A DNA stretch of 64,000 bases from Bacteroidota bacterium (GTDB lineage Bacteria; Bacteroidota; Bacteroidia; Bacteroidales; Paludibacteraceae): contig JAJYBB010000004.1 of NCBI GenBank assembly GCA_021779195.1, positions 1 through 64,000 of the forward strand, in the 5' to 3' direction. Positions 1 through 64,000 of this stretch are shown one piece after another. The notes under the pieces are model-generated. The model searched no databases, was not told the DNA's origin, and saw only the letters and a program-made list of their open reading frames with translations. A program made the position numbers and the translations under genes. Numbering within the stretch: the stretch's first letter is position 1; every line of letters starts with the position of its first letter.

Positions 1-85
1 AAAAGTTTTCAAAAATACTTACTTTTAAATTCCCAATCAAGATGTTCAAATATTGAACTGCTTGATTATAAACACTTTTAGTTCA

Positions 86-129
86 AATTCGGTGGAGGTA
101 ATGTTTCCATTTTTCAAGTCCACCGAATT
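86..129. repeat. 11-bp inverted repeat
   Basis: The arms AATTCGGTGGA (86-96) and TCCACCGAATT (119-129) are perfect complements around a 22-nt loop. No T-run follows, so it is not an obvious intrinsic terminator. It could be the end of a transcript or a protein-binding site. Nothing else is recognisable in the first 180 bases. Confidence 0.5.
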
Positions 130-182
130 CAGCACCTACAGATTGATAGATATTGAATGTTTTGTGAACTGTCTGAAAACAT

Positions 183-216
183 AAAAGCCTGTAAATCATA
201 GATTTTACAGGCTTTT
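183..216 (-). terminator. Rho-independent terminator downstream of tRNA-Ser
   Basis: A 13-bp perfect stem (183-195 with 204-216) has an 8-nt loop and A/T-rich flanks that give a U-run in either direction. It lies 20 nt past the 3' end of the tRNA, so it probably ends that transcript. Confidence 0.8.
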
Positions 217-236
217 GTATGTTATTGAAATTCTTT

Positions 237-324
237 TGGCGGAGAGAGAGGGATTCAAACCCCCGGTACCTTGCAGTACGGCGGTTTTCAAGACCGCTGC
301 AATCGATCACTCTGCCATCTCTCC
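237..324 (-). tRNA. tRNA-Ser (anticodon UGA)
   Basis: Read on the minus strand, the gene folds into a class II tRNA. The 7-bp acceptor stem is GGAGAGA/TCTCTCC, the anticodon loop CTTGAAA gives anticodon UGA, there is a long variable arm, and the T-arm contains GGTTTGAATCC. The discriminator G is followed by an encoded CCA (239-237). The long variable arm together with the UGA anticodon identifies serine. Confidence 0.95.
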
Positions 325-353
325 AGTGGATCGTCTTTTCTTCTAAGGCGGTG

Positions 354-384
354 CAAAGATAGCACTTTTTGCGAAATTGACAAA
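354..384 (-). promoter_or_regulatory. Bacteroidota-type promoter of tRNA-Ser
   Basis: On the minus strand, TTTG (384-381) is separated by exactly 19 nt from TATCTTTG (361-354). This matches the -33/-7 consensus of the Bacteroidota primary sigma factor (TTTG-N19-21-TAnnTTTG). The expected start point is about 24 nt before the tRNA. Confidence 0.8.
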
Positions 385-474
385 CGAATTTTTTCTATTT
401 ATTCATTTTCTATTTAAAATTTAAAATTAACAGCAAAATATTTATGGAAATCAGCAAATTGATTGCTATAAATT

Positions 475-1425
475 TTATTTTACCATTTTTAGATATTCAA
501 CCACATTTTTTTCAATGCGATCTGAAATGTTGCTTACATCAGCTCTATCGAAGCTTTCGCCTGTGATATTTTCGAATAATTCGATATATCGTTCACTGAT
601 TCCGGCAACAATTTCAGGTGTCATTTCAGGCACAATTTGACCTTCCTTTCCTTGAAACCCTTTATCCATTAACCATTCACGAACGAACTCTTTAGAAAGT
701 TGTTTTTGTTGTTCGCCTTTTGTAAAACGACCTTCATAACCTTCTGCATAGAAATACCGAGATGAATCGGGAGTGTGAATTTCGTCAATCAGGTAAATTT
801 TCCCACCGCGACGTCCAAATTCATATTTGGTATCAACCAGAATCAAGCCCCGTTTTGCAGCCATCTCAGTTCCGCGTAAAAAAAGTTCCATGGTGTATTT
901 TTCTAATAAAGCATATTCTTTTTCCGAAACCAATCCTTGTGACAAGATTTCTTCTTTTGAAATGTCTTCATCATGTCTTCCAAGTTCCGCTTTGGTCGTA
1001 GGTGTGATGATAGGTTGTGGAAATCGTTGATTTTCAAGCATACCGTCTGGAATTTTTACACCACATATTTCACGTGCGCCACTTTTATAAGTTCGCCATG
1101 CGCTTCCGCATAAATAACCGCGTACAATCATTTCTACGGGGTATCCTTCGCAACGCAAACCTACAGTTACCATTGGGTCGGGACTGGCTAATTTCCAGTT
1201 AGGTACGATATCGGCAGTAGCATCAAGAAATTTTGCCGCAATCTGATTTAACATCTGACCTTTAAAGGGAATTCCTTTGGGTAAAACAACATCAAATGCC
1301 GAAATACGGTCGGTGGCAACCATTACCAATAGGTCGTTTTTTACTGTGTACACATCGCGTACTTTGCCGTGATATACATTTGTCTGTCCATCAAAATGGA
1401 AATCGGTGTTTGTAAGTGCGTTCAT
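475..1425 (-). CDS. purC: Phosphoribosylaminoimidazole-succinocarboxamide synthase
   Basis: This cytosolic enzyme of purine synthesis joins CAIR and aspartate using ATP to give SAICAR. At 316 residues it is the longer PurC form common in Bacteroidota. Visible motifs are GKVRDVY (20-26), ATDRISAFD (37-45), [10 protein letters not shown] (101-110), VDTKYEFG (197-204) and [10 protein letters not shown] (214-223), the last two belonging to the nucleotide and aspartate site. It is the last gene of a minus-strand run and lies 62 bp after phoH. Nothing is missing from the signature residues. Confidence 0.97.
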
Positions 1426-1487
1426 ATTGTTATATTTAACCTTCTAAACCCCAACAAGGGGACTTGAAGCAAGTGTTATACATTATT

Positions 1488-2528
1488 TTATTTCTTTTTT
1501 TTCTCGTACACCCCTGTCTTTATTTCCCCCTGATGGTGATTTAGAGAACTTCTATTTTCATAAGCTTCCACAATTCGTTGAACCAGTTTATGACGTACAA
1601 TATCTTTTACATCGAATTCAACAACTGAGATACCATTAATGTTTTTCAGCACTTCCAAAGCATCTATTAACCCTGATTTTTGAGCGTAAGGTAAGTCAAT
1701 TTGCGTCATATCACCCGTGACTATCATTTTGGCATTTAGTCCCATACGTGTCAAAAACATTTTAATTTGCATGGTGGTGGAGTTTTGGGCTTCGTCCAGA
1801 ATAATCACTGCATCGCTCAATGTTCGTCCACGCATGAAAGCTAATGGAGCAATCTGAATAGTCCCGTTTTCAAGATATTCCTTCAGTTTCAACGGTGTAA
1901 TCATATCCTGTAAAGCATCATAAAGCGGTTGCAGGTATGGATCAATTTTTTCTTTCATATCGCCGGGTAGGAAGCCAAGTTTTTCACCGGCTTCCACTGC
2001 CGGACGGCTGAGTATTATTTTTTTTATTTCTTTATTTTTCAATGAACGAACTGCTAAGGCAATAGCTGTGTACGTCTTTCCTGAGCCTGCAGGTCCAATG
2101 GCAAAAAGCAAATCATTCGTTTCAAAAACTTTGACTAATTTCTGCTGATTGGCAGTACGAGCCATGATGGATTTTCCATTCACGCCGTGCAAAATCAGGT
2201 TCTCAAATTTCACCTCAACAGGTTCGTGCCCTTTGACGATCTCGATCACATTTTCTTCGGTAAGTACATTATTATCAATACTAAACCGCTCTAATTTCTC
2301 AAGAATTGAATAAAGATTTTTGATATCACCATCGTTTCCAGCTAACTTAATAATACTTCCCCTTGCAGAAAAACGAACATTAGGATGCAAATTTTTGATC
2401 AAATGAACATTATTATTGTTTACACCATAAAAAACAGTTGTGTCAGTAAGCTCGGAAAGTTCAAAAATTGCCTCCCCCACCCCTTCATCAGAGGGATTAA
2501 GAATAGCTTTATTTGCAGATAGCTTCAT
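1488..2528 (-). CDS. phoH: PhoH-family ATPase
   Basis: A P-loop ATPase of the PhoH/YbeZ family, probably cytosolic and linked to RNA metabolism; its exact role is not settled in the family. Walker A is GPAGSGKT (145-152), Walker B is VIILDEAQN (241-249), and the helicase-like motif TGDMTQIDLP (271-280) follows. About 110 N-terminal residues precede the ATPase core and look like the KH-like region of YbeZ proteins. It sits between glyA (39 bp upstream) and purC (62 bp downstream) in one orientation, which suggests co-transcription. The 346-residue length is normal. Confidence 0.93.
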   Translation of the reverse strand: MKLSANKAILNPSDEGVGEAIFELSELTDTTVFYGVNNNNVHLIKNLHPNVRFSARGSIIKLAGNDGDIKNLYSILEKLERFSIDNNVLTEENVIEIVKGHEPVEVKFENLILHGVNGKSIMARTANQQKLVKVFETNDLLFAIGPAGSGKTYTAIALAVRSLKNKEIKKIILSRPAVEAGEKLGFLPGDMKEKIDPYLQPLYDALQDMITPLKLKEYLENGTIQIAPLAFMRGRTLSDAVIILDEAQNSTTMQIKMFLTRMGLNAKMIVTGDMTQIDLPYAQKSGLIDALEVLKNINGISVVEFDVKDIVRHKLVQRIVEAYENRSSLNHHQGEIKTGVYEKKKK

Positions 2529-2567
2529 ATTTAGCAGTTTTCGTTTGCCTCATTTAGAGTTGGAGTC

Positions 2568-3848
2568 TTAATACGCAAACAAAGGATAAGCCTCCATTGT
2601 TTTGTTTACCCGCTCACGAACTGATTTGATTACTTCATCATTTTCAACGTTTGAAAGGACAATTTCAATCATTTCAGCAATTTCAATCATCAAATCCTCT
2701 TTTGCTCCACGTGTAGTAATCGCAGGGGTTCCAAGACGAATGCCAGAAGTTTGGAAAGCAGACCGACTGTCGAAAGGTACCATGTTTTTATTCACTGTAA
2801 TATCTGCTTCAACCAATGTTTTTTCAGCCACTTTACCAGTCAGATCAGGAAATTTTGAACGTAAATCAACCAACATCGAATGATTATCAGTTCCACCTGA
2901 AACAATTGTAAATCCACGTGCTATTAATGCATTAGCTAATGCAGCAGCATTTTTCTGAACTTGAATTTGGTATTTTTTATATTCAGGTTGCAAACATTCA
3001 CCGAAAGCAACGGCTTTAGCAGCAATTACGTGTTCCAAAGGTCCACCCTGAATTCCGGGAAATACAGCTGAATCGAGCAGTGCCGACATCATTTTTATTT
3101 CGCCTTTCGGAGTGGTTTTTCCCCATGGATTTGGAAAGTCTTTGCCCAATAAAATGATACCACCACGAGGGCCACGCAAAGTTTTATGCGTAGTAGAAGT
3201 TACAATATGTGCCCATTTTAAAGGATTTTCGAGCAATCCTGCTGCAATTAAACCAGCCGGATGAGCCATATCAATCATCAAGATAGCTCCAACTTTATCG
3301 GCAATTTCACGCATGCGTTTGTAGTCCCATTCGCGTGAATAAGCCGAACCACCGCCCACAATTAATTTGGGTTGCTCGCGAAGAGCAACTTCTTCCATTT
3401 GGTCATAGTCAACCCGTCCGGTATCTTCACTTACGTTATACTCACATGGTTTATAAAGAATACCTGAACTGTTTACCAACGAACCATGTGACAAATGACC
3501 ACCATGTGCTAAATTTAGTCCTAAAAATTTATCGCCCGGATTCAGGCAAGCCAAAAACACAGCTGCATTCGCTTGAGCACCTGAGTGAGGTTGAACGTTA
3601 GCCCATTCGGCCCCGAAAATTTTTTTCAGGCGATCAATGGCAATTTGCTCGCTTTCATCAACGACTTCGCAACCACCATAATAACGTTTGCCTGGATATC
3701 CTTCAGCATATTTGTTTGTTAAAACTGAACCCATTGCTTCCATCACTTGTTCGCTTACGAAATTTTCTGAAGCAATTAATTCAATTCCTTTCAATTGACG
3801 TTGTTTTTCACGTGCAATAATGTCAAAAATAATTTGGTCTCTTTCCAT
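2568..3848 (-). CDS. glyA: Serine hydroxymethyltransferase
   Basis: A PLP enzyme that interconverts serine and glycine and loads tetrahydrofolate with a one-carbon unit. The PLP-lysine motif [13 protein letters not shown] occupies residues 218-230 and K222 is the Schiff-base lysine. YGGCEVVD (57-64) and [10 protein letters not shown] (191-200) are also typical. The 426-residue length fits the family. It sits among purine and pyrimidine genes, in keeping with supplying methylene-THF and formyl-THF to purine and thymidylate synthesis. No glycine riboswitch was recognised in the 117 bp upstream. Confidence 0.97.
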
Positions 3849-3965
3849 TTAGCCTCCCTAACTCCCTTAAAAGTATGAGTTTTGATTAGTTTGTTTATAT
3901 AATTGTTTGTTTTAATCAATAGTTCTTATGATATGCATTCATTAAAAAATCTCCCAGCGAAGAAT

Positions 3966-4607
3966 TTAGAGGGCTTTTTTCTTCTGGACAGTCCATCCGA
4001 ATTTTCCGATCTCTTCTCCGAGTTTATAATAATGTCCATGAGAATAGGCAATTAATCTTGCTTCTGACAATTTGAACGTGTCAGTTTTTGCATCTATATA
4101 TTTCGAATCTGCTTGTACGTTAACTACATCGGCGATAAACATATCGTGTGAACCAAGCGGAATAATTTCCTTAACTTTACACTCAATGCTGAGTGGAGAT
4201 TCAATTATAATTGGTGCATTTACCATTTCTCCTTTTGTCGGTGTAAGCTTCATCTCAGAAAATTTATTGAAATCTTTTCCACTTTTCACGCCACACCAGT
4301 CAGTGGCAAAAGCCATATCTTCATTCGTTAGATTGATAACAAACTCACCGCTGCTTTTGATCAAATCATACGAATGTCTTTCCTTGCGAACCGAAATATA
4401 ACACATTGGCGGATTGGAACAAATCGTTCCTAACCAACTAACAGTTAAAACATTATAATTTTCGGGGTCAATTCCACACGAAATAAGTGCTGCCGGTAAC
4501 GGATATATCAACGTTCCGGGTTTCCAACTTACTTTTGAAGCTCCAACCACCTCCATTGAAGTGAGGTTTTGATTAGCTGTATTAATAAAATCTTGGATTT
4601 TTTTCAT
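3966..4607 (-). CDS. Flavin reductase-like FMN-binding split-barrel protein
   Basis: The protein resembles the flavin reductase/DIM6-NTAB family of NAD(P)H:FMN oxidoreductases. Typical stretches are LTVSWLGTICSNPPMCYISVRKERHSYD near residues 55-82 (shown in the family by the N-S/T-x-PP pattern) and FVINLTNEDM after it. The 213-residue length is normal and no signal peptide is seen. It starts 37 bp after pyrI and may share the pyrB-pyrI transcript. The substrate partner is unknown, so this is a family-level call only. Confidence 0.8.
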   Translation of the reverse strand: MKKIQDFINTANQNLTSMEVVGASKVSWKPGTLIYPLPAALISCGIDPENYNVLTVSWLGTICSNPPMCYISVRKERHSYDLIKSSGEFVINLTNEDMAFATDWCGVKSGKDFNKFSEMKLTPTKGEMVNAPIIIESPLSIECKVKEIIPLGSHDMFIADVVNVQADSKYIDAKTDTFKLSEARLIAYSHGHYYKLGEEIGKFGWTVQKKKAL

Positions 4608-4644
4608 TTTAATCTTAATGTTCCAACGGAATTTTTAAAGGCTT

Positions 4645-5100
4645 TTATTTGATTTTTACTTCTTCCTGCCTCACTTCGCGTTCACAAAAATGGCATTTTA
4701 GCAAAATTTCATTTTCATTGTTAATTACATGGAAACGTGTAGTTACGGGTTGATGATTGGTTATGCAATTGGGATTACAGCATTGAACAATTTCTATAAT
4801 TTCTTCCGGCAAAACCAATGGTCTTTTTTCTACTACTTCATATTCACGGATAATATTAATTTTTGCATTTGGAGCAATGAGTGCAATTTTATTGGTTTCA
4901 TCTACTTCCAGCGCACGTTCCGATATTTTAATCAGTCCTTTTGATCCGATTTTAGCACTATCCAGATTATTTGCCAATGTGATTTGATTCAGAGTTACAT
5001 CTAAATGCAGAATGGATACTACTTTAAATAATTTATCCGATGGAATATGATCAATGACGGTACCGTTGCGAAGTGCAGCTACTTTTAATTTTTTTTCCAT
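4645..5100 (-). CDS. pyrI: Aspartate carbamoyltransferase regulatory chain
   Basis: The regulatory subunit binds ATP or CTP and docks onto the catalytic chain PyrB, giving allosteric control of pyrimidine synthesis. The N-terminal allosteric domain covers roughly residues 1-95. The C-terminal zinc domain has C107, C112, C136 and C139 in the C-x4-C...C-x2-C arrangement known from E. coli PyrI. Its start is only 12 bp past the pyrB stop, so the two are surely one operon. Its presence implies a B/R-type ATCase holoenzyme that is feedback-regulated. Confidence 0.96.
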   Translation of the reverse strand: MEKKLKVAALRNGTVIDHIPSDKLFKVVSILHLDVTLNQITLANNLDSAKIGSKGLIKISERALEVDETNKIALIAPNAKINIIREYEVVEKRPLVLPEEIIEIVQCCNPNCITNHQPVTTRFHVINNENEILLKCHFCEREVRQEEVKIK

Positions 5101-5112
5101 AAAAATACGAAT

Positions 5113-6042
5113 TTATTTTTTTTCACTTTTAAAAGTTATGGAATTAAGCACTTTACTTACAATTGCTTGTCTAACATATAATCCATTTTGTGCTTGCCTG
5201 AAATAATAGGCTTTTTCATTTTTATCCACATCCGGGTCAATTTCAGTTACACGGGGAAGTGGGTGAAGTATACGCAAATTCGGTTTTGTATGTTCAAGCA
5301 TGGCGTTTTTAAGTGTATAAACATTTTTTACCCGCTCGTACTCCATCAAATCCTGAAAACGTTCTTTCTGAACACGCGTCATATACAAAATATCAGCATC
5401 ATTAAAATTTTCATTCAATTCATTTTCTTCGGTAAATGAAATGTTATTTTTTCGACAAAAAAGTTTGTATTCGTCGGGCATTTTCAATTCTTCAGGAGCA
5501 ATAAACTTGAAAGTAGGATGAAAATGGGACATAGCCATGATGAGTGAATGCACGGTTCGACCGTATTTCAAATCACCAACCAAACAAATAGTCAGGTTTT
5601 CAAGGGTTCGCTGCGTTTTAAGAATAGAATACAAATCAAGTAAAGTCTGTGATGGATGCTGATTGGCACCATCACCCGCATTAACAATGGGAACCGGCGA
5701 AACCTCGGCAGCGTAGCGGGCAGCTCCCTCAAGAGGATGACGCATCACAATGGCATCGGCATAACAGCTTACCATGTGAATGGTATCGTTGAGCGTTTCA
5801 CCTTTTGACGAACTGCTGGTAGCTGCATCAGAAAAACCGATAATAGAACCTCCAAGTCGAATCACAGCCGTTTCGAAACTCAATCGTGTTCGGGTAGACG
5901 GTTCGAAAAACAACGTGGCAATAACTTTTCCATCCAATATTTTACGGTTTGGATTGGCTTCAAATTCAGCAGCTGAATCGAGAATGGACAGAATCTCATC
6001 CTTGCTGTAATCAGAAATAGATACTAAACTATTGTTGCTCAT
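5113..6042 (-). CDS. pyrB: Aspartate carbamoyltransferase catalytic chain
   Basis: This enzyme catalyses the first committed step of pyrimidine synthesis: carbamoyl phosphate plus aspartate gives carbamoyl-aspartate. The phosphate-binding signature [12 protein letters not shown] starts at residue 46, an SSSSKGE loop supplies the second active-site segment, and [11 protein letters not shown] and HPLPRV follow. The 309-residue length is normal. It is followed at once by pyrI. The 220-nt leader has a good promoter and an intrinsic-terminator hairpin, so the gene is probably controlled by transcription attenuation. Confidence 0.97.
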
Positions 6043-6059
6043 GGTATTATTATATATAT

Positions 6060-6254
6060 TCAGTCAACAGAAACAGACAGTAAATCCCGTTTAACCGTCA
6101 ACCTGTTTATTTGTTCACAAATTAAAAAAAACCAACACAAATCCGAAGCCGGTTTATATTGGTTTTTAAAATTTTTCAGGGCAACTTTTTTTGTACAACT
6201 ATTTAATATAGAGTTGCTTTGTTCGAAAAAATATTTAAAGTTTCTCGTTTTCAT
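6060..6254 (-). CDS. Putative 64-codon leader ORF of pyrB (pyrL-like)
   Basis: A small reading frame begins a few bases after the predicted start point of the pyrB transcript, runs straight through the terminator hairpin at 6124-6167, and stops 18 nt before the pyrB start codon. The product resembles no known protein family. Its value, if any, would be translation over the hairpin, as with the pyrL leader peptide of the E. coli pyrBI operon. No Shine-Dalgarno is visible and the 5' UTR would be almost absent. It may equally be chance. Confidence 0.35.
6124..6167 (-). terminator. Attenuator-like intrinsic terminator in the pyrB leader
   Basis: On the minus strand a long stem (outer 9 bp, 6167-6159 with 6135-6127; inner CCG/CGG closing GCTT, with one bulge and two wobbles) is followed by eight U (6131-6124). 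It lies about 80 nt before pyrB and downstream of the pyrB promoter. Upstream, GCAACT (6217-6212) can pair with either of two AGTTGY segments (6200-6195 or 6186-6181), giving alternative or pause hairpins. Confidence 0.65.
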
Positions 6255-6263
6255 ATTCGTTTA

Positions 6264-6295
6264 CAAAGATAGTTGTTTTATTTGAATTAATGAAA
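6264..6295 (-). promoter_or_regulatory. Promoter of pyrB-pyrI
   Basis: The -7 element TATCTTTG (6271-6264) matches TAnnTTTG exactly. A TTTC at -33, one base off TTTG, lies 20 nt upstream. The predicted start point near 6257 gives a leader of about 215 nt containing the terminator hairpin. Confidence 0.65.
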
Positions 6296-6318
6296 CTGAA
6301 ATAGCTTATCTATTTGAA

Positions 6319-6915
6319 TTAATTTTGAAAACACAAACTATTTATAGTTTTAAGTTTATTAATTAAAAGTTCTGCATCCTGCATTCGGATAGATATTTTC
6401 ATTATACACAGATTATTAAAATCTTGCTTAATAATTTGAGCATTAGCATCCTTAATCACCCGCATTACATCATTCAGCACCACATATTGAAAATAAAAAG
6501 AAAATGACATTTCAACCGATTTTTCTAAGATATCAGCCTGATTCAAAGCATCGGCAGCTGCCTCCCTATAAGCTGTTATAAGTCCACCGGTTCCCAGTAA
6601 AATTCCTCCAAAGTATCGAACTACAATGACTAGTACGTTGGTAAGTTCGCGTGAATTGATTTGTCCCAAAATAGGTCTTCCAGCAGTTCCTGAAGGCTCA
6701 CCATCATCATTAGATCGAAATTCGGTTCGATCAGCACCAAGCATATAGGCATAACACACATGACGGGCATCAAAGAAACGTTTTCGATGATCTTTCACTA
6801 TATTTTTGATCTCCTCAACATCAGTAACAGGAATTGCAAACGATAAAAATTTGCTACCTTTTTCTTTATAAATACCTTTAGTGGAAGCAGATAGGGTTTG
6901 AAAAGTGTATGGCAT
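6319..6915 (-). CDS. YigZ/IMPACT family protein
   Basis: The N-terminal UPF0029/Impact domain is clear: YKEKGSKFLSFA near residues 16-27, RHVCYAYMLG, then SNDDGEPSGTAGRPILGQI and VVRYFGGILLGTGGLITAYREAA. A C-terminal RNA-binding-like domain follows. Related bacterial proteins are called YigZ; the eukaryotic homologue IMPACT regulates GCN2, but the bacterial role is not established. I chose the ATG at 6915 because homologues start close to this point; an in-frame ATG at 6933 would add six residues. A -7 box lies just upstream. Confidence 0.88.
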   Translation of the reverse strand: MPYTFQTLSASTKGIYKEKGSKFLSFAIPVTDVEEIKNIVKDHRKRFFDARHVCYAYMLGADRTEFRSNDDGEPSGTAGRPILGQINSRELTNVLVIVVRYFGGILLGTGGLITAYREAAADALNQADILEKSVEMSFSFYFQYVVLNDVMRVIKDANAQIIKQDFNNLCIMKISIRMQDAELLINKLKTINSLCFQN

Positions 6916-6953
6916 ATTGAAAAACGCAACCAATAAATTACAAATTTGACATG

Positions 6954-6961
6954 CAAATATA
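6954..6961 (-). promoter_or_regulatory. -7 element of the YigZ-family gene
   Basis: TATATTTG on the minus strand matches TAnnTTTG and lies about 20-40 nt before the candidate starts. No convincing -33 TTTG is present at the usual spacing. Confidence 0.4.
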
Positions 6962-7402
6962 ATAATTTCATTTCAAAATATAAGATTCTCAAAATATCGG
7001 CTGAATTAAATTATTAAAGTAAAAAAAATAAAATGTTCAAACTTACAAGGAATCATTTTTGTTAGATTAATAAAGTTTCTCTAAATAAAAGATTTATATT
7101 TCAAGAAAACACGAAGACTCGAAGCACTGTTTTTCTAATAGGTTTATTTTGTGATTTTTAATTTCAAGAATCAAATTGAAAATCAATGATTTTCTATTGA
7201 TCCTTCCATTTCAGAGAAATAGTTCGTAATAAAATAGCGTTAACTATTGATAATCAAATAAATAAATTTTAAAAATTTAATATCAGTATAAAGTCCAATT
7301 TTCGAAAAAAAGATCTTAACGCGAATACGCGGTATTTAAAAAGCTATTGCAGAGTGGACTTATAATTAAAAGGTTTTGATTGAAATTTTTAAACCCATAA
7401 AA
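6962..7402. other. 440-bp AT-rich intergenic region
   Basis: The region lies between divergently transcribed genes. It is about 75-80 percent A/T and carries two small inverted repeats (GAAAATCA/TGATTTTC at 7178-7194 and CGCG-AATA-CGCG near 7320-7332). No promoter with both elements, RNA gene or coding remnant was recognised. Confidence 0.5.
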
Positions 7403-7810
7403 ATGTCAATTATTATGGTACGACTTGAATTAAAACAAATTTATCTTCAACTTGAACATGAAATTAACTGTTTGAGCCAAACAAAAGTTGCTTTGCACAG
7501 GCAAGCAATTAAAGAAGATATGCAACATGTGGTAACTGATTTAAAATCAGATATAGACGAATGGATATTTCAATTAAATGAACGTTCTATTTCGTGTTAT
7601 GAATTAGAACAATTATTGGAATCAAAAAGAGAATTAATTGATTTTCAGGAGTTAAGGAAAATTGGAATTAATGAAGAAGAATTTGAAACTTTTCAAAACG
7701 ACTTTTTGCGTTGCATTGCCAAATCAATTTTTGATTGCTACTTAAATACTCTTTTTAAAAATCCTAAAGGAAGTACCTTTGATGGATTAAAAAAAGTTAA
7801 TTGGTTTTGA
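7403..7810 (+). CDS. Hypothetical protein, mostly helical
   Basis: A 135-residue protein that I do not recognise. Heptad-like spacing of Leu and Ile with many Glu and Lys (for example LELKQIYLQLEHEINCL and LEQLLESKRELIDFQELRK) suggests an all-helical, possibly coiled-coil, cytosolic protein. There is no signal peptide or membrane segment. The ATG at 7403 is preferred over an in-frame TTG at 7376. Codon use and acidic-basic composition look like a real gene. It stands alone between divergent yigZ and tRNA-Thr. Confidence 0.6.
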   Translation: MSIIMVRLELKQIYLQLEHEINCLSQTKVALHRQAIKEDMQHVVTDLKSDIDEWIFQLNERSISCYELEQLLESKRELIDFQELRKIGINEEEFETFQNDFLRCIAKSIFDCYLNTLFKNPKGSTFDGLKKVNWF

Positions 7811-7960
7811 TAATCACCATTTTTCTTAATAAAAACAATTGGACAATAAATAAATTTGAAATTGGTTTTATGAAAAAACAGCCATTAAATCCTGAGTCAA
7901 ATTAATACGAATATTTTAAAAATTTTCGCTCAAACAACTTTACTAAAGACAAAATTATCT

Positions 7961-7968
7961 TATCTTTG
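7961..7968 (+). promoter_or_regulatory. -7 promoter element of tRNA-Thr
   Basis: TATCTTTG matches the Bacteroidota -7 consensus exactly and lies 24 nt before the tRNA, the same distance as for the tRNA-Ser gene in this window. The -33 match (TTTA, 18 nt upstream) is weak. Confidence 0.65.
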
Positions 7969-7991
7969 CACCCGCAATTCAAAATTTTTTT

Positions 7992-8064
7992 GCCTTTTTA
8001 GCTCAGTTGGTAGAGCAATTCATTCGTAATGAATAGGTCTGGGGTTCGAGTCCCCAAAAAGGCT
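7992..8064 (+). tRNA. tRNA-Thr (anticodon CGU)
   Basis: The cloverleaf has an acceptor stem GCCTTTT/AAAAGGC, D-arm GCTCAGTTGGTAGAGC, anticodon stem ATTCA/TGAAT with loop TTCGTAA (anticodon CGU), and T-arm TGGGGTTCGAGTCCCCA. Discriminator T. The 3' CCA is not encoded (TCA follows), unlike the tRNA-Ser gene here. Confidence 0.95.
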
Positions 8065-8084
8065 CATACTTTGATGGTTATTTT

Positions 8085-8426
8085 ATGTTGATGTTCGAAA
8101 ACGGATTGTTGGCTTCATTCATTCCTGAAATCTTGATGGTATTGGGATATCTGTTTTGCTTATTTGCACCCAATATTAAAGAAAAACCTCAGCCCGATTC
8201 AAACCTTGTTCATATTGTTCAAATTACTTCTCCAAAATCAAACTCTTCCAATATATTAATTTCAAACTCATTTCAATACAAGCAACCTGCTTCTGCATCT
8301 GCTGAAGAGTTTACGATTGCTTCTCCAGCCATTAGTGGCAACATATTTTTCAATTACGATCCTTTACTCCCGAAAGGTATTACATTTTCTTTATTTTCCC
8401 GTCCTCCTCCTATTCTTCAATCTTAA
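8085..8426 (+). CDS. Hypothetical single-pass membrane protein
   Basis: A 113-residue protein with one strongly hydrophobic segment near residues 8-28 (around SFIPEILMVLGYLFCLFAP) and a Ser/Pro-rich remainder without known motifs. It begins 21 bp after the tRNA-Thr gene and may be transcribed with it. A second in-frame ATG at 8091 is an equally plausible start. I do not recognise the family. The N-terminal segment looks like a signal-anchor, which would leave the C-terminal part outside the cytoplasm or in the periplasm. Confidence 0.5.
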   Translation: MLMFENGLLASFIPEILMVLGYLFCLFAPNIKEKPQPDSNLVHIVQITSPKSNSSNILISNSFQYKQPASASAEEFTIASPAISGNIFFNYDPLLPKGITFSLFSRPPPILQS

Positions 8427-8618
8427 ATATTAATTATTTAGGCAGACACTTGTTAATTAAAATTTGAATTTTTGATTTGATTTTACATCAAAATCAAAAT
8501 TAAGTTCATATAATAAGTTTATGATTATCTTTTCAGAAACAATCGAAAAAATGTTCAAATTAAATTATTTAATCTTAAAAATTAAGAATTAATTTAACAA
8601 TAAAATAACCACAAAAAT

Positions 8619-9239
8619 ATGATTACAAAAAAAATTATCCCACTTATAATATCGTTGGCAATCATCTCAATTTCAGATATTCAGGCACAAAAAGATTCGG
8701 TTTTACAAAAGGTTCCTCATCAAATTAGCGTTGAATTTGGATATCGGTATTCATTTTATCCCAACACGGGTCTTACCACCGATGCCACACTTACCGGTTT
8801 ACCCAATCACGCTTCGAATGGCGTTGGAATTTTAGCCGATTATGGCTGGCAATTAACAGGACTTGATGGTAAAAAACCGGCAATATATCTCACTGTTCCG
8901 CTGGGTTACACCATGTTATTTCCCGATGATCCTCAATCGAAACGTATTGGAATGTTAAACTACGGATGGACTGTACGACACGAGTTAGCTACGAAAGATA
9001 AAAAACTCATTCCATTTATTGGATATGGTTTATTTCTAAGCAATTTAAGCGAAGATGGCGTCGTAGGATCGGTTACAGGACATCAAACACAATTTGAAGG
9101 CGGTGTAAATTTTAAAATGACAGGGAGCATCTTTTACTTTGCAAAATTACAGGCAAGCTATTCGTCATATCCTAAATTGGGTTATTCAAAATCTCTTCAT
9201 TTTATGTATGCCGATTTAAGGATTGGAATTCGTTTTTGA
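8619..9239 (+). CDS. Predicted outer-membrane beta-barrel protein
   Basis: A cleavable signal peptide (residues 1-23, ending IQAQ) precedes a 183-residue mature part with alternating polar and aromatic strands and a C-terminal Phe (RIGIRF), as in small outer-membrane barrels. Gly- and Tyr-rich strands such as ISVEFGYRYSF and PFIGYGLFL support this. No specific family was recognised. The gene converges with the DUF5723 gene; only 33 bp separate the two stop codons. Confidence 0.65.
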   Translation: MITKKIIPLIISLAIISISDIQAQKDSVLQKVPHQISVEFGYRYSFYPNTGLTTDATLTGLPNHASNGVGILADYGWQLTGLDGKKPAIYLTVPLGYTMLFPDDPQSKRIGMLNYGWTVRHELATKDKKLIPFIGYGLFLSNLSEDGVVGSVTGHQTQFEGGVNFKMTGSIFYFAKLQASYSSYPKLGYSKSLHFMYADLRIGIRF

Positions 9240-9272
9240 TAGTTTGAGCAATTTTTTTCAAAAACTTAAATC

Positions 9273-10811
9273 TCAATTACAATTGCAATCATTTGATGGA
9301 GAAAGTTTTTCATGTAATCCATTCCAATCATTCAATTTCCTTACATGAAGGAGTTTTTCACGTTGTTTTTTATCTAACTTATAAAATACCAATTGCATTC
9401 CTGCTGAAAAATTAAATGCCTTGGTCTGATATGGAAGTGGAACTGTGATTTTTGATAATGAAGGATTAAATTTAGATAATGTAAAATCAGCTTTTTGAAA
9501 TGGGATATAATCAGCGCCGATAAACCATTGAAAAATACCGGTTGTAATTGCAACAGATGATCCTAATGATGCAAAATTCCCATTAAAAAAAGAATAACTC
9601 AAAGAAGCATTCAACCAATCGGTTGGTGAGGTTATTGCCGACATTGTGATTTCTTCTGTCATAGTACTTGGATAAAATTCGGTATGCGAAAGACAACCGA
9701 TATGTAACCAGTTTTGCCATAAGGCATATTCTATTCCAAGATTTAATTTTGCGGTTGGTGAAGTTTGATAACTATTTGCAGTGGAATCTACCTGAATGGA
9801 ATTTTTAAAAGCATTTACCACTGAATCAAGCACTTGATTTATACTATTTAATCGATTGAACGCCTGGTTCAATTGACTCGTACTCATTGTACTTGTTAAT
9901 TGTGTAATTCCATTAAAATTAAAATCCGATTTATAATTTAAATTTTGAGGATTTTTATTCCAATTTATAAAACCAACATCCAAAAGTGCAGAAGACAGTG
10001 TTAAACTTGGGCTTAATTTATAAATTGCACCCACATCAAATGCAAAACCCATTCCTGTAAATTTGAATAAATCATTCCATTTTGAGGGTACTAAATTAAT
10101 ATTTGATGCATTATTTGAAACTGAAGTATTGATCGATCCAAGTACAGAGAGGTTCCAGTTTTCAAGTCCCGCATTTAAATTTAATTTTTGATTAACATTA
10201 GAAATATTTTCAGAACCTAATAACAATTTGATTTTTCCACCTATAGCTAACTTATCGTTTAATTTTTTCGAAATGCCAAATGCAGCCTCTGAATATACCG
10301 AAGCATCTATACCTAGAGAGCTAAAATCATATGCATTGTGTAAAATATCAGGTGTTAAGACAAGCATAAATTTAAACATATCGGCAGGCAAAATTGTCTT
10401 AATATTTAATTTTTCAATAAGTGAAAAGTTCCACCCAATATCATTCGTTTTTCCTCCAAAAGACAATAAATTGGTTTGTAAATCAGCTTGAAGAACAGAA
10501 ATTGGTTGCAGTTTCGACAAAAAATGATTGATCCCGGTTTGATTTTCCAAAAACGAAATAGTATGTCCGTTTTGTTTGTAAAAAAGATCATTCAATGCAA
10601 CGGAGTTATTTCTAATGTCGAACTGACTATATCCGATAACCGGAAGACTGATATAAAAATCAGACACAGGTTGAAAAGCTGGATTTAATAAATTCCGAAT
10701 TGGGGTATTTTCTAAAAAATAGATAGAATTTATCTGTTGAGAAGATAACTTAAATGATCCAAAATCTAAGAAAATCAACAATATAAAACAAACTTGAAAC
10801 TTCTTTTTCAT
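9273..10811 (-). CDS. DUF5723-like outer-membrane protein
   Basis: A secreted 512-residue protein with a signal peptide (about residues 1-24, ending FKLSSQ) followed by NPAFQP near residue 45 and repeated beta-strands, as in the FadL/PorV-like barrels gathered in DUF5723. It ends in NDCNCN, which is unusual for a barrel and may be a short periplasmic or surface tail. It starts 6 bp after the stop of the upstream lipoprotein gene, so the two are translationally close and probably work together. Function unknown. Confidence 0.7.
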   Translation of the reverse strand: MKKKFQVCFILLIFLDFGSFKLSSQQINSIYFLENTPIRNLLNPAFQPVSDFYISLPVIGYSQFDIRNNSVALNDLFYKQNGHTISFLENQTGINHFLSKLQPISVLQADLQTNLLSFGGKTNDIGWNFSLIEKLNIKTILPADMFKFMLVLTPDILHNAYDFSSLGIDASVYSEAAFGISKKLNDKLAIGGKIKLLLGSENISNVNQKLNLNAGLENWNLSVLGSINTSVSNNASNINLVPSKWNDLFKFTGMGFAFDVGAIYKLSPSLTLSSALLDVGFINWNKNPQNLNYKSDFNFNGITQLTSTMSTSQLNQAFNRLNSINQVLDSVVNAFKNSIQVDSTANSYQTSPTAKLNLGIEYALWQNWLHIGCLSHTEFYPSTMTEEITMSAITSPTDWLNASLSYSFFNGNFASLGSSVAITTGIFQWFIGADYIPFQKADFTLSKFNPSLSKITVPLPYQTKAFNFSAGMQLVFYKLDKKQREKLLHVRKLNDWNGLHEKLSPSNDCNCN

Positions 10812-10817
10812 TGTAGA

Positions 10818-12515
10818 TTACTTTCCGATTCGGGTTGATATTTTTCCATTAATAAATAGCCCCACATTCACTTTCATAGAATTTTTAACTGTAAAATGAA
10901 TTTTTGAATTCATATCCTTACCTGCAACCCCGATCGTGTAAACGAAAGAATGTGCATTTTTAAGATCTGACACAGCATTAGTGGGTATCTGAATAATCAG
11001 CAGTTGATTAGATTCTTTCCCTGGCTGAACAATTCCATCTCCATCAACGATTCCGGATTGAATGTTGTAATTTTTTTTCAAACCGGCAAGAAGCTCTTTC
11101 CCGTGAGCATCCAAAAGTTTATAACTGAAATCTGTTTGTATTGGCAAACCGTTCTTGATATTCAACACCAATGAAACTGTATCCGTATAACTTTTTAAAT
11201 TGTTATCCAAAGCCGATGATATCGGAACGGAAATATTTGTAATTGAATCTTTAAAATTGTAATAACTTCCCTTATCTAAGTAGAATGGGATAACTGTTTT
11301 CATGTAAACATGAATACCTGCATCGGGAGTAAGAAATTCAGGAAGAGGATCATATTGAGTTAAACCGTGATCAATGGAGACTGACAGTTTTAACGCTAAA
11401 CTATCATTTTTGGTAACTGACCCAAACAATTGATTGGTTTCGCCCCAAACATCATCAAAAGTACGAAAATTTTGGTTAATCCACGTCCCAGGAGTTCTAG
11501 GACGATTAGTCATTGGAATTACAAACGAGTTGGTTGTGTGGTTATTAAACCAAGCATAAACCGTATCTCCTGCTTGGGTAGATGAATATGTTTTTAAATA
11601 ATCGACATTAAAATTGAGATATGCACCGATATTCGAAGTTGCATGGATGAAAATCTGCGGATTGATAAAATTTAACATTGCATCCGTAAACCAGCCCGAT
11701 AAATCCAACTTGCGATTCAACTTTGTGGTAACATTTGCCATGGATTCAAAATTTCCATAAGCAACATTAAATTTTAATTGAGCTAATTTTAAAGAAAAAT
11801 CGATTTTCGATGTATTCATTAGGACAACTGGAAATTGATCAGTAATAGCATCCACACGAATATGTATGGGTATTCCTTCCAAATTTCCTGAAGTATTAAT
11901 TAAAAAATTATTCAAATCAATTTGAGTAGGCGAACCAAAACTTGTAGGAAAGATCGTTAAACTCTTTTGACCATTTGCAAAAACTACACGATTATCGGGA
12001 AAGGTAACGGTAATTTTAACATCCTGAGGAAGTAAAAAGGGTAAATTTTTCGTATCAATATTTAGATAAAATCTTGCCGAATCAACAAGAATGCTATCAA
12101 TTCTTCTGATTTTATTTGATCCGTTTATTCCTAAATCGAGTGTATCATTTGATTCTAGTGTGGGTAAAGCCGTATTTGCCGGAATAACATAGGGAATCAG
12201 TATATTAGGAAAGGAAATTTCGGCATTTAATGTTTTAGCATTGCCTAAAATATCAATTTTGCCAAAATCATAATTTAAACTATCAATGGAAACATAACTG
12301 AGATCAACTCCATTACTATCAACCTGAAAACTTCCAGTACTGATATAATTTTTCAAAATATCACCCAATGAAACTTCGGCTGAACCGATAGGTATGATTA
12401 AATCGGGATGTAAATTTACTTGACCTGAAATATTCTGCAAATCCACGTCTGCATTGCATGAACTGAAAAACAAAACAAAAGGGAAAAAAATCAATAATAG
12501 CCAGCGATGAAACAT
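10818..12515 (-). CDS. Predicted large lipoprotein of unknown function
   Basis: With the start at 12515 the protein opens with a hydrophobic segment and a lipobox (FFSSC), then NADVDLQN. The mature part, roughly 540 residues, is rich in beta-strand with many Asn, Ser, Thr and Asp, and looks like a surface or periplasmic beta-sandwich protein. An upstream in-frame ATG at 12563 would add 16 charged residues before the signal and is less likely. It is paired with the DUF5723-like gene 6 bp downstream. No family recognised. Confidence 0.7.
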   Translation of the reverse strand: MFHRWLLLIFFPFVLFFSSCNADVDLQNISGQVNLHPDLIIPIGSAEVSLGDILKNYISTGSFQVDSNGVDLSYVSIDSLNYDFGKIDILGNAKTLNAEISFPNILIPYVIPANTALPTLESNDTLDLGINGSNKIRRIDSILVDSARFYLNIDTKNLPFLLPQDVKITVTFPDNRVVFANGQKSLTIFPTSFGSPTQIDLNNFLINTSGNLEGIPIHIRVDAITDQFPVVLMNTSKIDFSLKLAQLKFNVAYGNFESMANVTTKLNRKLDLSGWFTDAMLNFINPQIFIHATSNIGAYLNFNVDYLKTYSSTQAGDTVYAWFNNHTTNSFVIPMTNRPRTPGTWINQNFRTFDDVWGETNQLFGSVTKNDSLALKLSVSIDHGLTQYDPLPEFLTPDAGIHVYMKTVIPFYLDKGSYYNFKDSITNISVPISSALDNNLKSYTDTVSLVLNIKNGLPIQTDFSYKLLDAHGKELLAGLKKNYNIQSGIVDGDGIVQPGKESNQLLIIQIPTNAVSDLKNAHSFVYTIGVAGKDMNSKIHFTVKNSMKVNVGLFINGKISTRIGK

Positions 12516-12640
12516 ACAGGTTTTATTAGATTTACAAAATAGCTCAGGAATAAATTCAAACAAAATTAGTTTAAATAAAATATATCAGAAATTATTTTTA
12601 AATTTAATCACATAAAATGATGTTAAACCGAAAATAATTA

Positions 12641-14038
12641 TTAAAAGTTAACTAAGAACACAGTTTCAGTAGCTCGAGTAAGTGCCGTGTAAAGCCAACG
12701 ATAAAAATCGCTGTTTATTTGATCTTCGGATATTTGACCAGAATCGATAAAAACCTTGCGCCATTGCCCGCCTTGAGCTTTATGGCAAGTAACAGCATAG
12801 GAAAATTTCACCTGAAGAGCATTAAAATACTCATTTGCAAGTATTATCTTGTATAATGCTTTTTTCGATGTAATTTCAGGGTAATCCTCGGCAATGGCGT
12901 TAAAAAGCTGCTGAGTCAATTCATTCATTTGTGTGGGAGCATCAGATTGTAAACTTTCGAGCCAAACTCGGGCATCGATTTCCCAATCACTGTTGAGCGA
13001 ACGTAAGGTCAAATCAACAAATCTAAATCCGTAAATTTCGTGATGTTTTTTCACGCGTATCACTTCTAAAATATCGCCATTGGCTATAAAATCAATTTCT
13101 TTATATGCTTTATTCCAAAAATAATTATTACGGGTAACCATCAGCAAATCACCGTTTGAAAGTTCTTCTTCACGCATCATGACACGTGCACGAATGCCAT
13201 TGTTGTAAATATTTGCTCGTTTGTTTGATCGTGTAATGATAATGGTATCCTCAACGCCAACACCTTCATATGATTGTTGAATTTCATCGATCAGTTCCAT
13301 TCCTGTAAGTTTACAGATATCGTTAAATTCTGCCAATTCAAAAGCAGGATATTGGTCAGTTTTATCTGAGATCAGGGCGTTCCGCATCAAAGTAGCATTG
13401 TGTAAAATGCCACTTTCCAATGCCTGACGCACAACAGAAGTCAATGTAAAATCATAAACAATTAAACCATATCCGAGTAGTTTATCCTTTTCCAATGCAG
13501 GACTTTGTGGCTGTGAAACTGGAGGTAATTGAGCCGTATCGCCTAATAATAAAAGGCTACAACCATCGCCACTATAAACATATTGAACCAGATCATCGAG
13601 CAAACGACCTGACCCGAATGCAGAATCAGTACCATAATTCGAAATCATGGAGGCTTCATCGACAATAAAAAGCGTATGAGTATGCAAATTATCAGTCAAC
13701 CGAAACCTGAATTCAGACATTGATTTCTGACGATAAATTTTTTTATGAATGGTGAAAGCAGGAAAACCCGAATATCCCGAAAGCACTTTTGCTGCACGGC
13801 CTGTTGGTGCAAGCAAAACTGATTTCTGTCCTAATTCATTCATGGCACGAACCAATGCACTAATCACTGAGGTTTTTCCGGTTCCAGCATATCCTTTTAA
13901 CAAAAAACACTTTTCTCGCTCAGTTGAATTTAAAAACCCACCCAACATTTCAATTAAGACATGTTGTTCATTAGTTGGTTCAAGCCCTAAATGTTCTTCA
14001 ATACGCGATGCAATAAAGTTTTGTAACATAGTATTCAA
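12641..14038 (-). CDS. RecD-like superfamily 1 DNA helicase
   Basis: An ATP-dependent helicase of the RecD/RecD2 kind. Walker A is GYAGTGKT (49-56), motif II is FIVDEAS (124-130), LLLGDTAQLPP follows as motif III, and the C-terminal UvrD_C_2-type motif CHKAQGGQW comes before YTALTRAT. At 465 residues it lacks the N-terminal helix-hairpin-helix part of full RecD2 proteins, as is common for the Bacteroidota version. It has its own transcript, flanked by the lipoprotein gene and divergent DPP III. Likely role: DNA repair or recombination. Confidence 0.85.
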   Translation of the reverse strand: MNTMLQNFIASRIEEHLGLEPTNEQHVLIEMLGGFLNSTEREKCFLLKGYAGTGKTSVISALVRAMNELGQKSVLLAPTGRAAKVLSGYSGFPAFTIHKKIYRQKSMSEFRFRLTDNLHTHTLFIVDEASMISNYGTDSAFGSGRLLDDLVQYVYSGDGCSLLLLGDTAQLPPVSQPQSPALEKDKLLGYGLIVYDFTLTSVVRQALESGILHNATLMRNALISDKTDQYPAFELAEFNDICKLTGMELIDEIQQSYEGVGVEDTIIITRSNKRANIYNNGIRARVMMREEELSNGDLLMVTRNNYFWNKAYKEIDFIANGDILEVIRVKKHHEIYGFRFVDLTLRSLNSDWEIDARVWLESLQSDAPTQMNELTQQLFNAIAEDYPEITSKKALYKIILANEYFNALQVKFSYAVTCHKAQGGQWRKVFIDSGQISEDQINSDFYRWLYTALTRATETVFLVNF

Positions 14039-14369
14039 CGGTTTATATAAAAATTAAATTAGATATGGCGACTTTCACTCCATTTCTCATTTAGGTTTAA
14101 TCATGTCTTAATTTTGTATTTCATTTATTTATAATGCATTCGCTCCAAATAAAACCATTCTGTTTATTTTCATTTTCACACATTGAAATTTCTGCATTTT
14201 ATTTACTTCTTTCAATATAACTTTTCACAAAAGTAATTCAAATCAACATTCTTTCTGTTTATATTCAATCAAAATAGAAAAGAATTTCTAATTTTGCAGC
14301 TTGTGAATATAAAATTGGTCATTGACTTCAAATTATATTTATCAATCAAAATAACTAATTCTTCTTGGT
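14039..14369. other. Divergent intergenic region, helicase and DPP III
   Basis: 331 bp of AT-rich sequence between divergent genes. Apart from the -7 element at 14289-14296 no repeats, RNA or coding remnant were recognised. Confidence 0.5.
14289..14296 (+). promoter_or_regulatory. -7 promoter element of the DPP III gene
   Basis: TAATTTTG matches TAnnTTTG. The -33 element is not clear at 19-21 nt spacing. The predicted 5' UTR is about 67 nt. Confidence 0.45.
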
Positions 14370-16382
14370 ATGATAACATTACTCACTGCTTCTGGAACCA
14401 GTAAAAAAGCTATTTCCAAAAACTTTAACTATTCAGTAGATCGTTTTGCAGATATCGAAATATTACGTTACCATGTTCCAGATTTTGATAATCTTTGCCT
14501 TAAACAAAAAGAATTGATATACTATCTCAATCAGGCAGCGTTAGAAGGACGTGATATATTGTATGACCAGAACAACAAATTTAATTTGTGTATCCGACGA
14601 ACCCTCGAAGCTATTTATGTGAATTATACCGATGACCGTACTTCTGATAATTTCAAACGAATGACGAAATACCTGAAACGTGTTTGGATGGGAAATGGCA
14701 TACATCATCATTATTCCGAAGATAAATTTATACCCGAATTTTCAGAAAAATTTTTCCGAGAAGCCGTTTATAATATTGACCCCTCTAAACTACCATTATC
14801 GAATGGACAATCTGTAGATGAACTGATTGCCCTGCTCGAACCGATTATTTTCGATCCTACAATATTTCCAAAACGCACAAATCAGGCTGAAGGCGTTGAC
14901 TTAATTCAAACTTCGGCAAATAATTATTATGACAAAAGCGTAACACAAGAAGAAGTTGAATCTTTTTACGTAAAAATGAAAAAAACTGCTGATCGAACTC
15001 CTATTTCGTATGGTTTGAACAGTAAATTGGTAAAGGAAAACGGAAAAATTGTCGAAAAAATTTATAAAATAGGAGGTTTATATGGTCCTGCTATTTCGTG
15101 TATTGTTGGTTGGCTCGAAAAAGCTGAAAAGGTTGCCGAAAACGAGAAACAAAAAGATGTAATCAACACGCTTATAAATTTTTACAAAACCGGAAATCTG
15201 AGAACATATGATGATTATTCCATTAAATGGGTAGAAGATTTAGACTCAAATGTCGATTTTATTAACGGATTTACCGAAACTTATGCCGATCCTTTGGGGA
15301 TGAAAGGCAGCTGGGAATCGATTGTCAATTTCAAAAACAAAGAAGCTACCAAACGCACTGAAATAATTAGCACGAATGCGCAATGGTTCGAAGATCATTC
15401 GCCTGTCGATACCCGATTTAAAAAAGAAAAAGTGAAAGGAGTTTCAGCAAAAGTGATAACGGTTGCCATGCTTGGAGGTGATTGTTACCCTGCAACACCC
15501 ATTGGCATTAATCTTCCAAATTCAAATTGGATTCGTCATGAATATGGCTCAAAGTCTGTTACCATCGAAAATATTACCGATGCTTACGATCAGGCATCCC
15601 TTGGAAATGGGTTCAACGAAGAATTTATGTGGTGCGAAACTGAACGCGAATTAGCTAAAAAATATGGTTCGCTCACCAACAATCTTCATACCGATTTGCA
15701 TGAATGTCTTGGGCACGGATCCGGGAAACTTTTGCAGGGCGTTGATTCGGATGCACTAAAAGCTTATGGATCGACCATAGAAGAAGCCCGCGCCGATCTT
15801 TTTGGTTTGTATTTTATGTCCGATCCGAAAATATTGGAATTAAAACTTTTACCTAATGCTGAAGCATTCAAAGCTGAATATTACACCTTTATGATGAACG
15901 GACTAATGACCCAGCTAACCCGCATTCAACCAGGGAAAAATATCGAAGAAGCTCACATGCGAAACCGACAATTAATCGCCAGTTGGGTTTACGAGAAAGG
16001 CAAATCCGATCAGGTCGTCGATATGTGCAAATGCGATGGGAAAACATTCGTTGTCATAAATAATTATTCCACACTTCGTTCTCTATTCGGCCAATTACTT
16101 GCCGAAATTCAACGAATTAAATCGACCGGAGATGTAAAAGCTGCCCAAAAATTGGTCGAAACTTATGGCGTAAAAGTGAATCAATCTTTACACAATGAAG
16201 TCCTGACTCGATTTCACAAACTTGGCCTTGCACCATACAAAGGCTTCGTCAATCCTGTATATAGCTTAGTGAAAAATCAAAAAGGTGAAATTAGCAATGT
16301 TACTATTTCGTATAACGAAGATTATGTGGATCAAAATTTACGTTATTCAAAAGAATTTTCAAGTTTACCTATTTTCAATTAG
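14370..16382 (+). CDS. Dipeptidyl peptidase III (M49 metallopeptidase)
   Basis: A zinc exopeptidase that removes dipeptides from the N-termini of short peptides. The M49 signature HECLGH lies at residues 444-449 (two His ligands and the catalytic Glu). The second motif EEARAD at 471-476 supplies the third ligand, expected to be E472. At 670 residues it matches the Bacteroides enzymes. No signal peptide is present, so it is cytosolic. Members of this group are sometimes mislabelled dihydrofolate reductase; the true folA is at 54468-54971. Confidence 0.92.
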   Translation: MITLLTASGTSKKAISKNFNYSVDRFADIEILRYHVPDFDNLCLKQKELIYYLNQAALEGRDILYDQNNKFNLCIRRTLEAIYVNYTDDRTSDNFKRMTKYLKRVWMGNGIHHHYSEDKFIPEFSEKFFREAVYNIDPSKLPLSNGQSVDELIALLEPIIFDPTIFPKRTNQAEGVDLIQTSANNYYDKSVTQEEVESFYVKMKKTADRTPISYGLNSKLVKENGKIVEKIYKIGGLYGPAISCIVGWLEKAEKVAENEKQKDVINTLINFYKTGNLRTYDDYSIKWVEDLDSNVDFINGFTETYADPLGMKGSWESIVNFKNKEATKRTEIISTNAQWFEDHSPVDTRFKKEKVKGVSAKVITVAMLGGDCYPATPIGINLPNSNWIRHEYGSKSVTIENITDAYDQASLGNGFNEEFMWCETERELAKKYGSLTNNLHTDLHECLGHGSGKLLQGVDSDALKAYGSTIEEARADLFGLYFMSDPKILELKLLPNAEAFKAEYYTFMMNGLMTQLTRIQPGKNIEEAHMRNRQLIASWVYEKGKSDQVVDMCKCDGKTFVVINNYSTLRSLFGQLLAEIQRIKSTGDVKAAQKLVETYGVKVNQSLHNEVLTRFHKLGLAPYKGFVNPVYSLVKNQKGEISNVTISYNEDYVDQNLRYSKEFSSLPIFN

Positions 16383-16420
16383 TCTATAAATCAATTATTT
16401 ATTTCAAAAAATCTATCTCA

Positions 16421-18250
16421 ATGGAACTATCTTTCTTTCGGAAAAATTTTAAAGACTTTGATTCTACCTTAATCGAACGGATTGCTGCCACTGTTTCATA
16501 CTCGAACAATGAAATTTATTTTTTGCTGAAAAAAGGGTTTCTTTTCATGCTTGTAGTGGCTTTAAATTTAACAGCTCAAGCTCAAGACATACCTGAACAT
16601 ATTTCATACACAAGAATTTATGATTTTTTGGACGAATTGGCAACAGATGGGTATATCAGTTTAAATTCTACGGTTAAACCCTACTCCCGATTATACATCG
16701 CACAAAAATTACGTGAAGCACGCAACAATCCAGCATTAAACACACGCCAACAAGCTGATTTAATATTTTTTTTAAACGATTATTCATTGGAAATCAATAA
16801 ATTGCCTGATACAAAACTCACATTGGCACGAACTGACAAATTCTCATTGGCTGCCATTCAGCCGGCATTTCATTATTGCGACTCCACTTTACGGGCACGA
16901 ATAACTCCAATTTTGGGGATGGATATCACATCCAATCAGCACGGAACAATCATTAAACGCTGGTTTGGTGTCGAATTGCAATTGATGATTAATAAAAATT
17001 TGAGTGTTTACGGCAGTTTACGCGACATTTCGGTGGATGCCACCCATTTGAAAAATCTTCCGGTTTCAGCTGGACTGCTGGCTCGTCCCGCTTTTTTGAA
17101 CGATTATCCAGGTTACGAATACAAAGAATCTGCACTTGGTGGCGATTTTAGCGATTCACGCGGAGGAATTAAATATGCCTGGAACTGGGGTTCAGTTGGT
17201 CTTGTAAAAGACAATGTGATTTGGGGTGATAATTATCACGGCTCCAATATTCTGTCGGGTCGTACGCCTTCGTTTCCAATGCTCACCTTCCATTTGAATC
17301 CTGCAAAATGGTTTGAAATGCAGTATTTTCATGGCTGGTTGGTTTCTAATGTACTGGATTCTACACGATATTACGTTGATAATACAGGCAGAAAAGAGTA
17401 TCGGATGGCTAATAAATTTATTGCAGCCAACTTATTCACATTCATCCCAATACGGAATCTGAATTTGTCAATCGGAAATTCTATAATTTATGCCGAAGAA
17501 AATATTCAACCAGCATATTTTATTCCAATTGCCTTTTATAAATCAGAAGATCATACCCTGACGAAGGGATTAGGTATTGAAAATCAGAATTCTCAGGTTT
17601 TTATGAACATTAGTTCACGAAACCTTCGACATTTGCACTTGTATACTTCCATTTATGCCGACGAAATAAGCTGGAGTCGTTTTTTGCCAAATAGCAAGGA
17701 ACGCAACCCTATTTCGTACAAGATAGGAGCAAATTTGAGTAATTTTCCAATTGAAAATTTATCGATTGATGCAGAATATACGAACACCAACATTATCAAT
17801 TACAAACACTCTGTACCAGTGCTTACATGGGCATCTAATGGCTATAATCTCGGTAGTTATTTGGGCGATAATTCTGCTGAAATTTATCTCGCCATGCGAT
17901 ATAAACCCATTCGTGGATTAAATTTAGACCTCTCTTATCTGAATGCAAAGCATGGAAATGAATATATGTACGATCGGGCTGCTATTGATAATATTATCAG
18001 CCAACCATCGCTGGGTAATATTACGTGGAGCAATAATACCTTGGCATTTAATGCTCAATACGAAATAATTAATAACGCTTATGCGATTATTAATATCGCC
18101 TATAGCGATATCAAGGGATATAATTTAACGTCAACCCCTATTGTTGGCGAAATTCGTAAAACAGCTCAAGGTTATTTAGATTTATTTACACCGCCTTATC
18201 TACAAGGTAAGAACACAACGATAATGGTAGGTTTTAGTTTTGGATTTTAA
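16421..18250 (+). CDS. Wzi-like outer-membrane beta-barrel protein
   Basis: The mature protein begins after AQAQ near residue 55 and has the look of capsule-assembly Wzi-family barrels: an N-terminal helical part with KPYSR and a long series of beta-strands, including the WGDNYHGSNILSGR segment resembling the conserved Wzi stretch, ending with Phe (VGFSFGF). The ATG at 16421 gives about 32 residues before the hydrophobic signal core. A TTG just before LKKGFLF may be the real start. No capsule genes are adjacent, so substrate and role are uncertain. Confidence 0.6.
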   Translation: MELSFFRKNFKDFDSTLIERIAATVSYSNNEIYFLLKKGFLFMLVVALNLTAQAQDIPEHISYTRIYDFLDELATDGYISLNSTVKPYSRLYIAQKLREARNNPALNTRQQADLIFFLNDYSLEINKLPDTKLTLARTDKFSLAAIQPAFHYCDSTLRARITPILGMDITSNQHGTIIKRWFGVELQLMINKNLSVYGSLRDISVDATHLKNLPVSAGLLARPAFLNDYPGYEYKESALGGDFSDSRGGIKYAWNWGSVGLVKDNVIWGDNYHGSNILSGRTPSFPMLTFHLNPAKWFEMQYFHGWLVSNVLDSTRYYVDNTGRKEYRMANKFIAANLFTFIPIRNLNLSIGNSIIYAEENIQPAYFIPIAFYKSEDHTLTKGLGIENQNSQVFMNISSRNLRHLHLYTSIYADEISWSRFLPNSKERNPISYKIGANLSNFPIENLSIDAEYTNTNIINYKHSVPVLTWASNGYNLGSYLGDNSAEIYLAMRYKPIRGLNLDLSYLNAKHGNEYMYDRAAIDNIISQPSLGNITWSNNTLAFNAQYEIINNAYAIINIAYSDIKGYNLTSTPIVGEIRKTAQGYLDLFTPPYLQGKNTTIMVGFSFGF

Positions 18251-18343
18251 TAATAATTCATCTGTAAAAATTTCAATAATTGAACTTCTGAAAGTTTTTT
18301 TTAATAACTTAGTTCTTCATTCTTATCTTTAAATTCCCACATT

Positions 18344-18937
18344 ATGCAGCATCCTTTTTTAGTTGGTATAACCGGAGGTATTGGAAGTGGAAAATCTACC
18401 CTGTCGGATTTACTTCGAAAAGAAGGTTACTTAGTGTATGACAGCGATAAAGAAGCCCGAAATTTGCAAAATGAAAATCAAGATATTCGACAAAAAATTC
18501 AAAAATTATTTGGAAATGATATCTATAATTCAGACGGCTTAAACAGAAAGGAAGTTGCCAAAATCGTTTTTAACGATAAACAGATGCTTGCACAACTTAA
18601 TGCCATTATTCATCCCGAGGTTCGAGCTGATTTTAACCGTTGGGTAAAAAATCATGACAATAATAAAATCTTATTTCTTGAATCTGCAATTTTATTTGAA
18701 AATGGATTTAATCAATTAGTTGACAAAGTGATTGTTATCACTGCAAAAGAAGAAACTCGCATTTTACGGGTCGTAAAACGCGATAAGGTTTCTCCTGAAC
18801 AAGTTCTTGCACGCATAGCGAACCAATTACCGGAAGAAGTGAAAATTAAACGGGCTAATTTTGTAATCCATACTGACGATGATCGACCACTATTAGAAAA
18901 AATGAAACTTATTTTTCAGCAATTAAATCCAGCATAA
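18344..18937 (+). CDS. coaE: Dephospho-CoA kinase
   Basis: The last enzyme of coenzyme A synthesis; it phosphorylates the 3'-OH of dephospho-CoA using ATP. The P-loop GGIGSGKS is at residues 11-18, followed by YDSDKEAR (32-39) and HPEVRADF. The 197-residue length is standard. It is a separate gene that converges on the M6 protease gene. In many Bacteroidetes coaE follows yajC-type genes; that neighbourhood is not present here. Confidence 0.96.
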   Translation: MQHPFLVGITGGIGSGKSTLSDLLRKEGYLVYDSDKEARNLQNENQDIRQKIQKLFGNDIYNSDGLNRKEVAKIVFNDKQMLAQLNAIIHPEVRADFNRWVKNHDNNKILFLESAILFENGFNQLVDKVIVITAKEETRILRVVKRDKVSPEQVLARIANQLPEEVKIKRANFVIHTDDDRPLLEKMKLIFQQLNPA

Positions 18938-19020
18938 AAACTTTTTACCTGATATCCATAAACGTTTATAAAATCCTGATAATATATTATTTACATAATA
19001 TTTTAAATAAGTTAAACGTA

Positions 19021-21870
19021 TCAAATCACTACTTTTGCAATTCGATTTCCGGCCTTTATAATATACAGTTGATTTTTTGCCAAGTCATTTATTTGAACCA
19101 TATTATCTTGCGGAGAAATGGTCTTTATCAATTGTCCTAATAAATTGTATACTTGAATCGGGGCAATTAAATCGGGCAAATAAACCGTAATAATTTTATT
19201 TTGATCCACAGTAACCAACAACGCTTTAGCCAGTGGATAAGTCAATGTTTTTGTTTGGATTTCGTTTGAAAAATCAGTAATATTTTCGTAATTATGAACC
19301 GTATTTTTATCACTGGCTCTGACTTTATAAATATATTCTGTTAACGGGCTTAAATTCGAGACATACACCGAATTGGTCGTTTCCCACTGATCTTTTAAAA
19401 CATAATTAAGTTTATTCGCGAATGTAGCTGTAACATCATCAAATGTAACAGCACCTACTCCACGATAAAAAGTGAAACGGAATCGCCAGTATTTAGGCGT
19501 ACTGAATGTATAAGTTTTAATACGCAGCGATGTATCATATCCTTGTGGTTCAGCTATAACCAATATACTATCTATTTTTTCCCAGCTCCCAGTAGTTGTT
19601 TGACCCTGTACCAAAAATCCACCACTATTTTCACCCAAAGGGCGCAAATAAAAGGATAATTTTGAAACAGGTAACATATATTTTTCTGAAATCACAGATT
19701 CACCTGTAGTTGAAAACTGAATGGAAGGAACAGCTTTCCCACTGTAAAGACTGGAATTTGAAATTCCGGAAGCCGTAATGGTCCAATCGGGATATACTGC
19801 AAGTCCATTATCAAAGCCTTGTGTCAAAGATGATTCACCCGATTCAATACTATAAACAGTTAAATAGTATCCTGTTGCATCGAAAACTGAATCCCAATTT
19901 GCGATAAAACTGCTGAAGGTTTCACTCGATGGATTAGTGGCGATAGGAGGTACTACATAAACAGGACGTGTAGATGTACCCGTCAATGATAAATTCACTA
20001 TATCGGTTGCCGAAGTTAATGTCAACACATCATAATGGGGCTCTGCATAGGATGGAACAGTAGGATTATATCGAATTTGAAGAACCGTTGCAAGAACCGT
20101 TGAATCGGCAGAAGGTGTCAATGTAAGGGATTTAGCCCAGGATGATTCAGGATCGGTCTGTCTTTTAATTTCAAAATGCAAACCAACACTGAAGTTGAAT
20201 ACAATCGGAGCAGAAAGTTTCGTCCCACTGACAATAATTGATTGAACTGTACTTGGCGTTCCCTGTACCGTAGAGAAAGGAGAAAAAGTACCAACACAAG
20301 TAATATTAGAAGCAAAATGAAAATATATTTTCCCTAATACTTCCGCAATATTCTTCAATGGTTTTTTAATATCTGTACCATTTCTTAGTATCAAGTTGCA
20401 TTGTTTTACATTTGAAGTCCCCGGAAAAGGGTCACCCGATAAGGTACTATTATTAGCAATTCCATCAGCTTCCACAATTGAATAACCCATTGCATTGGGA
20501 TCATTATTCACCGTGTTGCTTGCCCAAGTAGAGGCGTTATAATAAATGTGAGAAACCAACATACCGTGACCTGGCAAATAACTATCCCATCCAGTATTTT
20601 GTCTATTCTCCAAAGTGAAAAATTCAGGCGGAGTTGGATTTGATCCATCTAAATTGCTATTTCCATTTTGAGTAACAATCAATGCTTTATTACTGGTAGT
20701 CAGTGTATCAAGCATAAAATCACCTCCATTTAAGAGTTCAGTAGGTTTGAGCCAACCTAAATAAAATCGATCAAAAGCTGAATATGCAGGCGGAGTTCGT
20801 CCCAAATTTAAATACGGACCCGAATCCATAATATTCCAGTATGATAGCGTTTGATGGGTGGAATTATCAGTTGCATAATAATCGACTAAACCCAACACAT
20901 GTCCAAATTCATGACAAAAAGTACCTACTCCGCACATATTTGAGCCTGAACTCCCTCTTAATTCAGACGTACAAGCGTAATCAAAAACTGAAACTCCATC
21001 GAAAACCGTATTGTAATTTGCCAAAGTCCATCGATGAGGCCAAATGCTGTTGGCCGGACCACCTTCCGCTTCATTATATCCGGCATAATATATAAATACA
21101 TTATCGACCAACCCATTTTTATCAGTATCGTATTGCGAAAAATTAACACCTGCATTATGAGCTAACGTACAAGCATCAATCACCATTTGCTGAGGATTTG
21201 AATCCTGACCAGAAGAGTTATTTGCACCATAATACGCCATGTTTTGAGGCAAATTGTACGGTCCAACCACATCAAATTGCGGATTAAATACTCCCATCGA
21301 ATTATCCCGGAAATAATCTTTCGCTGAACCGGTTCCTCCATTTGAACTATATCCTTTTTGATTCAATAAATTTGTAAAAGCCGTTTGAGGCAGTGGTGTT
21401 ACAAATTTGACATCCGAAAAATTAACTAAAATTACCAGCGATTTTGGCGTTCCATTTAATGGATAAACATGTTGAATATTGGATTTCTGTAAAGTTCCTG
21501 GTGCTCTGAGTGCTCTATGCTGCAAAACAACTTTTAATAGATTAATATTGGGAATCAATTTCCGCAATAAGCGTTTTTCCAAAGCGGTACGTTTGTTAAT
21601 ATCATTGGCTTTCACATTTAAAGAAGTAATATTTCCCAATGAATCCGGTTTAGCATAAGTTAAAATACCTTGTTTATCTCGCATTAACAAATAACCATCC
21701 AAACTCGTTTTATAATGAAAATATTCATCCCCTTTCAAATAATATGATATTTCGGTATTATCAGGCTGTAATATTTTAATGGGATATGGAAAAGCTGGAA
21801 CAGCTGATATCCAAATGGTGGGAAGCAAACTCACGAAAAGAATTATAATTCCTGAAATGCTGATTTTCAT
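19021..21870 (-). CDS. Secreted M6-family metalloprotease with T9SS-like C-terminus
   Basis: A 949-residue exported zinc protease. After a signal peptide (about 1-25) comes a propeptide-like region and the M6 (immune inhibitor A-like) catalytic domain with HEFGHVLGLVD at 320-330: H320 and H324 are ligands, E321 is catalytic, D330 is the probable third ligand. Residues about 640-870 resemble jelly-roll and fibronectin-type modules. The last ~75 residues (IQVYNLLGQLIKTI, ending RIAKVVI) look like a type A T9SS sorting domain, so surface secretion is likely. It is monocistronic. Confidence 0.85.
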   Translation of the reverse strand: MKISISGIIILFVSLLPTIWISAVPAFPYPIKILQPDNTEISYYLKGDEYFHYKTSLDGYLLMRDKQGILTYAKPDSLGNITSLNVKANDINKRTALEKRLLRKLIPNINLLKVVLQHRALRAPGTLQKSNIQHVYPLNGTPKSLVILVNFSDVKFVTPLPQTAFTNLLNQKGYSSNGGTGSAKDYFRDNSMGVFNPQFDVVGPYNLPQNMAYYGANNSSGQDSNPQQMVIDACTLAHNAGVNFSQYDTDKNGLVDNVFIYYAGYNEAEGGPANSIWPHRWTLANYNTVFDGVSVFDYACTSELRGSSGSNMCGVGTFCHEFGHVLGLVDYYATDNSTHQTLSYWNIMDSGPYLNLGRTPPAYSAFDRFYLGWLKPTELLNGGDFMLDTLTTSNKALIVTQNGNSNLDGSNPTPPEFFTLENRQNTGWDSYLPGHGMLVSHIYYNASTWASNTVNNDPNAMGYSIVEADGIANNSTLSGDPFPGTSNVKQCNLILRNGTDIKKPLKNIAEVLGKIYFHFASNITCVGTFSPFSTVQGTPSTVQSIIVSGTKLSAPIVFNFSVGLHFEIKRQTDPESSWAKSLTLTPSADSTVLATVLQIRYNPTVPSYAEPHYDVLTLTSATDIVNLSLTGTSTRPVYVVPPIATNPSSETFSSFIANWDSVFDATGYYLTVYSIESGESSLTQGFDNGLAVYPDWTITASGISNSSLYSGKAVPSIQFSTTGESVISEKYMLPVSKLSFYLRPLGENSGGFLVQGQTTTGSWEKIDSILVIAEPQGYDTSLRIKTYTFSTPKYWRFRFTFYRGVGAVTFDDVTATFANKLNYVLKDQWETTNSVYVSNLSPLTEYIYKVRASDKNTVHNYENITDFSNEIQTKTLTYPLAKALLVTVDQNKIITVYLPDLIAPIQVYNLLGQLIKTISPQDNMVQINDLAKNQLYIIKAGNRIAKVVI

Positions 21871-22110
21871 ACAATAATTTTATAGAAAAGCCAATTTATA
21901 CTGCCTTATGAAACAAATTTTCATACTGAATGTTTGCTATCAAACAAGATAAAAAATTAAATATTTCACAAAGATAAATAATTCTGCCAACGTAAAATAA
22001 GTCAAATAAAGGTTTTAACAAAAATAATTACGCAGAACGAATAATTTGAAAATAGTTTTTTTATTTGTGAAAATTTTAACCGATAAATAAAAAACGCTAA
22101 ATTAAAACTT

Positions 22111-22479
22111 TTATTTTTTGAAAATAAAATACACGGCAATCACCAAAAAAATGAAACCAATAAATTGATTCCATCGAAAGGTTTCCTCTTTAAACGCGAT
22201 TAAAGAAAAAACAGTGAAAACAACTAGCGTTATAATTTCTTGTATCACTTTAAGTTGTAATAAACTAAAAGGACCTCCGTTTTCTCGAAAACCAATTCGA
22301 TTAGCAGGGACTTGAAAAAAATATTCGAATAAAGCTATTCCCCAGCTGAACAGAATAACCACCACCAACGGCAATGTCCCAAACCATTTAAATTCACGTA
22401 ATTTTAAATGTCCGTACCAGGCAAGCGTCATAAATACATTGGAAATCACCAATAAAATAATTGTCAGAAATATTTTCAT
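22111..22479 (-). CDS. DMT-family membrane protein (DUF486)
   Basis: A 122-residue inner-membrane protein with four hydrophobic segments (about residues 3-22, 35-55, 70-98 and 103-121). The LAWYGHLK and EYFFQVPANRIG stretches are typical of DUF486, a small-multidrug-resistance-sized branch of the DMT superfamily. The transported substrate, if any, is unknown. The start lies 15 bp after the stop of the ttcA-like gene, so the two are probably co-transcribed. Confidence 0.85.
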   Translation of the reverse strand: MKIFLTIILLVISNVFMTLAWYGHLKLREFKWFGTLPLVVVILFSWGIALFEYFFQVPANRIGFRENGGPFSLLQLKVIQEIITLVVFTVFSLIAFKEETFRWNQFIGFIFLVIAVYFIFKK

Positions 22480-22494
22480 GAAATCAATTTTTTT

Positions 22495-23253
22495 TTAAAT
22501 ATCCTGTTGAAATTTTGTCGGCAAATATAGCGGATCAATATTCTCCATTGCGTTAAAAATATTTTGATACACATCGGGATGATTGATTTCTAATTCAGAC
22601 AATATTTTTTTAACAGTATAACGTGAAGTTTCATTTTCAAAAGGGCAAACTGAAGTAATTAATTGATATTGATTTAGCTTTGAAAGCTTTTCAATCTCAT
22701 ATTCCCTGATCAATGCCAACGGTCGAATGAAAGTTATATCTACCTTTATCGGGCTAAATAAAGGTGGCATCGTTGTAAAGGAGCCTTGAAAAAACAGGTT
22801 CATCAACAATGTTTGAGTAATATCATCCATATGATGACCTAAAGCTATTTTATTGCAGTTCAATTCTTTAGATAATTTAAAAAGCTCTTTTCGACGATGT
22901 CTGGAACATGAAAAACAAATTGATTTATGTTCAATTTCATCACTCGAAAAGCTAGATTCCCGATAAAAAAAAGGAATATCGAACGATTCACAAAAGGATT
23001 TCAAATAACCCACATCCGCCTGGTAAAGAATATTTACAATATTGATGTGCACTGCCACTAAATCAAATTTCACGCCCCAGGTTTTTCTCAATCGGACAAA
23101 TAATTCCAATAATACCAATGAATCTTTGCCCCCTGATAAACCTATCAAAATACGATCATTCACCTGAATCAAACCATATTGTCTAACTGCTTTTTTAAAT
23201 TTAGCATCCAAACGATTCCTTAAAATTAATTCAGATTTCGACTGTATTACCAC
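22495..23253 (-). CDS. ttcA: TtcA-like tRNA 2-thiocytidine synthetase
   Basis: A PP-loop ATPase of the TtcA/TtuA superfamily, expected to thiolate C32 in certain tRNAs. The ATP-binding loop SGGKDS is at residues 40-45. CFSC (113-116) and C203 give the three cysteines that hold the [4Fe-4S] cluster in TtcA. GHHMDD (139-144) is also characteristic. At 252 residues it is a little shorter than E. coli TtcA. The gene name is by similarity; TtuA-like activity cannot be excluded. Confidence 0.8.
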   Translation of the reverse strand: MVIQSKSELILRNRLDAKFKKAVRQYGLIQVNDRILIGLSGGKDSLVLLELFVRLRKTWGVKFDLVAVHINIVNILYQADVGYLKSFCESFDIPFFYRESSFSSDEIEHKSICFSCSRHRRKELFKLSKELNCNKIALGHHMDDITQTLLMNLFFQGSFTTMPPLFSPIKVDITFIRPLALIREYEIEKLSKLNQYQLITSVCPFENETSRYTVKKILSELEINHPDVYQNIFNAMENIDPLYLPTKFQQDI

Positions 23254-23273
23254 CTTGCTTCTCTTTTGGGGTG

Positions 23274-23281
23274 CAAATTTA
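23274..23281 (-). promoter_or_regulatory. -7 promoter element of the ttcA-like gene
   Basis: TAAATTTG on the minus strand, 21 nt before the start codon, fits TAnnTTTG; the GCACCCC that follows is like the region after other -7 boxes here. The -33 element is weak. Confidence 0.45.
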
Positions 23282-23610
23282 CTACAAATCTCATAAAAAT
23301 CTAAATCTTACCTTATTTTATTGTCTTCAATTTATAGAGCAGGTAAATTGATTATCAATTTAACCATATTTTAAAATCTCGATTAACCCATATAAAATTA
23401 AAAATCAATCAATATTGCTTTTAATTAGATTAACACGTAGATATAAAATTCTATATCGCTGAATATCGGTATTATAGTGTCTTTGAAAGGTAAATTCTAA
23501 CTCTACTGTTTAGCAAATTCATTCAATGTCTCTATTATTACATCCACGGACAAAGTGTATGTGAAAATTAATTTAGAAAAATAAAATATTAATTTAACGA
23601 ACAAAATTAT
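23282..23610. other. Divergent intergenic region, ttcA and XRE regulator
   Basis: About 330 bp of AT-rich sequence with no recognisable RNA gene or coding remnant. The palindrome at 23611-23631 marks its right edge. Confidence 0.5.
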
Positions 23611-23631
23611 TTATGAAGTGTTACTTCATAA
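23611..23631. promoter_or_regulatory. Perfect palindrome, probable operator of the XRE-cupin gene
   Basis: The arms TTATGAAGT (23611-23619) and ACTTCATAA (23623-23631) are perfect complements around GTT. It sits 39 bp before the chosen start of the regulator gene, so autoregulation is the simple reading. Confidence 0.65.
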
Positions 23632-23669
23632 ATTAAATGACACTTATAAATAAAGCAAGAATATTTAAT

Positions 23670-24218
23670 ATGAAAAAAATAGGAGAACGTATTAAACGTA
23701 AACGTGAAGCTCAATCAATGCCTCTGGGAGATTTAGCAAAAAAAGTTGGAATAAGTGCAAGTGGGCTTTCACAGATTGAAAATTCAAAATCTTTTCCAAC
23801 TATTTTCACACTCAAAGCCATTGCTGAAAATTTACATAGTACCGTAGGAGAATTGATTGGTGAAAACGAATCGCTCAGCAATAATCCGGTCATTCGACAA
23901 AATGAACGAAAATTTATTGAGACAAATCAAAGTGGTACAGAAATTTATATTCTTTCACAACACGATTTGAATAAGCAAATGGACACCTATTTGCTGCGAT
24001 TCAATCTTAATTCGAATATCGACGAGCGATTCAATCACCATTTCGGACAAATATTCGGATTTGTTCTTTCAGGCGAACTACAATTTCTTTTAGATAATGA
24101 AATTTATAACTTACAACCAGGATGCAGCTTATATTTCAATGCCAAACAAAATTACAAGATAACAAATATTTCAGGACAAAATGCTGAAATACTTTGGGTT
24201 TCGACAATTATGGGATAA
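23670..24218 (+). CDS. XRE-family transcriptional regulator with cupin domain
   Basis: Residues 1-65 form an XRE helix-turn-helix (RIKRKREAQ, ISASGLSQIENSKSFPTIFTL), and residues about 95-182 form a cupin_2 sensor domain (NHHFGQIFGFVLSGELQFLLDNE). Such proteins are repressors or activators that sense small metabolites. The ATG at 23670 matches the start of related proteins; an ATG at 23637 would begin 6 bp from the palindrome. It precedes the DUF4914 gene by 91 bp and probably controls it and itself. The ligand is unknown. Confidence 0.9.
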   Translation: MKKIGERIKRKREAQSMPLGDLAKKVGISASGLSQIENSKSFPTIFTLKAIAENLHSTVGELIGENESLSNNPVIRQNERKFIETNQSGTEIYILSQHDLNKQMDTYLLRFNLNSNIDERFNHHFGQIFGFVLSGELQFLLDNEIYNLQPGCSLYFNAKQNYKITNISGQNAEILWVSTIMG

Positions 24219-24249
24219 ATTGTTTTATTTCATACTACATACTTAAAAA

Positions 24250-24257
24250 TATTTTTG
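24250..24257 (+). promoter_or_regulatory. -7 promoter element of the DUF4914 gene
   Basis: TATTTTTG fits TAnnTTTG and lies 53 nt before the start codon. No good -33 element lies at the expected spacing, consistent with an activated promoter or with none. Confidence 0.35.
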
Positions 24258-24309
24258 GTTTAACCCTGAATATTTTCAAAATTAACAACAAATTTAAAAG
24301 CGAACTATA

Positions 24310-26193
24310 ATGACAACATTTTTTAAAACATTAGAACAAAAGCAAGTTTCCTTACCTGAAAACGTAAAAATTCTGCTTGAAAAATGTCCAAAATTCACTA
24401 TTTTCAATACTGTAGAAGAGCTTGCGTTGGCATCAGTTGGCGGTGAAGGACAGAAAACATTTGATGTTAATTATGAAATTCCCGGAAAAGGACTTTACAC
24501 TGAAGCGATTGTTCACCGAGTAAATAATGGTATATCTGCTAATTATACAGATCCATACATGCGTCGACGCGACCCGGACACGATGGCAATTTCAGATAAT
24601 TTGCCTACCGATAAAGTTCGGTTTAAAGATAAATTCGGTTATGAATTCGATTCTTTAAAAACCGAGACTTTTGATTGGCTTGAAAATCAGGAATTATCAG
24701 TATTTTTATATTTCGCTGGTCGCGAAAAAATTGGTGTGGGCGGGATTGCAGTTGTACCTGCTAATGCTGGTTTTTTTGCCATGGGATTAGCCATGCTTCA
24801 ACAAATGGTTGCTGTCGATGATTTGTATGATGGTTTTGAGATTGAGTCGGTTATTTATGTGGCTCCTACTTTCCGACATACACATTTCAATGGAAAACAA
24901 ATCGTTGTTCACAATCGAACTGAAAAATTGCATGAAATTTACTCTTACAATTTATATCCCGGTCCCAGCGCAAAAAAAGGACTTTACGGTGTATTATTAA
25001 CAAAAGGCGAACGTGAAGGTTGGGTAACCACCCATTGCTCAACAGTTCAAGCCGTAAGCCCTTACGATAATATTACTACTTTTATGCACGAAGGAGCCAG
25101 TGGAGGTGGAAAAAGTGAAATGTTGCAACATATTGTACGCGAACCAAATGGACAAGTTCTAATTGGAGAAAACACCCTTACTGGAGAACGTCGACTTATT
25201 AATCTACCCTTGTTCTCATCCTTTAATCCGGTTACCGACGATATGGCACTTTGTCATCCATCCATCCAAAAAAATAACGGAAAACTTTCGGTGCTCGATG
25301 CCGAAAATTCGTGGTTTATTCGTGTTGATAGCGTAAATGAATACGGTGACGATCCGTTTCTTGAGAAAATAACAATTAATCCGCCTAAGCCCTTACTTTT
25401 TTTAAATATTCAAACCGTTCCGGATAGTACTGCTCTGATTTGGGAACACATTGAAGATTCACCTGGAAAACGTTGTCCCAATCCAAGGGTTGTTCTGCCT
25501 CGTGAAATTGTTCCAAATGTGATTGGACATTCAGTATCAGTAGATATCCGAAGTTTTGGAGTTCGTACTCCGCCCTCTTCTTTCGAAAATCCTAACTATG
25601 GCATTGTTGGCATGTTTCATTTGCTACCGCCCGCTTTGGCATGGCTTTGGCGATTAGTTGCTCCTCGGGGTCATGCTAATCCAAGTATTGTTGGTGGTGA
25701 AGGAATGGAATCGGAAGGAGTTGGCTCGTATTGGCCTTTCGCAACCGGAAAAATGGTTACTCACGCAAATTTATTGCTTGATCAAATAATTCAAACCCCC
25801 GAAACACGTTATACTTTAGTTCCAAACCAATATATCGGTGTATGGAAAGTAGGTTTTAAGCCTCAATTGATGATGCGTGAATACATGACCAGACGCGGAA
25901 ATGCCAAACTTCGCTCCGACCAATACCGACCAGCTCGTTGTCCATTATTAGGCTATGAATTGAATTATTTGACCATTGAAGGTGCAAAAATCCCCTCCCG
26001 ATTTCTTCAGGTTCATAAACAACCAGAAGTTGGATTTGAAGGATATGACCTAGGAGCAGATCTGTTATATGATTTCTTCAAAAAAGAATTATCAAAATTT
26101 TTATGTCCCGAACTTTCAGAAACAGGACAAAAAATTATAGAAGCTTGTCTCGCTGGAGCCAGCGTTGAAGAATATGAGAAACTACTTGGATAA
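24310..26193 (+). CDS. DUF4914-like P-loop protein
   Basis: A 627-residue cytosolic protein that I assign to DUF4914 from memory. It contains HEGASGGGKSEM (260-271), a P-loop with the GxSGxGKS form seen in PEP carboxykinase and HPr kinase, plus acidic motifs VTDDMALCHP and YGDDPF downstream. Similarity to PEPCK is limited to these elements, so a phosphotransferase role is only a suggestion. It follows an XRE-cupin regulator and ends in a strong terminator, forming a two-gene unit. Confidence 0.7.
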   Translation: MTTFFKTLEQKQVSLPENVKILLEKCPKFTIFNTVEELALASVGGEGQKTFDVNYEIPGKGLYTEAIVHRVNNGISANYTDPYMRRRDPDTMAISDNLPTDKVRFKDKFGYEFDSLKTETFDWLENQELSVFLYFAGREKIGVGGIAVVPANAGFFAMGLAMLQQMVAVDDLYDGFEIESVIYVAPTFRHTHFNGKQIVVHNRTEKLHEIYSYNLYPGPSAKKGLYGVLLTKGEREGWVTTHCSTVQAVSPYDNITTFMHEGASGGGKSEMLQHIVREPNGQVLIGENTLTGERRLINLPLFSSFNPVTDDMALCHPSIQKNNGKLSVLDAENSWFIRVDSVNEYGDDPFLEKITINPPKPLLFLNIQTVPDSTALIWEHIEDSPGKRCPNPRVVLPREIVPNVIGHSVSVDIRSFGVRTPPSSFENPNYGIVGMFHLLPPALAWLWRLVAPRGHANPSIVGGEGMESEGVGSYWPFATGKMVTHANLLLDQIIQTPETRYTLVPNQYIGVWKVGFKPQLMMREYMTRRGNAKLRSDQYRPARCPLLGYELNYLTIEGAKIPSRFLQVHKQPEVGFEGYDLGADLLYDFFKKELSKFLCPELSETGQKIIEACLAGASVEEYEKLLG

Positions 26194-26213
26194 GCAGCAT
26201 TAAATACCAAAAA

Positions 26214-26263
26214 CCGGATAAGCAGTTGAAAGCTATTTTAAAACCGTTTATCCGGCTATTTTT
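26214..26263. terminator. Bidirectional terminator
   Basis: CCGGATAA (26214-26221) pairs with TTATCCGG (26248-26255), followed by CTATTTTTTTT on the plus strand. On the minus strand five U follow the stem. It separates the convergent DUF4914 and iron-sulfur genes and ends both transcripts. Confidence 0.75.
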
Positions 26264-26275
26264 TTTATATAATCG

Positions 26276-26773
26276 TTAAATTTTATACTTCAAGCTACCA
26301 TTTGGACAAGCAGCCACACACTTTAAGCACTTTGAACATGAATAACTAATTCCTGATGAAGTTGCATTATCTCCCCGATAAAGACTGTATTTTTTTGGTT
26401 CAAGAGATGAAATATAACAGGCTTTGTCGCATTTGCCACATTTTATACAGGTGTCTTTATCAATTTTGATTTTAAAAAGCGACCATTTATTTAGCCAACC
26501 TGAAATCCATGCAATAGGGCAGCCCAATTTATGATATTGATACATGGCTGCAAATTGTTTGTTTCCTCCCATCATCAATTCCATCATAAAGCCGACAGGA
26601 CACATCCAGCGACAAAAAACTTTTCCGAAAATTACACCGGTTAAAACCCCAAATATCAAAATATACCAAAGTGAAACATCATAAAAATGTATCAATAAAT
26701 AAATGCCTAACCCGATCAGAAAAAGGATAAAAATTCGTTTGGAAATCAAAAAACGGGATACTTTTTTCATCAA
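26276..26773 (-). CDS. Membrane 2x[4Fe-4S] protein, NapH/NosR-like
   Basis: Two hydrophobic segments (about 12-32 and 35-52) are followed by CRWMC (54-58), as in NapH/NosR/CcoG proteins, and by two ferredoxin-type clusters with cysteines at 109, 112, 115, 119 and 146, 149, 152, 156. It is a short version (165 residues) with fewer membrane helices than NapH and probably passes electrons between a quinone or membrane donor and a cytosolic partner. It is the last gene of the eight-gene minus-strand cluster and starts 9 bp past the methyltransferase. Confidence 0.8.
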   Translation of the reverse strand: MMKKVSRFLISKRIFILFLIGLGIYLLIHFYDVSLWYILIFGVLTGVIFGKVFCRWMCPVGFMMELMMGGNKQFAAMYQYHKLGCPIAWISGWLNKWSLFKIKIDKDTCIKCGKCDKACYISSLEPKKYSLYRGDNATSSGISYSCSKCLKCVAACPNGSLKYKI

Positions 26774-26782
26774 TATTCCAAT

Positions 26783-27394
26783 TTATTTTTTTGTTAAAAT
26801 CATAATTTGATTATATCTATTTATAATTTCATATTCGATAGTTAAACCGGTTTGTCGTACCAAATAATGAAGGCCACCCAATGACTCAAAAGATTTAAAA
26901 TTTCGAAAATGCTCACGTCCAGCAACAAACTCTACAAAGTTCGTTGAGTTTTTCCAGAAATCAGTTCGTTGAGGAATCAAATAATCAGCAATAATCAATT
27001 TATCGGTTAATTCAAAAATATCATTTAAAAGTCCAATCCTTTCATTTTCATTCACTTCATGTATAACAAAAGTCAATACTGCAAAATCAAAATGAAGATT
27101 CTTTTCTTGAATTAAATCCCGGATAGAAGCATGTCTGAAGCTCAAGTTCTTATTTTCAGATATAGACAAATTATAGCTTGCCTGTCTGATATTCTTTGAA
27201 GAAAGATCAATACCGAGTATTGTTTGACAAGAATCTGCAGCTAAAAAACTAAAAAAACCGGTACCACAACCCACATCTATAACATTTGCATGATGCTCAA
27301 GAAGACTTTCAATTTGAAGGAATAATCTTTCTTGATTCGGTGCAATGATTTTATCATAAATAAGACCATCGTACCAGTGTGGTTTGTCGATCAT
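26783..27394 (-). CDS. Class I SAM-dependent methyltransferase
   Basis: A 203-residue Rossmann-fold methyltransferase: motif I is VIDVGCGTGFFSFLA near residues 38-52 and GIDLS is the acidic loop. The LTFVIHEVNE segment is the motif IV region. The substrate is not evident. It lies 19 bp after the membrane thioredoxin gene and 9 bp before the iron-sulfur gene, so it is part of the cluster. No extra metal-binding cysteines are seen, in contrast to the ArsM-like gene at the head of the cluster. Confidence 0.8.
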   Translation of the reverse strand: MIDKPHWYDGLIYDKIIAPNQERLFLQIESLLEHHANVIDVGCGTGFFSFLAADSCQTILGIDLSSKNIRQASYNLSISENKNLSFRHASIRDLIQEKNLHFDFAVLTFVIHEVNENERIGLLNDIFELTDKLIIADYLIPQRTDFWKNSTNFVEFVAGREHFRNFKSFESLGGLHYLVRQTGLTIEYEIINRYNQIMILTKK

Positions 27395-27413
27395 TTTACA
27401 AAATATATTTTAA

Positions 27414-27830
27414 TTATTTTATTTTCAATTGTTTAAGCAAATACTCTTTGGTTTTGACTCCTACAAATCTATTAATTTCTTTGCCATCTTTAAATAAAAT
27501 CAGTGTAGGGATATTTCGAACACTAAAACGTTGGGTCATAGCTTTATATGTTTCAATATTTAATTTGCCAACCTTAAAACCATCTGGAATTTCTTCTGCA
27601 ATTTCATTCAAAATTGGAGCCATCATACGACATGGAGCACACCATTCAGCCCAAAAATCAACCAACACAATTTTTCCTTTGGTCTGCTGATTGAAATTTT
27701 TATCAGTCAAAGTCAGTATTTTATCACTATCGGCCACTTTAGGTGCTTTTTTCATTCTGGCACGTGCAATGATATTAACTGATACTATGAATGCTAACAC
27801 AATGGCAATGATTATAAGAGCTGTATTCAT
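27414..27830 (-). CDS. Membrane-anchored thioredoxin
   Basis: A single N-terminal hydrophobic segment (about 4-22) is followed by basic RARMKK and a thioredoxin domain with the active site WCAPC (C64, C67). CAPC replaces the usual CGPC. NIPTLILFKDGK contains the cis-Pro loop. By the positive-inside rule (cytoplasmic side after the TM) the domain may face the cytoplasm, but this is uncertain. It starts 23 bp after the DUF1847 gene and probably works with the fusion reductase encoded upstream. Confidence 0.85.
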   Translation of the reverse strand: MNTALIIIAIVLAFIVSVNIIARARMKKAPKVADSDKILTLTDKNFNQQTKGKIVLVDFWAEWCAPCRMMAPILNEIAEEIPDGFKVGKLNIETYKAMTQRFSVRNIPTLILFKDGKEINRFVGVKTKEYLLKQLKIK

Positions 27831-27853
27831 TCTATTAAAAATTAAATTATTAA

Positions 27854-28318
27854 TTATTTGACAAATTCAAGATACGGGTTGTTTTTATGTTCTCTGTCTT
27901 TTACAACCAATGTTGTAGTAGGTGCTTTCGACTTCATATTGAAAACAATATCATGTCCAACGCAAAGACCGAAAGAAATGTTCAAATCAGTATCGTTTTG
28001 TGCAAGGAAATCAGCTTGCCCCGCAGGATTGCACGATGTACCTGAAATTGTATCGTCATTCAACAAATCGGCGGCTTTGACGCGTTTGTATTTACAATCT
28101 ACAGAAATCACTTCAAACTGATCTGAAAGCCTGTTTTTCAATTCATTCGCCTCGCGCGTCATCCCAATACAATGAGCAATTCCAATTCGACGAACTCCTG
28201 TTAGTTTCGCATATTTTTTAAGTTCTTCAACCCTATTACTTCCCATGATGAGAGAATTTTCGGCAGCACGCATCAACTCTAAATCGCTCGAATTATACAA
28301 CTTTTTTTGATCTTCCAT
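27854..28318 (-). CDS. DUF1847 (predicted metal-binding) protein
   Basis: A 154-residue cytosolic protein with four conserved-looking cysteines (C50 in AHCIGM, C75 in SVDCKYK, C96 in GTSCNPAGQA, C119 in FGLCVGHD). The pattern IGIAHCIG and NISFGLCVGHD is what I remember for DUF1847, a group of putative metal-binding proteins of unknown function. It lacks the Cys-rich N-terminal extension of longer members. It sits between the Trx-TrxR fusion and the membrane thioredoxin. Confidence 0.75.
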   Translation of the reverse strand: MEDQKKLYNSSDLELMRAAENSLIMGSNRVEELKKYAKLTGVRRIGIAHCIGMTREANELKNRLSDQFEVISVDCKYKRVKAADLLNDDTISGTSCNPAGQADFLAQNDTDLNISFGLCVGHDIVFNMKSKAPTTTLVVKDREHKNNPYLEFVK

Positions 28319-28386
28319 TTTTAAATAGCAAACTTGATAAGAACTTTTTCAATTTTTCAAACATTAAAAAAATTCATTTTGAAAAC

Positions 28387-29655
28387 TTATAATTCTTTAG
28401 AAATCGTTATCGCAGCAATGGTACCATCAGCTACCGAGGTTGTAATTTGGCGGTATTTTTTACTAATTATATCGCCTACTGCGAATACATCAGGTAAATT
28501 CGTTTTACGGTCTTCGTCAGTTTTAATATATCCCCATTGATCCAATTCGGGCAGAATTTCACCCAAAACGTTTATATTGGATTTGAAACCGATAAATACA
28601 AAAACGCCATCCGATTCCAGCTCTTTTAATTCTTTGGTTTTCAGGTCTTCAACAAATGTGATCATTTTTCCATCCCGTTTTTCGAATTTACGTGGTTCGT
28701 GTTCGTACATCACGTTTATTTTATCGTTTGCCTGTAATTGTTCAATGGCTGTTTGGTTGGCAGTCAGTTTGTCGAACTGATGAATCATCGTAATTTTGCT
28801 GGCAAATTTAGTGATAAACAAGGCCTCTTCTACCGCCGAATTTCCACCGCCAATAACAGTAACTTCTTTGTCTACAAAGTATTTAGCGTCGCAAGTGGCA
28901 CAATACGAAATTCCCTTTCCTTTGAAATCACTTTCACCCGGTGCATTCATCGTGTTAGGAGTTGTTCCGGTTGCAACAATAATTTTTTTCGCTTTTATAG
29001 TTTCCAATTCATCAATTACGATTTCTTTTTTCACTAAATCTACAGACGTAATATCCACTGCCACTTTATAATCAATTCCAGTTGCACGAGCTTGTTCACT
29101 CATGTAATGTGCCAACATAAAACCAGGTTGAGGCTGTTCAAATCCAGGATAATTTGAAACCTGATGGGTGATGCCCATGTATCCGCCTGGAAGTGCAGGA
29201 TCAATCAACACCGTTTTAATTTTAGCTTGTCCAAGATAAATTCCTGCGGTTAATCCGGCAGGACCTCCACCAAGAATGGCTACATCGTATTCCGAAACGA
29301 TCGGTTTTTGGTTGGCTTTAATGGCTATAACTTCTTCGGGTGTCAACATTGAATTCAATCGCTCAATAATTTCAGATTTTTTGATACCACCACTAATTGA
29401 ATCAATGATTTGCTTTCCGTTTTCGAAAAATAATAAAGTCGGCGATGAACTGACGCCCAATTCGGTTGCTAATTCGCGGTTTCCCTGACGAAATACTTTT
29501 AAAAACTTAATTTTTTCTCCGTACAATTCAGCCATAGCCTCAAACTTTGGAGCCAATGCTTCACAAGGCGGACATTCGGTTGAATAAAAATCCAACACCA
29601 CTTTTCCTCCATCTAAAACTTCTTTTTCAAAATCTACTGCATTAATCTCTTTCAT
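28387..29655 (-). CDS. Thioredoxin-thioredoxin reductase fusion
   Basis: Residues 1-108 form a thioredoxin-fold domain with CPPC (28-31) and cis-Pro in SSPTLLFF (70-77). Residues 120-422 form a low-molecular-weight thioredoxin reductase with GGGPAG (129-134, FAD), redox centre CATC (252-255) and GGGNSAVEEA (269-278, NADPH). The Trx domain is N-terminal, the reverse of the Mycobacterium leprae TrxR-Trx fusion. It would be a self-contained NADPH-to-thiol reductase feeding partners in the cluster. Confidence 0.92.
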   Translation of the reverse strand: MKEINAVDFEKEVLDGGKVVLDFYSTECPPCEALAPKFEAMAELYGEKIKFLKVFRQGNRELATELGVSSSPTLLFFENGKQIIDSISGGIKKSEIIERLNSMLTPEEVIAIKANQKPIVSEYDVAILGGGPAGLTAGIYLGQAKIKTVLIDPALPGGYMGITHQVSNYPGFEQPQPGFMLAHYMSEQARATGIDYKVAVDITSVDLVKKEIVIDELETIKAKKIIVATGTTPNTMNAPGESDFKGKGISYCATCDAKYFVDKEVTVIGGGNSAVEEALFITKFASKITMIHQFDKLTANQTAIEQLQANDKINVMYEHEPRKFEKRDGKMITFVEDLKTKELKELESDGVFVFIGFKSNINVLGEILPELDQWGYIKTDEDRKTNLPDVFAVGDIISKKYRQITTSVADGTIAAITISKEL

Positions 29656-29704
29656 AATTCTACGATTGATAGTTTATTTGTTTTTTTAAATACAACATTA
29701 TATA

Positions 29705-29727
29705 TGTTCATTTGTTCATATGTTCTT
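29705..29727. repeat. Three tandem 8-bp repeats (TGTTCAT) upstream of the Trx-TrxR gene
   Basis: TGTTCAT begins at 29705 and 29713, and TGTTCTT at 29721: three units at exactly 8-bp period, in the 112-bp gap between the radical SAM gene and the Trx-TrxR gene. It could be a regulatory repeat, but three units could arise by chance in AT-rich DNA. Confidence 0.4.
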
Positions 29728-29767
29728 TATATTTAAAGGGCAAAATATTGATTGCTCTATAAAGTTT

Positions 29768-31078
29768 TTAATCTTTTAAGTAATATGCCGCTCCCAGCGA
29801 CAATAATTCTTTCACAGGGCGACAGTCAGGTGTATTTGGATGACCGTTCTTGTTTTTAGCCACCGAGGCACAACCACCACCACAAGCCAAAGATACAGAG
29901 CAGGTTTTACATTCTTCAATGGTTGTAATATCGCGGTTCTGCCAACTTTCGATGGCAGATTCATTTTTGCTTACAGTCGGATAAAAGGTTCCAAGCTCAT
30001 CGCCTTTATTTCCAACAGTGGCAGTGCACGAATAAATAGTACCTGTAAAGTCAAAAGCCCATTCTGTTTTACAAGCTGGACAAGAATCGAAAAGTGCCAT
30101 AGGCAATTCTTCGTGTTCCGAAATATATTTGGCAATGGAGAAAGCCGGTTTGTAGAACTCAGCAATATAAGGATGCACTTTCAACAAGTCATATAAATGT
30201 TGATACAGCGTAGCACGGTCAAAAAGTTTTTCAGGTGTGCTGTTGCAGAAATGCAACTCGTAGTTTCGCCCGATTTGGGTCTTAAACAATGGAGACGAAG
30301 TCCAGCCACGATCAATGGCGAAGCGTGAAAGATCAGCCAGATTTTCAATATTCTCTTTGTCGATGACCATGCGCAGGTTAATGTTGATTCCAGCTGCCAA
30401 ACAAGCATCTATCCCCTCCACAATTTTACTGAATGTAGGCTGTTTGCCTTTCATGTAACGTCGAGCGTCATGAATTTCTTCCGTTCCATCGAGTGTAACC
30501 TGTATTTCACGAATGCTGGCAGTTTGTAATAGATCTACATAAGATGCTAAAGTATAGCCATTTGTAACAAAAGCAACATCTAATTTAGCTTCATTGGCTT
30601 TGTTTAGAAAATGAGAAATCATCTTGCGTTGATTATCACCCGGCAACAAAGGTTCACCTCCAAAAACAGTAACATATTTACGTTTACCTGCAAATTCGGT
30701 TTTTATATAATTGAAAAATGCATCAATTACCTCAATACTTACCACTTTTTGAACCGGATTATAGCCTTCCTGATAACAATAGGAACAGGCAAAGTTGCAG
30801 GAATAATTAGGAACAAAAAATAACTGGGTTTCATCATCTTCCCGTTTTTCGGTAAAGTCTAAGTAGGCAAGTTTAAAAGCCCGCTTTTCTTTGGCTTCGT
30901 CAACCAGATACCCTTTTTGCGAAAATTCGCCCGTTGGATCGAGTTTATTCTTCAGCATTTTTACTTCGTTTGCTGAAATAATATCTGCCGATTTACTCAA
31001 CGGATTGACAATGAAAAAATCTTCAGAGTCAGCAATGGGAGTGATAATATTGTGATTGGAAATTGACATTTTATTCAA
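29768..31078 (-). CDS. Radical SAM/SPASM protein, putative peptide maturase
   Basis: The radical SAM cluster motif is C94-x3-C98-x2-C101, within a typical TIM-barrel region. The C-terminal SPASM part has C333, C336, C351, C390, C393, C399, C403 and C419, enough for two auxiliary [4Fe-4S] clusters. About 70 N-terminal residues (FFIVNPLSKSADIIS) precede it. Length 436 fits RiPP-modifying members. It lies 76 bp after the gene for a small Cys-rich peptide, the likely substrate. A sulfatase-maturase role is possible, but no sulfatase is nearby. Confidence 0.88.
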   Translation of the reverse strand: MNKMSISNHNIITPIADSEDFFIVNPLSKSADIISANEVKMLKNKLDPTGEFSQKGYLVDEAKEKRAFKLAYLDFTEKREDDETQLFFVPNYSCNFACSYCYQEGYNPVQKVVSIEVIDAFFNYIKTEFAGKRKYVTVFGGEPLLPGDNQRKMISHFLNKANEAKLDVAFVTNGYTLASYVDLLQTASIREIQVTLDGTEEIHDARRYMKGKQPTFSKIVEGIDACLAAGININLRMVIDKENIENLADLSRFAIDRGWTSSPLFKTQIGRNYELHFCNSTPEKLFDRATLYQHLYDLLKVHPYIAEFYKPAFSIAKYISEHEELPMALFDSCPACKTEWAFDFTGTIYSCTATVGNKGDELGTFYPTVSKNESAIESWQNRDITTIEECKTCSVSLACGGGCASVAKNKNGHPNTPDCRPVKELLSLGAAYYLKD

Positions 31079-31110
31079 TTTGAAAAAATGAAAAAATTTA
31101 AAATAAATAA

Positions 31111-31143
31111 ACTATTGTCAGCGGAATTTCCGTTGACAATAGT
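31111..31143 (-). terminator. Strong hairpin between Cys-rich peptide and radical SAM gene
   Basis: A near-perfect 13- to 16-bp stem (31111-31126 with 31128-31143, one G-U pair) is followed on the minus strand by a U-rich stretch. It lies 12 nt past the stop of the peptide gene and 33 nt before the maturase start. This looks like a partial terminator or processing site that would make the peptide transcript more abundant than that of the downstream genes. Confidence 0.6.
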
Positions 31144-31154
31144 TTTCTCAAAGT

Positions 31155-31262
31155 TTAGTCATGACAACCAGCAACGATGATAGAAACTTTAGCACAACAT
31201 TGTGCAACTTTTGCTTCAGAATTGCTGTTGCATCCACAGCTCTTTTTTACTACACTTTTCAT
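31155..31262 (-). CDS. 35-residue Cys-rich peptide, putative RiPP precursor
   Basis: A small reading frame (35 residues plus stop, ATG at 31262). It starts MKSVVKKSCGC and ends VAGCHD; cysteines are at 9, 11, 22, 23 and 33 (C-x-C, C-C, C). It has no signal peptide or double-Gly motif, and the small residues Ser, Ala, Val and Gly dominate. It lies between the ArsM-like and radical SAM genes with a hairpin on its downstream side. A radical SAM substrate or a metal-binding peptide are the main options. It is too short to be sure of coding by composition alone. Confidence 0.6.
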   Translation of the reverse strand: MKSVVKKSCGCNSNSEAKVAQCCAKVSIIVAGCHD

Positions 31263-31387
31263 TTATGTTCAATTTTAATTGTGAAAATTTAATTTAAAAA
31301 CAAACCGTTTATCTTTCATTTAAAACAAATTATAACATCTTTATGTTTAGTTTCATTCATAAAGAATCACCTCTGATTCAGACTGAA

Positions 31388-32011
31388 TTATTTTGTTCCT
31401 GATATGGTAAAACTTGCTACTTCAGCCTTCCCTTTGGCGTAAGGTTTCGATTCTTCAAAAATCTTGATTTCTCTAAAACCGGCTTCTTCAAGCATTGTCA
31501 GATATTCGGCGCGTGTAACTGAACCCGCCCAACATTCTGCAACGGCAACAGGATCATTTCGGTATTCTTCTGCAATAGGTGAAGTGGCGTAAATATCACT
31601 CACCACAAATCGGCCTCCCGATTTCAGAATCCGGAATACTTCTCTCCATACGGCAGGTTTATTGGAAGCGTGATTTATTGTACAGTTTGAAATAATCAAA
31701 TCTACCAAGTTATCTTTTATTGGCAAACTTTCGAGCTCTGCTTTCAGAATTTCTGCATTCTTTACTTCAAACTTATTTAAATTGCCAATTGCTTTTGCAA
31801 TCATACCTTCCGAAATATCTATGCCGTAAACATAACCCTTTTCACCAACTTCTTCGGCTAAACGTATTACATCATTCCCGCGGCCGCTTCCCAAATCAAC
31901 ACATATTTCACCATGTTGTGCCTTGGCATGATTAATAGCCCCACCGCACGATAAACAACAATTTGTATCACTTAAACTCGTATACCGCTCATTTATAGCA
32001 TCTATAACCAT
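31388..32011 (-). CDS. ArsM-like SAM-dependent methyltransferase
   Basis: A 207-residue class I methyltransferase: motif I DLGSGRG is at 39-45, ISNCTINH at 108-115 and LKSGGRFVVSDI at 129-140. It resembles arsenite methyltransferase, with C18, C19, C22, C37, C110 and C160. In ArsM proteins known to act on As(III), a Cys lies a few residues after the W-A-G; here the sequence is CWAGS (160-164), so the third site is shifted. It heads the cluster, with its own promoter. The substrate might be a metalloid or the neighbouring peptide. Confidence 0.8.
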   Translation of the reverse strand: MVIDAINERYTSLSDTNCCLSCGGAINHAKAQHGEICVDLGSGRGNDVIRLAEEVGEKGYVYGIDISEGMIAKAIGNLNKFEVKNAEILKAELESLPIKDNLVDLIISNCTINHASNKPAVWREVFRILKSGGRFVVSDIYATSPIAEEYRNDPVAVAECWAGSVTRAEYLTMLEEAGFREIKIFEESKPYAKGKAEVASFTISGTK

Positions 32012-32052
32012 AATTATAATGAAATTTTTCTTTAATGACTCTAATTTGACCG

Positions 32053-32083
32053 CAAAGATAATACATTTTGTTTATATTACAAT
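32053..32083 (-). promoter_or_regulatory. Promoter of the ArsM-like gene cluster
   Basis: ATTG (32083-32080) and TATCTTTG (32060-32053) are 19 nt apart on the minus strand, a match to the Bacteroidota promoter form, with 42 nt to the start codon. The promoter for the divergent gene lies 44 bp further. Confidence 0.75.
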
Positions 32084-32102
32084 AGTATCACCATTAAATT
32101 AT

Positions 32103-32134
32103 TTTGGAATCACTAAAAAATTTTATTATCTTTG
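32103..32134 (+). promoter_or_regulatory. Promoter of the zinc-ribbon gene, divergent to arsM-like
   Basis: TTTG (32103-32106) and TATCTTTG (32127-32134) are 20 nt apart and 42 nt before the ATG at 32176. The two divergent promoters share a short control region (32053-32134). Confidence 0.75.
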
Positions 32135-32175
32135 TCGAACAATACATTTCAATAAATTATATTATACTGACTATC

Positions 32176-32607
32176 ATGCTATTTAATGAAGAAATTACGC
32201 CACAGAAAGCACAAGAATTTTTTGAAAGCAGCGAAAAAGTTTTAGAATTTATTGCCGGAATAAAGTGGACAGATGGTTTTAAATGCCGCAAATGCGGAAA
32301 TACCAACTATTGTGAAGGCAAGACTCCTTTTTCACGCCGATGTACCCGTTGTAAAGCGGAAGAATCTGCATCGGCACATACAATTTTTCACAATATAAAA
32401 TTTCCGGCTAACAAAGCATTTTATATTGCATACCACGTTTGCGTACTTGGAAAAGAATTTTCATCCTATAATTTTTCAGAACAATTAGGACTTAACCAAA
32501 TGACCTGCTGGAAGTTTCGCAAACGAATTCAAGAATGCTCTTCACGAATCAACAACTCAGCAAACAACAAAATTCAGCTTATTTTGATGAGTGAATATCG
32601 TGCATAG
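32176..32607 (+). CDS. Zinc-ribbon protein, IS1595-transposase-N-terminus-like
   Basis: A 143-residue protein with a CxxC...CxxC zinc ribbon (FKCRKCG and RCTRCK) flanked by helical segments, matching the N-terminal region of IS1595-family transposases. The DDE catalytic part is absent: it ends after a helical stretch (FRKRIQECSSRIN) and a clean stop. It has its own promoter, no flanking terminal inverted repeats were seen, and it faces the cluster promoter. It may be a domesticated DNA-binding regulator or a truncated element. An upstream TTG at 32104 is rejected as start because it overlaps the promoter. Confidence 0.7.
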   Translation: MLFNEEITPQKAQEFFESSEKVLEFIAGIKWTDGFKCRKCGNTNYCEGKTPFSRRCTRCKAEESASAHTIFHNIKFPANKAFYIAYHVCVLGKEFSSYNFSEQLGLNQMTCWKFRKRIQECSSRINNSANNKIQLILMSEYRA

Positions 32608-32688
32608 AATCATGGTCAATATTTCTTTAATACAAATTCAACTTTTCTTTTAAAACATCTTCAATAATAACTTAATATTCAAAAAAAT

Positions 32689-33657
32689 ATGATTTACAAT
32701 CAATGGTATATTATTTTAGAATCGAAAGAAATCGGACAAAATAAACTGATAAAGTTTAAACGCTTAAATGAAAACTTAACGCTTTGGAGAGACAAAACCG
32801 GAAAAGTAAATTGTATTACAGACCGCTGCTGCCATCGCGGAGCATCCTTAGCAGATGGTAAAATTGTTGACAACAACATTGAATGTCCTTTTCACGGATT
32901 TCAATTTGGAGGCGATGGTAAAGTTAAAATAATACCTGCAAATGGAAAAAATACACCGATTCCTGAATCACAACACGTTAAAGCATATTACACTTATGAA
33001 AATTATGGGTTTATCTGGATCTGGTGGGGAGATGAGAATAAAAAAATAAGTGAGCCCTTTTTTTTTAAAGAATTAGCTGAAATGACGTATAGCACTTTTG
33101 TCGATCATTGGAATTGTCATTACTCACGTAGTATTGAAAATCAATTGGATGTGGTTCATTTACCTTTCGTGCATCGAACAACCATTGGAGCTGGAAATAA
33201 AACATTGGTCAATGGTCCTGTGGTAGTTTGGAATAAAGACCTCATGACCTTTTATGTAAACAATATTTTAGACGATGGTAATACGATTCCCCTTAAAACG
33301 GATGAAATTCCAGATTTTGAAAAACTATTTCATCTTCAGTTTCATTTTCCAAATATTTGGCAAAATATTATTTCGGATAAAATACGGATTTTTGCCGCCT
33401 TTGTGCCAGTTGACGAAGAAAATACAATAATTTATCTTCGAAATTATCAAAAGTTTATCACCATTCCAGTAATCAGAGATATAACTAATTATTTTCTAAA
33501 AATTTCTAATATAATCATTTTACGCCAAGACAAAAAGATAGTTATCAAACAATTACCAAAAAAATCAACATTAAAAATGGATGAACGACTGATAATGGGA
33601 GATAAGCCAATTATTGAGTACCGTAAACATAGGAATGAACTGATTGAAAGCAAATAA
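32689..33657 (+). CDS. Rieske-type ring-hydroxylating oxygenase, alpha subunit-like
   Basis: The [2Fe-2S] Rieske ligands are C47-x-H49 and C66-x2-H69. The mononuclear iron site is D154, H157 and H162 in the NQLDVVHLPFVH segment (D-x2-H-x4-H). Length 322 residues is at the short end for alpha subunits. No matching reductase or beta subunit gene is nearby, so electrons would come from a general ferredoxin. The substrate is unknown. The gene ends at a terminator, and it is not obviously part of the neighbouring minus-strand cluster. Confidence 0.85.
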   Translation: MIYNQWYIILESKEIGQNKLIKFKRLNENLTLWRDKTGKVNCITDRCCHRGASLADGKIVDNNIECPFHGFQFGGDGKVKIIPANGKNTPIPESQHVKAYYTYENYGFIWIWWGDENKKISEPFFFKELAEMTYSTFVDHWNCHYSRSIENQLDVVHLPFVHRTTIGAGNKTLVNGPVVVWNKDLMTFYVNNILDDGNTIPLKTDEIPDFEKLFHLQFHFPNIWQNIISDKIRIFAAFVPVDEENTIIYLRNYQKFITIPVIRDITNYFLKISNIIILRQDKKIVIKQLPKKSTLKMDERLIMGDKPIIEYRKHRNELIESK

Positions 33658-33676
33658 ACACAATCGAAACACAAGT

Positions 33677-33713
33677 AAAATAGGCTGCTCAATGAATTAG
33701 AACAGCCTATTTT
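33677..33713. terminator. Bidirectional terminator
   Basis: Stem AAAATAGGCTG (33677-33687) with CAGCCTATTTT (33703-33713), T-rich on both sides. It ends the Rieske gene transcript and probably that of the convergent minus-strand gene. Confidence 0.7.
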
Positions 33714-33795
33714 CTACTTTTTCAAAAATCAAATCAAAATCTAAAAAAATTAAATTCGATGAAATAACATCGACAGTAAACCTTAAACACAATCT

Positions 33796-34131
33796 TTATT
33801 TATCCTTTTTAAAATACAACGATTTTAAATAATCAATCCCGGGAAAATGAAATATTTTCAAATCATCTTCATTTTCTTCGGTTTGGACTTTCGAATTTGT
33901 TAAATCTCTCAAAAGAAAATTATCTTCAGCAGCTGGAGCTAATTTTGAATTAAGATTATAATTATCAAACAGATAAGAAACACTACGATGATAAATTAAT
34001 TTTAAACCTACAATTGAAGGTGATTTAAAAATTTTTAATTCACTCCCATAATTCACACCTTTAAAATAAAATTTTTTTAGATATTCAATACTCTTCTTCT
34101 TGAAAATCTTCAAGTCCTTTCCCCGTGTCAT
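33796..34131 (-). CDS. Hypothetical protein with three 19-residue internal repeats
   Basis: A 111-residue basic protein. Three related units occur at residues 6-24, 31-49 and 90-108, each built as D/E-LKIF-x3-S/G-I-x2-LK-x2-Y-F/H-K/R. A spacer of about 40 residues, acidic near its end (QTEENEDD), separates the second and third. I do not recognise the family. No signal peptide or membrane segment is visible. The repeats suggest a small scaffold or nucleic-acid-binding protein, but this is a guess; composition is unusually Lys- and Phe-rich. Confidence 0.5.
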   Translation of the reverse strand: MTRGKDLKIFKKKSIEYLKKFYFKGVNYGSELKIFKSPSIVGLKLIYHRSVSYLFDNYNLNSKLAPAAEDNFLLRDLTNSKVQTEENEDDLKIFHFPGIDYLKSLYFKKDK

Positions 34132-34782
34132 TGCCGTAAAATTTTAAAAATAAATTACTCATATACTATATATTGTAAACAAAAATAGAGTGAAAATGTT
34201 TTCAATAATTAATTAAAATTTACTCGCAGATTTCTTTTTTTGCCCTTACAATATTAAACATGAATCATGCCAAACTATCGATTTTAAAAAATATTTATCT
34301 ATTTTTTTTGATTTACCCGATTCAAATTTGACAGCAAATTAATGTGCTGATATTCTTTACTTTAAGTTATATAAAATTGGTATTAACATAAAAAAATAAA
34401 GAAATTCGCCAAATAATATGTGTTCTCAAAAATGAAACTGAAATCTTATCCTTTTATTTTAAATGAAATTCGGATTTCAACATTTTGATTTCAAGAGATT
34501 TGATTGTTATTTTTAATTCTTCCAACATCTAATGAATCCATTATTTCAGTACGATATTTTAGGTTTCTTCGTTGGTAAAAATAGATTTACAACTACCGCC
34601 ACTTATCCTGTATACCAAATAGGTGTCAGAGCTTTGAACAAAGTGGAAGAAGATATTTCCTTTTCATCTTACAAAATTCGTGCTTTTTGAATCAATAGTC
34701 AAATTATTTTTAAATGAAGGTAAATATTTTACTAAGGAAATAATGAAGAGCGAACTAAAAATGAAAACCTAATAAAAAGAAC
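34132..34782. other. 650-bp gene-poor region
   Basis: A long AT-rich stretch upstream of the ribosomal protein operon. Only a 52-codon reading frame (34532-34690, plus strand, ending KIRAF) and a weak CAGCA/TGCTG inverted repeat were noticed. The frame is too short to support a protein call and is not listed separately. Confidence 0.5.
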
Positions 34783-34813
34783 TTTGAAAATCAAAAAATT
34801 ATTTGTATCTTTG
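34783..34813 (+). promoter_or_regulatory. Promoter of rpsF-rpsR-rplI
   Basis: TTTG (34783-34786), 19 nt, then TATCTTTG (34806-34813): an exact match to both elements. The leader would be about 45 nt. It is the best promoter in the window. Confidence 0.85.
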
Positions 34814-34863
34814 CCCCGCTTTATAAAAACAAATTATCAATCATTAAAAAGCTAATAAACAGT

Positions 34864-35214
34864 ATGTTAAACCATTATGAAACCGTTTTCATTTTAACTC
34901 CCGTTTTGTCTGATGTACAGATGAAGGAAGCGGTAGAAAAATTTAAGTCCATTCTGACCGAGAATGGCGCAACAATTACCAATGAGGAAAATTGGGGATT
35001 ACGCAAATTGGCGTATCCAATCCAAAAGAAATCAACCGGTTTTTATTCGTTGCTTCAATTTGATGCAGAGCCAACGGTTATTGCAACATTAGAAACTCAA
35101 TACCGTCGCGATGAACGCGTGTTACGTTTCTTAACTTTCCGTTTGGACAAATACGCGTTTGAATACGCTGAAAAAAGAAAAAGTGTTAAATCTAAAGAAG
35201 TAAAGGAGAATTAA
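34864..35214 (+). CDS. rpsF: 30S ribosomal protein S6
   Basis: A 116-residue S6 of the small ribosomal subunit, contacting S18. It begins [13 protein letters not shown] (residues 5-13 match the family core YETVFI) and has [11 protein letters not shown] and the final Lys/Glu-rich tail. The first gene of the rpsF-rpsR-rplI operon; the gap to rpsR is 4 bp. No ssb gene intervenes, as is usual in Bacteroidota. Confidence 0.97.
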
Positions 35215-35218
35215 AAAC

Positions 35219-35488
35219 ATGGCAGCAAACAACGGAGATATCAGATATTTAACTCCACCATCAGTTGATGTAAAAAAGAAAAAATATTGTCGGTTCAAAA
35301 AAAGCGGTATCAAATACATTGATTACAAAGACCCCGAATTTTTGAAAAAGTTTTTAAACGAACAAGGAAAAATTCTTCCTCGTCGCCTTACAGGCACCTC
35401 GTTGAAATATCAACGCAAGGTTGCTCAAGCTGTGAAACGGGCACGCCATATCGCGTTGCTTCCTTATGTAACTGATATGATGAAATAA
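35219..35488 (+). CDS. rpsR: 30S ribosomal protein S18
   Basis: An 89-residue S18, which binds the platform of the small subunit with S6. Typical segments are [17 protein letters not shown] (20-36) and [29 protein letters not shown]. It begins 4 bp after the rpsF stop, with AAGGAG a few bases before its start, and is 23 bp upstream of rplI. Confidence 0.97.
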
Positions 35489-35511
35489 AAATAGAAGGAG
35501 GAAAAAACAAT

Positions 35512-35955
35512 ATGGAAATTATATTGAAAGAAGATGTAATCAATTTAGGTTACAAAGGCGATATCGTTAAAGTGAAAGATGGTTATGGACGCAACTTCCT
35601 GATACCTACAAAAAAAGCCGTATTAGCTACTGAATCAGCAAAAAAAATGTTGGCTGAAGACCTGAAACAACGTGCTCATAAATTAGAACGTCTAAAAAAT
35701 GAAGCAATTGCTTTAGCTGATAAAGTTAAAGAAATTAGTTTAACAGTTGGTGCCAAAACAAGCACTACCGGCAAAATTTTTGGTGCAGTTGGACCTATTC
35801 AAATTGCCGATGCATTTGAAAAAGCAGGGATCACAATTGATAGAAAAGTAATCGTACTGAAAGAACCGGTTAAAGAAATTGGAACTTTCAAAGCTACTTT
35901 GAAATTGCACAAAGAAGTTAACGTAGAGTTTTCTTTCGAAGTTGTTTCGGAGTAA
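35512..35955 (+). CDS. rplI: 50S ribosomal protein L9
   Basis: A 147-residue L9: the N-terminal domain has ILKEDVINLGYKGDIVKVKDGYGRNFLIP, a long helix follows, and the C-terminal domain is GAKTSTTGKIFGAVGPIQIADA. It is last in the operon and followed at once by a terminator. AGAAGGAGG lies about 10 nt before its ATG, a rare strong Shine-Dalgarno in this window. Confidence 0.97.
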   Translation: MEIILKEDVINLGYKGDIVKVKDGYGRNFLIPTKKAVLATESAKKMLAEDLKQRAHKLERLKNEAIALADKVKEISLTVGAKTSTTGKIFGAVGPIQIADAFEKAGITIDRKVIVLKEPVKEIGTFKATLKLHKEVNVEFSFEVVSE

Positions 35956-35973
35956 TCTTGTAACATATTTTAT

Positions 35974-36008
35974 AAAACCCGATGAACAAATTGTACATCG
36001 GGTTTTTT
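35974..36008 (+). terminator. Terminator of rpsF-rpsR-rplI
   Basis: An 11-bp stem (35974-35984 with 35996-36006) and an 11-nt loop, followed by a T-run to 36008. It lies 18 nt past the rplI stop. The A-rich left flank could also help stop the convergent slipin gene. Confidence 0.85.
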
Positions 36009-36033
36009 ATAAGTGTAATTTTGAAAAAATACG

Positions 36034-36918
36034 TTACTTCTTATTTTGAATTGCATTGGTTAATGCTACGGTTCCATTTATACCACCCAAACCCATTGAT
36101 TCAACGGCAGTACTTGGAACAATTACGATCGTTGAATTTGATTTTAACCCTTCGTAAAGCATGTTCATTGCACGCAAATGAAAAGCAGTCGGGTTATCTG
36201 CATAACTTTTAGACGCATCATTAAACATTTCAGCAATTTGCCGTTCAGAATCACCCAAGATAACCCTTGCCTGACGTTCACGCTCAGCTTGAGCTTGCAT
36301 TGACATCGCAGCTTCTAATCCTTGTGGAATGAGAACATCTTTAACTTCCACCGAAATTACATTTATCCCCCAAGGTTCCGTTCTTTCGTCGATTATATCC
36401 TGCAACATAGCACTTATCTTATCTCTCCCTTCCAACATATCAGCCAGCAGCGTTTTCCCGATCACATCACGAAGTGCTGTTTGCGAAGCCCAACTGATAG
36501 CACTAAAATAATCAGCTACATCCATTGATGCTTTTTTCGGATCAATAACCTTCCAAAACAAAACCGCATCAACATCAACCGGAACCGTATCTTTTGTAAG
36601 CGTTTTTTCTGCTTTAAAAGATGTGCTAATCACACGGACATCAATCCAATAAGGAATAAAATCGATGATCGGGATGATGAAAAATATTCCAGGACCTTTT
36701 AAGGATTGAAACTTTCCCAAGCGAAGCACTACAGCCCTACTCCATTGTGTCGCCACTTTTGTAGACCAGGCAACAAAAACTCCCGCAAAAGCAAAAATAA
36801 TTATTACGGTTACACTTGAGGATGATGACAATTCTCCGTTCATCAAATAAGCCACAAAAAAACCGAGTATTACAAGGATGACAAAAAACAACATAGAAAT
36901 AGAACTGACATTTTTCAT
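36034..36918 (-). CDS. Slipin-family SPFH/Band 7 membrane protein
   Basis: Two hydrophobic N-terminal segments (about 8-28 and 35-55) are followed by an SPFH domain: GKFQSLKGPGIFFIIPIID (about 68-86), VPVDVDAVLFWKV and ALRDVIGKTLLADMLEGRDKI. The rest is a coiled-coil with QAQAERERQARVILGDSE. The 294-residue length is standard for slipins. Some slipin genes sit with an NfeD protease gene; none is present here. It has its own transcript and converges with the rpl operon. Confidence 0.9.
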   Translation of the reverse strand: MKNVSSISMLFFVILVILGFFVAYLMNGELSSSSSVTVIIIFAFAGVFVAWSTKVATQWSRAVVLRLGKFQSLKGPGIFFIIPIIDFIPYWIDVRVISTSFKAEKTLTKDTVPVDVDAVLFWKVIDPKKASMDVADYFSAISWASQTALRDVIGKTLLADMLEGRDKISAMLQDIIDERTEPWGINVISVEVKDVLIPQGLEAAMSMQAQAERERQARVILGDSERQIAEMFNDASKSYADNPTAFHLRAMNMLYEGLKSNSTIVIVPSTAVESMGLGGINGTVALTNAIQNKK

Positions 36919-37115
36919 TATGTTTGAAATTTAACGGTTAATAATTTCTTAAAAATTTCAGATCAATTATTAGTATAACAATTAAACCAACTTTTATGTT
37001 TGGTTTAAAATAAAAATACAGAATGACAATGAAATATATCTATTCAACGAACAGATTCAACATACAGATCGAATAATTTTATGATTTTTTAAATAAGTAA
37101 TTATTACTCACAGGG
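36919..37115. other. Divergent intergenic region before the etf genes
   Basis: About 200 bp of AT-rich sequence with no gene or repeat recognised. The structured region and promoters to its right are listed separately. Confidence 0.45.
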
Positions 37116-37145
37116 TTGGTCAGCCAATTAAATTGACTAATTTTG
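37116..37145 (+). promoter_or_regulatory. Upstream promoter of the structured etf leader
   Basis: TTG (37116-37118), 19 nt, then TAATTTTG (37138-37145). A transcript from here would carry the hairpins at 37163-37201 in a leader of about 195 nt before the ETF-QO gene. Confidence 0.55.
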
Positions 37146-37162
37146 CACCCTAAAACTAATTT

Positions 37163-37201
37163 AGCAGTATTTTTTGCTGTTTATAAAAAATGCTGCTGAC
37201 C
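37163..37201 (+). other. Structured leader hairpin upstream of the ETF genes
   Basis: Stem AGCAGTATTTTTT (37163-37175) with AAAAAATGCTGCT (37185-37197), 13 pairs with one wobble, loop GCTGTTTAT. An outer pair TGGTCAGC (37117-37124) with GCTGACCA (37195-37202) overlaps its 3' arm, so two alternative structures are possible. No known riboswitch was recognised. Confidence 0.5.
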
Positions 37202-37286
37202 ATTGCGATCCTTTTTCATGACAGTGAGGTTGGTACTTTTTAAAATAAAAAAATTACATATAGCTCAGCAACTTTAAAATTTTGCG

Positions 37287-37318
37287 TTGAAAAAGGAGTA
37301 TTTTCTCCTATATTTTTG
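37287..37318 (+). promoter_or_regulatory. Promoter of the ETF-QO and EtfBA operon
   Basis: TTG (37287-37289), 21 nt, then TATTTTTG (37311-37318), 29 nt before the start codon. Within the spacer AGGAG-TATTTT-CTCCT is a short palindrome that could bind a regulator. Confidence 0.6.
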
Positions 37319-37347
37319 ATAATTAGTAACTTTAAATAAAAATAATA

Positions 37348-39006
37348 ATGAGCAATGCAGAAACCGTTTCGACGGATGTTTTAATTATTGGTGGTGGTCC
37401 TTCGGGTTTAGCCACAGCCATACATTTAGCCGACATATTGAAACAAAATGGGTTATCCAAAAGAATTTTACTCGTTGAGAAAGGAAATTCAATTGGGAGT
37501 CACATTATGTCGGGAGCTGTTATTAAAACAGACGTTTTCAAGAAATTATTACCGGATGTTGAATTAGAAGAGATTCCATTTAACACGAAAGTCACCCGCG
37601 ACAAAACCGTATTACTGAATAAAAATGGATCATTAGAATTACCATTTCATATTCCCTACATGAGTAATAAAGGTAATTATGTTGCTTCGTTAAGTCAGAT
37701 ATGCAAATATTTGGCAAAAAAAGCCGAAGAAAAAGGGGTTGAAATTTATAGTGGATTTGCAGTTGATGAAATTCTTTATCAAAATGCAAAAGTAATAGGT
37801 GCAAAAACAATCGATACAGGTGTTGATCACCATGGTAATCAAATGGATAACTTTCAAGCTGGGAGCAAAATTGAAGCTAAATTAACTATATTTGCCGAAG
37901 GAACTCGCGGAAGCTTAGCAAAAAAATTGATCGAAAAGTATCAGCTAGATAAAGATAAAAACCCACAAATATATTCGCTTGGAGTGAAAGAACTTTGGAG
38001 TGTTCCCGAAGGAAATATTAAACCAGGTGAAGTATATCACACCATGGGCTATCCATTAAATATGAAAGAATTTGGTGGTGGTTTTATTTATGGACTGAAA
38101 GACAATAAGGTGGCCGTTGGTTTAGTGGTTGGACTCGATTATGAAGATCCAACTTTTGATGTTCATGATGCATTCCAAATTTGGAAAACAAATTCTTATG
38201 TTTCTAAATTCTTGAAGGGAGGCAAATTAGTAGAATACGGCGCAAAAACATTACCAGAAGGTGGTTTTTATTCTATTCCAAAACTTTTTGTTGATAATGC
38301 CCTTATCGTAGGCGATAGTGCTGGATTTGTTGCAATGCCGGCTTTAAAAGGAATTCACTTAGCCATCACTTCCGGAATGCTGGCTGCTCAAACCGTTGCA
38401 AAAGCATTGAAAAAGAATGACTTTTCTGCAAACACACTTTCCGAATATGACAAACTAATAAATAACAGCTTAATTTACAAAGAGTTATATCCAGTTCGGA
38501 ATGTCAGACAAGGATTTTCAAAAGGACTGTTAGTAGGAGGAATCAATTTTGGCACATTGTTAATTACCAGTGGTGCCGGTTTTTTTGGACGTTTGAAATC
38601 AAAACCTGACAAAGACACCACCAAAACTCTAAAAGAATTTAAAGGTAAAACTTTCAAAGAAAGATTTGAAAAGAAACTTGATTTTGACAAAGTACTTACT
38701 TTTGATAAAGTTACTGATGTATATTTTTCGGGAGTAAATCATGATGAACAACAAGTACCACATGTCAAAATAAACAATCCGGATTCGTTTCAAAAGATTA
38801 ACATCCAACAATATGGAGCTCCCTGTCAGTTCTTCTGTTCTTCTGAAGTTTACGAACTTCACACCGACAAAAACGGACATCAGGAATTACGCATTCATGC
38901 CGAAAACTGTATGCATTGTAAAACCTGCGACATAAAATCTCCAGCCGATGGCATTACATGGTCTGTTCCGAACGGAGGAAACGGTCCCGATTTTCAAAAT
39001 ATGTAA
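37348..39006 (+). CDS. Electron transfer flavoprotein-quinone oxidoreductase
   Basis: A membrane-associated flavoprotein that passes electrons from ETF to a quinone. The FAD-binding GGGPSGLATAIHLA follows the N-terminus at about residues 13-27. The C-terminal cluster ligands are probably C497, C521, C524 and C527 (MHCKTCDIKSP). Length 552 is normal for ETF-QO. The gap to the EtfBA fusion gene is 27 bp, so the two are one operon. It links acyl-CoA or other dehydrogenases to the menaquinone pool (inference). Confidence 0.9.
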   Translation: MSNAETVSTDVLIIGGGPSGLATAIHLADILKQNGLSKRILLVEKGNSIGSHIMSGAVIKTDVFKKLLPDVELEEIPFNTKVTRDKTVLLNKNGSLELPFHIPYMSNKGNYVASLSQICKYLAKKAEEKGVEIYSGFAVDEILYQNAKVIGAKTIDTGVDHHGNQMDNFQAGSKIEAKLTIFAEGTRGSLAKKLIEKYQLDKDKNPQIYSLGVKELWSVPEGNIKPGEVYHTMGYPLNMKEFGGGFIYGLKDNKVAVGLVVGLDYEDPTFDVHDAFQIWKTNSYVSKFLKGGKLVEYGAKTLPEGGFYSIPKLFVDNALIVGDSAGFVAMPALKGIHLAITSGMLAAQTVAKALKKNDFSANTLSEYDKLINNSLIYKELYPVRNVRQGFSKGLLVGGINFGTLLITSGAGFFGRLKSKPDKDTTKTLKEFKGKTFKERFEKKLDFDKVLTFDKVTDVYFSGVNHDEQQVPHVKINNPDSFQKINIQQYGAPCQFFCSSEVYELHTDKNGHQELRIHAENCMHCKTCDIKSPADGITWSVPNGGNGPDFQNM

Positions 39007-39033
39007 TTCACTAACAACTCATTAAAAGAAAAA

Positions 39034-40977
39034 ATGGCATTAACAATAATTAGTTTAATAAAACAAGTACCCCTTCCAACTGAAATGCGAATGGGAGATG
39101 ATGGCTTAATGGACAGAACTAAAGCAAAATCGATTATAAATATTGATTGTCAGTTTGGTCTGGAAGCGGGATTACAACTCAAAAAACAACATCCGGATGC
39201 GCGGCTAATCGTCTGTTCAATGGGACCTCAGTCATTTGATCCGTCACTCCGAACAGCCATATCAATGGGTTACGATGAAGCTTACTTACTGTCCGACAGA
39301 AAATTAGGTGGAAGTGATACTTATGCTACAGGATTGGCAATTTCGACTATGCTCAAGCATTTAGGGTTTACAAAAGAATCTAAAGAACCTTTTATAGTTT
39401 TAGCCGGTCGACAAACTAGCGATGGTGATACGGCACACGTTCCATCGCAAGTCGCTGAAAGTCTCGGCATTCCACAGGCAACTTTTGTTGAAAGCGTTAA
39501 ATCTGATGGTGAAGGTAATGTTATTGCCAAACGAATTATTGAAGGCGGATATCAAATGATGAAATTACCCATGCCATGCGCCATTTCATTGACTCCAACC
39601 GGAATCCCGCCTCGAAAACCCACACTTGCCGGCGCAATTAAAGCACGGAATGCACAAATTAAAATTTTTGGTGTAGATGATATTAATTTAAGCACCGAAA
39701 AAATTGGACTTTCAGGTTCACCAACAATTGTTGCAAATGTGGTCAATATTGTCAGCGAAAGACCTCCTGTAATTCTTTGTCAGGGACACAATGAATCGGC
39801 ATTAGTTGACAGCTTGCTGGAGAATATGAAAAAGGGTGGTAACGTATTAGAAAAAAAACAAGCTGAAGAGAAAAAAACCGCTGAATTACCCGATTTTCCA
39901 TATTACGATAACAGAAATGGAGCAAAAGGAATCATTACATGGGCTGAAATCGCAAACGGTAAAATTACCCGTCCCTCTATCGAGTTATTAACTCCAGCCC
40001 GTAAATTAGCCAATGAATTAGGTAATGACACTAAAATCATGACGCTTTTAATTGGTAAAAACATTAAAGATCAGGCTCAAGTTTTATTTGAACATGGTAC
40101 TGATGAAGTGATTTTAGTTGAAGACGATCGGTTGGAAGAATACTTGGTATTACCTTTCTCGTCAATTTTTGAACAAGTTATTAAACAAAGAAACCCTGAA
40201 ATTGCTCTATTTGCAGCTACAACTTCGGGACGTGAGTTAGCTCCACGTATCGGAATGAGAACCGGCAGTGGTGTAACTGCAGATTGTACAGGACTTGAAA
40301 TAGGCGAATACATCAACAGAAAAGAGAAAGTGATAAACAAACCTATTCTACATTCACGTCGACCCACTTATGGTGAAAGCAAATTAGCTACAATTTTAGG
40401 ATTTGTGTATCCTCAAATTTCCACTGCACGGCCTGGAACATTTGAAGTTCCTGCCAAAATAGAAGGTAAAATTGGCATCCTATCAACATTTAAACCGAAA
40501 TTGACTGATTCGGAATTCAGGGTTGAAATTTTACAGACAGTACGTGGTGAAAGTGGTTTAGTTAACCTTTTTGATGCCGACATTATCGTTTCGGGTGGTA
40601 GAGGCACCACAGGGGATGGACTTCAGCTTATCAAAAAATTGACAGAAGCGTTAAAAGAAAAGGGATTAAAAGCTGAATGGGCATCCAGCCGTGTTGTCGT
40701 TGATGAGGGCTTTGCTGAATATGCTCACCAGGTTGGGCAAACAGGTAAAACTGTTCGTCCTAAACTTTATATTGCGGTAGGTATTTCAGGAGCAATTCAA
40801 CATATTGCAGGTATGAAAGAATCTGAAAAAATAATTGCTATTGATCATAACCCGAAGGCATCCATTTTCCATTTTGCCGATTTTGGTATTGTTGGTGAAT
40901 ATCAAGACATTGTTCCAGAGCTCATTGAGAGAGTCAAAAATGGATTTACCTTTGGTTTAGAAGCAGCAAAGAATTAG
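39034..40977 (+). CDS. Fused electron transfer flavoprotein beta-alpha chain
   Basis: One 647-residue polypeptide holds both ETF subunits: EtfB-like residues 1-275 (SLIKQVPLP, TSDGDTAHVPSQVAESLGIPQ, PTGIPPRKPT) and EtfA-like 300-647 (ITWAEIANGKITRPSIELL, GMRTGSGVTADCTGLEI, ISGAIQHIAGMKESEKIIAIDHNP). The linker is near 280-300 (KKQAEEKKTAEL). Separate etfB and etfA genes are usual; this is a natural fusion. It is adjacent to ETF-QO and is followed by a strong terminator. Confidence 0.92.
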   Translation: MALTIISLIKQVPLPTEMRMGDDGLMDRTKAKSIINIDCQFGLEAGLQLKKQHPDARLIVCSMGPQSFDPSLRTAISMGYDEAYLLSDRKLGGSDTYATGLAISTMLKHLGFTKESKEPFIVLAGRQTSDGDTAHVPSQVAESLGIPQATFVESVKSDGEGNVIAKRIIEGGYQMMKLPMPCAISLTPTGIPPRKPTLAGAIKARNAQIKIFGVDDINLSTEKIGLSGSPTIVANVVNIVSERPPVILCQGHNESALVDSLLENMKKGGNVLEKKQAEEKKTAELPDFPYYDNRNGAKGIITWAEIANGKITRPSIELLTPARKLANELGNDTKIMTLLIGKNIKDQAQVLFEHGTDEVILVEDDRLEEYLVLPFSSIFEQVIKQRNPEIALFAATTSGRELAPRIGMRTGSGVTADCTGLEIGEYINRKEKVINKPILHSRRPTYGESKLATILGFVYPQISTARPGTFEVPAKIEGKIGILSTFKPKLTDSEFRVEILQTVRGESGLVNLFDADIIVSGGRGTTGDGLQLIKKLTEALKEKGLKAEWASSRVVVDEGFAEYAHQVGQTGKTVRPKLYIAVGISGAIQHIAGMKESEKIIAIDHNPKASIFHFADFGIVGEYQDIVPELIERVKNGFTFGLEAAKN

Positions 40978-41097
40978 TAAATTAACTTTCCGGAAAAGAT
41001 AATTATTACAAATCAAAGCAGTCGCTTTTCCAAAAATTGAATTTGCGTTATAATCAAAACTGGACATGTTTACAATGTAATTCAATTGCAAGCATCA

Positions 41098-41132
41098 AAA
41101 AGAGTTGCTTAGAAATTCTAAGCAACTCTTTT
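41098..41132. terminator. Strong bidirectional terminator
   Basis: A 17-bp arm pair (41098-41114 with 41116-41132) forms a long stem with A- and T-rich ends. It separates the EtfBA operon from the convergent GH105 gene. Confidence 0.85.
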
Positions 41133-41186
41133 GTATTTTAACAATAAAACAAATGAGATATTTATTAAAATCTGGTTGAAAATCAA

Positions 41187-42488
41187 CTATTTTACTTCGC
41201 CAATTTCATCATACAAGGATTCAGCTCTCGTTTCAGTATATTTAGGAGCATCAAGCATTTCGACCAATGCTCTCAGTACCGGACCTTCGCCCATGGGGTC
41301 ATTTTCAATAGTTGGACGATTATAATAATATTCTAACGATGGCATAATGCCCGTTCCTACACAAATAGCTGACACATCGCCCTGCGCCGAGATTTTTGTC
41401 ATCATTCCTTTTAAACCACGTTCAGCCACATAAATATAATCAGGGTGCAACCAACCTTCCTTTACTCCACGAGCAATTCCAAACACAAACATGGCAGTAC
41501 CGGTAATTTCATCATATGAATCGACTTTATCTAACAATTGATGCCAAAGTCCATTTTTCCCTTGATAACGAGCCAAACCTTCAGCCTGCTGCTGAAAATT
41601 ATGCAATACGGCATTTCGAAGAGGATGATTTAACGGCATATTTTTTAATAAATCAGCTTGTGCCATAAAAAACCAACCGTTTGCACGACTCCAGTAAGCC
41701 ACACCATGTTGTTTGGTATCAGTATGATAACAATGGTAATAAATTTGTTTCTGCGGATTCCATAAATATTTATTAAAACTCAACACTTGAGTAGCTGCAT
41801 CAGTGAAATATTTTTGATCTCCTGTAAATTTCCCCATTCTACTTAAAAATGAAATTGCCATAAAAGAATCATCAGCCCAGATCGTACTTTTGTGAGGCCA
41901 AATTCTTGCAATTGTACCATCAGCAAGTCGTGGTTCTGATTTTGAAATATGATTAGCTGTTTCGTTGATATAACTTAAAAAAGACGGATTGGGATGTCGT
42001 TGTTGCAGTTCAATCAAAGAAGCTCCCATTGGACCATTGTCATCAAGCCGTTTGCCTCGATACAACATATGCCAATTAACATTACGAACCATATTCCAAC
42101 CACCTTCAGATAAAGCCTTCTTATACAAAGTTTTAAAATAATCATAATTGACTTTATCAAACACAAAATTCATATTTTTAAGTACAAAATCCTCATATTT
42201 TTTATCTTTAAGTTTATCGGCAAGCTCCAACATTGCCAAATTCGTTACCCCGTTAGTATAATGCCATTGGTTATACTTTGATTGAACCTGAATATCATAA
42301 GACAAAGGCAAATCTTTAACAGTTGTATAAGTTTCACCAGTTTTCTTATTTTCAAACATATAAGTAGTTGAATGAAGAATTCTATCCGCAATTCTTCGAG
42401 AAATTGCTTCAACTGAAGGGTTAATTTGTGAAAAAGATAAAACAGGAATAAGACCTGATACCATTAAAAGGGAATGTTTAATTTTCAT
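41187..42488 (-). CDS. GH88/GH105 unsaturated glycuronyl hydrolase
   Basis: A secreted enzyme (signal peptide 1-20, ending SFSQ). The (alpha/alpha)6-barrel motif segments HYTNGVTNLAMLELA (76-90), LDDNGPMGASL (148-158) and WADDSFMAISFLSRMGK (204-220, catalytic Asp 206 or 207) match GH105, close to YteR, which hydrolyses the unsaturated galacturonyl-rhamnose product of rhamnogalacturonan lyases. Length 433 fits. Next to it on the same strand is a GH106 rhamnosidase gene, in keeping with pectin side-chain breakdown. Confidence 0.88.
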   Translation of the reverse strand: MKIKHSLLMVSGLIPVLSFSQINPSVEAISRRIADRILHSTTYMFENKKTGETYTTVKDLPLSYDIQVQSKYNQWHYTNGVTNLAMLELADKLKDKKYEDFVLKNMNFVFDKVNYDYFKTLYKKALSEGGWNMVRNVNWHMLYRGKRLDDNGPMGASLIELQQRHPNPSFLSYINETANHISKSEPRLADGTIARIWPHKSTIWADDSFMAISFLSRMGKFTGDQKYFTDAATQVLSFNKYLWNPQKQIYYHCYHTDTKQHGVAYWSRANGWFFMAQADLLKNMPLNHPLRNAVLHNFQQQAEGLARYQGKNGLWHQLLDKVDSYDEITGTAMFVFGIARGVKEGWLHPDYIYVAERGLKGMMTKISAQGDVSAICVGTGIMPSLEYYYNRPTIENDPMGEGPVLRALVEMLDAPKYTETRAESLYDEIGEVK

Positions 42489-42672
42489 TACAACAACTTT
42501 AATACATAAATAATAAAATACCTTATCTATAAACTAATATTCAAAACTTTATATTTATAAAATTTTCAATGCAAAATAACGGTATTGTATCAGAATTCAA
42601 AATAGATAAAAGTACAAAATAATAGATCTAAGTACAAAATAACTCAACAAAACAGCATTATAACTTTTAAAT

Positions 42673-42756
42673 TTAGGAATTCCACTTCCAGTTAATCATA
42701 GATTTTCCATTGATATATGAAATACCTTCTAATGGCAAAAAAGAAAAATATTGTTA
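42673..42756 (-). pseudogene. Possible C-terminal gene remnant between the two glycosidase genes
   Basis: After the GH106 stop, a frame without a start reads LEGISYINGKSM, then WKWNS and a stop (42673-42675). It is in frame with the GH106 gene but separated from it by its stop and a second one. The Trp- and Ile-rich sequence looks like the end of a secreted beta-sandwich protein. It may be the tail of a lost gene. The evidence is a short stretch only. Confidence 0.3.
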
Positions 42757-45555
42757 TTAAAATGTAGGTTGAATAAATATTTCTACTGGTCCAAGCAATC
42801 CGCTTGGCATTACTTGCCATGAACCATAATTAGTTGTCTTGTAATTTAAGTCAACAAAATTGATTTCTTTGAAAATTCTCCATTTCACGTGCTTCCTATC
42901 CAAATCAGCAATGGCATTGGCAGGTAAATTAGTAACTTCTATCCTTAAAGAATTATTGCCCACATGCAAAAAGTTACGGATATTGCATTCAAACGGTACT
43001 GACCATAAAATATTTACAGGTTGATTATTCACAATTACACGTGCACTTTCCCGTACATCTCCCAAGTGGAGAATCCATGCATCTGAATCAAGTTTATCAA
43101 TATTAAACGTCGTTTCGTAAATACCGGTACCTCTATTAATTTTTAAGGACGGTAAATTTAAATCAGTCCATGTACCCAACGATTTTAACGAAAAAATACT
43201 ATCAATTTGTGGAATGCTCTCCTTAAAATGGAGTTTCCAGTTTGAATTTAAATTAATTACTCGCTGTGGTGCAGATAAATACTCCCAGTTGGGGGCTTCA
43301 ACATTTTTATTGGTGAATGTTTTTAATATAAGAGAAACACCTGACTTTAATTGTAAATAAACTTGAGTTTTACCATTTACTATTTTCAATTTTGCTTTTC
43401 CCATTTTACCATTCAAGGGATCAAAAAATAAAGCTGAACGGGCTGGAACTGCTAAATTTGCCCAAGCATTTACATCTGGATGTTGGAGATTGCTGATAAA
43501 GTAATGATAACCATCGGTATTTGATCTGCGCAAAATATGTAATCCCAATTTTAATTTCATATCTTCTGGTTCATAACCGACAGCTTTTAAAGTATTGACA
43601 AAATCAGAACCTGTTATAACTTCTCCTTTTCCAAAAGATTTAACTGTAGTTGTTCCAAAGTTAACTTTCTTATTCAGATATTTAAGTGAAGCATGTAAGT
43701 CACTCCTACGTTTCGTCAATTCACGAAATCCGGGTACATCATCCGGAAAATTATCAATAAAAACGACCTTTGCACCTTGTTCAATAAGTGTCGAAATATG
43801 TTTAAGCACTTCAACCGGAATTTTGTGTACAGCAGGAAGAACTAAGGCTTTATAAGGCGTTCCGCCCGATGTTACTAAAAAACCATTTTTAAAAATAGTC
43901 GAAAGAATAAATTTATCAGAAATATAATCAACATCAAATCCGCTTTGATAAATTGATTGAATGACACTTATAAAATGAGGCATACGTTTACTCATTTGAT
44001 GAATGTCCATTTGTAAGAGACGTCCTGGTTGATCATGCCAAACATCCCAAATGGGTAAATATACCAAAAAATCATTATCTGGCTTACCCATTTGCAAAAA
44101 GGACTGACAGCGAGTAATATAAGAAAACATGGCCGGGGCATCATGCCAAAGTGTATTCGTTGGCGAGATATTAACAGATGCATAAAATTGCCAACCTGGC
44201 CAGGCTGCATCTTTAGGAGAATAAGGAGTTCCCTGAAAATAACAGTGATTTACTCCAGCTGAAAAGAGTAAGTCCAGATCAGGTTTACATTGCGAAAGCG
44301 AAGTTCTGAAATGTTCTGTTAACCAAGTAAATGTTTCGGAAGAAGTATACGTTTTGCCGGAAATGTGAGCTGCAGATGAAGCATATTTCATCATTGAAAT
44401 CTCCGAATCATTTTTACGAACCAACGAATCTTTACGCAAACCGTTTATATGAAAATCTGACAATCCATATCCCTCACATTCAGGCACATCTACAGTTGCA
44501 TACAAATCAATCAAATTCCCAGGCGATCCGTGTGCCTGATTTCGGGTTTTACTACCATGACCATGTGCCCAATTTGTCCATTGTTGGGTGAAATTTTCAA
44601 GCAACAGATCTGATATAGTTTGGCGATAATCAGAAACCAACCGGGCAGTTTCATCTGAACGTACCGAAGATAAAAATGCCGGCAAATGATATTCAAGTTT
44701 GTATCCTCGCCGTTGATAAAATTGATCAAAAAAATCAGATGTCCAATCTGCTTCATAAACTTCGTAAGAATCATTAAAAAAATTATGCGGAAAAGTAGTA
44801 TGCGACTGTTCAAAAGCCCTGTCGAAACGATTCAGATAGTGATGAACTGCTGTTTTTGAAAAATGATCCATCACATATCCCTCGCCTCCAGGTGCAGCAC
44901 GCTTAACTTTCTGAAATGTTTTTCCGCAAAAAGCAGCAATTAAAGTCCAATCACCATGAGGAACTCTCCAGCTTATACTATCAGCAGCATCAACTTTAGA
45001 CGACAAATCGATGTGTTGATTGTTGGAATTAAACGCCACCAATCTGCTCAACTTAGCTTTTCCCTGTTGATTCTTTTCTTCAGGCAAAATCTTCGAACAA
45101 AAAAATTCATTTCCTTTTAAATGAATTTTTTTAATTAGAAGTCGCGAGGCAGCATCATCCAATGTAACTTCAGGTCCACCAAAAGGCCAACCAGTGCCTG
45201 TATTCATATCAGTTTGCATACCCAATCGCTTGGTTTCATCCATTGTAAATTGCAACATTTGCATCCAGCGAGGCGAAAGAAACTGAATATCGTTTGCCTC
45301 ATTATTCTGAACGCCATAAATGGGCGTAATTTCTACAGTTCCAATACCAGCATGACCATATTGCTCTAAATTATACGTTAAATTCGTTTTATCGACTGCA
45401 CTTCCTAACCACCACCAACGTGTTCCGGGTAACATTTCGGTGTTTACCTGAGGCCAAGACGTAGATTGCGAAAATCCAAGGGTCAGACTGCTGAAAAGCA
45501 AAATAAAAATAATAATAAAACTATTTCTTAAAATAGCAGCTTTAATTCGATTCAT
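42757..45555 (-). CDS. GH106-like alpha-L-rhamnosidase
   Basis: A secreted 932-residue enzyme (signal peptide about 1-30). The GH106 hallmarks are PGTRWWWLGSAVDKTNL near 43-59, LGMQTDMNTGTGWPFGGP near 111-128, and the FFNDSYEVYEADWTSDF catalytic-region stretch. Its C-terminal part has a GH2-like sandwich (WKLHFKESIPQ, LNLPSL). It removes terminal rhamnose, as from rhamnogalacturonan. It is upstream of the GH105 gene but the gap is 268 bp, so co-transcription is possible rather than certain. No SusC/SusD pair is nearby. Confidence 0.85.
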   Translation of the reverse strand: MNRIKAAILRNSFIIIFILLFSSLTLGFSQSTSWPQVNTEMLPGTRWWWLGSAVDKTNLTYNLEQYGHAGIGTVEITPIYGVQNNEANDIQFLSPRWMQMLQFTMDETKRLGMQTDMNTGTGWPFGGPEVTLDDAASRLLIKKIHLKGNEFFCSKILPEEKNQQGKAKLSRLVAFNSNNQHIDLSSKVDAADSISWRVPHGDWTLIAAFCGKTFQKVKRAAPGGEGYVMDHFSKTAVHHYLNRFDRAFEQSHTTFPHNFFNDSYEVYEADWTSDFFDQFYQRRGYKLEYHLPAFLSSVRSDETARLVSDYRQTISDLLLENFTQQWTNWAHGHGSKTRNQAHGSPGNLIDLYATVDVPECEGYGLSDFHINGLRKDSLVRKNDSEISMMKYASSAAHISGKTYTSSETFTWLTEHFRTSLSQCKPDLDLLFSAGVNHCYFQGTPYSPKDAAWPGWQFYASVNISPTNTLWHDAPAMFSYITRCQSFLQMGKPDNDFLVYLPIWDVWHDQPGRLLQMDIHQMSKRMPHFISVIQSIYQSGFDVDYISDKFILSTIFKNGFLVTSGGTPYKALVLPAVHKIPVEVLKHISTLIEQGAKVVFIDNFPDDVPGFRELTKRRSDLHASLKYLNKKVNFGTTTVKSFGKGEVITGSDFVNTLKAVGYEPEDMKLKLGLHILRRSNTDGYHYFISNLQHPDVNAWANLAVPARSALFFDPLNGKMGKAKLKIVNGKTQVYLQLKSGVSLILKTFTNKNVEAPNWEYLSAPQRVINLNSNWKLHFKESIPQIDSIFSLKSLGTWTDLNLPSLKINRGTGIYETTFNIDKLDSDAWILHLGDVRESARVIVNNQPVNILWSVPFECNIRNFLHVGNNSLRIEVTNLPANAIADLDRKHVKWRIFKEINFVDLNYKTTNYGSWQVMPSGLLGPVEIFIQPTF

Positions 45556-45828
45556 ATTAGTTGAATATCAATAGGTTGAAAAATATAACAAATCTGTAAA
45601 ATTCAAAATTAATTAAATCTGTATAGTCAAAAAAAATGAAACACAGCAAATGAAATACAAACTTAATCAAAGTAAAGAAAAGAAAAAACCATCGATAAAG
45701 CAAACCATGAAAAATGAACAATAACCAATGAAATTGTACATTTTTCTATCAAAAAAAAATCTGAATGAACAAATAAGATCGGCGATAACTCAATAATAAC
45801 AGCATACAACAAATAAATATTAAGAAAC
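45556..45828. other. AT-rich intergenic region before GH106
   Basis: About 270 bp lie upstream of the GH106 gene and downstream of the pit gene terminator. No promoter with two good elements, repeat or coding remnant was recognised. Confidence 0.4.
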
Positions 45829-45860
45829 AAAAAAAAGGCGAATGAATTTTCATCCGCCTT
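45829..45860 (-). terminator. Terminator of the DUF47-pit operon
   Basis: On the minus strand a 12-bp stem (45860-45849 with 45846-45835, one wobble), loop of 2 nt, then eight U. It ends 58 nt past the pit stop. Confidence 0.85.
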
Positions 45861-45886
45861 GATTTAAAAAACAAGTAAAATCCAAA

Positions 45887-46903
45887 TTACAACAAACTAC
45901 CAACCAATTTAAAAATAATTGCTGCAATTAATCCGCTTGCCGGAATTGTAATTATCCAGGCTAACAATAATTTTCCGGTAATTCCCCAACGCACAGCAGT
46001 CAATCTTTTTACGGCGCCCACGCCAATAATAGACCCTGCAATGGTATGCGTGGTACTTACTGGAATTTTCAGGAATTCAGTGATAAATAAAGTAATTGCA
46101 CCTGCAGTTTCAGCGGCAACTCCTTCAAAAGGAGTAACTTTTGTAATTCTTGTCCCCATTGTTTTAACAATACGCCAACCTCCGGACATGGTTCCCAGTG
46201 ATATAACAGTAAAACAAGCAAATGGCACCCATTCCGGAAGTTTAGAAATCGATTCGATACCGATGCTTAATCCCAATTGATGAGCAGATATTAAAGCTGC
46301 AGCTATGATACCCATTACCTTTTGAGAATCGTTCAATCCATGACCAATACTCATTAACCCTGAGGAAACCAATTGTAAATGTTTAAAAATTCTGTTGGCG
46401 TGATGAGGATTAGATTTTTTAGATAAATTCAATAAGAGTATTGATAAAAATATAGCTATAATCATACCGATTAAAGGAGCTAAAACAATGAACGCTGAAA
46501 TTTTGATGATCACACTGTTTTGAACTGCTTTAAAGCCACCATGCATAATGGCTGCCCCGGCAAAACTACCTATTAAAGTGTGTGAAGAAGAAGACGGAAT
46601 TCCGAGCCACCAAGTAGCTAAATTCCAAATAATAGCGGCAACTATACCCGAAAAAATCACTGGCAAAGTAATATACTGCTCATACACTGTTTTAGAAACT
46701 GTATTTGCAATTCCAAACTCACCAATGATATATTTAGCAACAAAAAAAGCAAAGAAATTAAAAAATGCTGCCCACAATACAGCTTGAAAAGGAGTAAGCA
46801 CCTTCGTTGAAACAATCGTTGCAATAGAATTGGCAGCATCATGAAATCCGTTTGTATAATCGAAAAAAAGCGCCAAAGCAATAATGACTAATAATAATGT
46901 CAT
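45887..46903 (-). CDS. PiT-family inorganic phosphate transporter
   Basis: A 338-residue inner-membrane protein with about ten hydrophobic segments. Both PiT signature repeats are visible: FDYTNGFHDAANSIATIVSTKVLTP near residues 14-38, and GVAAETAGAITLFITEFLKIPVSTTHTIAGSIIGVG in the second half. It symports phosphate, probably with H+ or Na+. It starts 17 bp past the DUF47 gene; such pairing is frequent for low-affinity phosphate uptake. Confidence 0.93.
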   Translation of the reverse strand: MTLLLVIIALALFFDYTNGFHDAANSIATIVSTKVLTPFQAVLWAAFFNFFAFFVAKYIIGEFGIANTVSKTVYEQYITLPVIFSGIVAAIIWNLATWWLGIPSSSSHTLIGSFAGAAIMHGGFKAVQNSVIIKISAFIVLAPLIGMIIAIFLSILLLNLSKKSNPHHANRIFKHLQLVSSGLMSIGHGLNDSQKVMGIIAAALISAHQLGLSIGIESISKLPEWVPFACFTVISLGTMSGGWRIVKTMGTRITKVTPFEGVAAETAGAITLFITEFLKIPVSTTHTIAGSIIGVGAVKRLTAVRWGITGKLLLAWIITIPASGLIAAIIFKLVGSLL

Positions 46904-46920
46904 AAGTTTTATTCGATAAA

Positions 46921-47568
46921 TTAAGCGTATTTAACAATAATAGTTTTTATAATTTTGCCGACATAATCAGCCGCATCGGTAGCTCTTTCAAGCTCACTCA
47001 TAATTTCTTTTAATTTTATAATTTCAATTCCATCCTTTTCTTTTTCAAATAATTGAATAATAAAATGTTCATAAACATCATCCGCTTTATTTTCAATTAC
47101 ATGAAGTTCCTTGCAATATTCCTTCATTTTTTTCGAACTCTTCTTTAATACATCGAGCTCATCAACAGCCCTTTGAATATATACAGCACCTTCTTTTATT
47201 AAATTAGCCATTTCCAAGGCTTCAATTGGCAATTCTTTTGGATTGTACAATACAATACGCTTCGCACAACTATTTAGATAATCTGTAACGTCATCCAACA
47301 TACTGGCTAAATGATGAATATCTTCTCGATCAAAAGGAGTAATGAACGTAGAATTCAAATTGTCAAATATTTGATCAGATATTGCGTCTCCTTTCTTTTC
47401 CTGTTCTTTAATTTTCTTGTAAAATTCAATGGCCGATTCATGGTCATTATTTTTAACACATTCAGCCATTAAATCAGCTGCAACAGAAATAACTTCAGCC
47501 ATTCCTTTCAACAAAGGAAAGAATTTTGGCTCCTTAGGTGTAAAATTATTAAGAAACGAATTGTTCAT
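46921..47568 (-). CDS. DUF47 (PhoU-like) phosphate transport accessory protein
   Basis: A 215-residue all-helical protein of the DUF47/TIGR00153 group, PhoU-related, with repeated motifs (EQEKKGDAISDQIF and VIENKADDVYEH) that in PhoU bind metal or phosphate. It lies 17 bp upstream of pit and probably regulates the transporter. Cytosolic. Regulation by phosphate limitation is possible in view of three TTCAT units upstream. Confidence 0.9.
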   Translation of the reverse strand: MNNSFLNNFTPKEPKFFPLLKGMAEVISVAADLMAECVKNNDHESAIEFYKKIKEQEKKGDAISDQIFDNLNSTFITPFDREDIHHLASMLDDVTDYLNSCAKRIVLYNPKELPIEALEMANLIKEGAVYIQRAVDELDVLKKSSKKMKEYCKELHVIENKADDVYEHFIIQLFEKEKDGIEIIKLKEIMSELERATDAADYVGKIIKTIIVKYA

Positions 47569-47655
47569 ATTTTTATAATTATTAGATGATTATTATCCAA
47601 TTTAAAATATATCAATTTTAAAACTTCTGCAGAAATTGACACAATAATTTATATG

Positions 47656-47663
47656 CAAAGTTA
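47656..47663 (-). promoter_or_regulatory. -7 promoter element of DUF47-pit
   Basis: TAACTTTG on the minus strand fits TAnnTTTG. A -33 element is not obvious, which suits an activated promoter. Distance to the ATG is about 90 nt. Confidence 0.5.
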
Positions 47664-47681
47664 CAAAAAGAATTTGAAGTC

Positions 47682-47705
47682 TTCATATTTTCATGCAATC
47701 TTCAT
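47682..47705. repeat. TTCAT direct repeats, possible Pho box
   Basis: TTCAT occurs at 47682, 47690 and 47701, just upstream of the -7 element of a phosphate-transport operon. Two of the spacings are 8 and 11 bp; PhoB boxes in other bacteria use 11-bp repeats, so a PhoB-like site is plausible but unproven. Confidence 0.3.
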
Positions 47706-47913
47706 ACAAATGTAACATATGTTAATTCATTTTTTATCAAATTTTTTCTTGGGGATATATTAAAGAAAGAAAGAACAGAACAAAATTTGAACAAATCGAT
47801 TAATATATTGTTTATCAATAAATTTTATAATACTTTCATTAAGAATACATCCTGTTTAAAAATAAAAGTATTAAAAATAAGTCCAAAAGTTTTCAAGTAA
47901 ACAAGAAATGTTT

Positions 47914-47921
47914 TATTTTTG
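47914..47921 (+). promoter_or_regulatory. -7 promoter element of the small ferredoxin
   Basis: TATTTTTG fits the -7 consensus and lies 48 nt before the ATG. The -33 match is weak. Confidence 0.45.
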
Positions 47922-47968
47922 CATGGTAAAACCGAAACAATTAGTATTAACAAATAAAGATTAAAAAA

Positions 47969-48136
47969 ATGGCTTACGTAATTTCAGAAGATTGTATTGC
48001 ATGCGGATCTTGTATTAGCGAATGTCCTGTAGACGCAATTTCAGAAGGTGATATCTATGTTATTGATGCAGATGTATGCACAGACTGCGGCACTTGTGCT
48101 GATGTTTGTCCTTCAGAAGCTATCCATCCGGCATAA
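47969..48136 (+). CDS. Small 2[4Fe-4S] ferredoxin
   Basis: A 55-residue ferredoxin of the clostridial type. The eight cysteines are in two C-x2-C-x2-C-x3-CP sets (DCIACGSCISECP and VCTDCGTCADVCP). It is soluble and acidic, typical of an anaerobe's electron carrier between oxidoreductases and hydrogenases or radical SAM enzymes. It has its own -7 element and terminator, so it is monocistronic. Confidence 0.95.
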   Translation: MAYVISEDCIACGSCISECPVDAISEGDIYVIDADVCTDCGTCADVCPSEAIHPA

Positions 48137-48156
48137 TTTGCCTTGAATTTATTTAT

Positions 48157-48194
48157 AAAAAAGACTTAATCATTAAATTGGTTAAGTCTTTTTT
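48157..48194. terminator. Bidirectional terminator after the ferredoxin
   Basis: A 13-bp stem (48157-48169 with 48182-48194), 12-nt loop, T-run at the 3' end and A-run at the 5' end. It separates the ferredoxin from convergent gldB. Confidence 0.85.
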
Positions 48195-48219
48195 ATTTAT
48201 TTCCAATTATGAATCAGTT

Positions 48220-49230
48220 CTAAGGACGATATCCAGAATCTTCCAAAATCTTTTGCGCATCATTTTGATTCATTAAATTCTGAATTGTTTGCTTCGAGTT
48301 ATTATTCATATAATTTTTCACAATTTGCCAACCAACCCAGGTTCCTAACCGTCCAGGTGAGTCCTGCGATACAGGTGCTGTAAAGGGTGCTTCATTCATA
48401 AATTTTCGGATTAGTAATACATCTGTAGAAAATAGATATTTCTGGTCGATAATTGAACCCCAAATTTGTCGTTCATATTTTTCGCACCATTTCCACTGTT
48501 TTGGTGTATAACCCATTATATTTTCAGGCTTCTCATCGGGCATGAAAACCGAAAGTAAGTACATTATTTTGCCACGAAATATCATATTATCAAGTAAACG
48601 ATCCTGCGAACTATTCATTACGAACATCCTGAAAAGTGTTGCCGAAACCAAATCTACAGGAACGCTTTCGGGACGCATGTTGTATTGAAGATACTGATAA
48701 GTAAAACTTTGGTACAATGAATAATCATTCCCGAGATAAAGATCAGTTCCCAAACCTATAAATTTGTCATTCAATATAACCTGTCGATTAAAACCCGAGA
48801 CATAGAAATAAACTTCAGGTAAATGTACGGTTGGAAAATAATGATGAATATAGGTAAATGCATCAGAAACCCGGCTTTCGATACCTGAGATATCATTAAA
48901 AACTGACATCTCCTTCCTATTGACTTTTGAAAAAGTAGTATCTCTTAAAAATTTGAGCATTAAATTACTTACAACAGTTGTATCAGCGTAATTGGTATCG
49001 AGTATATCGGTGCAAAACTGAGGAATAAATTCAGGAAAATTTTTATAAAGACTTTTCATAGAAGCATTTAAATGCAGCGTGTCTAAATTAATTTGAGCCC
49101 TGTCAAATCTATGGATTTTCACTACCACCCTATCTTTTTGAGTGTCGATCGCAAATCTATTTCTTTTATTACAAGAACCAAATGCAACAGGTAAAATTAT
49201 CAACAAAAATATAAAACGAAATACTTTCAT
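48220..49230 (-). CDS. gldB: Gliding motility lipoprotein GldB homologue
   Basis: A 336-residue lipoprotein: signal MKVFRFIFLLIILPVAFGSC with the lipobox at its end. The mature domain (FPEFIPQFCTDIL, HHYFPTVHLPEVYFYVSGF, FIGLGTDLYLG, PKQWKWCEKYE) matches the GldB family, needed for gliding and linked to type IX secretion in flavobacteria but also found in non-gliding Bacteroidales. An in-frame start at 49374 is rejected: the added 48 residues lack a signal and overlap the yidC terminator. Confidence 0.88.
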   Translation of the reverse strand: MKVFRFIFLLIILPVAFGSCNKRNRFAIDTQKDRVVVKIHRFDRAQINLDTLHLNASMKSLYKNFPEFIPQFCTDILDTNYADTTVVSNLMLKFLRDTTFSKVNRKEMSVFNDISGIESRVSDAFTYIHHYFPTVHLPEVYFYVSGFNRQVILNDKFIGLGTDLYLGNDYSLYQSFTYQYLQYNMRPESVPVDLVSATLFRMFVMNSSQDRLLDNMIFRGKIMYLLSVFMPDEKPENIMGYTPKQWKWCEKYERQIWGSIIDQKYLFSTDVLLIRKFMNEAPFTAPVSQDSPGRLGTWVGWQIVKNYMNNNSKQTIQNLMNQNDAQKILEDSGYRP

Positions 49231-49345
49231 GTTCTTAAATTTTTGAAAATCAACACTATAAATATAATGATATTGATTAATAAAACTAACAATTTTAAAA
49301 TCAAATATGCTAAAAACAATAAAAAAATCAAAAGATATACAAAAA

Positions 49346-49389
49346 GAAAAAAGCGTAAAGTACAAATCAGACATTTGCAGTTTACGCTT
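49346..49389 (-). terminator. Terminator of yidC
   Basis: On the minus strand AAGCGTAAA (49389-49381) pairs with TTTACGCTT (49359-49351), with a second inner stem CAAAT/ATTTG, followed by six U. It lies 18 nt past the yidC stop. Confidence 0.8.
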
Positions 49390-49406
49390 AATTTCTTTTA
49401 ATTTGG

Positions 49407-51296
49407 TTACTTTCTATTTTTCATTGCTTTTTGTTGCTCTTGCTGCATTTTTTCAAGACGATCCATAAAACCGCTTTTTTTGGCTGGTTTTTTTGAATTC
49501 CGTTTTGCATGAAGTTCAGCTAACAATTTCTTTTCGTCGACAGTGGCACGAATGGCATATGTTTGAATAATAGTAATCAAAGTTGAAACGAAATAATAAT
49601 AACTCAATCCCGAAGCATAATTATTAAAAATAAACATAAACATGACAGGCATCAAATACATCATCCATTTCATTAATCCACCACCCATTTGATCGTTTGT
49701 AGGGGTTGTGGCCATGTTTAACTTTGTTGAAATAATACTTGCTGCAGTCATTAATAAACAAAATAGACTTATATGATTACCAAAATAATTGGTAATAAAT
49801 GGGATATAAGTATTCCAACTTAAAATAGAGTCATAAGCGGACAAATCGGTTGCCCACAAGAAACTTTGCTGGCGTAACTCAATTGCAGATGGAAAAAAAC
49901 TAAACATGGCAAATAGAATCGGCAACTGAAGTAAAGTCGGAAGACACCCACTCATCGGGCTCACTCCTACTTTGTTGTACAAATCCATTGTCGCTTTTTG
50001 TCTTTCAGCAGCTTTATCTGCTGGAATACGGGCATTTATTTCATCAATTTCAGGTTTAAGCACCCTCATTTTCGCACTTGACATATATGATTTATATGTG
50101 AGCGGGAATAACACCAATTTGATAACCAATGTCATAAGTAAAATTATAATACCGAAACTGGAAATAAAACGGCTAAACAAGTTAAACATGGGGATAATAG
50201 CCCATTCGTTTACCAAACCAAAAATACCCCAACCTAAAGGAATAATTTTATTAAGTCTAAGTTTATTATCCGATGGCACACCTTTATCATAAGCTGACAA
50301 AATTTTGTATTGATTTGGTCCGAAATAAAAACTAAACGTTGTAGGAACTTTACCGGTAGGATCGAATGGAACACTCATGCTGGCAGCGTATGTTTTCAAA
50401 TATTTAGATGAATCGCTTTCGACAGTGCTTTTAAGGTCAGCCGAGATAAAACCGCTATTTGAAATAAGAATACTGCTGAAAAACTGATCTTTAAAAGCGA
50501 TCCACTTCACCTTATTGTCCGTTTTCTTTTCATCATTTTTAACTTCACTAAGTTTTTCCATATCGCCAGAAACAAATCGATATTGTATTGACGAATATTT
50601 TTCTTCAAACTTACGACCTTTTTCCTGTTGTTTAATGCTGGCATTCCATTGCATATCCAAGGAATTAATTCCGATAGGCATAACGGTATTCATATTGGTG
50701 GATTTAATGCCAAAACTCAACATGTAATTATCGGGTGGAAGGGTATATGCAAAATCAATATAACCTGTTCCTGTAGTCTTAAGGCGAAGGATCAATGTTT
50801 GATTGCCAAATTTATCTTTTTGAATTCCTGAAACTGGTTGGAAATACAAATCTGAAGTATTCACCACCCTATTATTATTGGTTACCAAGGTGAAGCTCAT
50901 AGAACTTTCATGTTTATTCAATAGCGTAAGTGGCAGCGAATCGTAGGTAGTATATTTATTTAACTGAGCAGAATAAATTTCGCTGCCCTTATTGCTAATA
51001 ACCAATTTAACGAGCTTATTTTCAAGTACATAAAACTTTTCTTCACCACGACCTGATACACTGAATTCACCCAAAGAATCGACAGCATTTGCTGTATCGG
51101 CAACTTGCACAAAAGTACTATCGCTTGGTTTAACAAGTGTTTGAGCTGATTTGCTTTTAGTTTGTTCAACCAAAGCAATTGAATCGTTTATTCTTTTTTG
51201 ACGAGCAAGTTCAGCTTCACTTGGTTTATTTAAAACTGAGAACCCAATTAAAATTAAAACAATCAACACAAATCCCAAAATGGTATTTTTATCCAT
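49407..51296 (-). CDS. yidC: Membrane protein insertase YidC
   Basis: An insertase of the Oxa1/YidC family in the cytoplasmic membrane. At 629 residues it is the long Gram-negative form, with an N-terminal membrane helix (7-22), a large periplasmic domain (about 30-340) and the conserved core: KLVLFPLTYKSYMSSAKMRVLKPEID, GVSPMSGCLPTLLQLPILFAMFSFFP, then further helices and a basic tail. It is 65 bp after pyrG on the same strand, possibly co-transcribed. Confidence 0.96.
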   Translation of the reverse strand: MDKNTILGFVLIVLILIGFSVLNKPSEAELARQKRINDSIALVEQTKSKSAQTLVKPSDSTFVQVADTANAVDSLGEFSVSGRGEEKFYVLENKLVKLVISNKGSEIYSAQLNKYTTYDSLPLTLLNKHESSMSFTLVTNNNRVVNTSDLYFQPVSGIQKDKFGNQTLILRLKTTGTGYIDFAYTLPPDNYMLSFGIKSTNMNTVMPIGINSLDMQWNASIKQQEKGRKFEEKYSSIQYRFVSGDMEKLSEVKNDEKKTDNKVKWIAFKDQFFSSILISNSGFISADLKSTVESDSSKYLKTYAASMSVPFDPTGKVPTTFSFYFGPNQYKILSAYDKGVPSDNKLRLNKIIPLGWGIFGLVNEWAIIPMFNLFSRFISSFGIIILLMTLVIKLVLFPLTYKSYMSSAKMRVLKPEIDEINARIPADKAAERQKATMDLYNKVGVSPMSGCLPTLLQLPILFAMFSFFPSAIELRQQSFLWATDLSAYDSILSWNTYIPFITNYFGNHISLFCLLMTAASIISTKLNMATTPTNDQMGGGLMKWMMYLMPVMFMFIFNNYASGLSYYYFVSTLITIIQTYAIRATVDEKKLLAELHAKRNSKKPAKKSGFMDRLEKMQQEQQKAMKNRK

Positions 51297-51361
51297 AACT
51301 AATATTTTTCCAAATTTCGAAATTAAAATTTACTTATCCAGTTTACTCATTCGAGTAGCAT

Positions 51362-52996
<1,635 letters not shown>

Positions 52997-53160
52997 TTAA
53001 AATTCGCACTTTTAAGCCTGCAAATTTCGGAAAAAAAACTGGATAACGAAAATGGTCATTTGAATAATGATGGAGAATTAAAGTAAATATATTACATAAT
53101 TACAGATAGAAAGATAAAAAGAGTATTTAATCACCAAAACGAATAATCTACTACTAATTT

Positions 53161-53203
53161 AAATGAAAAAAAAAAATTCCAAAAATTACTTTTTTTTTCA
53201 TTT
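53161..53203. terminator. Possible AT-only terminator-like hairpin
   Basis: AAATG plus nine A (53161-53174) pairs with nine T plus CATTT (53190-53203). It lies just past the asnA stop (minus strand) and could stop asnA transcription, but the stem is almost purely A-T. Confidence 0.35.
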
Positions 53204-53250
53204 ATGGATTGATTTTTACAAGTTAAGCTTCTAATTTCAAGAATCATTTT

Positions 53251-54288
53251 TTAAATTATGGGAATATTGGAAGCTCGGCTTTCATTGATCATTTTTTCAG
53301 GCCAGATACTGGCTTGAATCTCGCCGATATGCGCTTTGCGTAAGAAAAACATGCATAAACGCGATTGACCGATTCCACCACCTATCGAAAGAGGTAATGT
53401 ACCTTCTATTAGTCGTTTATGAAAATATAAATTGATACGTTCCATTTTACCAGCAAGCTCTAATTGATGAAATAAAGCCATTTTATCAACTCTGATTCCC
53501 ATCGAGGAAACTTCGAAAGCCATTTCCAATACTGGATTCCACAAAATAATATCTCCATTTAATCCGGGAAGTCCATTCTCGGCAATAGTCGACCAGTCGT
53601 CATAATCAGGGGCACGTCCATCATGCATTTGTCCATCGCCTAATTTACCGCCAATACCAATGACAAAAATTGCTTTATATTTGCGGGCGAATTCATTTTC
53701 TCTTTCTTTAGGAGTCAAATTGGGATACATCTGACGTAATTCTTCTGCATGAATAAACTGAATTTCAGCAGGAAGAACAGGTTGGATAGCCGGAAAATTT
53801 TCGGAAACCAAATATTCGGTTCTCAAAAATGAAGCATAAATCTTACGTACAATAGCTTTCAAAAATGCCGTATTTCTTTCTTCATTAGTCATAACCAACT
53901 CCCAATCCCACTGATCCACATAAAGCGAATGTAAATTTCCCAATTCTTCGTCAGCACGAATGGCATTCATATCGGTATAAATTCCATACCCATTTTCAAT
54001 ATTAAATTCAGCTAAAGTGAGACGTTTCCATTTAGCGAGAGAATGTACAACTTCGGCTTGCACATCACCCAAATCTTTGATTGCAAATTTAACAGGGCGT
54101 TCAACCCCATTCAAATCATCATTTATACCTGTACCTTGAAGTACAAAAAGTGGTGCTGTAACCCTTCTCAACCGTAATTCAGAAGAAAGATTGGCTTGAA
54201 AAAAATCTTTGATTTTGGTTATTCCTAATTCGGTTTGTTGTAAATTGAGAATCGGCTTATAGTTTGCCGGTTTAATTAAATAGCTCAT
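53251..54288 (-). CDS. asnA: Aspartate-ammonia ligase
   Basis: A 345-residue AsnA, forming asparagine from aspartate, ammonia and ATP. Class II synthetase-like motifs are evident: YKPILNLQQTELGITKIKDFF at the N-terminus, AVTAPLFV-like VTAPLFVLQGTGIND, LYVDQWDWE and GGGIGQSRLCMFFL near the end. Cytosolic. It has a -7 box about 42 bp upstream, so it is a separate transcript from folA. Confidence 0.97.
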   Translation of the reverse strand: MSYLIKPANYKPILNLQQTELGITKIKDFFQANLSSELRLRRVTAPLFVLQGTGINDDLNGVERPVKFAIKDLGDVQAEVVHSLAKWKRLTLAEFNIENGYGIYTDMNAIRADEELGNLHSLYVDQWDWELVMTNEERNTAFLKAIVRKIYASFLRTEYLVSENFPAIQPVLPAEIQFIHAEELRQMYPNLTPKERENEFARKYKAIFVIGIGGKLGDGQMHDGRAPDYDDWSTIAENGLPGLNGDIILWNPVLEMAFEVSSMGIRVDKMALFHQLELAGKMERINLYFHKRLIEGTLPLSIGGGIGQSRLCMFFLRKAHIGEIQASIWPEKMINESRASNIPII

Positions 54289-54329
54289 GATATTTATAGA
54301 ATTAATTTTAAGTGATTAAAAATGAAAAA

Positions 54330-54337
54330 CAAAGATA
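54330..54337 (-). promoter_or_regulatory. -7 promoter element of asnA
   Basis: TATCTTTG on the minus strand, 42 nt before the asnA start, is an exact -7 match. No TTTG is seen at -33. Confidence 0.55.
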
Positions 54338-54414
54338 AACAAATTGCGAAAAATTAGCCTGAATTAAGATCATAAAATTAATTATTTTGGCATATTTAAT
54401 AAATTTATGATTGC

Positions 54415-54448
54415 AAAAAACGCCTTTCTTTTGATAAGAAAGGCGTTT
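54415..54448. terminator. Terminator of folA
   Basis: A 13-bp stem (54418-54430 with 54436-54448) with loop TTGAT. On the minus strand it is followed by six U. It lies 20 nt past the folA stop. Confidence 0.85.
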
Positions 54449-54467
54449 AAAATTTCAATGAAAACGA

Positions 54468-54971
54468 TTAGTTGTTCTTTATTCGCTTATATACAACGAA
54501 TGAATACGAAAATGGATTTTGGGCATCTGGTTCAAAATCCTCACGACTTACTTCTTCCCATTTTTTAAAATTAATTTCAGGAAAATATGTATCAGCATGA
54601 AATTCATGATGAACCCAAGTTATATACAAAGAATCGACTTTGTCGATGCATTGGCGATAGACAGTTGCTCCACCTATTACAAAAACTTCTTGTTCGTGTT
54701 CGCATAACTCGGTCGCATCTTCGAAAGAATCTGCCTCAAAATAACCAGTATTTACTCCTTCAGACATTACCGATGTCAATACTATGTTTTTGCGATTTGG
54801 CAGTGGACCGTTAGGTAAACTTTCGAACGTACGTTTTCCCATAACAACTGCGTGTCCTGTCGTAAGATTTTTGAAATGCTTTAAATCTGCAGGTAAGTGC
54901 CAAGGTAAATTGTTAGATTTTCCGATGGCATAATTGTCGGATACAGCTGCAATAATCGAAATTTTTGACAT
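54468..54971 (-). CDS. folA: Dihydrofolate reductase
   Basis: A 167-residue DHFR that reduces dihydrofolate with NADPH. AAVSDNYAIGKSNNLPWHLPADLKHFK (8-34) holds the substrate-site W and the acidic D of the LPxD motif, VVMGKRTFESL (42-52) binds NADPH and VFVIGGATVYRQ follows. It comes after thyA on the same strand with a 111-bp gap, and the two complete the thymidylate cycle. Confidence 0.97.
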   Translation of the reverse strand: MSKISIIAAVSDNYAIGKSNNLPWHLPADLKHFKNLTTGHAVVMGKRTFESLPNGPLPNRKNIVLTSVMSEGVNTGYFEADSFEDATELCEHEQEVFVIGGATVYRQCIDKVDSLYITWVHHEFHADTYFPEINFKKWEEVSREDFEPDAQNPFSYSFVVYKRIKNN

Positions 54972-55082
54972 ATAAAATGAATTAATTATTTTAACACATT
55001 ATCGGAATTCACAGCGATAAACAAACAAAATTATAAACAAAAATTCGTAACGCTATTACATTTGTATAATAATTGTTTTAAT

Positions 55083-55877
55083 TTAAACTGCCACAACACC
55101 TTTTATATGTGGATGTGGATTGTAGCCCATCAGTTCAAAATCTGAAAATTTGAATGAAAAAATATCTTTCACTTCAGGATTAATGTACATGGTTGGCAAT
55201 TGACGCGGTTCACGGGATAATTGAAGTTTAACCTGTTCTATATGATTACTATAAATATGAGCATCGCCTAAAGTATGAACAAAATCACCAGCCTCTAAAC
55301 CTGTAACTTGAGCCATCATTTGTAATAAAAGCGCATATGAAGCAATATTGAATGGAACTCCAATAAAAATATCAGCACTCCGCTGATATAATTGCAGACT
55401 CAATCGTCCATTGGCAACGTAAAACTGAAAAAAAGTATGACAAGGGGGCAAATTCATATTGGGTAAGTCGGCCACATTCCATGCACTAACTATGATGCGG
55501 CGTGAATCAGGATTATTCTTAATTGTTTGCACTGCCTGTGTTATCTGATCAATGTGCCCACCGCTATAATCGGGCCACGATCGCCATTGATAGCCATAAA
55601 TATGTCCCAAATTTCCTTGCTTATCAGCCCATTCGTTCCAAATTCTTACTCCGTTATCTTGCAGATATTTAATATTTGTATCTCCATTCAAGAACCAAAG
55701 TAATTCGTGAATGATGGATTTCAGATGCAATTGTTTAGTGGTTAAACAAGGAAATCCATCCTGAAGATTAAATCGCATTTGATGACCAAAAACACTAATA
55801 GTGCCTGTTCCAGTACGGTCTTCTTTGTGAACACCTTCTGACATTACAAGATTCAATAAGTCTAAATATTGTTTCAT
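55083..55877 (-). CDS. thyA: Thymidylate synthase
   Basis: Converts dUMP to dTMP using methylene-THF. With the ATG at 55877 it has 264 residues, the length of E. coli ThyA. Motifs: [30 protein letters not shown] and [11 protein letters not shown] with the catalytic Cys, plus [17 protein letters not shown]. An upstream in-frame ATG at 55916 adds 13 non-conserved residues and is rejected. Near the PorE-like gene and folA. Confidence 0.97.
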
Positions 55878-55955
55878 TTTATACAATTTTTTTTGGATCA
55901 AGCGAGAAGTTATCAATTCTTAATAATCTGATTAATAGGACAAATCGCATCACCG

Positions 55956-57944
55956 TTAATAAAGTTTATAGGTCATTTTCACTACCCTAAACTCCGTACG
56001 ACGATTGATTTGATTGGCAATATCCTGTTGATCGGGAGTGAGTTTTGACACAAAATTCTCATCCAACACATCATTCACTTTCATAAATGGGTATTTGGCT
56101 GCCAAAGCAGCATCTACCACTACTGGTTTTTCTTCGCCGTTGCCAACCGAAGTTAACCTGTCGGAAGCTATTCCGTGTGCAATCAAATAATCCACAACCG
56201 ATTTGGCTCTTTTTTCAGAAAGAATTTTATTCGATGCATTATTACCAATCATGTCTGTATTGGCACTGATTTCGATGGTAATATTGGGATTGTCGTTTAA
56301 TAATTTAACCAGAACCTGTAAGCCGGCTTCAGAAGCAGGAGTAAGGTCCCATTTTCCAAATTCATAAAAGATGTTTTCAATTTGAATTGGTCTGGAGATA
56401 GAAGATAGTTGAAAATCAGTAGTAAAAGTTTGACTTTCGGTCAATCCACGTGTGGATAATTTATTTTCCTGATTTAAATAGCCTCGGGCAGAAGCCATCA
56501 TCACACAGTCCATATCTTTATCCAATTTAATGCGATAGGTTCCATCTTTTTTCGTTTGTATTCGGGCGTTAAATCCCGTGTTCGAAATCAGGCGTATCAA
56601 AGCATCAGAAATTGCGTTTCCTTTTTCATCAACAACCTTACCTTCAACTAAGTAAGCAATATCTGGTACTCCAAAACTATAAATGGCATCATAACCTTTT
56701 CGATCATTTCGATTCGATGAAAAAAATCCATTTTCAGATTTTCCGGCAAAAATTATCCCAAAATCATCGGCTGAAGAATTTACCGGTGCTCCCACATTTT
56801 GAACAGTCGAGACACTATCATTTTTAAATGTAACTTTAAAAATATCCAAGCCACCATATCCAGGCAATCCGTTCGACGAGAAATAAAGAGTTCCATCAGC
56901 CCTAACGGTCGGAAACATTTCATCACCTGACGTATTTACCTTGCTCCCAAGGTTTTCAACATATTTCAATTCACCTTTTTCAAGTTTTCCTTTCCAAATG
57001 TCTTTACCACCAAAGCCTTCTTTTGAATCGGACACAAAATACATTGTTTCGCCATCGGGAGCAATAGCCGGATGGGCAACAGAAATAGTACTATCGGCGA
57101 AGATCTTAATTTTCTGAGGTGTACTCCAAGATCCACCAGCCCTGTTCGTGTAAAAAATTTCCGTTCCTACAGCCCGATCAAGTGCCTGGTGAGCCAAGGT
57201 AAAATACATAATTTTACCATCGGGACTAAATGAACAAACACCCATATCTTCATGATTTGGGTTTAATTCTTCACTCAATAATGTGGGCTTTTCCCATTTT
57301 CCGGCAGCATTCTTCCGTGTCGTATATAAATTGTTATTTGGCAAACCGGTGATTGTATTATTTTTCATCACTACTTTCTTGTTGTAGGAACGGGATGAAG
57401 TGAAAACAAGCACATCGGCATCAGAATTTGGAAAAGCAGGGCTGAAATTATCAGTCATACGGGCATTCAGAAAATCGGCTCGACTTACTTTATAAGAAGC
57501 CGGTTTCATTTTCTGATCAATGATCATTTCTGAAGCTGCAATTCCATTTTTGGCTACTAGATTCGTGCTGTCATGTTTGAGAAAGATTTTGAAATTTCGA
57601 ATCGCTTCGGCATAATTTCCATTTCGCTGTAACACTTCGGCATAACGAAGGTACACTAAACTATCGGGATATTTATAACGAATGGCGTTTTGGTAAGCCA
57701 TTTCAGCACGATAATTATTAATTAGCCGGAAACACTCTCCCTGCTTAAATGCAATTTCTGATCGCAATAATTTATCTTTATAAGGCACACTACCGTACAA
57801 ACGATGATAAAGCTCTCCTGCTTCAAAATATTCGCCAGTTTCATAACGTTTATCTGCCTTTTTGATGCGTGCATTCAAACTACAACCTTGAAAAACAAGT
57901 GCTGTAAAAATTATAAAAATAAAAGTGGAACAGTTACATCGCAT
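55956..57944 (-). CDS. PorE-like lipoprotein (TPR, beta-propeller, CRD, OmpA)
   Basis: A lipoprotein of 662 residues: lipobox FQGC at residues 18-21, TPR-like helical repeats (about 25-135), PD40/WD40-like beta-propeller (about 160-420), a carboxypeptidase-regulatory-like domain (about 432-515) and a C-terminal OmpA domain (about 545-655: NANTDMIGNN, LSEKRAKSVVDYLI) that binds peptidoglycan. The order equals that of PorE of the type IX secretion system, which anchors the complex to the cell wall. Other OmpA proteins share parts, so this is by architecture. Confidence 0.75.
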   Translation of the reverse strand: MRCNCSTFIFIIFTALVFQGCSLNARIKKADKRYETGEYFEAGELYHRLYGSVPYKDKLLRSEIAFKQGECFRLINNYRAEMAYQNAIRYKYPDSLVYLRYAEVLQRNGNYAEAIRNFKIFLKHDSTNLVAKNGIAASEMIIDQKMKPASYKVSRADFLNARMTDNFSPAFPNSDADVLVFTSSRSYNKKVVMKNNTITGLPNNNLYTTRKNAAGKWEKPTLLSEELNPNHEDMGVCSFSPDGKIMYFTLAHQALDRAVGTEIFYTNRAGGSWSTPQKIKIFADSTISVAHPAIAPDGETMYFVSDSKEGFGGKDIWKGKLEKGELKYVENLGSKVNTSGDEMFPTVRADGTLYFSSNGLPGYGGLDIFKVTFKNDSVSTVQNVGAPVNSSADDFGIIFAGKSENGFFSSNRNDRKGYDAIYSFGVPDIAYLVEGKVVDEKGNAISDALIRLISNTGFNARIQTKKDGTYRIKLDKDMDCVMMASARGYLNQENKLSTRGLTESQTFTTDFQLSSISRPIQIENIFYEFGKWDLTPASEAGLQVLVKLLNDNPNITIEISANTDMIGNNASNKILSEKRAKSVVDYLIAHGIASDRLTSVGNGEEKPVVVDAALAAKYPFMKVNDVLDENFVSKLTPDQQDIANQINRRTEFRVVKMTYKLY

Positions 57945-58013
57945 AATTTACAATTTTCAAAGACAAGCAAATAATATTTGTATTTGCTTGAATTCTAAAC
58001 CTTTGTCATACTA

Positions 58014-59261
58014 TTATTCAAGCGCATGAATTACCAGCCCCGAGCGTAATTTAGGCTCAAACCAGGTAGTTTTGGGAGGCATAATATTTCCCGAATCGGC
58101 GATATTAATCAATTGTTTCATGGAAACTGGATACAATGCCAATGCCATACGCATTTCACCGCTGTCCACCCGTTTTTGCAACTCACTGATTCCGCGGATA
58201 CCCCCTACGAAATCAATACGGTTGTCCGATCTTAAATCTTTAATTCCCAAAATTTCATCCAAAATTAAATTCGACGAAATAGTAACATCTAACACGCCAA
58301 TCGGGTCGTTATCGTTATAGGTTTTTGATTTAGCAGTCAGCGAAAACCAATTACCCGACAAATACAACGCAAAATTATGCAATTTATTGGGTTTATAAAT
58401 CGCAACACCTTTTTTTTCCACTTTGAAGTTCTCGTTCAATCTTGTTAAGAATTCTTCATCAGTAAGATGATTAAGGTCTTTAACCACACGATTATAATCA
58501 ATTATATTCAACTGATTATCAGGGAAACACACAGCCATAAAATAATTATATTCTTCGTTGCCGGTATGATTCGGATTGGCTTTTCGCTTTTCAAGCCCAA
58601 CCAATGCAGCCGCAGCACTACGATGATGCCCATCGGCAATATAGAGTGAAGGAATTTCTGAAAAGATAAGAGTAATTTGTTTAATGGTATTAACATCATC
58701 AATTACCCAAAATTTATGTCCAAAACCATCTCCTTGAGCCACGAAATCATATTCAGGATTATTCTTAATCACTTGACTCACAATTATATCTAAATCATCG
58801 CGATGCGGATAAGCAAAAAATACAGGCTCGATATTTGCATTGTTTACACGCACATGTTTCATTCGGTCTTCTTCTTTATCGCGACGGGTAAGCTCGTGTT
58901 TTTTAATGTTCTCGTTCACATAATCATCTACATTGGCACAAACTACCAATCCATACTGGGTTTTGCCGTTCATAGTTTGTGCATAAACATAATACTTTTC
59001 CTCTTCATCCTGCACTAACCAACCTTTACTGCGAAAATCAGCAAAATTTTCGGCAGCTTGGGCGTACACTTTTTCATCGTGCTCATCGGTACCGGGTTCA
59101 AAATCAATTTCGGGTTTGATAATGTGGTACAATGACATGGGATTACCGGTAGCCTCGGCTCGTGCTTCTGCCGAACTTAACACATCGTAAGGTCGTGAAG
59201 CCACTTTTTCGACTATTTCTTTTGGCGGGCGTATCCCTCTGAAAGGTTTAATAATAGCCAT
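58014..59261 (-). CDS. DUF1015 family protein
   Basis: A 415-residue protein starting MAIIKPFRGIRPPKEIV, as in DUF1015 members: RPYDVLSS (22-29), NPMSLYHIIKPEID (40-53) and IADGHHRSAAA are characteristic. Function unknown; some members are annotated as SpoVR-like or phosphatase-like, without proof. Soluble, no signal. It precedes the PorE-like gene by 69 bp in the same direction, and both may be transcribed together. Confidence 0.9.
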   Translation of the reverse strand: MAIIKPFRGIRPPKEIVEKVASRPYDVLSSAEARAEATGNPMSLYHIIKPEIDFEPGTDEHDEKVYAQAAENFADFRSKGWLVQDEEEKYYVYAQTMNGKTQYGLVVCANVDDYVNENIKKHELTRRDKEEDRMKHVRVNNANIEPVFFAYPHRDDLDIIVSQVIKNNPEYDFVAQGDGFGHKFWVIDDVNTIKQITLIFSEIPSLYIADGHHRSAAAALVGLEKRKANPNHTGNEEYNYFMAVCFPDNQLNIIDYNRVVKDLNHLTDEEFLTRLNENFKVEKKGVAIYKPNKLHNFALYLSGNWFSLTAKSKTYNDNDPIGVLDVTISSNLILDEILGIKDLRSDNRIDFVGGIRGISELQKRVDSGEMRMALALYPVSMKQLINIADSGNIMPPKTTWFEPKLRSGLVIHALE

Positions 59262-59491
59262 AATAGATTGTTTTTTAATAGTTTAAACTTACAACGATTT
59301 GAATAGGTTCAAAATCAAAAAATACATCAAAAAATTATTGAGTGATTTGAATTTCAAAACAATAAAAATAGAATTAGCACCTGTTCAACCTCAATTTTGA
59401 AGGACACAAAGGTAATAAAAAGTTTGAAAAACGAGGGAAGAAGAAATGGCATATTGCAAAATACAATCAATGAAATATTAAAATTGGAAAC

Positions 59492-59524
59492 AAAAAAAAG
59501 CTTCACATTTGAATTGAGAAGCTT
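59492..59524 (-). terminator. Terminator of proS
   Basis: AAGCTTC/GAAGCTT stem (59498-59504 with 59518-59524) followed on the minus strand by eight U, 23 nt past the proS stop. Confidence 0.75.
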
Positions 59525-59546
59525 AGTTAAAATGATTATTCCAAAT

Positions 59547-61019
59547 TTAATAGGCTCTAGCAAAAGCTACCCTTCGAAGCGATGGTTTGCCTGTTACCAT
59601 ACAAAAACCTGGAGTGATGTCACCTTTTAATGGTATACAACGGATAGTGGCTTTTGTATCTTCTTTGATTTTCTCTTCGGTCTCGGGGGTTCCATCCCAA
59701 TGACACATAAGGAAACCGCCTTTTTCGATCTCAACTTTAAATTCATCATAAGAATTTACTTCGCGGGTGGTTGATTCCCTAAAATCATAGGCTTTCTTAA
59801 ACATATTATGCTGAATATCTTTGAGTAATGTGTCGATATAATTTTCTATTCCATCCATTGATACCGTTTCTTTAGTCAAATCATCGCGTCGTGCCACTTC
59901 AACGGTGTTATTTTCAAGATCGCGGGCACCGATGGCTAAACGTACAGGGACACCTTTTAATTCGTATTCGGCAAATTTCCACCCTGGTTTTTTATTATCG
60001 TTATTGTCAAATTTTACTGTAATACCCAACACCTTCAATTTTTTAGAAATTTCAACTACTTTTTCAGAAATCGCAGTCAATTGTTCTTCATTTTTATAAA
60101 TTGGCACAATAACTACTTGAAAAGGAGCTAAATTTGGAGGAAGTACCAACCCATTATCATCAGAATGGGTCATGATTAATGCGCCCATCAGTCGGGTGGA
60201 AACGCCCCAGGAAGTAGCCCACACGTAATCCAATTTGTTGGTTTTATCCACAAATGTAACATCAAAAGCTTTGGCAAAATTTTGCCCTAAAAAATGTGAA
60301 GTACCAGCTTGTAAAGCCTTTCCATCCTGCATCAATGCTTCAATGCAAAAAGTTTCTAAAGCACCGGCAAATCGTTCGTTGGGAGATTTCACACCTTTAA
60401 GAACCGGAACTGCCATAAATCGTTCGGCAAAATCGGCGTAAATATCTAATATTTTAAGTGCTTCGGTCATGGCTTCGTCTTCAGTGGCGTGTGCTGTGTG
60501 TCCTTCCTGCCATAAAAATTCAGTTGTCCGAAGGAATAAGCGTGTACGCATTTCCCAGCGAACCACGTTGGCCCACTGATTGATCAAAAGAGGCAAATCA
60601 CGATAAGATTGAATCCAATTTTTATACGTACTCCAGATAATGGTTTCAGACGTAGGTCTTACAATTAATTCTTCTTCGAGCTTGGCTTCCGGATCGACAA
60701 CCAACCCGCTTCCATCCGGGTCTTTTTTTAGGCGATGGTGTGTTACCACGGCGCATTCCTTTGCAAAACCTTCAACGTGCTCGGCTTCTTTGCTCAGAAA
60801 TGACTTGGGTATAAAGAGTGGAAAATAAGCATTCTCATGTCCCGTTTCTTTAAACATACGGTCAAGTTCAGCCTGAATTTTCTCCCAGATTGCATAACCA
60901 TAAGGTTTAATGACCATGCAACCTCGAACAGCCGAATTTTCAGCAAGATCGGCTTTAATTACTAAATCGTTATACCACTGTGAATAGTTTTCGCTTCGTG
61001 AAGTCAGTTCTTTTGCCAT
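59547..61019 (-). CDS. proS: Prolyl-tRNA synthetase, archaeal/eukaryotic-type
   Basis: Charges tRNA-Pro. The 490-residue type without the bacterial editing insertion, close to archaeal and eukaryotic ProRS. Class II motifs are visible: motif 2 with [26 protein letters not shown] (about 156-181) and motif 3 near [26 protein letters not shown]. The C-terminal anticodon-binding part has [17 protein letters not shown]. It ends VAFARAY, a conserved terminal Tyr of this type. The -7 element is about 47 bp upstream. Confidence 0.96.
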
Positions 61020-61065
61020 CTATTTATTTAATATTTATCAATTTACTTTTTACTTTTTCGGAGTG

Positions 61066-61073
61066 CAAAGATA
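61066..61073 (-). promoter_or_regulatory. -7 promoter element of proS
   Basis: TATCTTTG (minus strand), exact match, about 47 nt before the start codon. The -33 element is not at the usual spacing. Confidence 0.55.
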
Positions 61074-61153
61074 ATCAATTTTCAGGAAATTTTGTCACAA
61101 AAAAAAAGAGTAAAATGACTTTAAATCACACTTCCACCCTTTCAAAAACTTTA

Positions 61154-62572
61154 TTATCGTCGATGAATGACGGTAATAATCCAATTTGTAATGGTTTCCA
61201 AGGCCAAGGGTGAAATGGTTTGCTCTATTTCACTGTATTCTTTCGGCAATCCGGTTTTACATTCCTGAAACAAATGGTTCAACCCTGGTAATTCTTTAAT
61301 CGTGAAATATTTGTTTCCACCTTTTTTTAAGGCATTTTCTATGGCTGGAAGATTTACTTTTGAAGGAACCTGCAAATCTTTATCCCCATTAATTGCCAAC
61401 ACCGGACATTGAACCTTTTCTAACATGGATTCAGGATTATACTTAATAAAATTGATCATCCAAGGGGAAGTAATCACTGCAATTTGATGTTGAATAATTG
61501 TCTCTGGGTTCGAAACTTTTGACATGTCAAGGGTTGGATTTTCTTTCAATTTCGAATTCAGAAACGCTTTCAATTTTTCGGCAATTGTGGCCGAATCGTT
61601 ATTTTGTTCCACAATTTTAAATAGATTTCGATTAATATCTACCGTTTCGTTCAGTTTTTCTTCTGAAACTCCCATTGCTTTGCCTATTGCTTCCTGTTGC
61701 AATATTAATAATTCGGCACCCGAAATACCAGTGCCTGCCATTAGCACGATAAAACTTACGGTTCGATCATTTACAGCCACAATGGGTGCTATGATTCCAC
61801 CTTCGCTGTGACCGATTAATCCGATATGCTTTGGATCAATTTCATCTCTTGTTTTCAAATAGGTTAGCGCAGACTCTACATCAGTGGCAAAATCGAACGT
61901 AGTGGATTTTGCAAAATTGCCTTTCGATGCAAAAGTGCCGCGGTCGTCGTAACGAAGAACTGCAATACCGTGTCGGGTTAAATAATCCGATAAAACTAAA
62001 AAGGGTTTATGTCCCATCAATTCTTCATCGCGATTTTGAGGTCCACTTCCCGTTATTAAAATCACAGCCGGAAATTTTCCTTCTTTTTTAGGTAAAGTGA
62101 GCGTGCCTGCAAGTAAAATATTTGCATTTTTATTTTCAAAAGTAATATCTTCGGAATAGTAAGGATAAGGCTTTATAGGATTCTGTGGGCGATTAAATGC
62201 TTCTTTTACTGTTTCTTTCATCGTTTCATTTTTCGACAAGTTTAATGGAATTGACAGTCCGGATTGTTTAAATGTTCCAAATACCGTGTCATTTTTTACC
62301 GTTCCTACATATTCAATGTTAGCCGAAGTCATTTCAATATTAAGAATTGAATTTTCAAACGTAACTTTCGTCATCGGAATGCCATTTGCTCCCTGATCAG
62401 GGCTATCCATAGTTGCAGAAAAGCCCCCATCAGACTTACTGACATGAAATACAATGTGTAATTGCACACCTTGTACTTTGAGTACACCATTCCAATTTCC
62501 GACAATATTTTGACCTGAGACAAAATTTATCATAATCATAAAAACGCTGATAATTAAAATTTTAGTTTTCAT
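61154..62572 (-). CDS. Secreted alpha/beta-fold hydrolase
   Basis: A signal peptide (1-21, ending FVSGQ) precedes an N-terminal beta domain (22-120) and an alpha/beta hydrolase domain with nucleophile elbow GHSEGG (254-259, S256), catalytic Asp in INGDKDLQVP and His in LPGLNHLFQ. Substrate unknown, probably an esterase or peptidase-like enzyme in the periplasm. The start overlaps the end of the SdpI gene by 11 bp, so the three genes sdpR-sdpI-hydrolase form one operon. Confidence 0.85.
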   Translation of the reverse strand: MKTKILIISVFMIMINFVSGQNIVGNWNGVLKVQGVQLHIVFHVSKSDGGFSATMDSPDQGANGIPMTKVTFENSILNIEMTSANIEYVGTVKNDTVFGTFKQSGLSIPLNLSKNETMKETVKEAFNRPQNPIKPYPYYSEDITFENKNANILLAGTLTLPKKEGKFPAVILITGSGPQNRDEELMGHKPFLVLSDYLTRHGIAVLRYDDRGTFASKGNFAKSTTFDFATDVESALTYLKTRDEIDPKHIGLIGHSEGGIIAPIVAVNDRTVSFIVLMAGTGISGAELLILQQEAIGKAMGVSEEKLNETVDINRNLFKIVEQNNDSATIAEKLKAFLNSKLKENPTLDMSKVSNPETIIQHQIAVITSPWMINFIKYNPESMLEKVQCPVLAINGDKDLQVPSKVNLPAIENALKKGGNKYFTIKELPGLNHLFQECKTGLPKEYSEIEQTISPLALETITNWIITVIHRR

Positions 62573-63215
62573 TTTTGTGGATCTTTTTAAATTCTGTATA
62601 TGAAAATATAACCGGTATCAATACTTCAATTGCGGTAATTACCCCAAATGAAACGGCGAGTAAAGAATTATTTTTTACACTAAAAGCAACTATCATGGTC
62701 AACAAACCACCAGATAACCATACTTTTCCACCCAATCGGTGTGTTTTTCTCCAAGTTTCCTCGTTTTCTAAAGTCCATGGAGTACGAATTCCAATAAAAT
62801 AATTGGGTTTCACTGCTTGGAGATAATTGCCGATCACTACATAAAAAGCACCAATCAAAGCAATTAACAGATTTGTATTGACATTACCTTTTTCACCAAC
62901 ATAAAGCAGATAAAAAGATAGTACCGACATAAAAACTGTCATCAATAACCTCAACGAATAATACTTATCGCCCATTTGTTCAATTTTCTTTTTCGGATCA
63001 AAAATTGGAATTAACAACATTAAAAAATAAGTACCTACTCCCAGTATCCCGATCAGAAAAGGAAAACCTTCTTTGTCAGTCCAGCCATTCGGATTTCCGC
63101 CAAAATCAAAATGAGTAGGAACTCTAATCGGAAGTTTATCCCAAATAAACACTAAATATGCCATAGGAATTAATATCATAATCCACAAAATCAGTTCTTT
63201 AAAAAACTTGTTCAT
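62562..63215 (-). CDS. SdpI-family membrane protein
   Basis: A 217-residue inner-membrane protein with about six hydrophobic segments. PTHFDFGGNPNGWTDKEGFPF (33-53) is the DUF1648 motif and YFIGIRTPWTLENEETWRKTHRLGGKVW is the SdpI motif. SdpI gives immunity to the SdpC toxin in Bacillus subtilis; in Bacteroidota the family is common without sdpABC and its role is unclear. The gene starts 4 bp after the sdpR stop. No toxin gene is adjacent. Confidence 0.88.
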   Translation of the reverse strand: MNKFFKELILWIMILIPMAYLVFIWDKLPIRVPTHFDFGGNPNGWTDKEGFPFLIGILGVGTYFLMLLIPIFDPKKKIEQMGDKYYSLRLLMTVFMSVLSFYLLYVGEKGNVNTNLLIALIGAFYVVIGNYLQAVKPNYFIGIRTPWTLENEETWRKTHRLGGKVWLSGGLLTMIVAFSVKNNSLLAVSFGVITAIEVLIPVIFSYTEFKKIHKNEN

Positions 63216-63219
63216 AAAT

Positions 63220-63474
63220 CTATTTTTTTAGAGTTAAAATATATTTTAACAAATCATCGATGATGGTTGTATTTATTGAGTAGTGTACAAACTGCCCTTG
63301 TTTCACGGTTGTAACCAATCCAGCCCGTTTTAGTTTGTCGAGATGATGCGAAATACTGGGTGGTGTCATTTCGAATTTTGCAGCTATTTCTCCAGCGGTC
63401 ATATCCTGTTTCTGAAGCATTTTCAAAATTTCCCTGCGTGCCGGATCATTTAAAGCTTTAAATACTTCATTCAT
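63220..63474 (-). CDS. ArsR/SdpR-family autorepressor
   Basis: An 84-residue winged-helix regulator: LNDPARREILKMLQKQDMTAGEIAAKFEMTPPSISHHLDKLKRAGLV carries the helix-turn-helix. It lacks the CxC metal site of ArsR proteins, as in SdpR. It heads the sdpR-sdpI-hydrolase operon and probably represses it. A candidate operator, ATTAGA-N6-TCTAAT, lies about 35 bp before its start. Confidence 0.9.
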   Translation of the reverse strand: MNEVFKALNDPARREILKMLQKQDMTAGEIAAKFEMTPPSISHHLDKLKRAGLVTTVKQGQFVHYSINTTIIDDLLKYILTLKK

Positions 63475-63507
63475 ATTTTATTGATTTGGCGATTGTATAT
63501 TTATATT

Positions 63508-63525
63508 ATTAGACAAATATCTAAT
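63508..63525. promoter_or_regulatory. Candidate SdpR operator
   Basis: ATTAGA (63508-63513) and TCTAAT (63520-63525) form a perfect dyad with a 6-nt spacer, centred 43 bp before the regulator start, the expected size and place for an ArsR-type autorepressor site. Confidence 0.5.
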
Positions 63526-63557
63526 TATTTTTCTAAACATTGAAAATTAATAGATTC

Positions 63558-63587
63558 ATTTTACGAATTATTAATTATTCGTAAAAT
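63558..63587. repeat. 30-bp inverted repeat between sdpR and the peptide transporter gene
   Basis: ATTTTACGAAT (63558-63568) and ATTCGTAAAAT (63577-63587) are perfect 11-bp arms with an 8-nt AT spacer. There is no T-run directly after it on either strand. It could be a weak terminator of the transporter gene (120 bp past its stop) or an operator. Confidence 0.5.
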
Positions 63588-63704
63588 TTTATCTTTTAAA
63601 TTGCGTGGATATTTAATTAAAATTGAATAAAATTAGCAGAATCTGTTCAATAAATGAAGAAAAACAAATTATCCGTACAATCTCAAACCATAAAAATTAA
63701 AATA

Positions 63705-64000
63705 TTATTTTGTAATGCGTTCAAGCCACTTAAGCATGGCAAGCATTGTAAACATTGAAATCAGACATGCACCTACAAAAACTAACCACGTATACGAAAT
63801 TGGAATGCTTTTATAAAAAATGGCACCGATGAACAACAATTGATTTCCCACTGCAGTAGCTCCAAGCCAGGCGCCTTGCATGATTCCCTGATATTTTGGA
63901 GGAGCCACTTTTGAAACAAACGAAATACCCAAAGGACTGATAAAAAGCTCAGCAACGGTGAGAATAAGATAAGTACCTATTAAAATTAGAGGAGTAACCC
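63705..64000 (-). CDS. Peptide MFS transporter (POT family), C-terminal part
   Basis: The 3' end of a gene that runs off the window. The reading frame is open to the edge. Visible are the last three or so membrane segments (TPLILIGTYLILTVAELFISPLG, then GNQLLFIGAIFYK and YTWLVFVGACLISMF). AELFISPLG is the conserved POT-family segment of proton-dependent di/tripeptide transporters such as DtpT. The complete protein would be near 450-500 residues, so only about a fifth is here. Confidence 0.8.
   Translation of the reverse strand, partial: VTPLILIGTYLILTVAELFISPLGISFVSKVAPPKYQGIMQGAWLGATAVGNQLLFIGAIFYKSIPISYTWLVFVGACLISMFTMLAMLKWLERITK

Follow-up and report, generated by a model that had tools for sequence, protein, structure and literature searches.

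Introduction

Does the short cysteine-rich reading frame that directly precedes a radical SAM/SPASM gene in a genome of the Bacteroidales encode a genuine peptide, and what would such a peptide be used for? The question arises from the window, i.e., the whole stretch of 64,000 nucleotides analyzed here, in which a first-pass annotation had pointed to a complete 35-residue frame on the minus strand, with cysteines at positions 9, 11, 22, 23 and 33, and had placed it between an ArsM-like methyltransferase gene and the SPASM gene. Translation of 31155-31262 agrees with this description and the coordinates of the flanking genes confirm the location. The small frame is virtually certain to be a real, conserved and previously unannotated peptide gene. 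Our main reading, to which we assign a probability of about 0.5, is that it encodes the precursor of a radical-SAM-made ribosomal peptide product (RiPP), belonging to a four-gene module that would deliver an intracellular thiol cofactor or carrier.

The Peptide Gene and Its Operon

The peptide gene occupies the second place in a run of minus-strand genes, between the short methyltransferase MT1 (31388-32011) and the SPASM gene (29768-31069), followed by the thioredoxin-thioredoxin reductase fusion TrxTR, a DUF1847 protein, a thioredoxin, a second methyltransferase and a 4Fe-4S protein (Table 1). No Pfam or NCBIfam family matches the window peptide at E ≤ 1, and three of its relatives gave no NCBIfam match at E ≤ 0.01. 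A likeness to FabZ, the sole match of the peptide profile against the PDB (E 0.29), was taken as a chance hit.

Table 1. Features of the peptide locus, in window coordinates.
Feature	Position	Strand	Characteristics or basis
Precursor-like peptide, 35 aa	31155..31262	minus	MKSVVKKSCGCNSNSEAKVAQCCAKVSIIVAGCHD, then stop
Leader-like motif MKS[LV][VI]KK, peptide residues 1-7	31242..31262	minus	column counts in 77 peptides
Core AQCCAKxSxxxxGCHD, peptide residues 20-35	31158..31205	minus	alignment and selection test
Radical SAM/SPASM enzyme, 433 aa	29768..31069	minus	CxxxCxxC, C330-x12-G-x4-C348, C387-x2-C-x5-C-x3-C, C416
RRE-like domain predicted at the N-terminus of the SPASM enzyme, residues 1-76	30842..31069	minus	structure model
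Short ArsM-like methyltransferase MT1, 207 aa, C22/C110/C160	31388..32011	minus	sequence, fold, co-occurrence
Thioredoxin-thioredoxin reductase fusion TrxTR, 422 aa	28387..29655	minus	domains and co-occurrence
Strong RNA hairpin in the gap from peptide to SPASM gene	31109..31145	minus	z -5.46
DUF1847 protein, accessory	27854..28318	minus	relatives in 29/80 loci
Thioredoxin, accessory	27414..27830	minus	
Second SAM methyltransferase, accessory	26783..27394	minus	
4Fe-4S (NapH-like) protein, accessory	26276..26773	minus	
167-aa protein with IS1595-type zinc ribbon, candidate regulator	32104..32607	plus	divergent from MT1

Conservation of the Peptide and Selection on Its Core

Of 100 genomes covered by a protein search, 36, including that of the window, contain the peptide, a conservation far above chance. 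A complementary search started from the SPASM enzyme and retained the best 80 of its 188 relatives. At 77 of these 80 loci, a peptide reading frame occurs upstream on the same strand, separated from the SPASM gene by 5-252 nt in 72 loci and by 426-2370 nt in the other five. The three exceptions (L064, L068 and L077) are SPASM loci devoid of both MT1 and the peptide, and in each of these genomes the peptide is encoded elsewhere, directly after MT1. The 77 peptides count 31-39 residues and share the form MKS[LV][VI]KK, a variable linker, and AQCCAKxSx4GCHD followed by the stop. All specified residues of the core, A, Q, C, C, A, K, S, G, C, H and D, are invariant in the 77 sequences, and the leader columns are conserved to a somewhat lesser degree (K2 in 70, S3 in 65, K6 in 68 and K7 in 72). 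One of the core tallies depends on the very motif by which its peptides were selected, the unbiased figures being those of the profile searches and of the SPASM-first count; at locus L121, a leucine replaces the glutamine of the core.

With respect to the cysteines emphasized in the first-pass annotation, those at positions 22, 23 and 33 are kept in 77/77 peptides, whereas at least two linker cysteines, corresponding to Cys 9 and Cys 11 of the window, occur in 26/77, nearly all from one Paludibacter-like clade, and thus represent a lineage feature. Similarly, of the C-x-C plus C-C pattern considered as a possible metal or metalloid site, the C-C element is kept and the C-x-C element is not, so that the conserved feature is CC-x9-C-H-D. 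The reported absence of a double-glycine site holds for all 77 peptides, and a GG occurs in the linker of one of the 24 spirochaete peptides discussed below (L184).

Substitution patterns were compared in two groups of sequences, seven sequences of middle identity being left out. Core pN/pS amounts to 0.024/0.503 in 22 Paludibacter-like sequences and 0.064/0.804 in 48 distant sequences, as compared with 0.264/0.550 (13 sequences) and 0.240/0.582 (15 sequences) for linkers of equal length. Purifying selection acts strongly on the core, and the linker is loose. Instead of the neutral or frameshifted pattern that had been named beforehand as evidence against a peptide, the substitutions found in the core of relatives are almost all synonymous.

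The linker cysteines of the peptide were also compared with those of MT1, whose C-termini carry short Cys-rich tails (CGC, CCC, CGCC) that arose or disappeared repeatedly, with 15 changes on the SPASM tree. Among 130 loci, a Cys pair occurs in the MT1 tail only in 62, in the peptide linker only in 38, in neither in 28 and in both in two; an earlier tally of 107 gave 61, 31, 14 and one, respectively. Neither tally includes L001, rows that were short or duplicate SPASM rows, and L191, with an unreadable methyltransferase frame, was dropped from the tally of 130. The idea of complementary pairs was rejected, and no claim is made from their seldom occurring together, because the supported branches of the tree yield only four independent pairs (median p of the sign test, 1).

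Distribution of the Four Genes in Bacteroidales

The peptide profile matches 34 of 295 Bacteroidales genomes and the SPASM enzyme is found in 33 of them at E ≤ 1e-70, the weakest match reaching 5.5e-152; the co-occurrence count suggested in the first-pass annotation thus yields a near-perfect match. Short MT1 proteins, with frames of 210-236 aa, also occur in 33/295 genomes, after which the E-value jumps from 4.9e-59 to 2.0e-41 and the frames lengthen to 260-410 aa, one of 214 aa excepted. The SPASM and MT1 sets consist of the same 33 genomes, every one of them peptide-positive. TrxTR is encoded in 33/295 genomes at E ≤ 1e-125, of which 32 are common with the SPASM set: G552 is missing from the TrxTR set, the start of a TrxTR match being visible at the edge of its locus L141, and G712 (79% complete) possesses TrxTR alone of the four genes. 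If kinship is ignored, a peptide-SPASM overlap of this size has a hypergeometric probability of about 6e-43. Families f6, f13, f19 and f21, for example, hold both positive and negative genomes, which indicates that the four genes come and go together.

A single genome, G096 (99% complete), encodes the peptide (locus L119, about 7296-7394, minus) with no SPASM enzyme at E ≤ 1e-20, no short MT1 (a long ArsM-type match only) and no TrxTR at the cut-offs used. The neighbours of this orphan peptide, as far as they can be named by reading of the sequences, are DsrE, TusA, a Qmo-like protein and another methyltransferase. As a separate observation, genome G711 contains a second short MT1-like methyltransferase (contig C86:19991-20572, 214-aa frame, 34% identical), which adjoins the TrxTR gene, the peptide being encoded on a different contig.

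Occurrence in a Second Phylum, the Spirochaetota

A phylum-wide draw yielded the peptide in 6/395 genomes, the window's counted, and in the Spirochaetota it was found in 25/149 genomes, the centre genome counted. All 24 other spirochaete loci, chosen by their peptide, hold a SPASM gene, down to 37% identity of the enzyme, the core of the peptide remaining nearly fixed over this range. The prediction of a conserved peptide beside related SPASM genes is thus borne out from both directions, in 77 of the 80 SPASM-first loci and in 24 of the 24 peptide-first loci. MT1-like sequences occur in 24/24 of the spirochaete loci once weaker matches count, and TrxTR is visible in 21/24, the remaining three lying near contig ends. 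Several of these loci read simply TrxTR-MT1-peptide-SPASM or MT1-peptide-SPASM-TrxTR with no widely recurring neighbour, and these bare operons define the minimal unit. At locus L196, the peptide lies about 2 kb from the SPASM gene, on the opposite strand.

The 24 spirochaete peptides all end in GCHD, preceded by AQCCA in 16, AQCCS in seven and AQCCT in one, which extends the two-phylum core to AQCC[AST]Kx[ST]x4GCHD. A linker Cys pair occurs in nine of the 24. In the peptide of locus L202 (near 6476, minus) the core is partly duplicated, AQCCATAQCCAK. Four spirochaete loci (L199, L203, L204 and L206) contain in addition a Cys-rich protein related to MbdU, a metal-binding selenoprotein family, whose gene precedes MT1 in three of them and follows TrxTR in L204; the L203 copy matches at E 2.7e-37 with 128.8 bits, for a cut-off of 600.

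The Partner Enzymes

The SPASM enzyme combines CxxxCxxC with the seven-Cys SPASM motif, and all ten residues concerned (C91, C95 and C98; C330, C348, C387, C390, C396, C400 and C416) are present in 29/29 sequences from the two phyla. Its best NCBIfam models are TIGR04463 (134.5 bits, cut-off 525), CefB (128, cut-off 600), Clo7bot (125.3, cut-off 600) and PapB (121.3, cut-off 340), and no curated cut-off is passed among the best 25 of 79 model rows. The nearest solved enzyme by sequence is CteB (5wgg), which also ranks first in Foldseek, and CteB is tied with anSME for the SPASM model in VIA-align 2. Chain 5wgg_A aligns to residues 4-433 of the model over 392 residues, and 8vpo aligns from residue 1. 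Read within the whole-enzyme model, residues 1-76 consist of strands followed by helices and are predicted to form an RRE-like domain.

MT1 is similar to ArsM both by sequence and by fold, and its C22, C110 and C160 align with the As(III) ligands C72, C174 and C224 of CmArsM; these three ligand-type cysteines occur in 29/29 sequences from both phyla. Against the ArsM model NF008823, the protein scores 193.5 bits and a spirochaete relative 230.6 bits, both below the cut-off of 263, the match of MT1 starting at position 58 of the 272 of the profile. The genome of the window possesses, in addition, a separate ars operon on another contig (L171, about 4702-7758, plus), organized as ArsR-ArsC-ArsC-ArsM-ACR3, with an ArsM of 267 aa (names given by reading of the sequences). 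Since this canonical operon has its own ArsM and ACR3, arsenic need not be the cargo of the module. A simple arsenic operon was rejected as the default interpretation on account of this separate operon and of the recurrent neighbours of the module, among which no ars genes were noted.

The Hairpin and the Neighbouring Genes

The hairpin located between the peptide and SPASM genes recurs in relatives with different stem sequences. Using our own shuffler with 60 shuffles on the window and the 53 loci where the gap reaches 55 nt or more (the other 24 of the 77 have gaps of 5-50 nt), z < -2 was obtained in 45/54 sequences, compared with 17/54 control stretches taken after MT1. A scan for promoter and terminator consensus sequences gave 31 promoters for 27.1 expected and four terminators for 4.9 expected, the hairpin not being listed among them. 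It is possibly an attenuator or a leaky terminator, in which case the peptide would be produced in excess of the enzyme, as befits a substrate or a stoichiometric carrier.

In Bacteroidales, the genes recurring around the module in the 80 loci include those for thioredoxins (41), DUF302 (31), DUF1847 (29) and DUF6132 (27) proteins, together with rhodanese (16), SQR-like proteins (15), CoA-disulfide-reductase/rhodanese (13) and YgaP-type membrane proteins (12), and thus appear, from their annotation, to lean to sulfur and thiol metabolism. TauE, a membrane transporter and putative sulfite exporter, occurs in seven loci on the opposite strand, and single loci carry YeeE-like and cytochrome-bd-like membrane proteins (by reading of sequences). 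Neither a peptide exporter nor a peptidase was found among the clusters present in at least five of these loci (ten compared with Pfam, the rest by reading) or among the spirochaete clusters present in at least three loci (by reading). No recurrent peptidase able to release a core was seen, a point against the reading preferred below. The plus-strand protein encoded at 32104-32607 has the IS1595-type zinc ribbon as its sole Pfam domain above cut-off, and relatives of the protein occur in 27/80 loci, 0/27 of them on the SPASM strand; it is perhaps a domesticated piece of a transposase that regulates the operon.

Proposed Function and Alternative Explanations

In the reading that we prefer, the module formed by MT1, the peptide, the SPASM enzyme and TrxTR would make and use a RiPP inside the cell. 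The N-terminal MKS[LV]xKK leader would be recognized by the SPASM enzyme via its predicted RRE-like domain, and the enzyme would modify the C-terminal core AQCCAKxSx4GCHD, with a cysteine as the likeliest site, the role of the leader and the type of modification both being uncertain. The peptide is very probably the substrate of the SPASM enzyme. Its product, of fixed structure, would rather likely remain intracellular, serving as a thiol cofactor or carrier, instead of being exported as an antibiotic. With its three-Cys site, MT1 suggests, as does the TrxTR partner, the handling of a soft, thiophilic group, which may be a metalloid, sulfane sulfur or just the thiols of the peptide itself. Most probably, the Cys-Cys...Cys-His-Asp core would hold such a group, either a trivalent metalloid or sulfane sulfur, and hand it over to the three cysteines of MT1 to be methylated, the TrxTR fusion re-reducing the peptide product. 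A metalloid or sulfur cargo is put forward tentatively, and the product could be a metalloid-containing RiPP. Given the presence of MT1 and TrxTR in the module, metalloid or sulfur handling may be part of the function, whereas the first-pass annotation had offered the binding of a metal or metalloid as an alternative. A thioether made by the SPASM enzyme would use up a cysteine, which conflicts with the need for cysteines in metal binding. The orphan peptide of G096, the lone TrxTR of G712 and the arrangement at L196 also count against the preferred reading. The most specific version of the proposal, a mycofactocin-like RiPP thiol cofactor, unknown until now, that carries metalloid or persulfide sulfur between MT1 and TrxTR in Bacteroidota and Spirochaetota, is a speculative possibility.

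RiPPs with a core fixed across phyla, such as PQQ and mycofactocin, have been interpreted as cofactors and not as antibiotics. The near-fixed core and variable linker found in two phyla are likewise the opposite of what is expected from a diversifying antimicrobial, and no exporter, peptidase or immunity family was seen recurring near the module (partly by reading of sequences). A ranthipeptide or sactipeptide exported as an antimicrobial or a signal, in which the SPASM enzyme would build Cys thioethers before leader removal and export of the product, is therefore quite improbable, even if the best-scoring models of the enzyme are peptide maturases and it resembles CteB; the scores remain below the curated cut-offs in all of the best 25 of 79 model rows. 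At the other extreme, an untranslated frame conserved because of an RNA element could invoke the hairpin just downstream of the peptide gene, but the mostly synonymous changes in the core, a linker length varying by whole codons and a start kept constant at the M[K/R]S motif make this hardly conceivable.

The two other explanations concern the role of MT1. As a RiPP tailoring enzyme it could (S-)methylate the peptide, kept reduced by TrxTR for both enzymes, and no metalloid would be involved; the presence pattern shared by the short MT1 and the SPASM enzyme, the position of MT1 next to the peptide even where the SPASM gene lies elsewhere, and the existence of the canonical ArsM as a separate gene all fit this idea, which is nevertheless rather unlikely, as the MT1 cysteines match the As(III) ligands of ArsM in 29/29 sequences and an enzyme that simply S-methylates a peptide would have no need of them. 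Conversely, the peptide might serve in the detoxification of arsenic or another metalloid, as a ribosomal, phytochelatin-like scavenger for which the SPASM reaction is a minor tuning step. Its three conserved cysteines with His and Asp, the ArsM-like sequence and fold of MT1 and the MbdU-like metal-binding protein of four spirochaete loci are consistent with such a role, but a recurring neighbourhood in which no ars genes were noted, the rhodanese, CoA-disulfide-reductase/rhodanese, YgaP-type and TauE proteins found there in Bacteroidales, and the separate ars operon make it unlikely.

Comparison with Known Systems

No paper containing core strings such as AQCCAK, QCCAKTS, VAGCHD or CCAKISK was found in the literature text, and titles and abstract openings gave no description of the four-gene system. 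SPASM-type enzymes have been sorted into over 250 clusters, of which the first 118 were studied, according to the accessible part of PMC9062424, and the present enzyme may still be listed among them. The peptide is not recognized by the Pfam and NCBIfam models used here, and the family is best read as a putative new radical-SAM RiPP family.

The enzymes scoring highest, the TIGR04463, CefB, Clo7bot and PapB maturases, provide the closest models, and the SPASM enzyme is not a member of any of them. Its resemblance to the system of the SCIFF ranthipeptide CteA/CteB lies in CteB being the nearest solved enzyme; it differs by a score of 70 bits for a TIGR03974 cut-off of 425 and by three conserved cysteines in the peptide instead of the six to which the name SCIFF and the title of the model refer. 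The peptide also differs from PapA in having no repeated Cys-X3-Asp motifs (PMC9413430, in the part available). MT1 shares the fold and the three conserved cysteines of ArsM (CmArsM, 4fr0/4kw7) and is distinguished by its length of 207 aa, its score below the NF008823 cut-off and its coexistence with the 267-aa ArsM of the genome. The GG-leader RiPP clusters of Bacteroidales, as presented in the sections of PMC10352776 at hand, similarly associate a radical SAM enzyme with a small precursor; here, the 77 peptides have no GG and no PCAT transporter was noted.

The closest parallel is mycofactocin. In the portion of PMC3023750 consulted, the mycofactocin system has a small, very well conserved peptide whose C-terminal residues are invariant and a radical SAM partner with a C-x2-C-x5-C-x3-C motif, and Haft argued that it is a cofactor from the fixed peptide, the matched profiles and the absence of a transporter or immunity gene. 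The present module displays the same combination of a fixed small peptide, a C-x2-C-x5-C-x3-C enzyme, matched phylogenetic profiles and no peptide exporter or immunity protein seen to recur, and it is by virtue of this mycofactocin-like arrangement that the peptide is read as a leader (MKSLVKK), a spacer and a fixed core, which would be modified by the SPASM enzyme and used inside the cell. Unlike mycofactocin, the core ends in GCHD and not in CGVY, with no sequence relation seen between the peptides; the SPASM enzyme scores 62.8 bits against TIGR03962, the mycofactocin radical SAM model, for a cut-off of 265; the peptide is accompanied by an ArsM-like methyltransferase and a Trx-TrxR protein, where mycofactocin has a glycosyltransferase and nicotinoproteins; and the hosts are Bacteroidota and Spirochaetota. 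A near-invariant peptide with three co-travelling enzymes suggests, at the sequence level, an unnamed peptide-derived thiol cofactor or carrier. If a ribosomal thiol cofactor or metalloid carrier is indeed made, it would represent a new bacterial way of handling soft elements, and the unit, being small, with four genes, is directly testable. The family follows the same grammar as PQQ and mycofactocin but with thiol chemistry, comprising three invariant cysteines, an ArsM-like methyltransferase and a TrxTR fusion of the same distribution.
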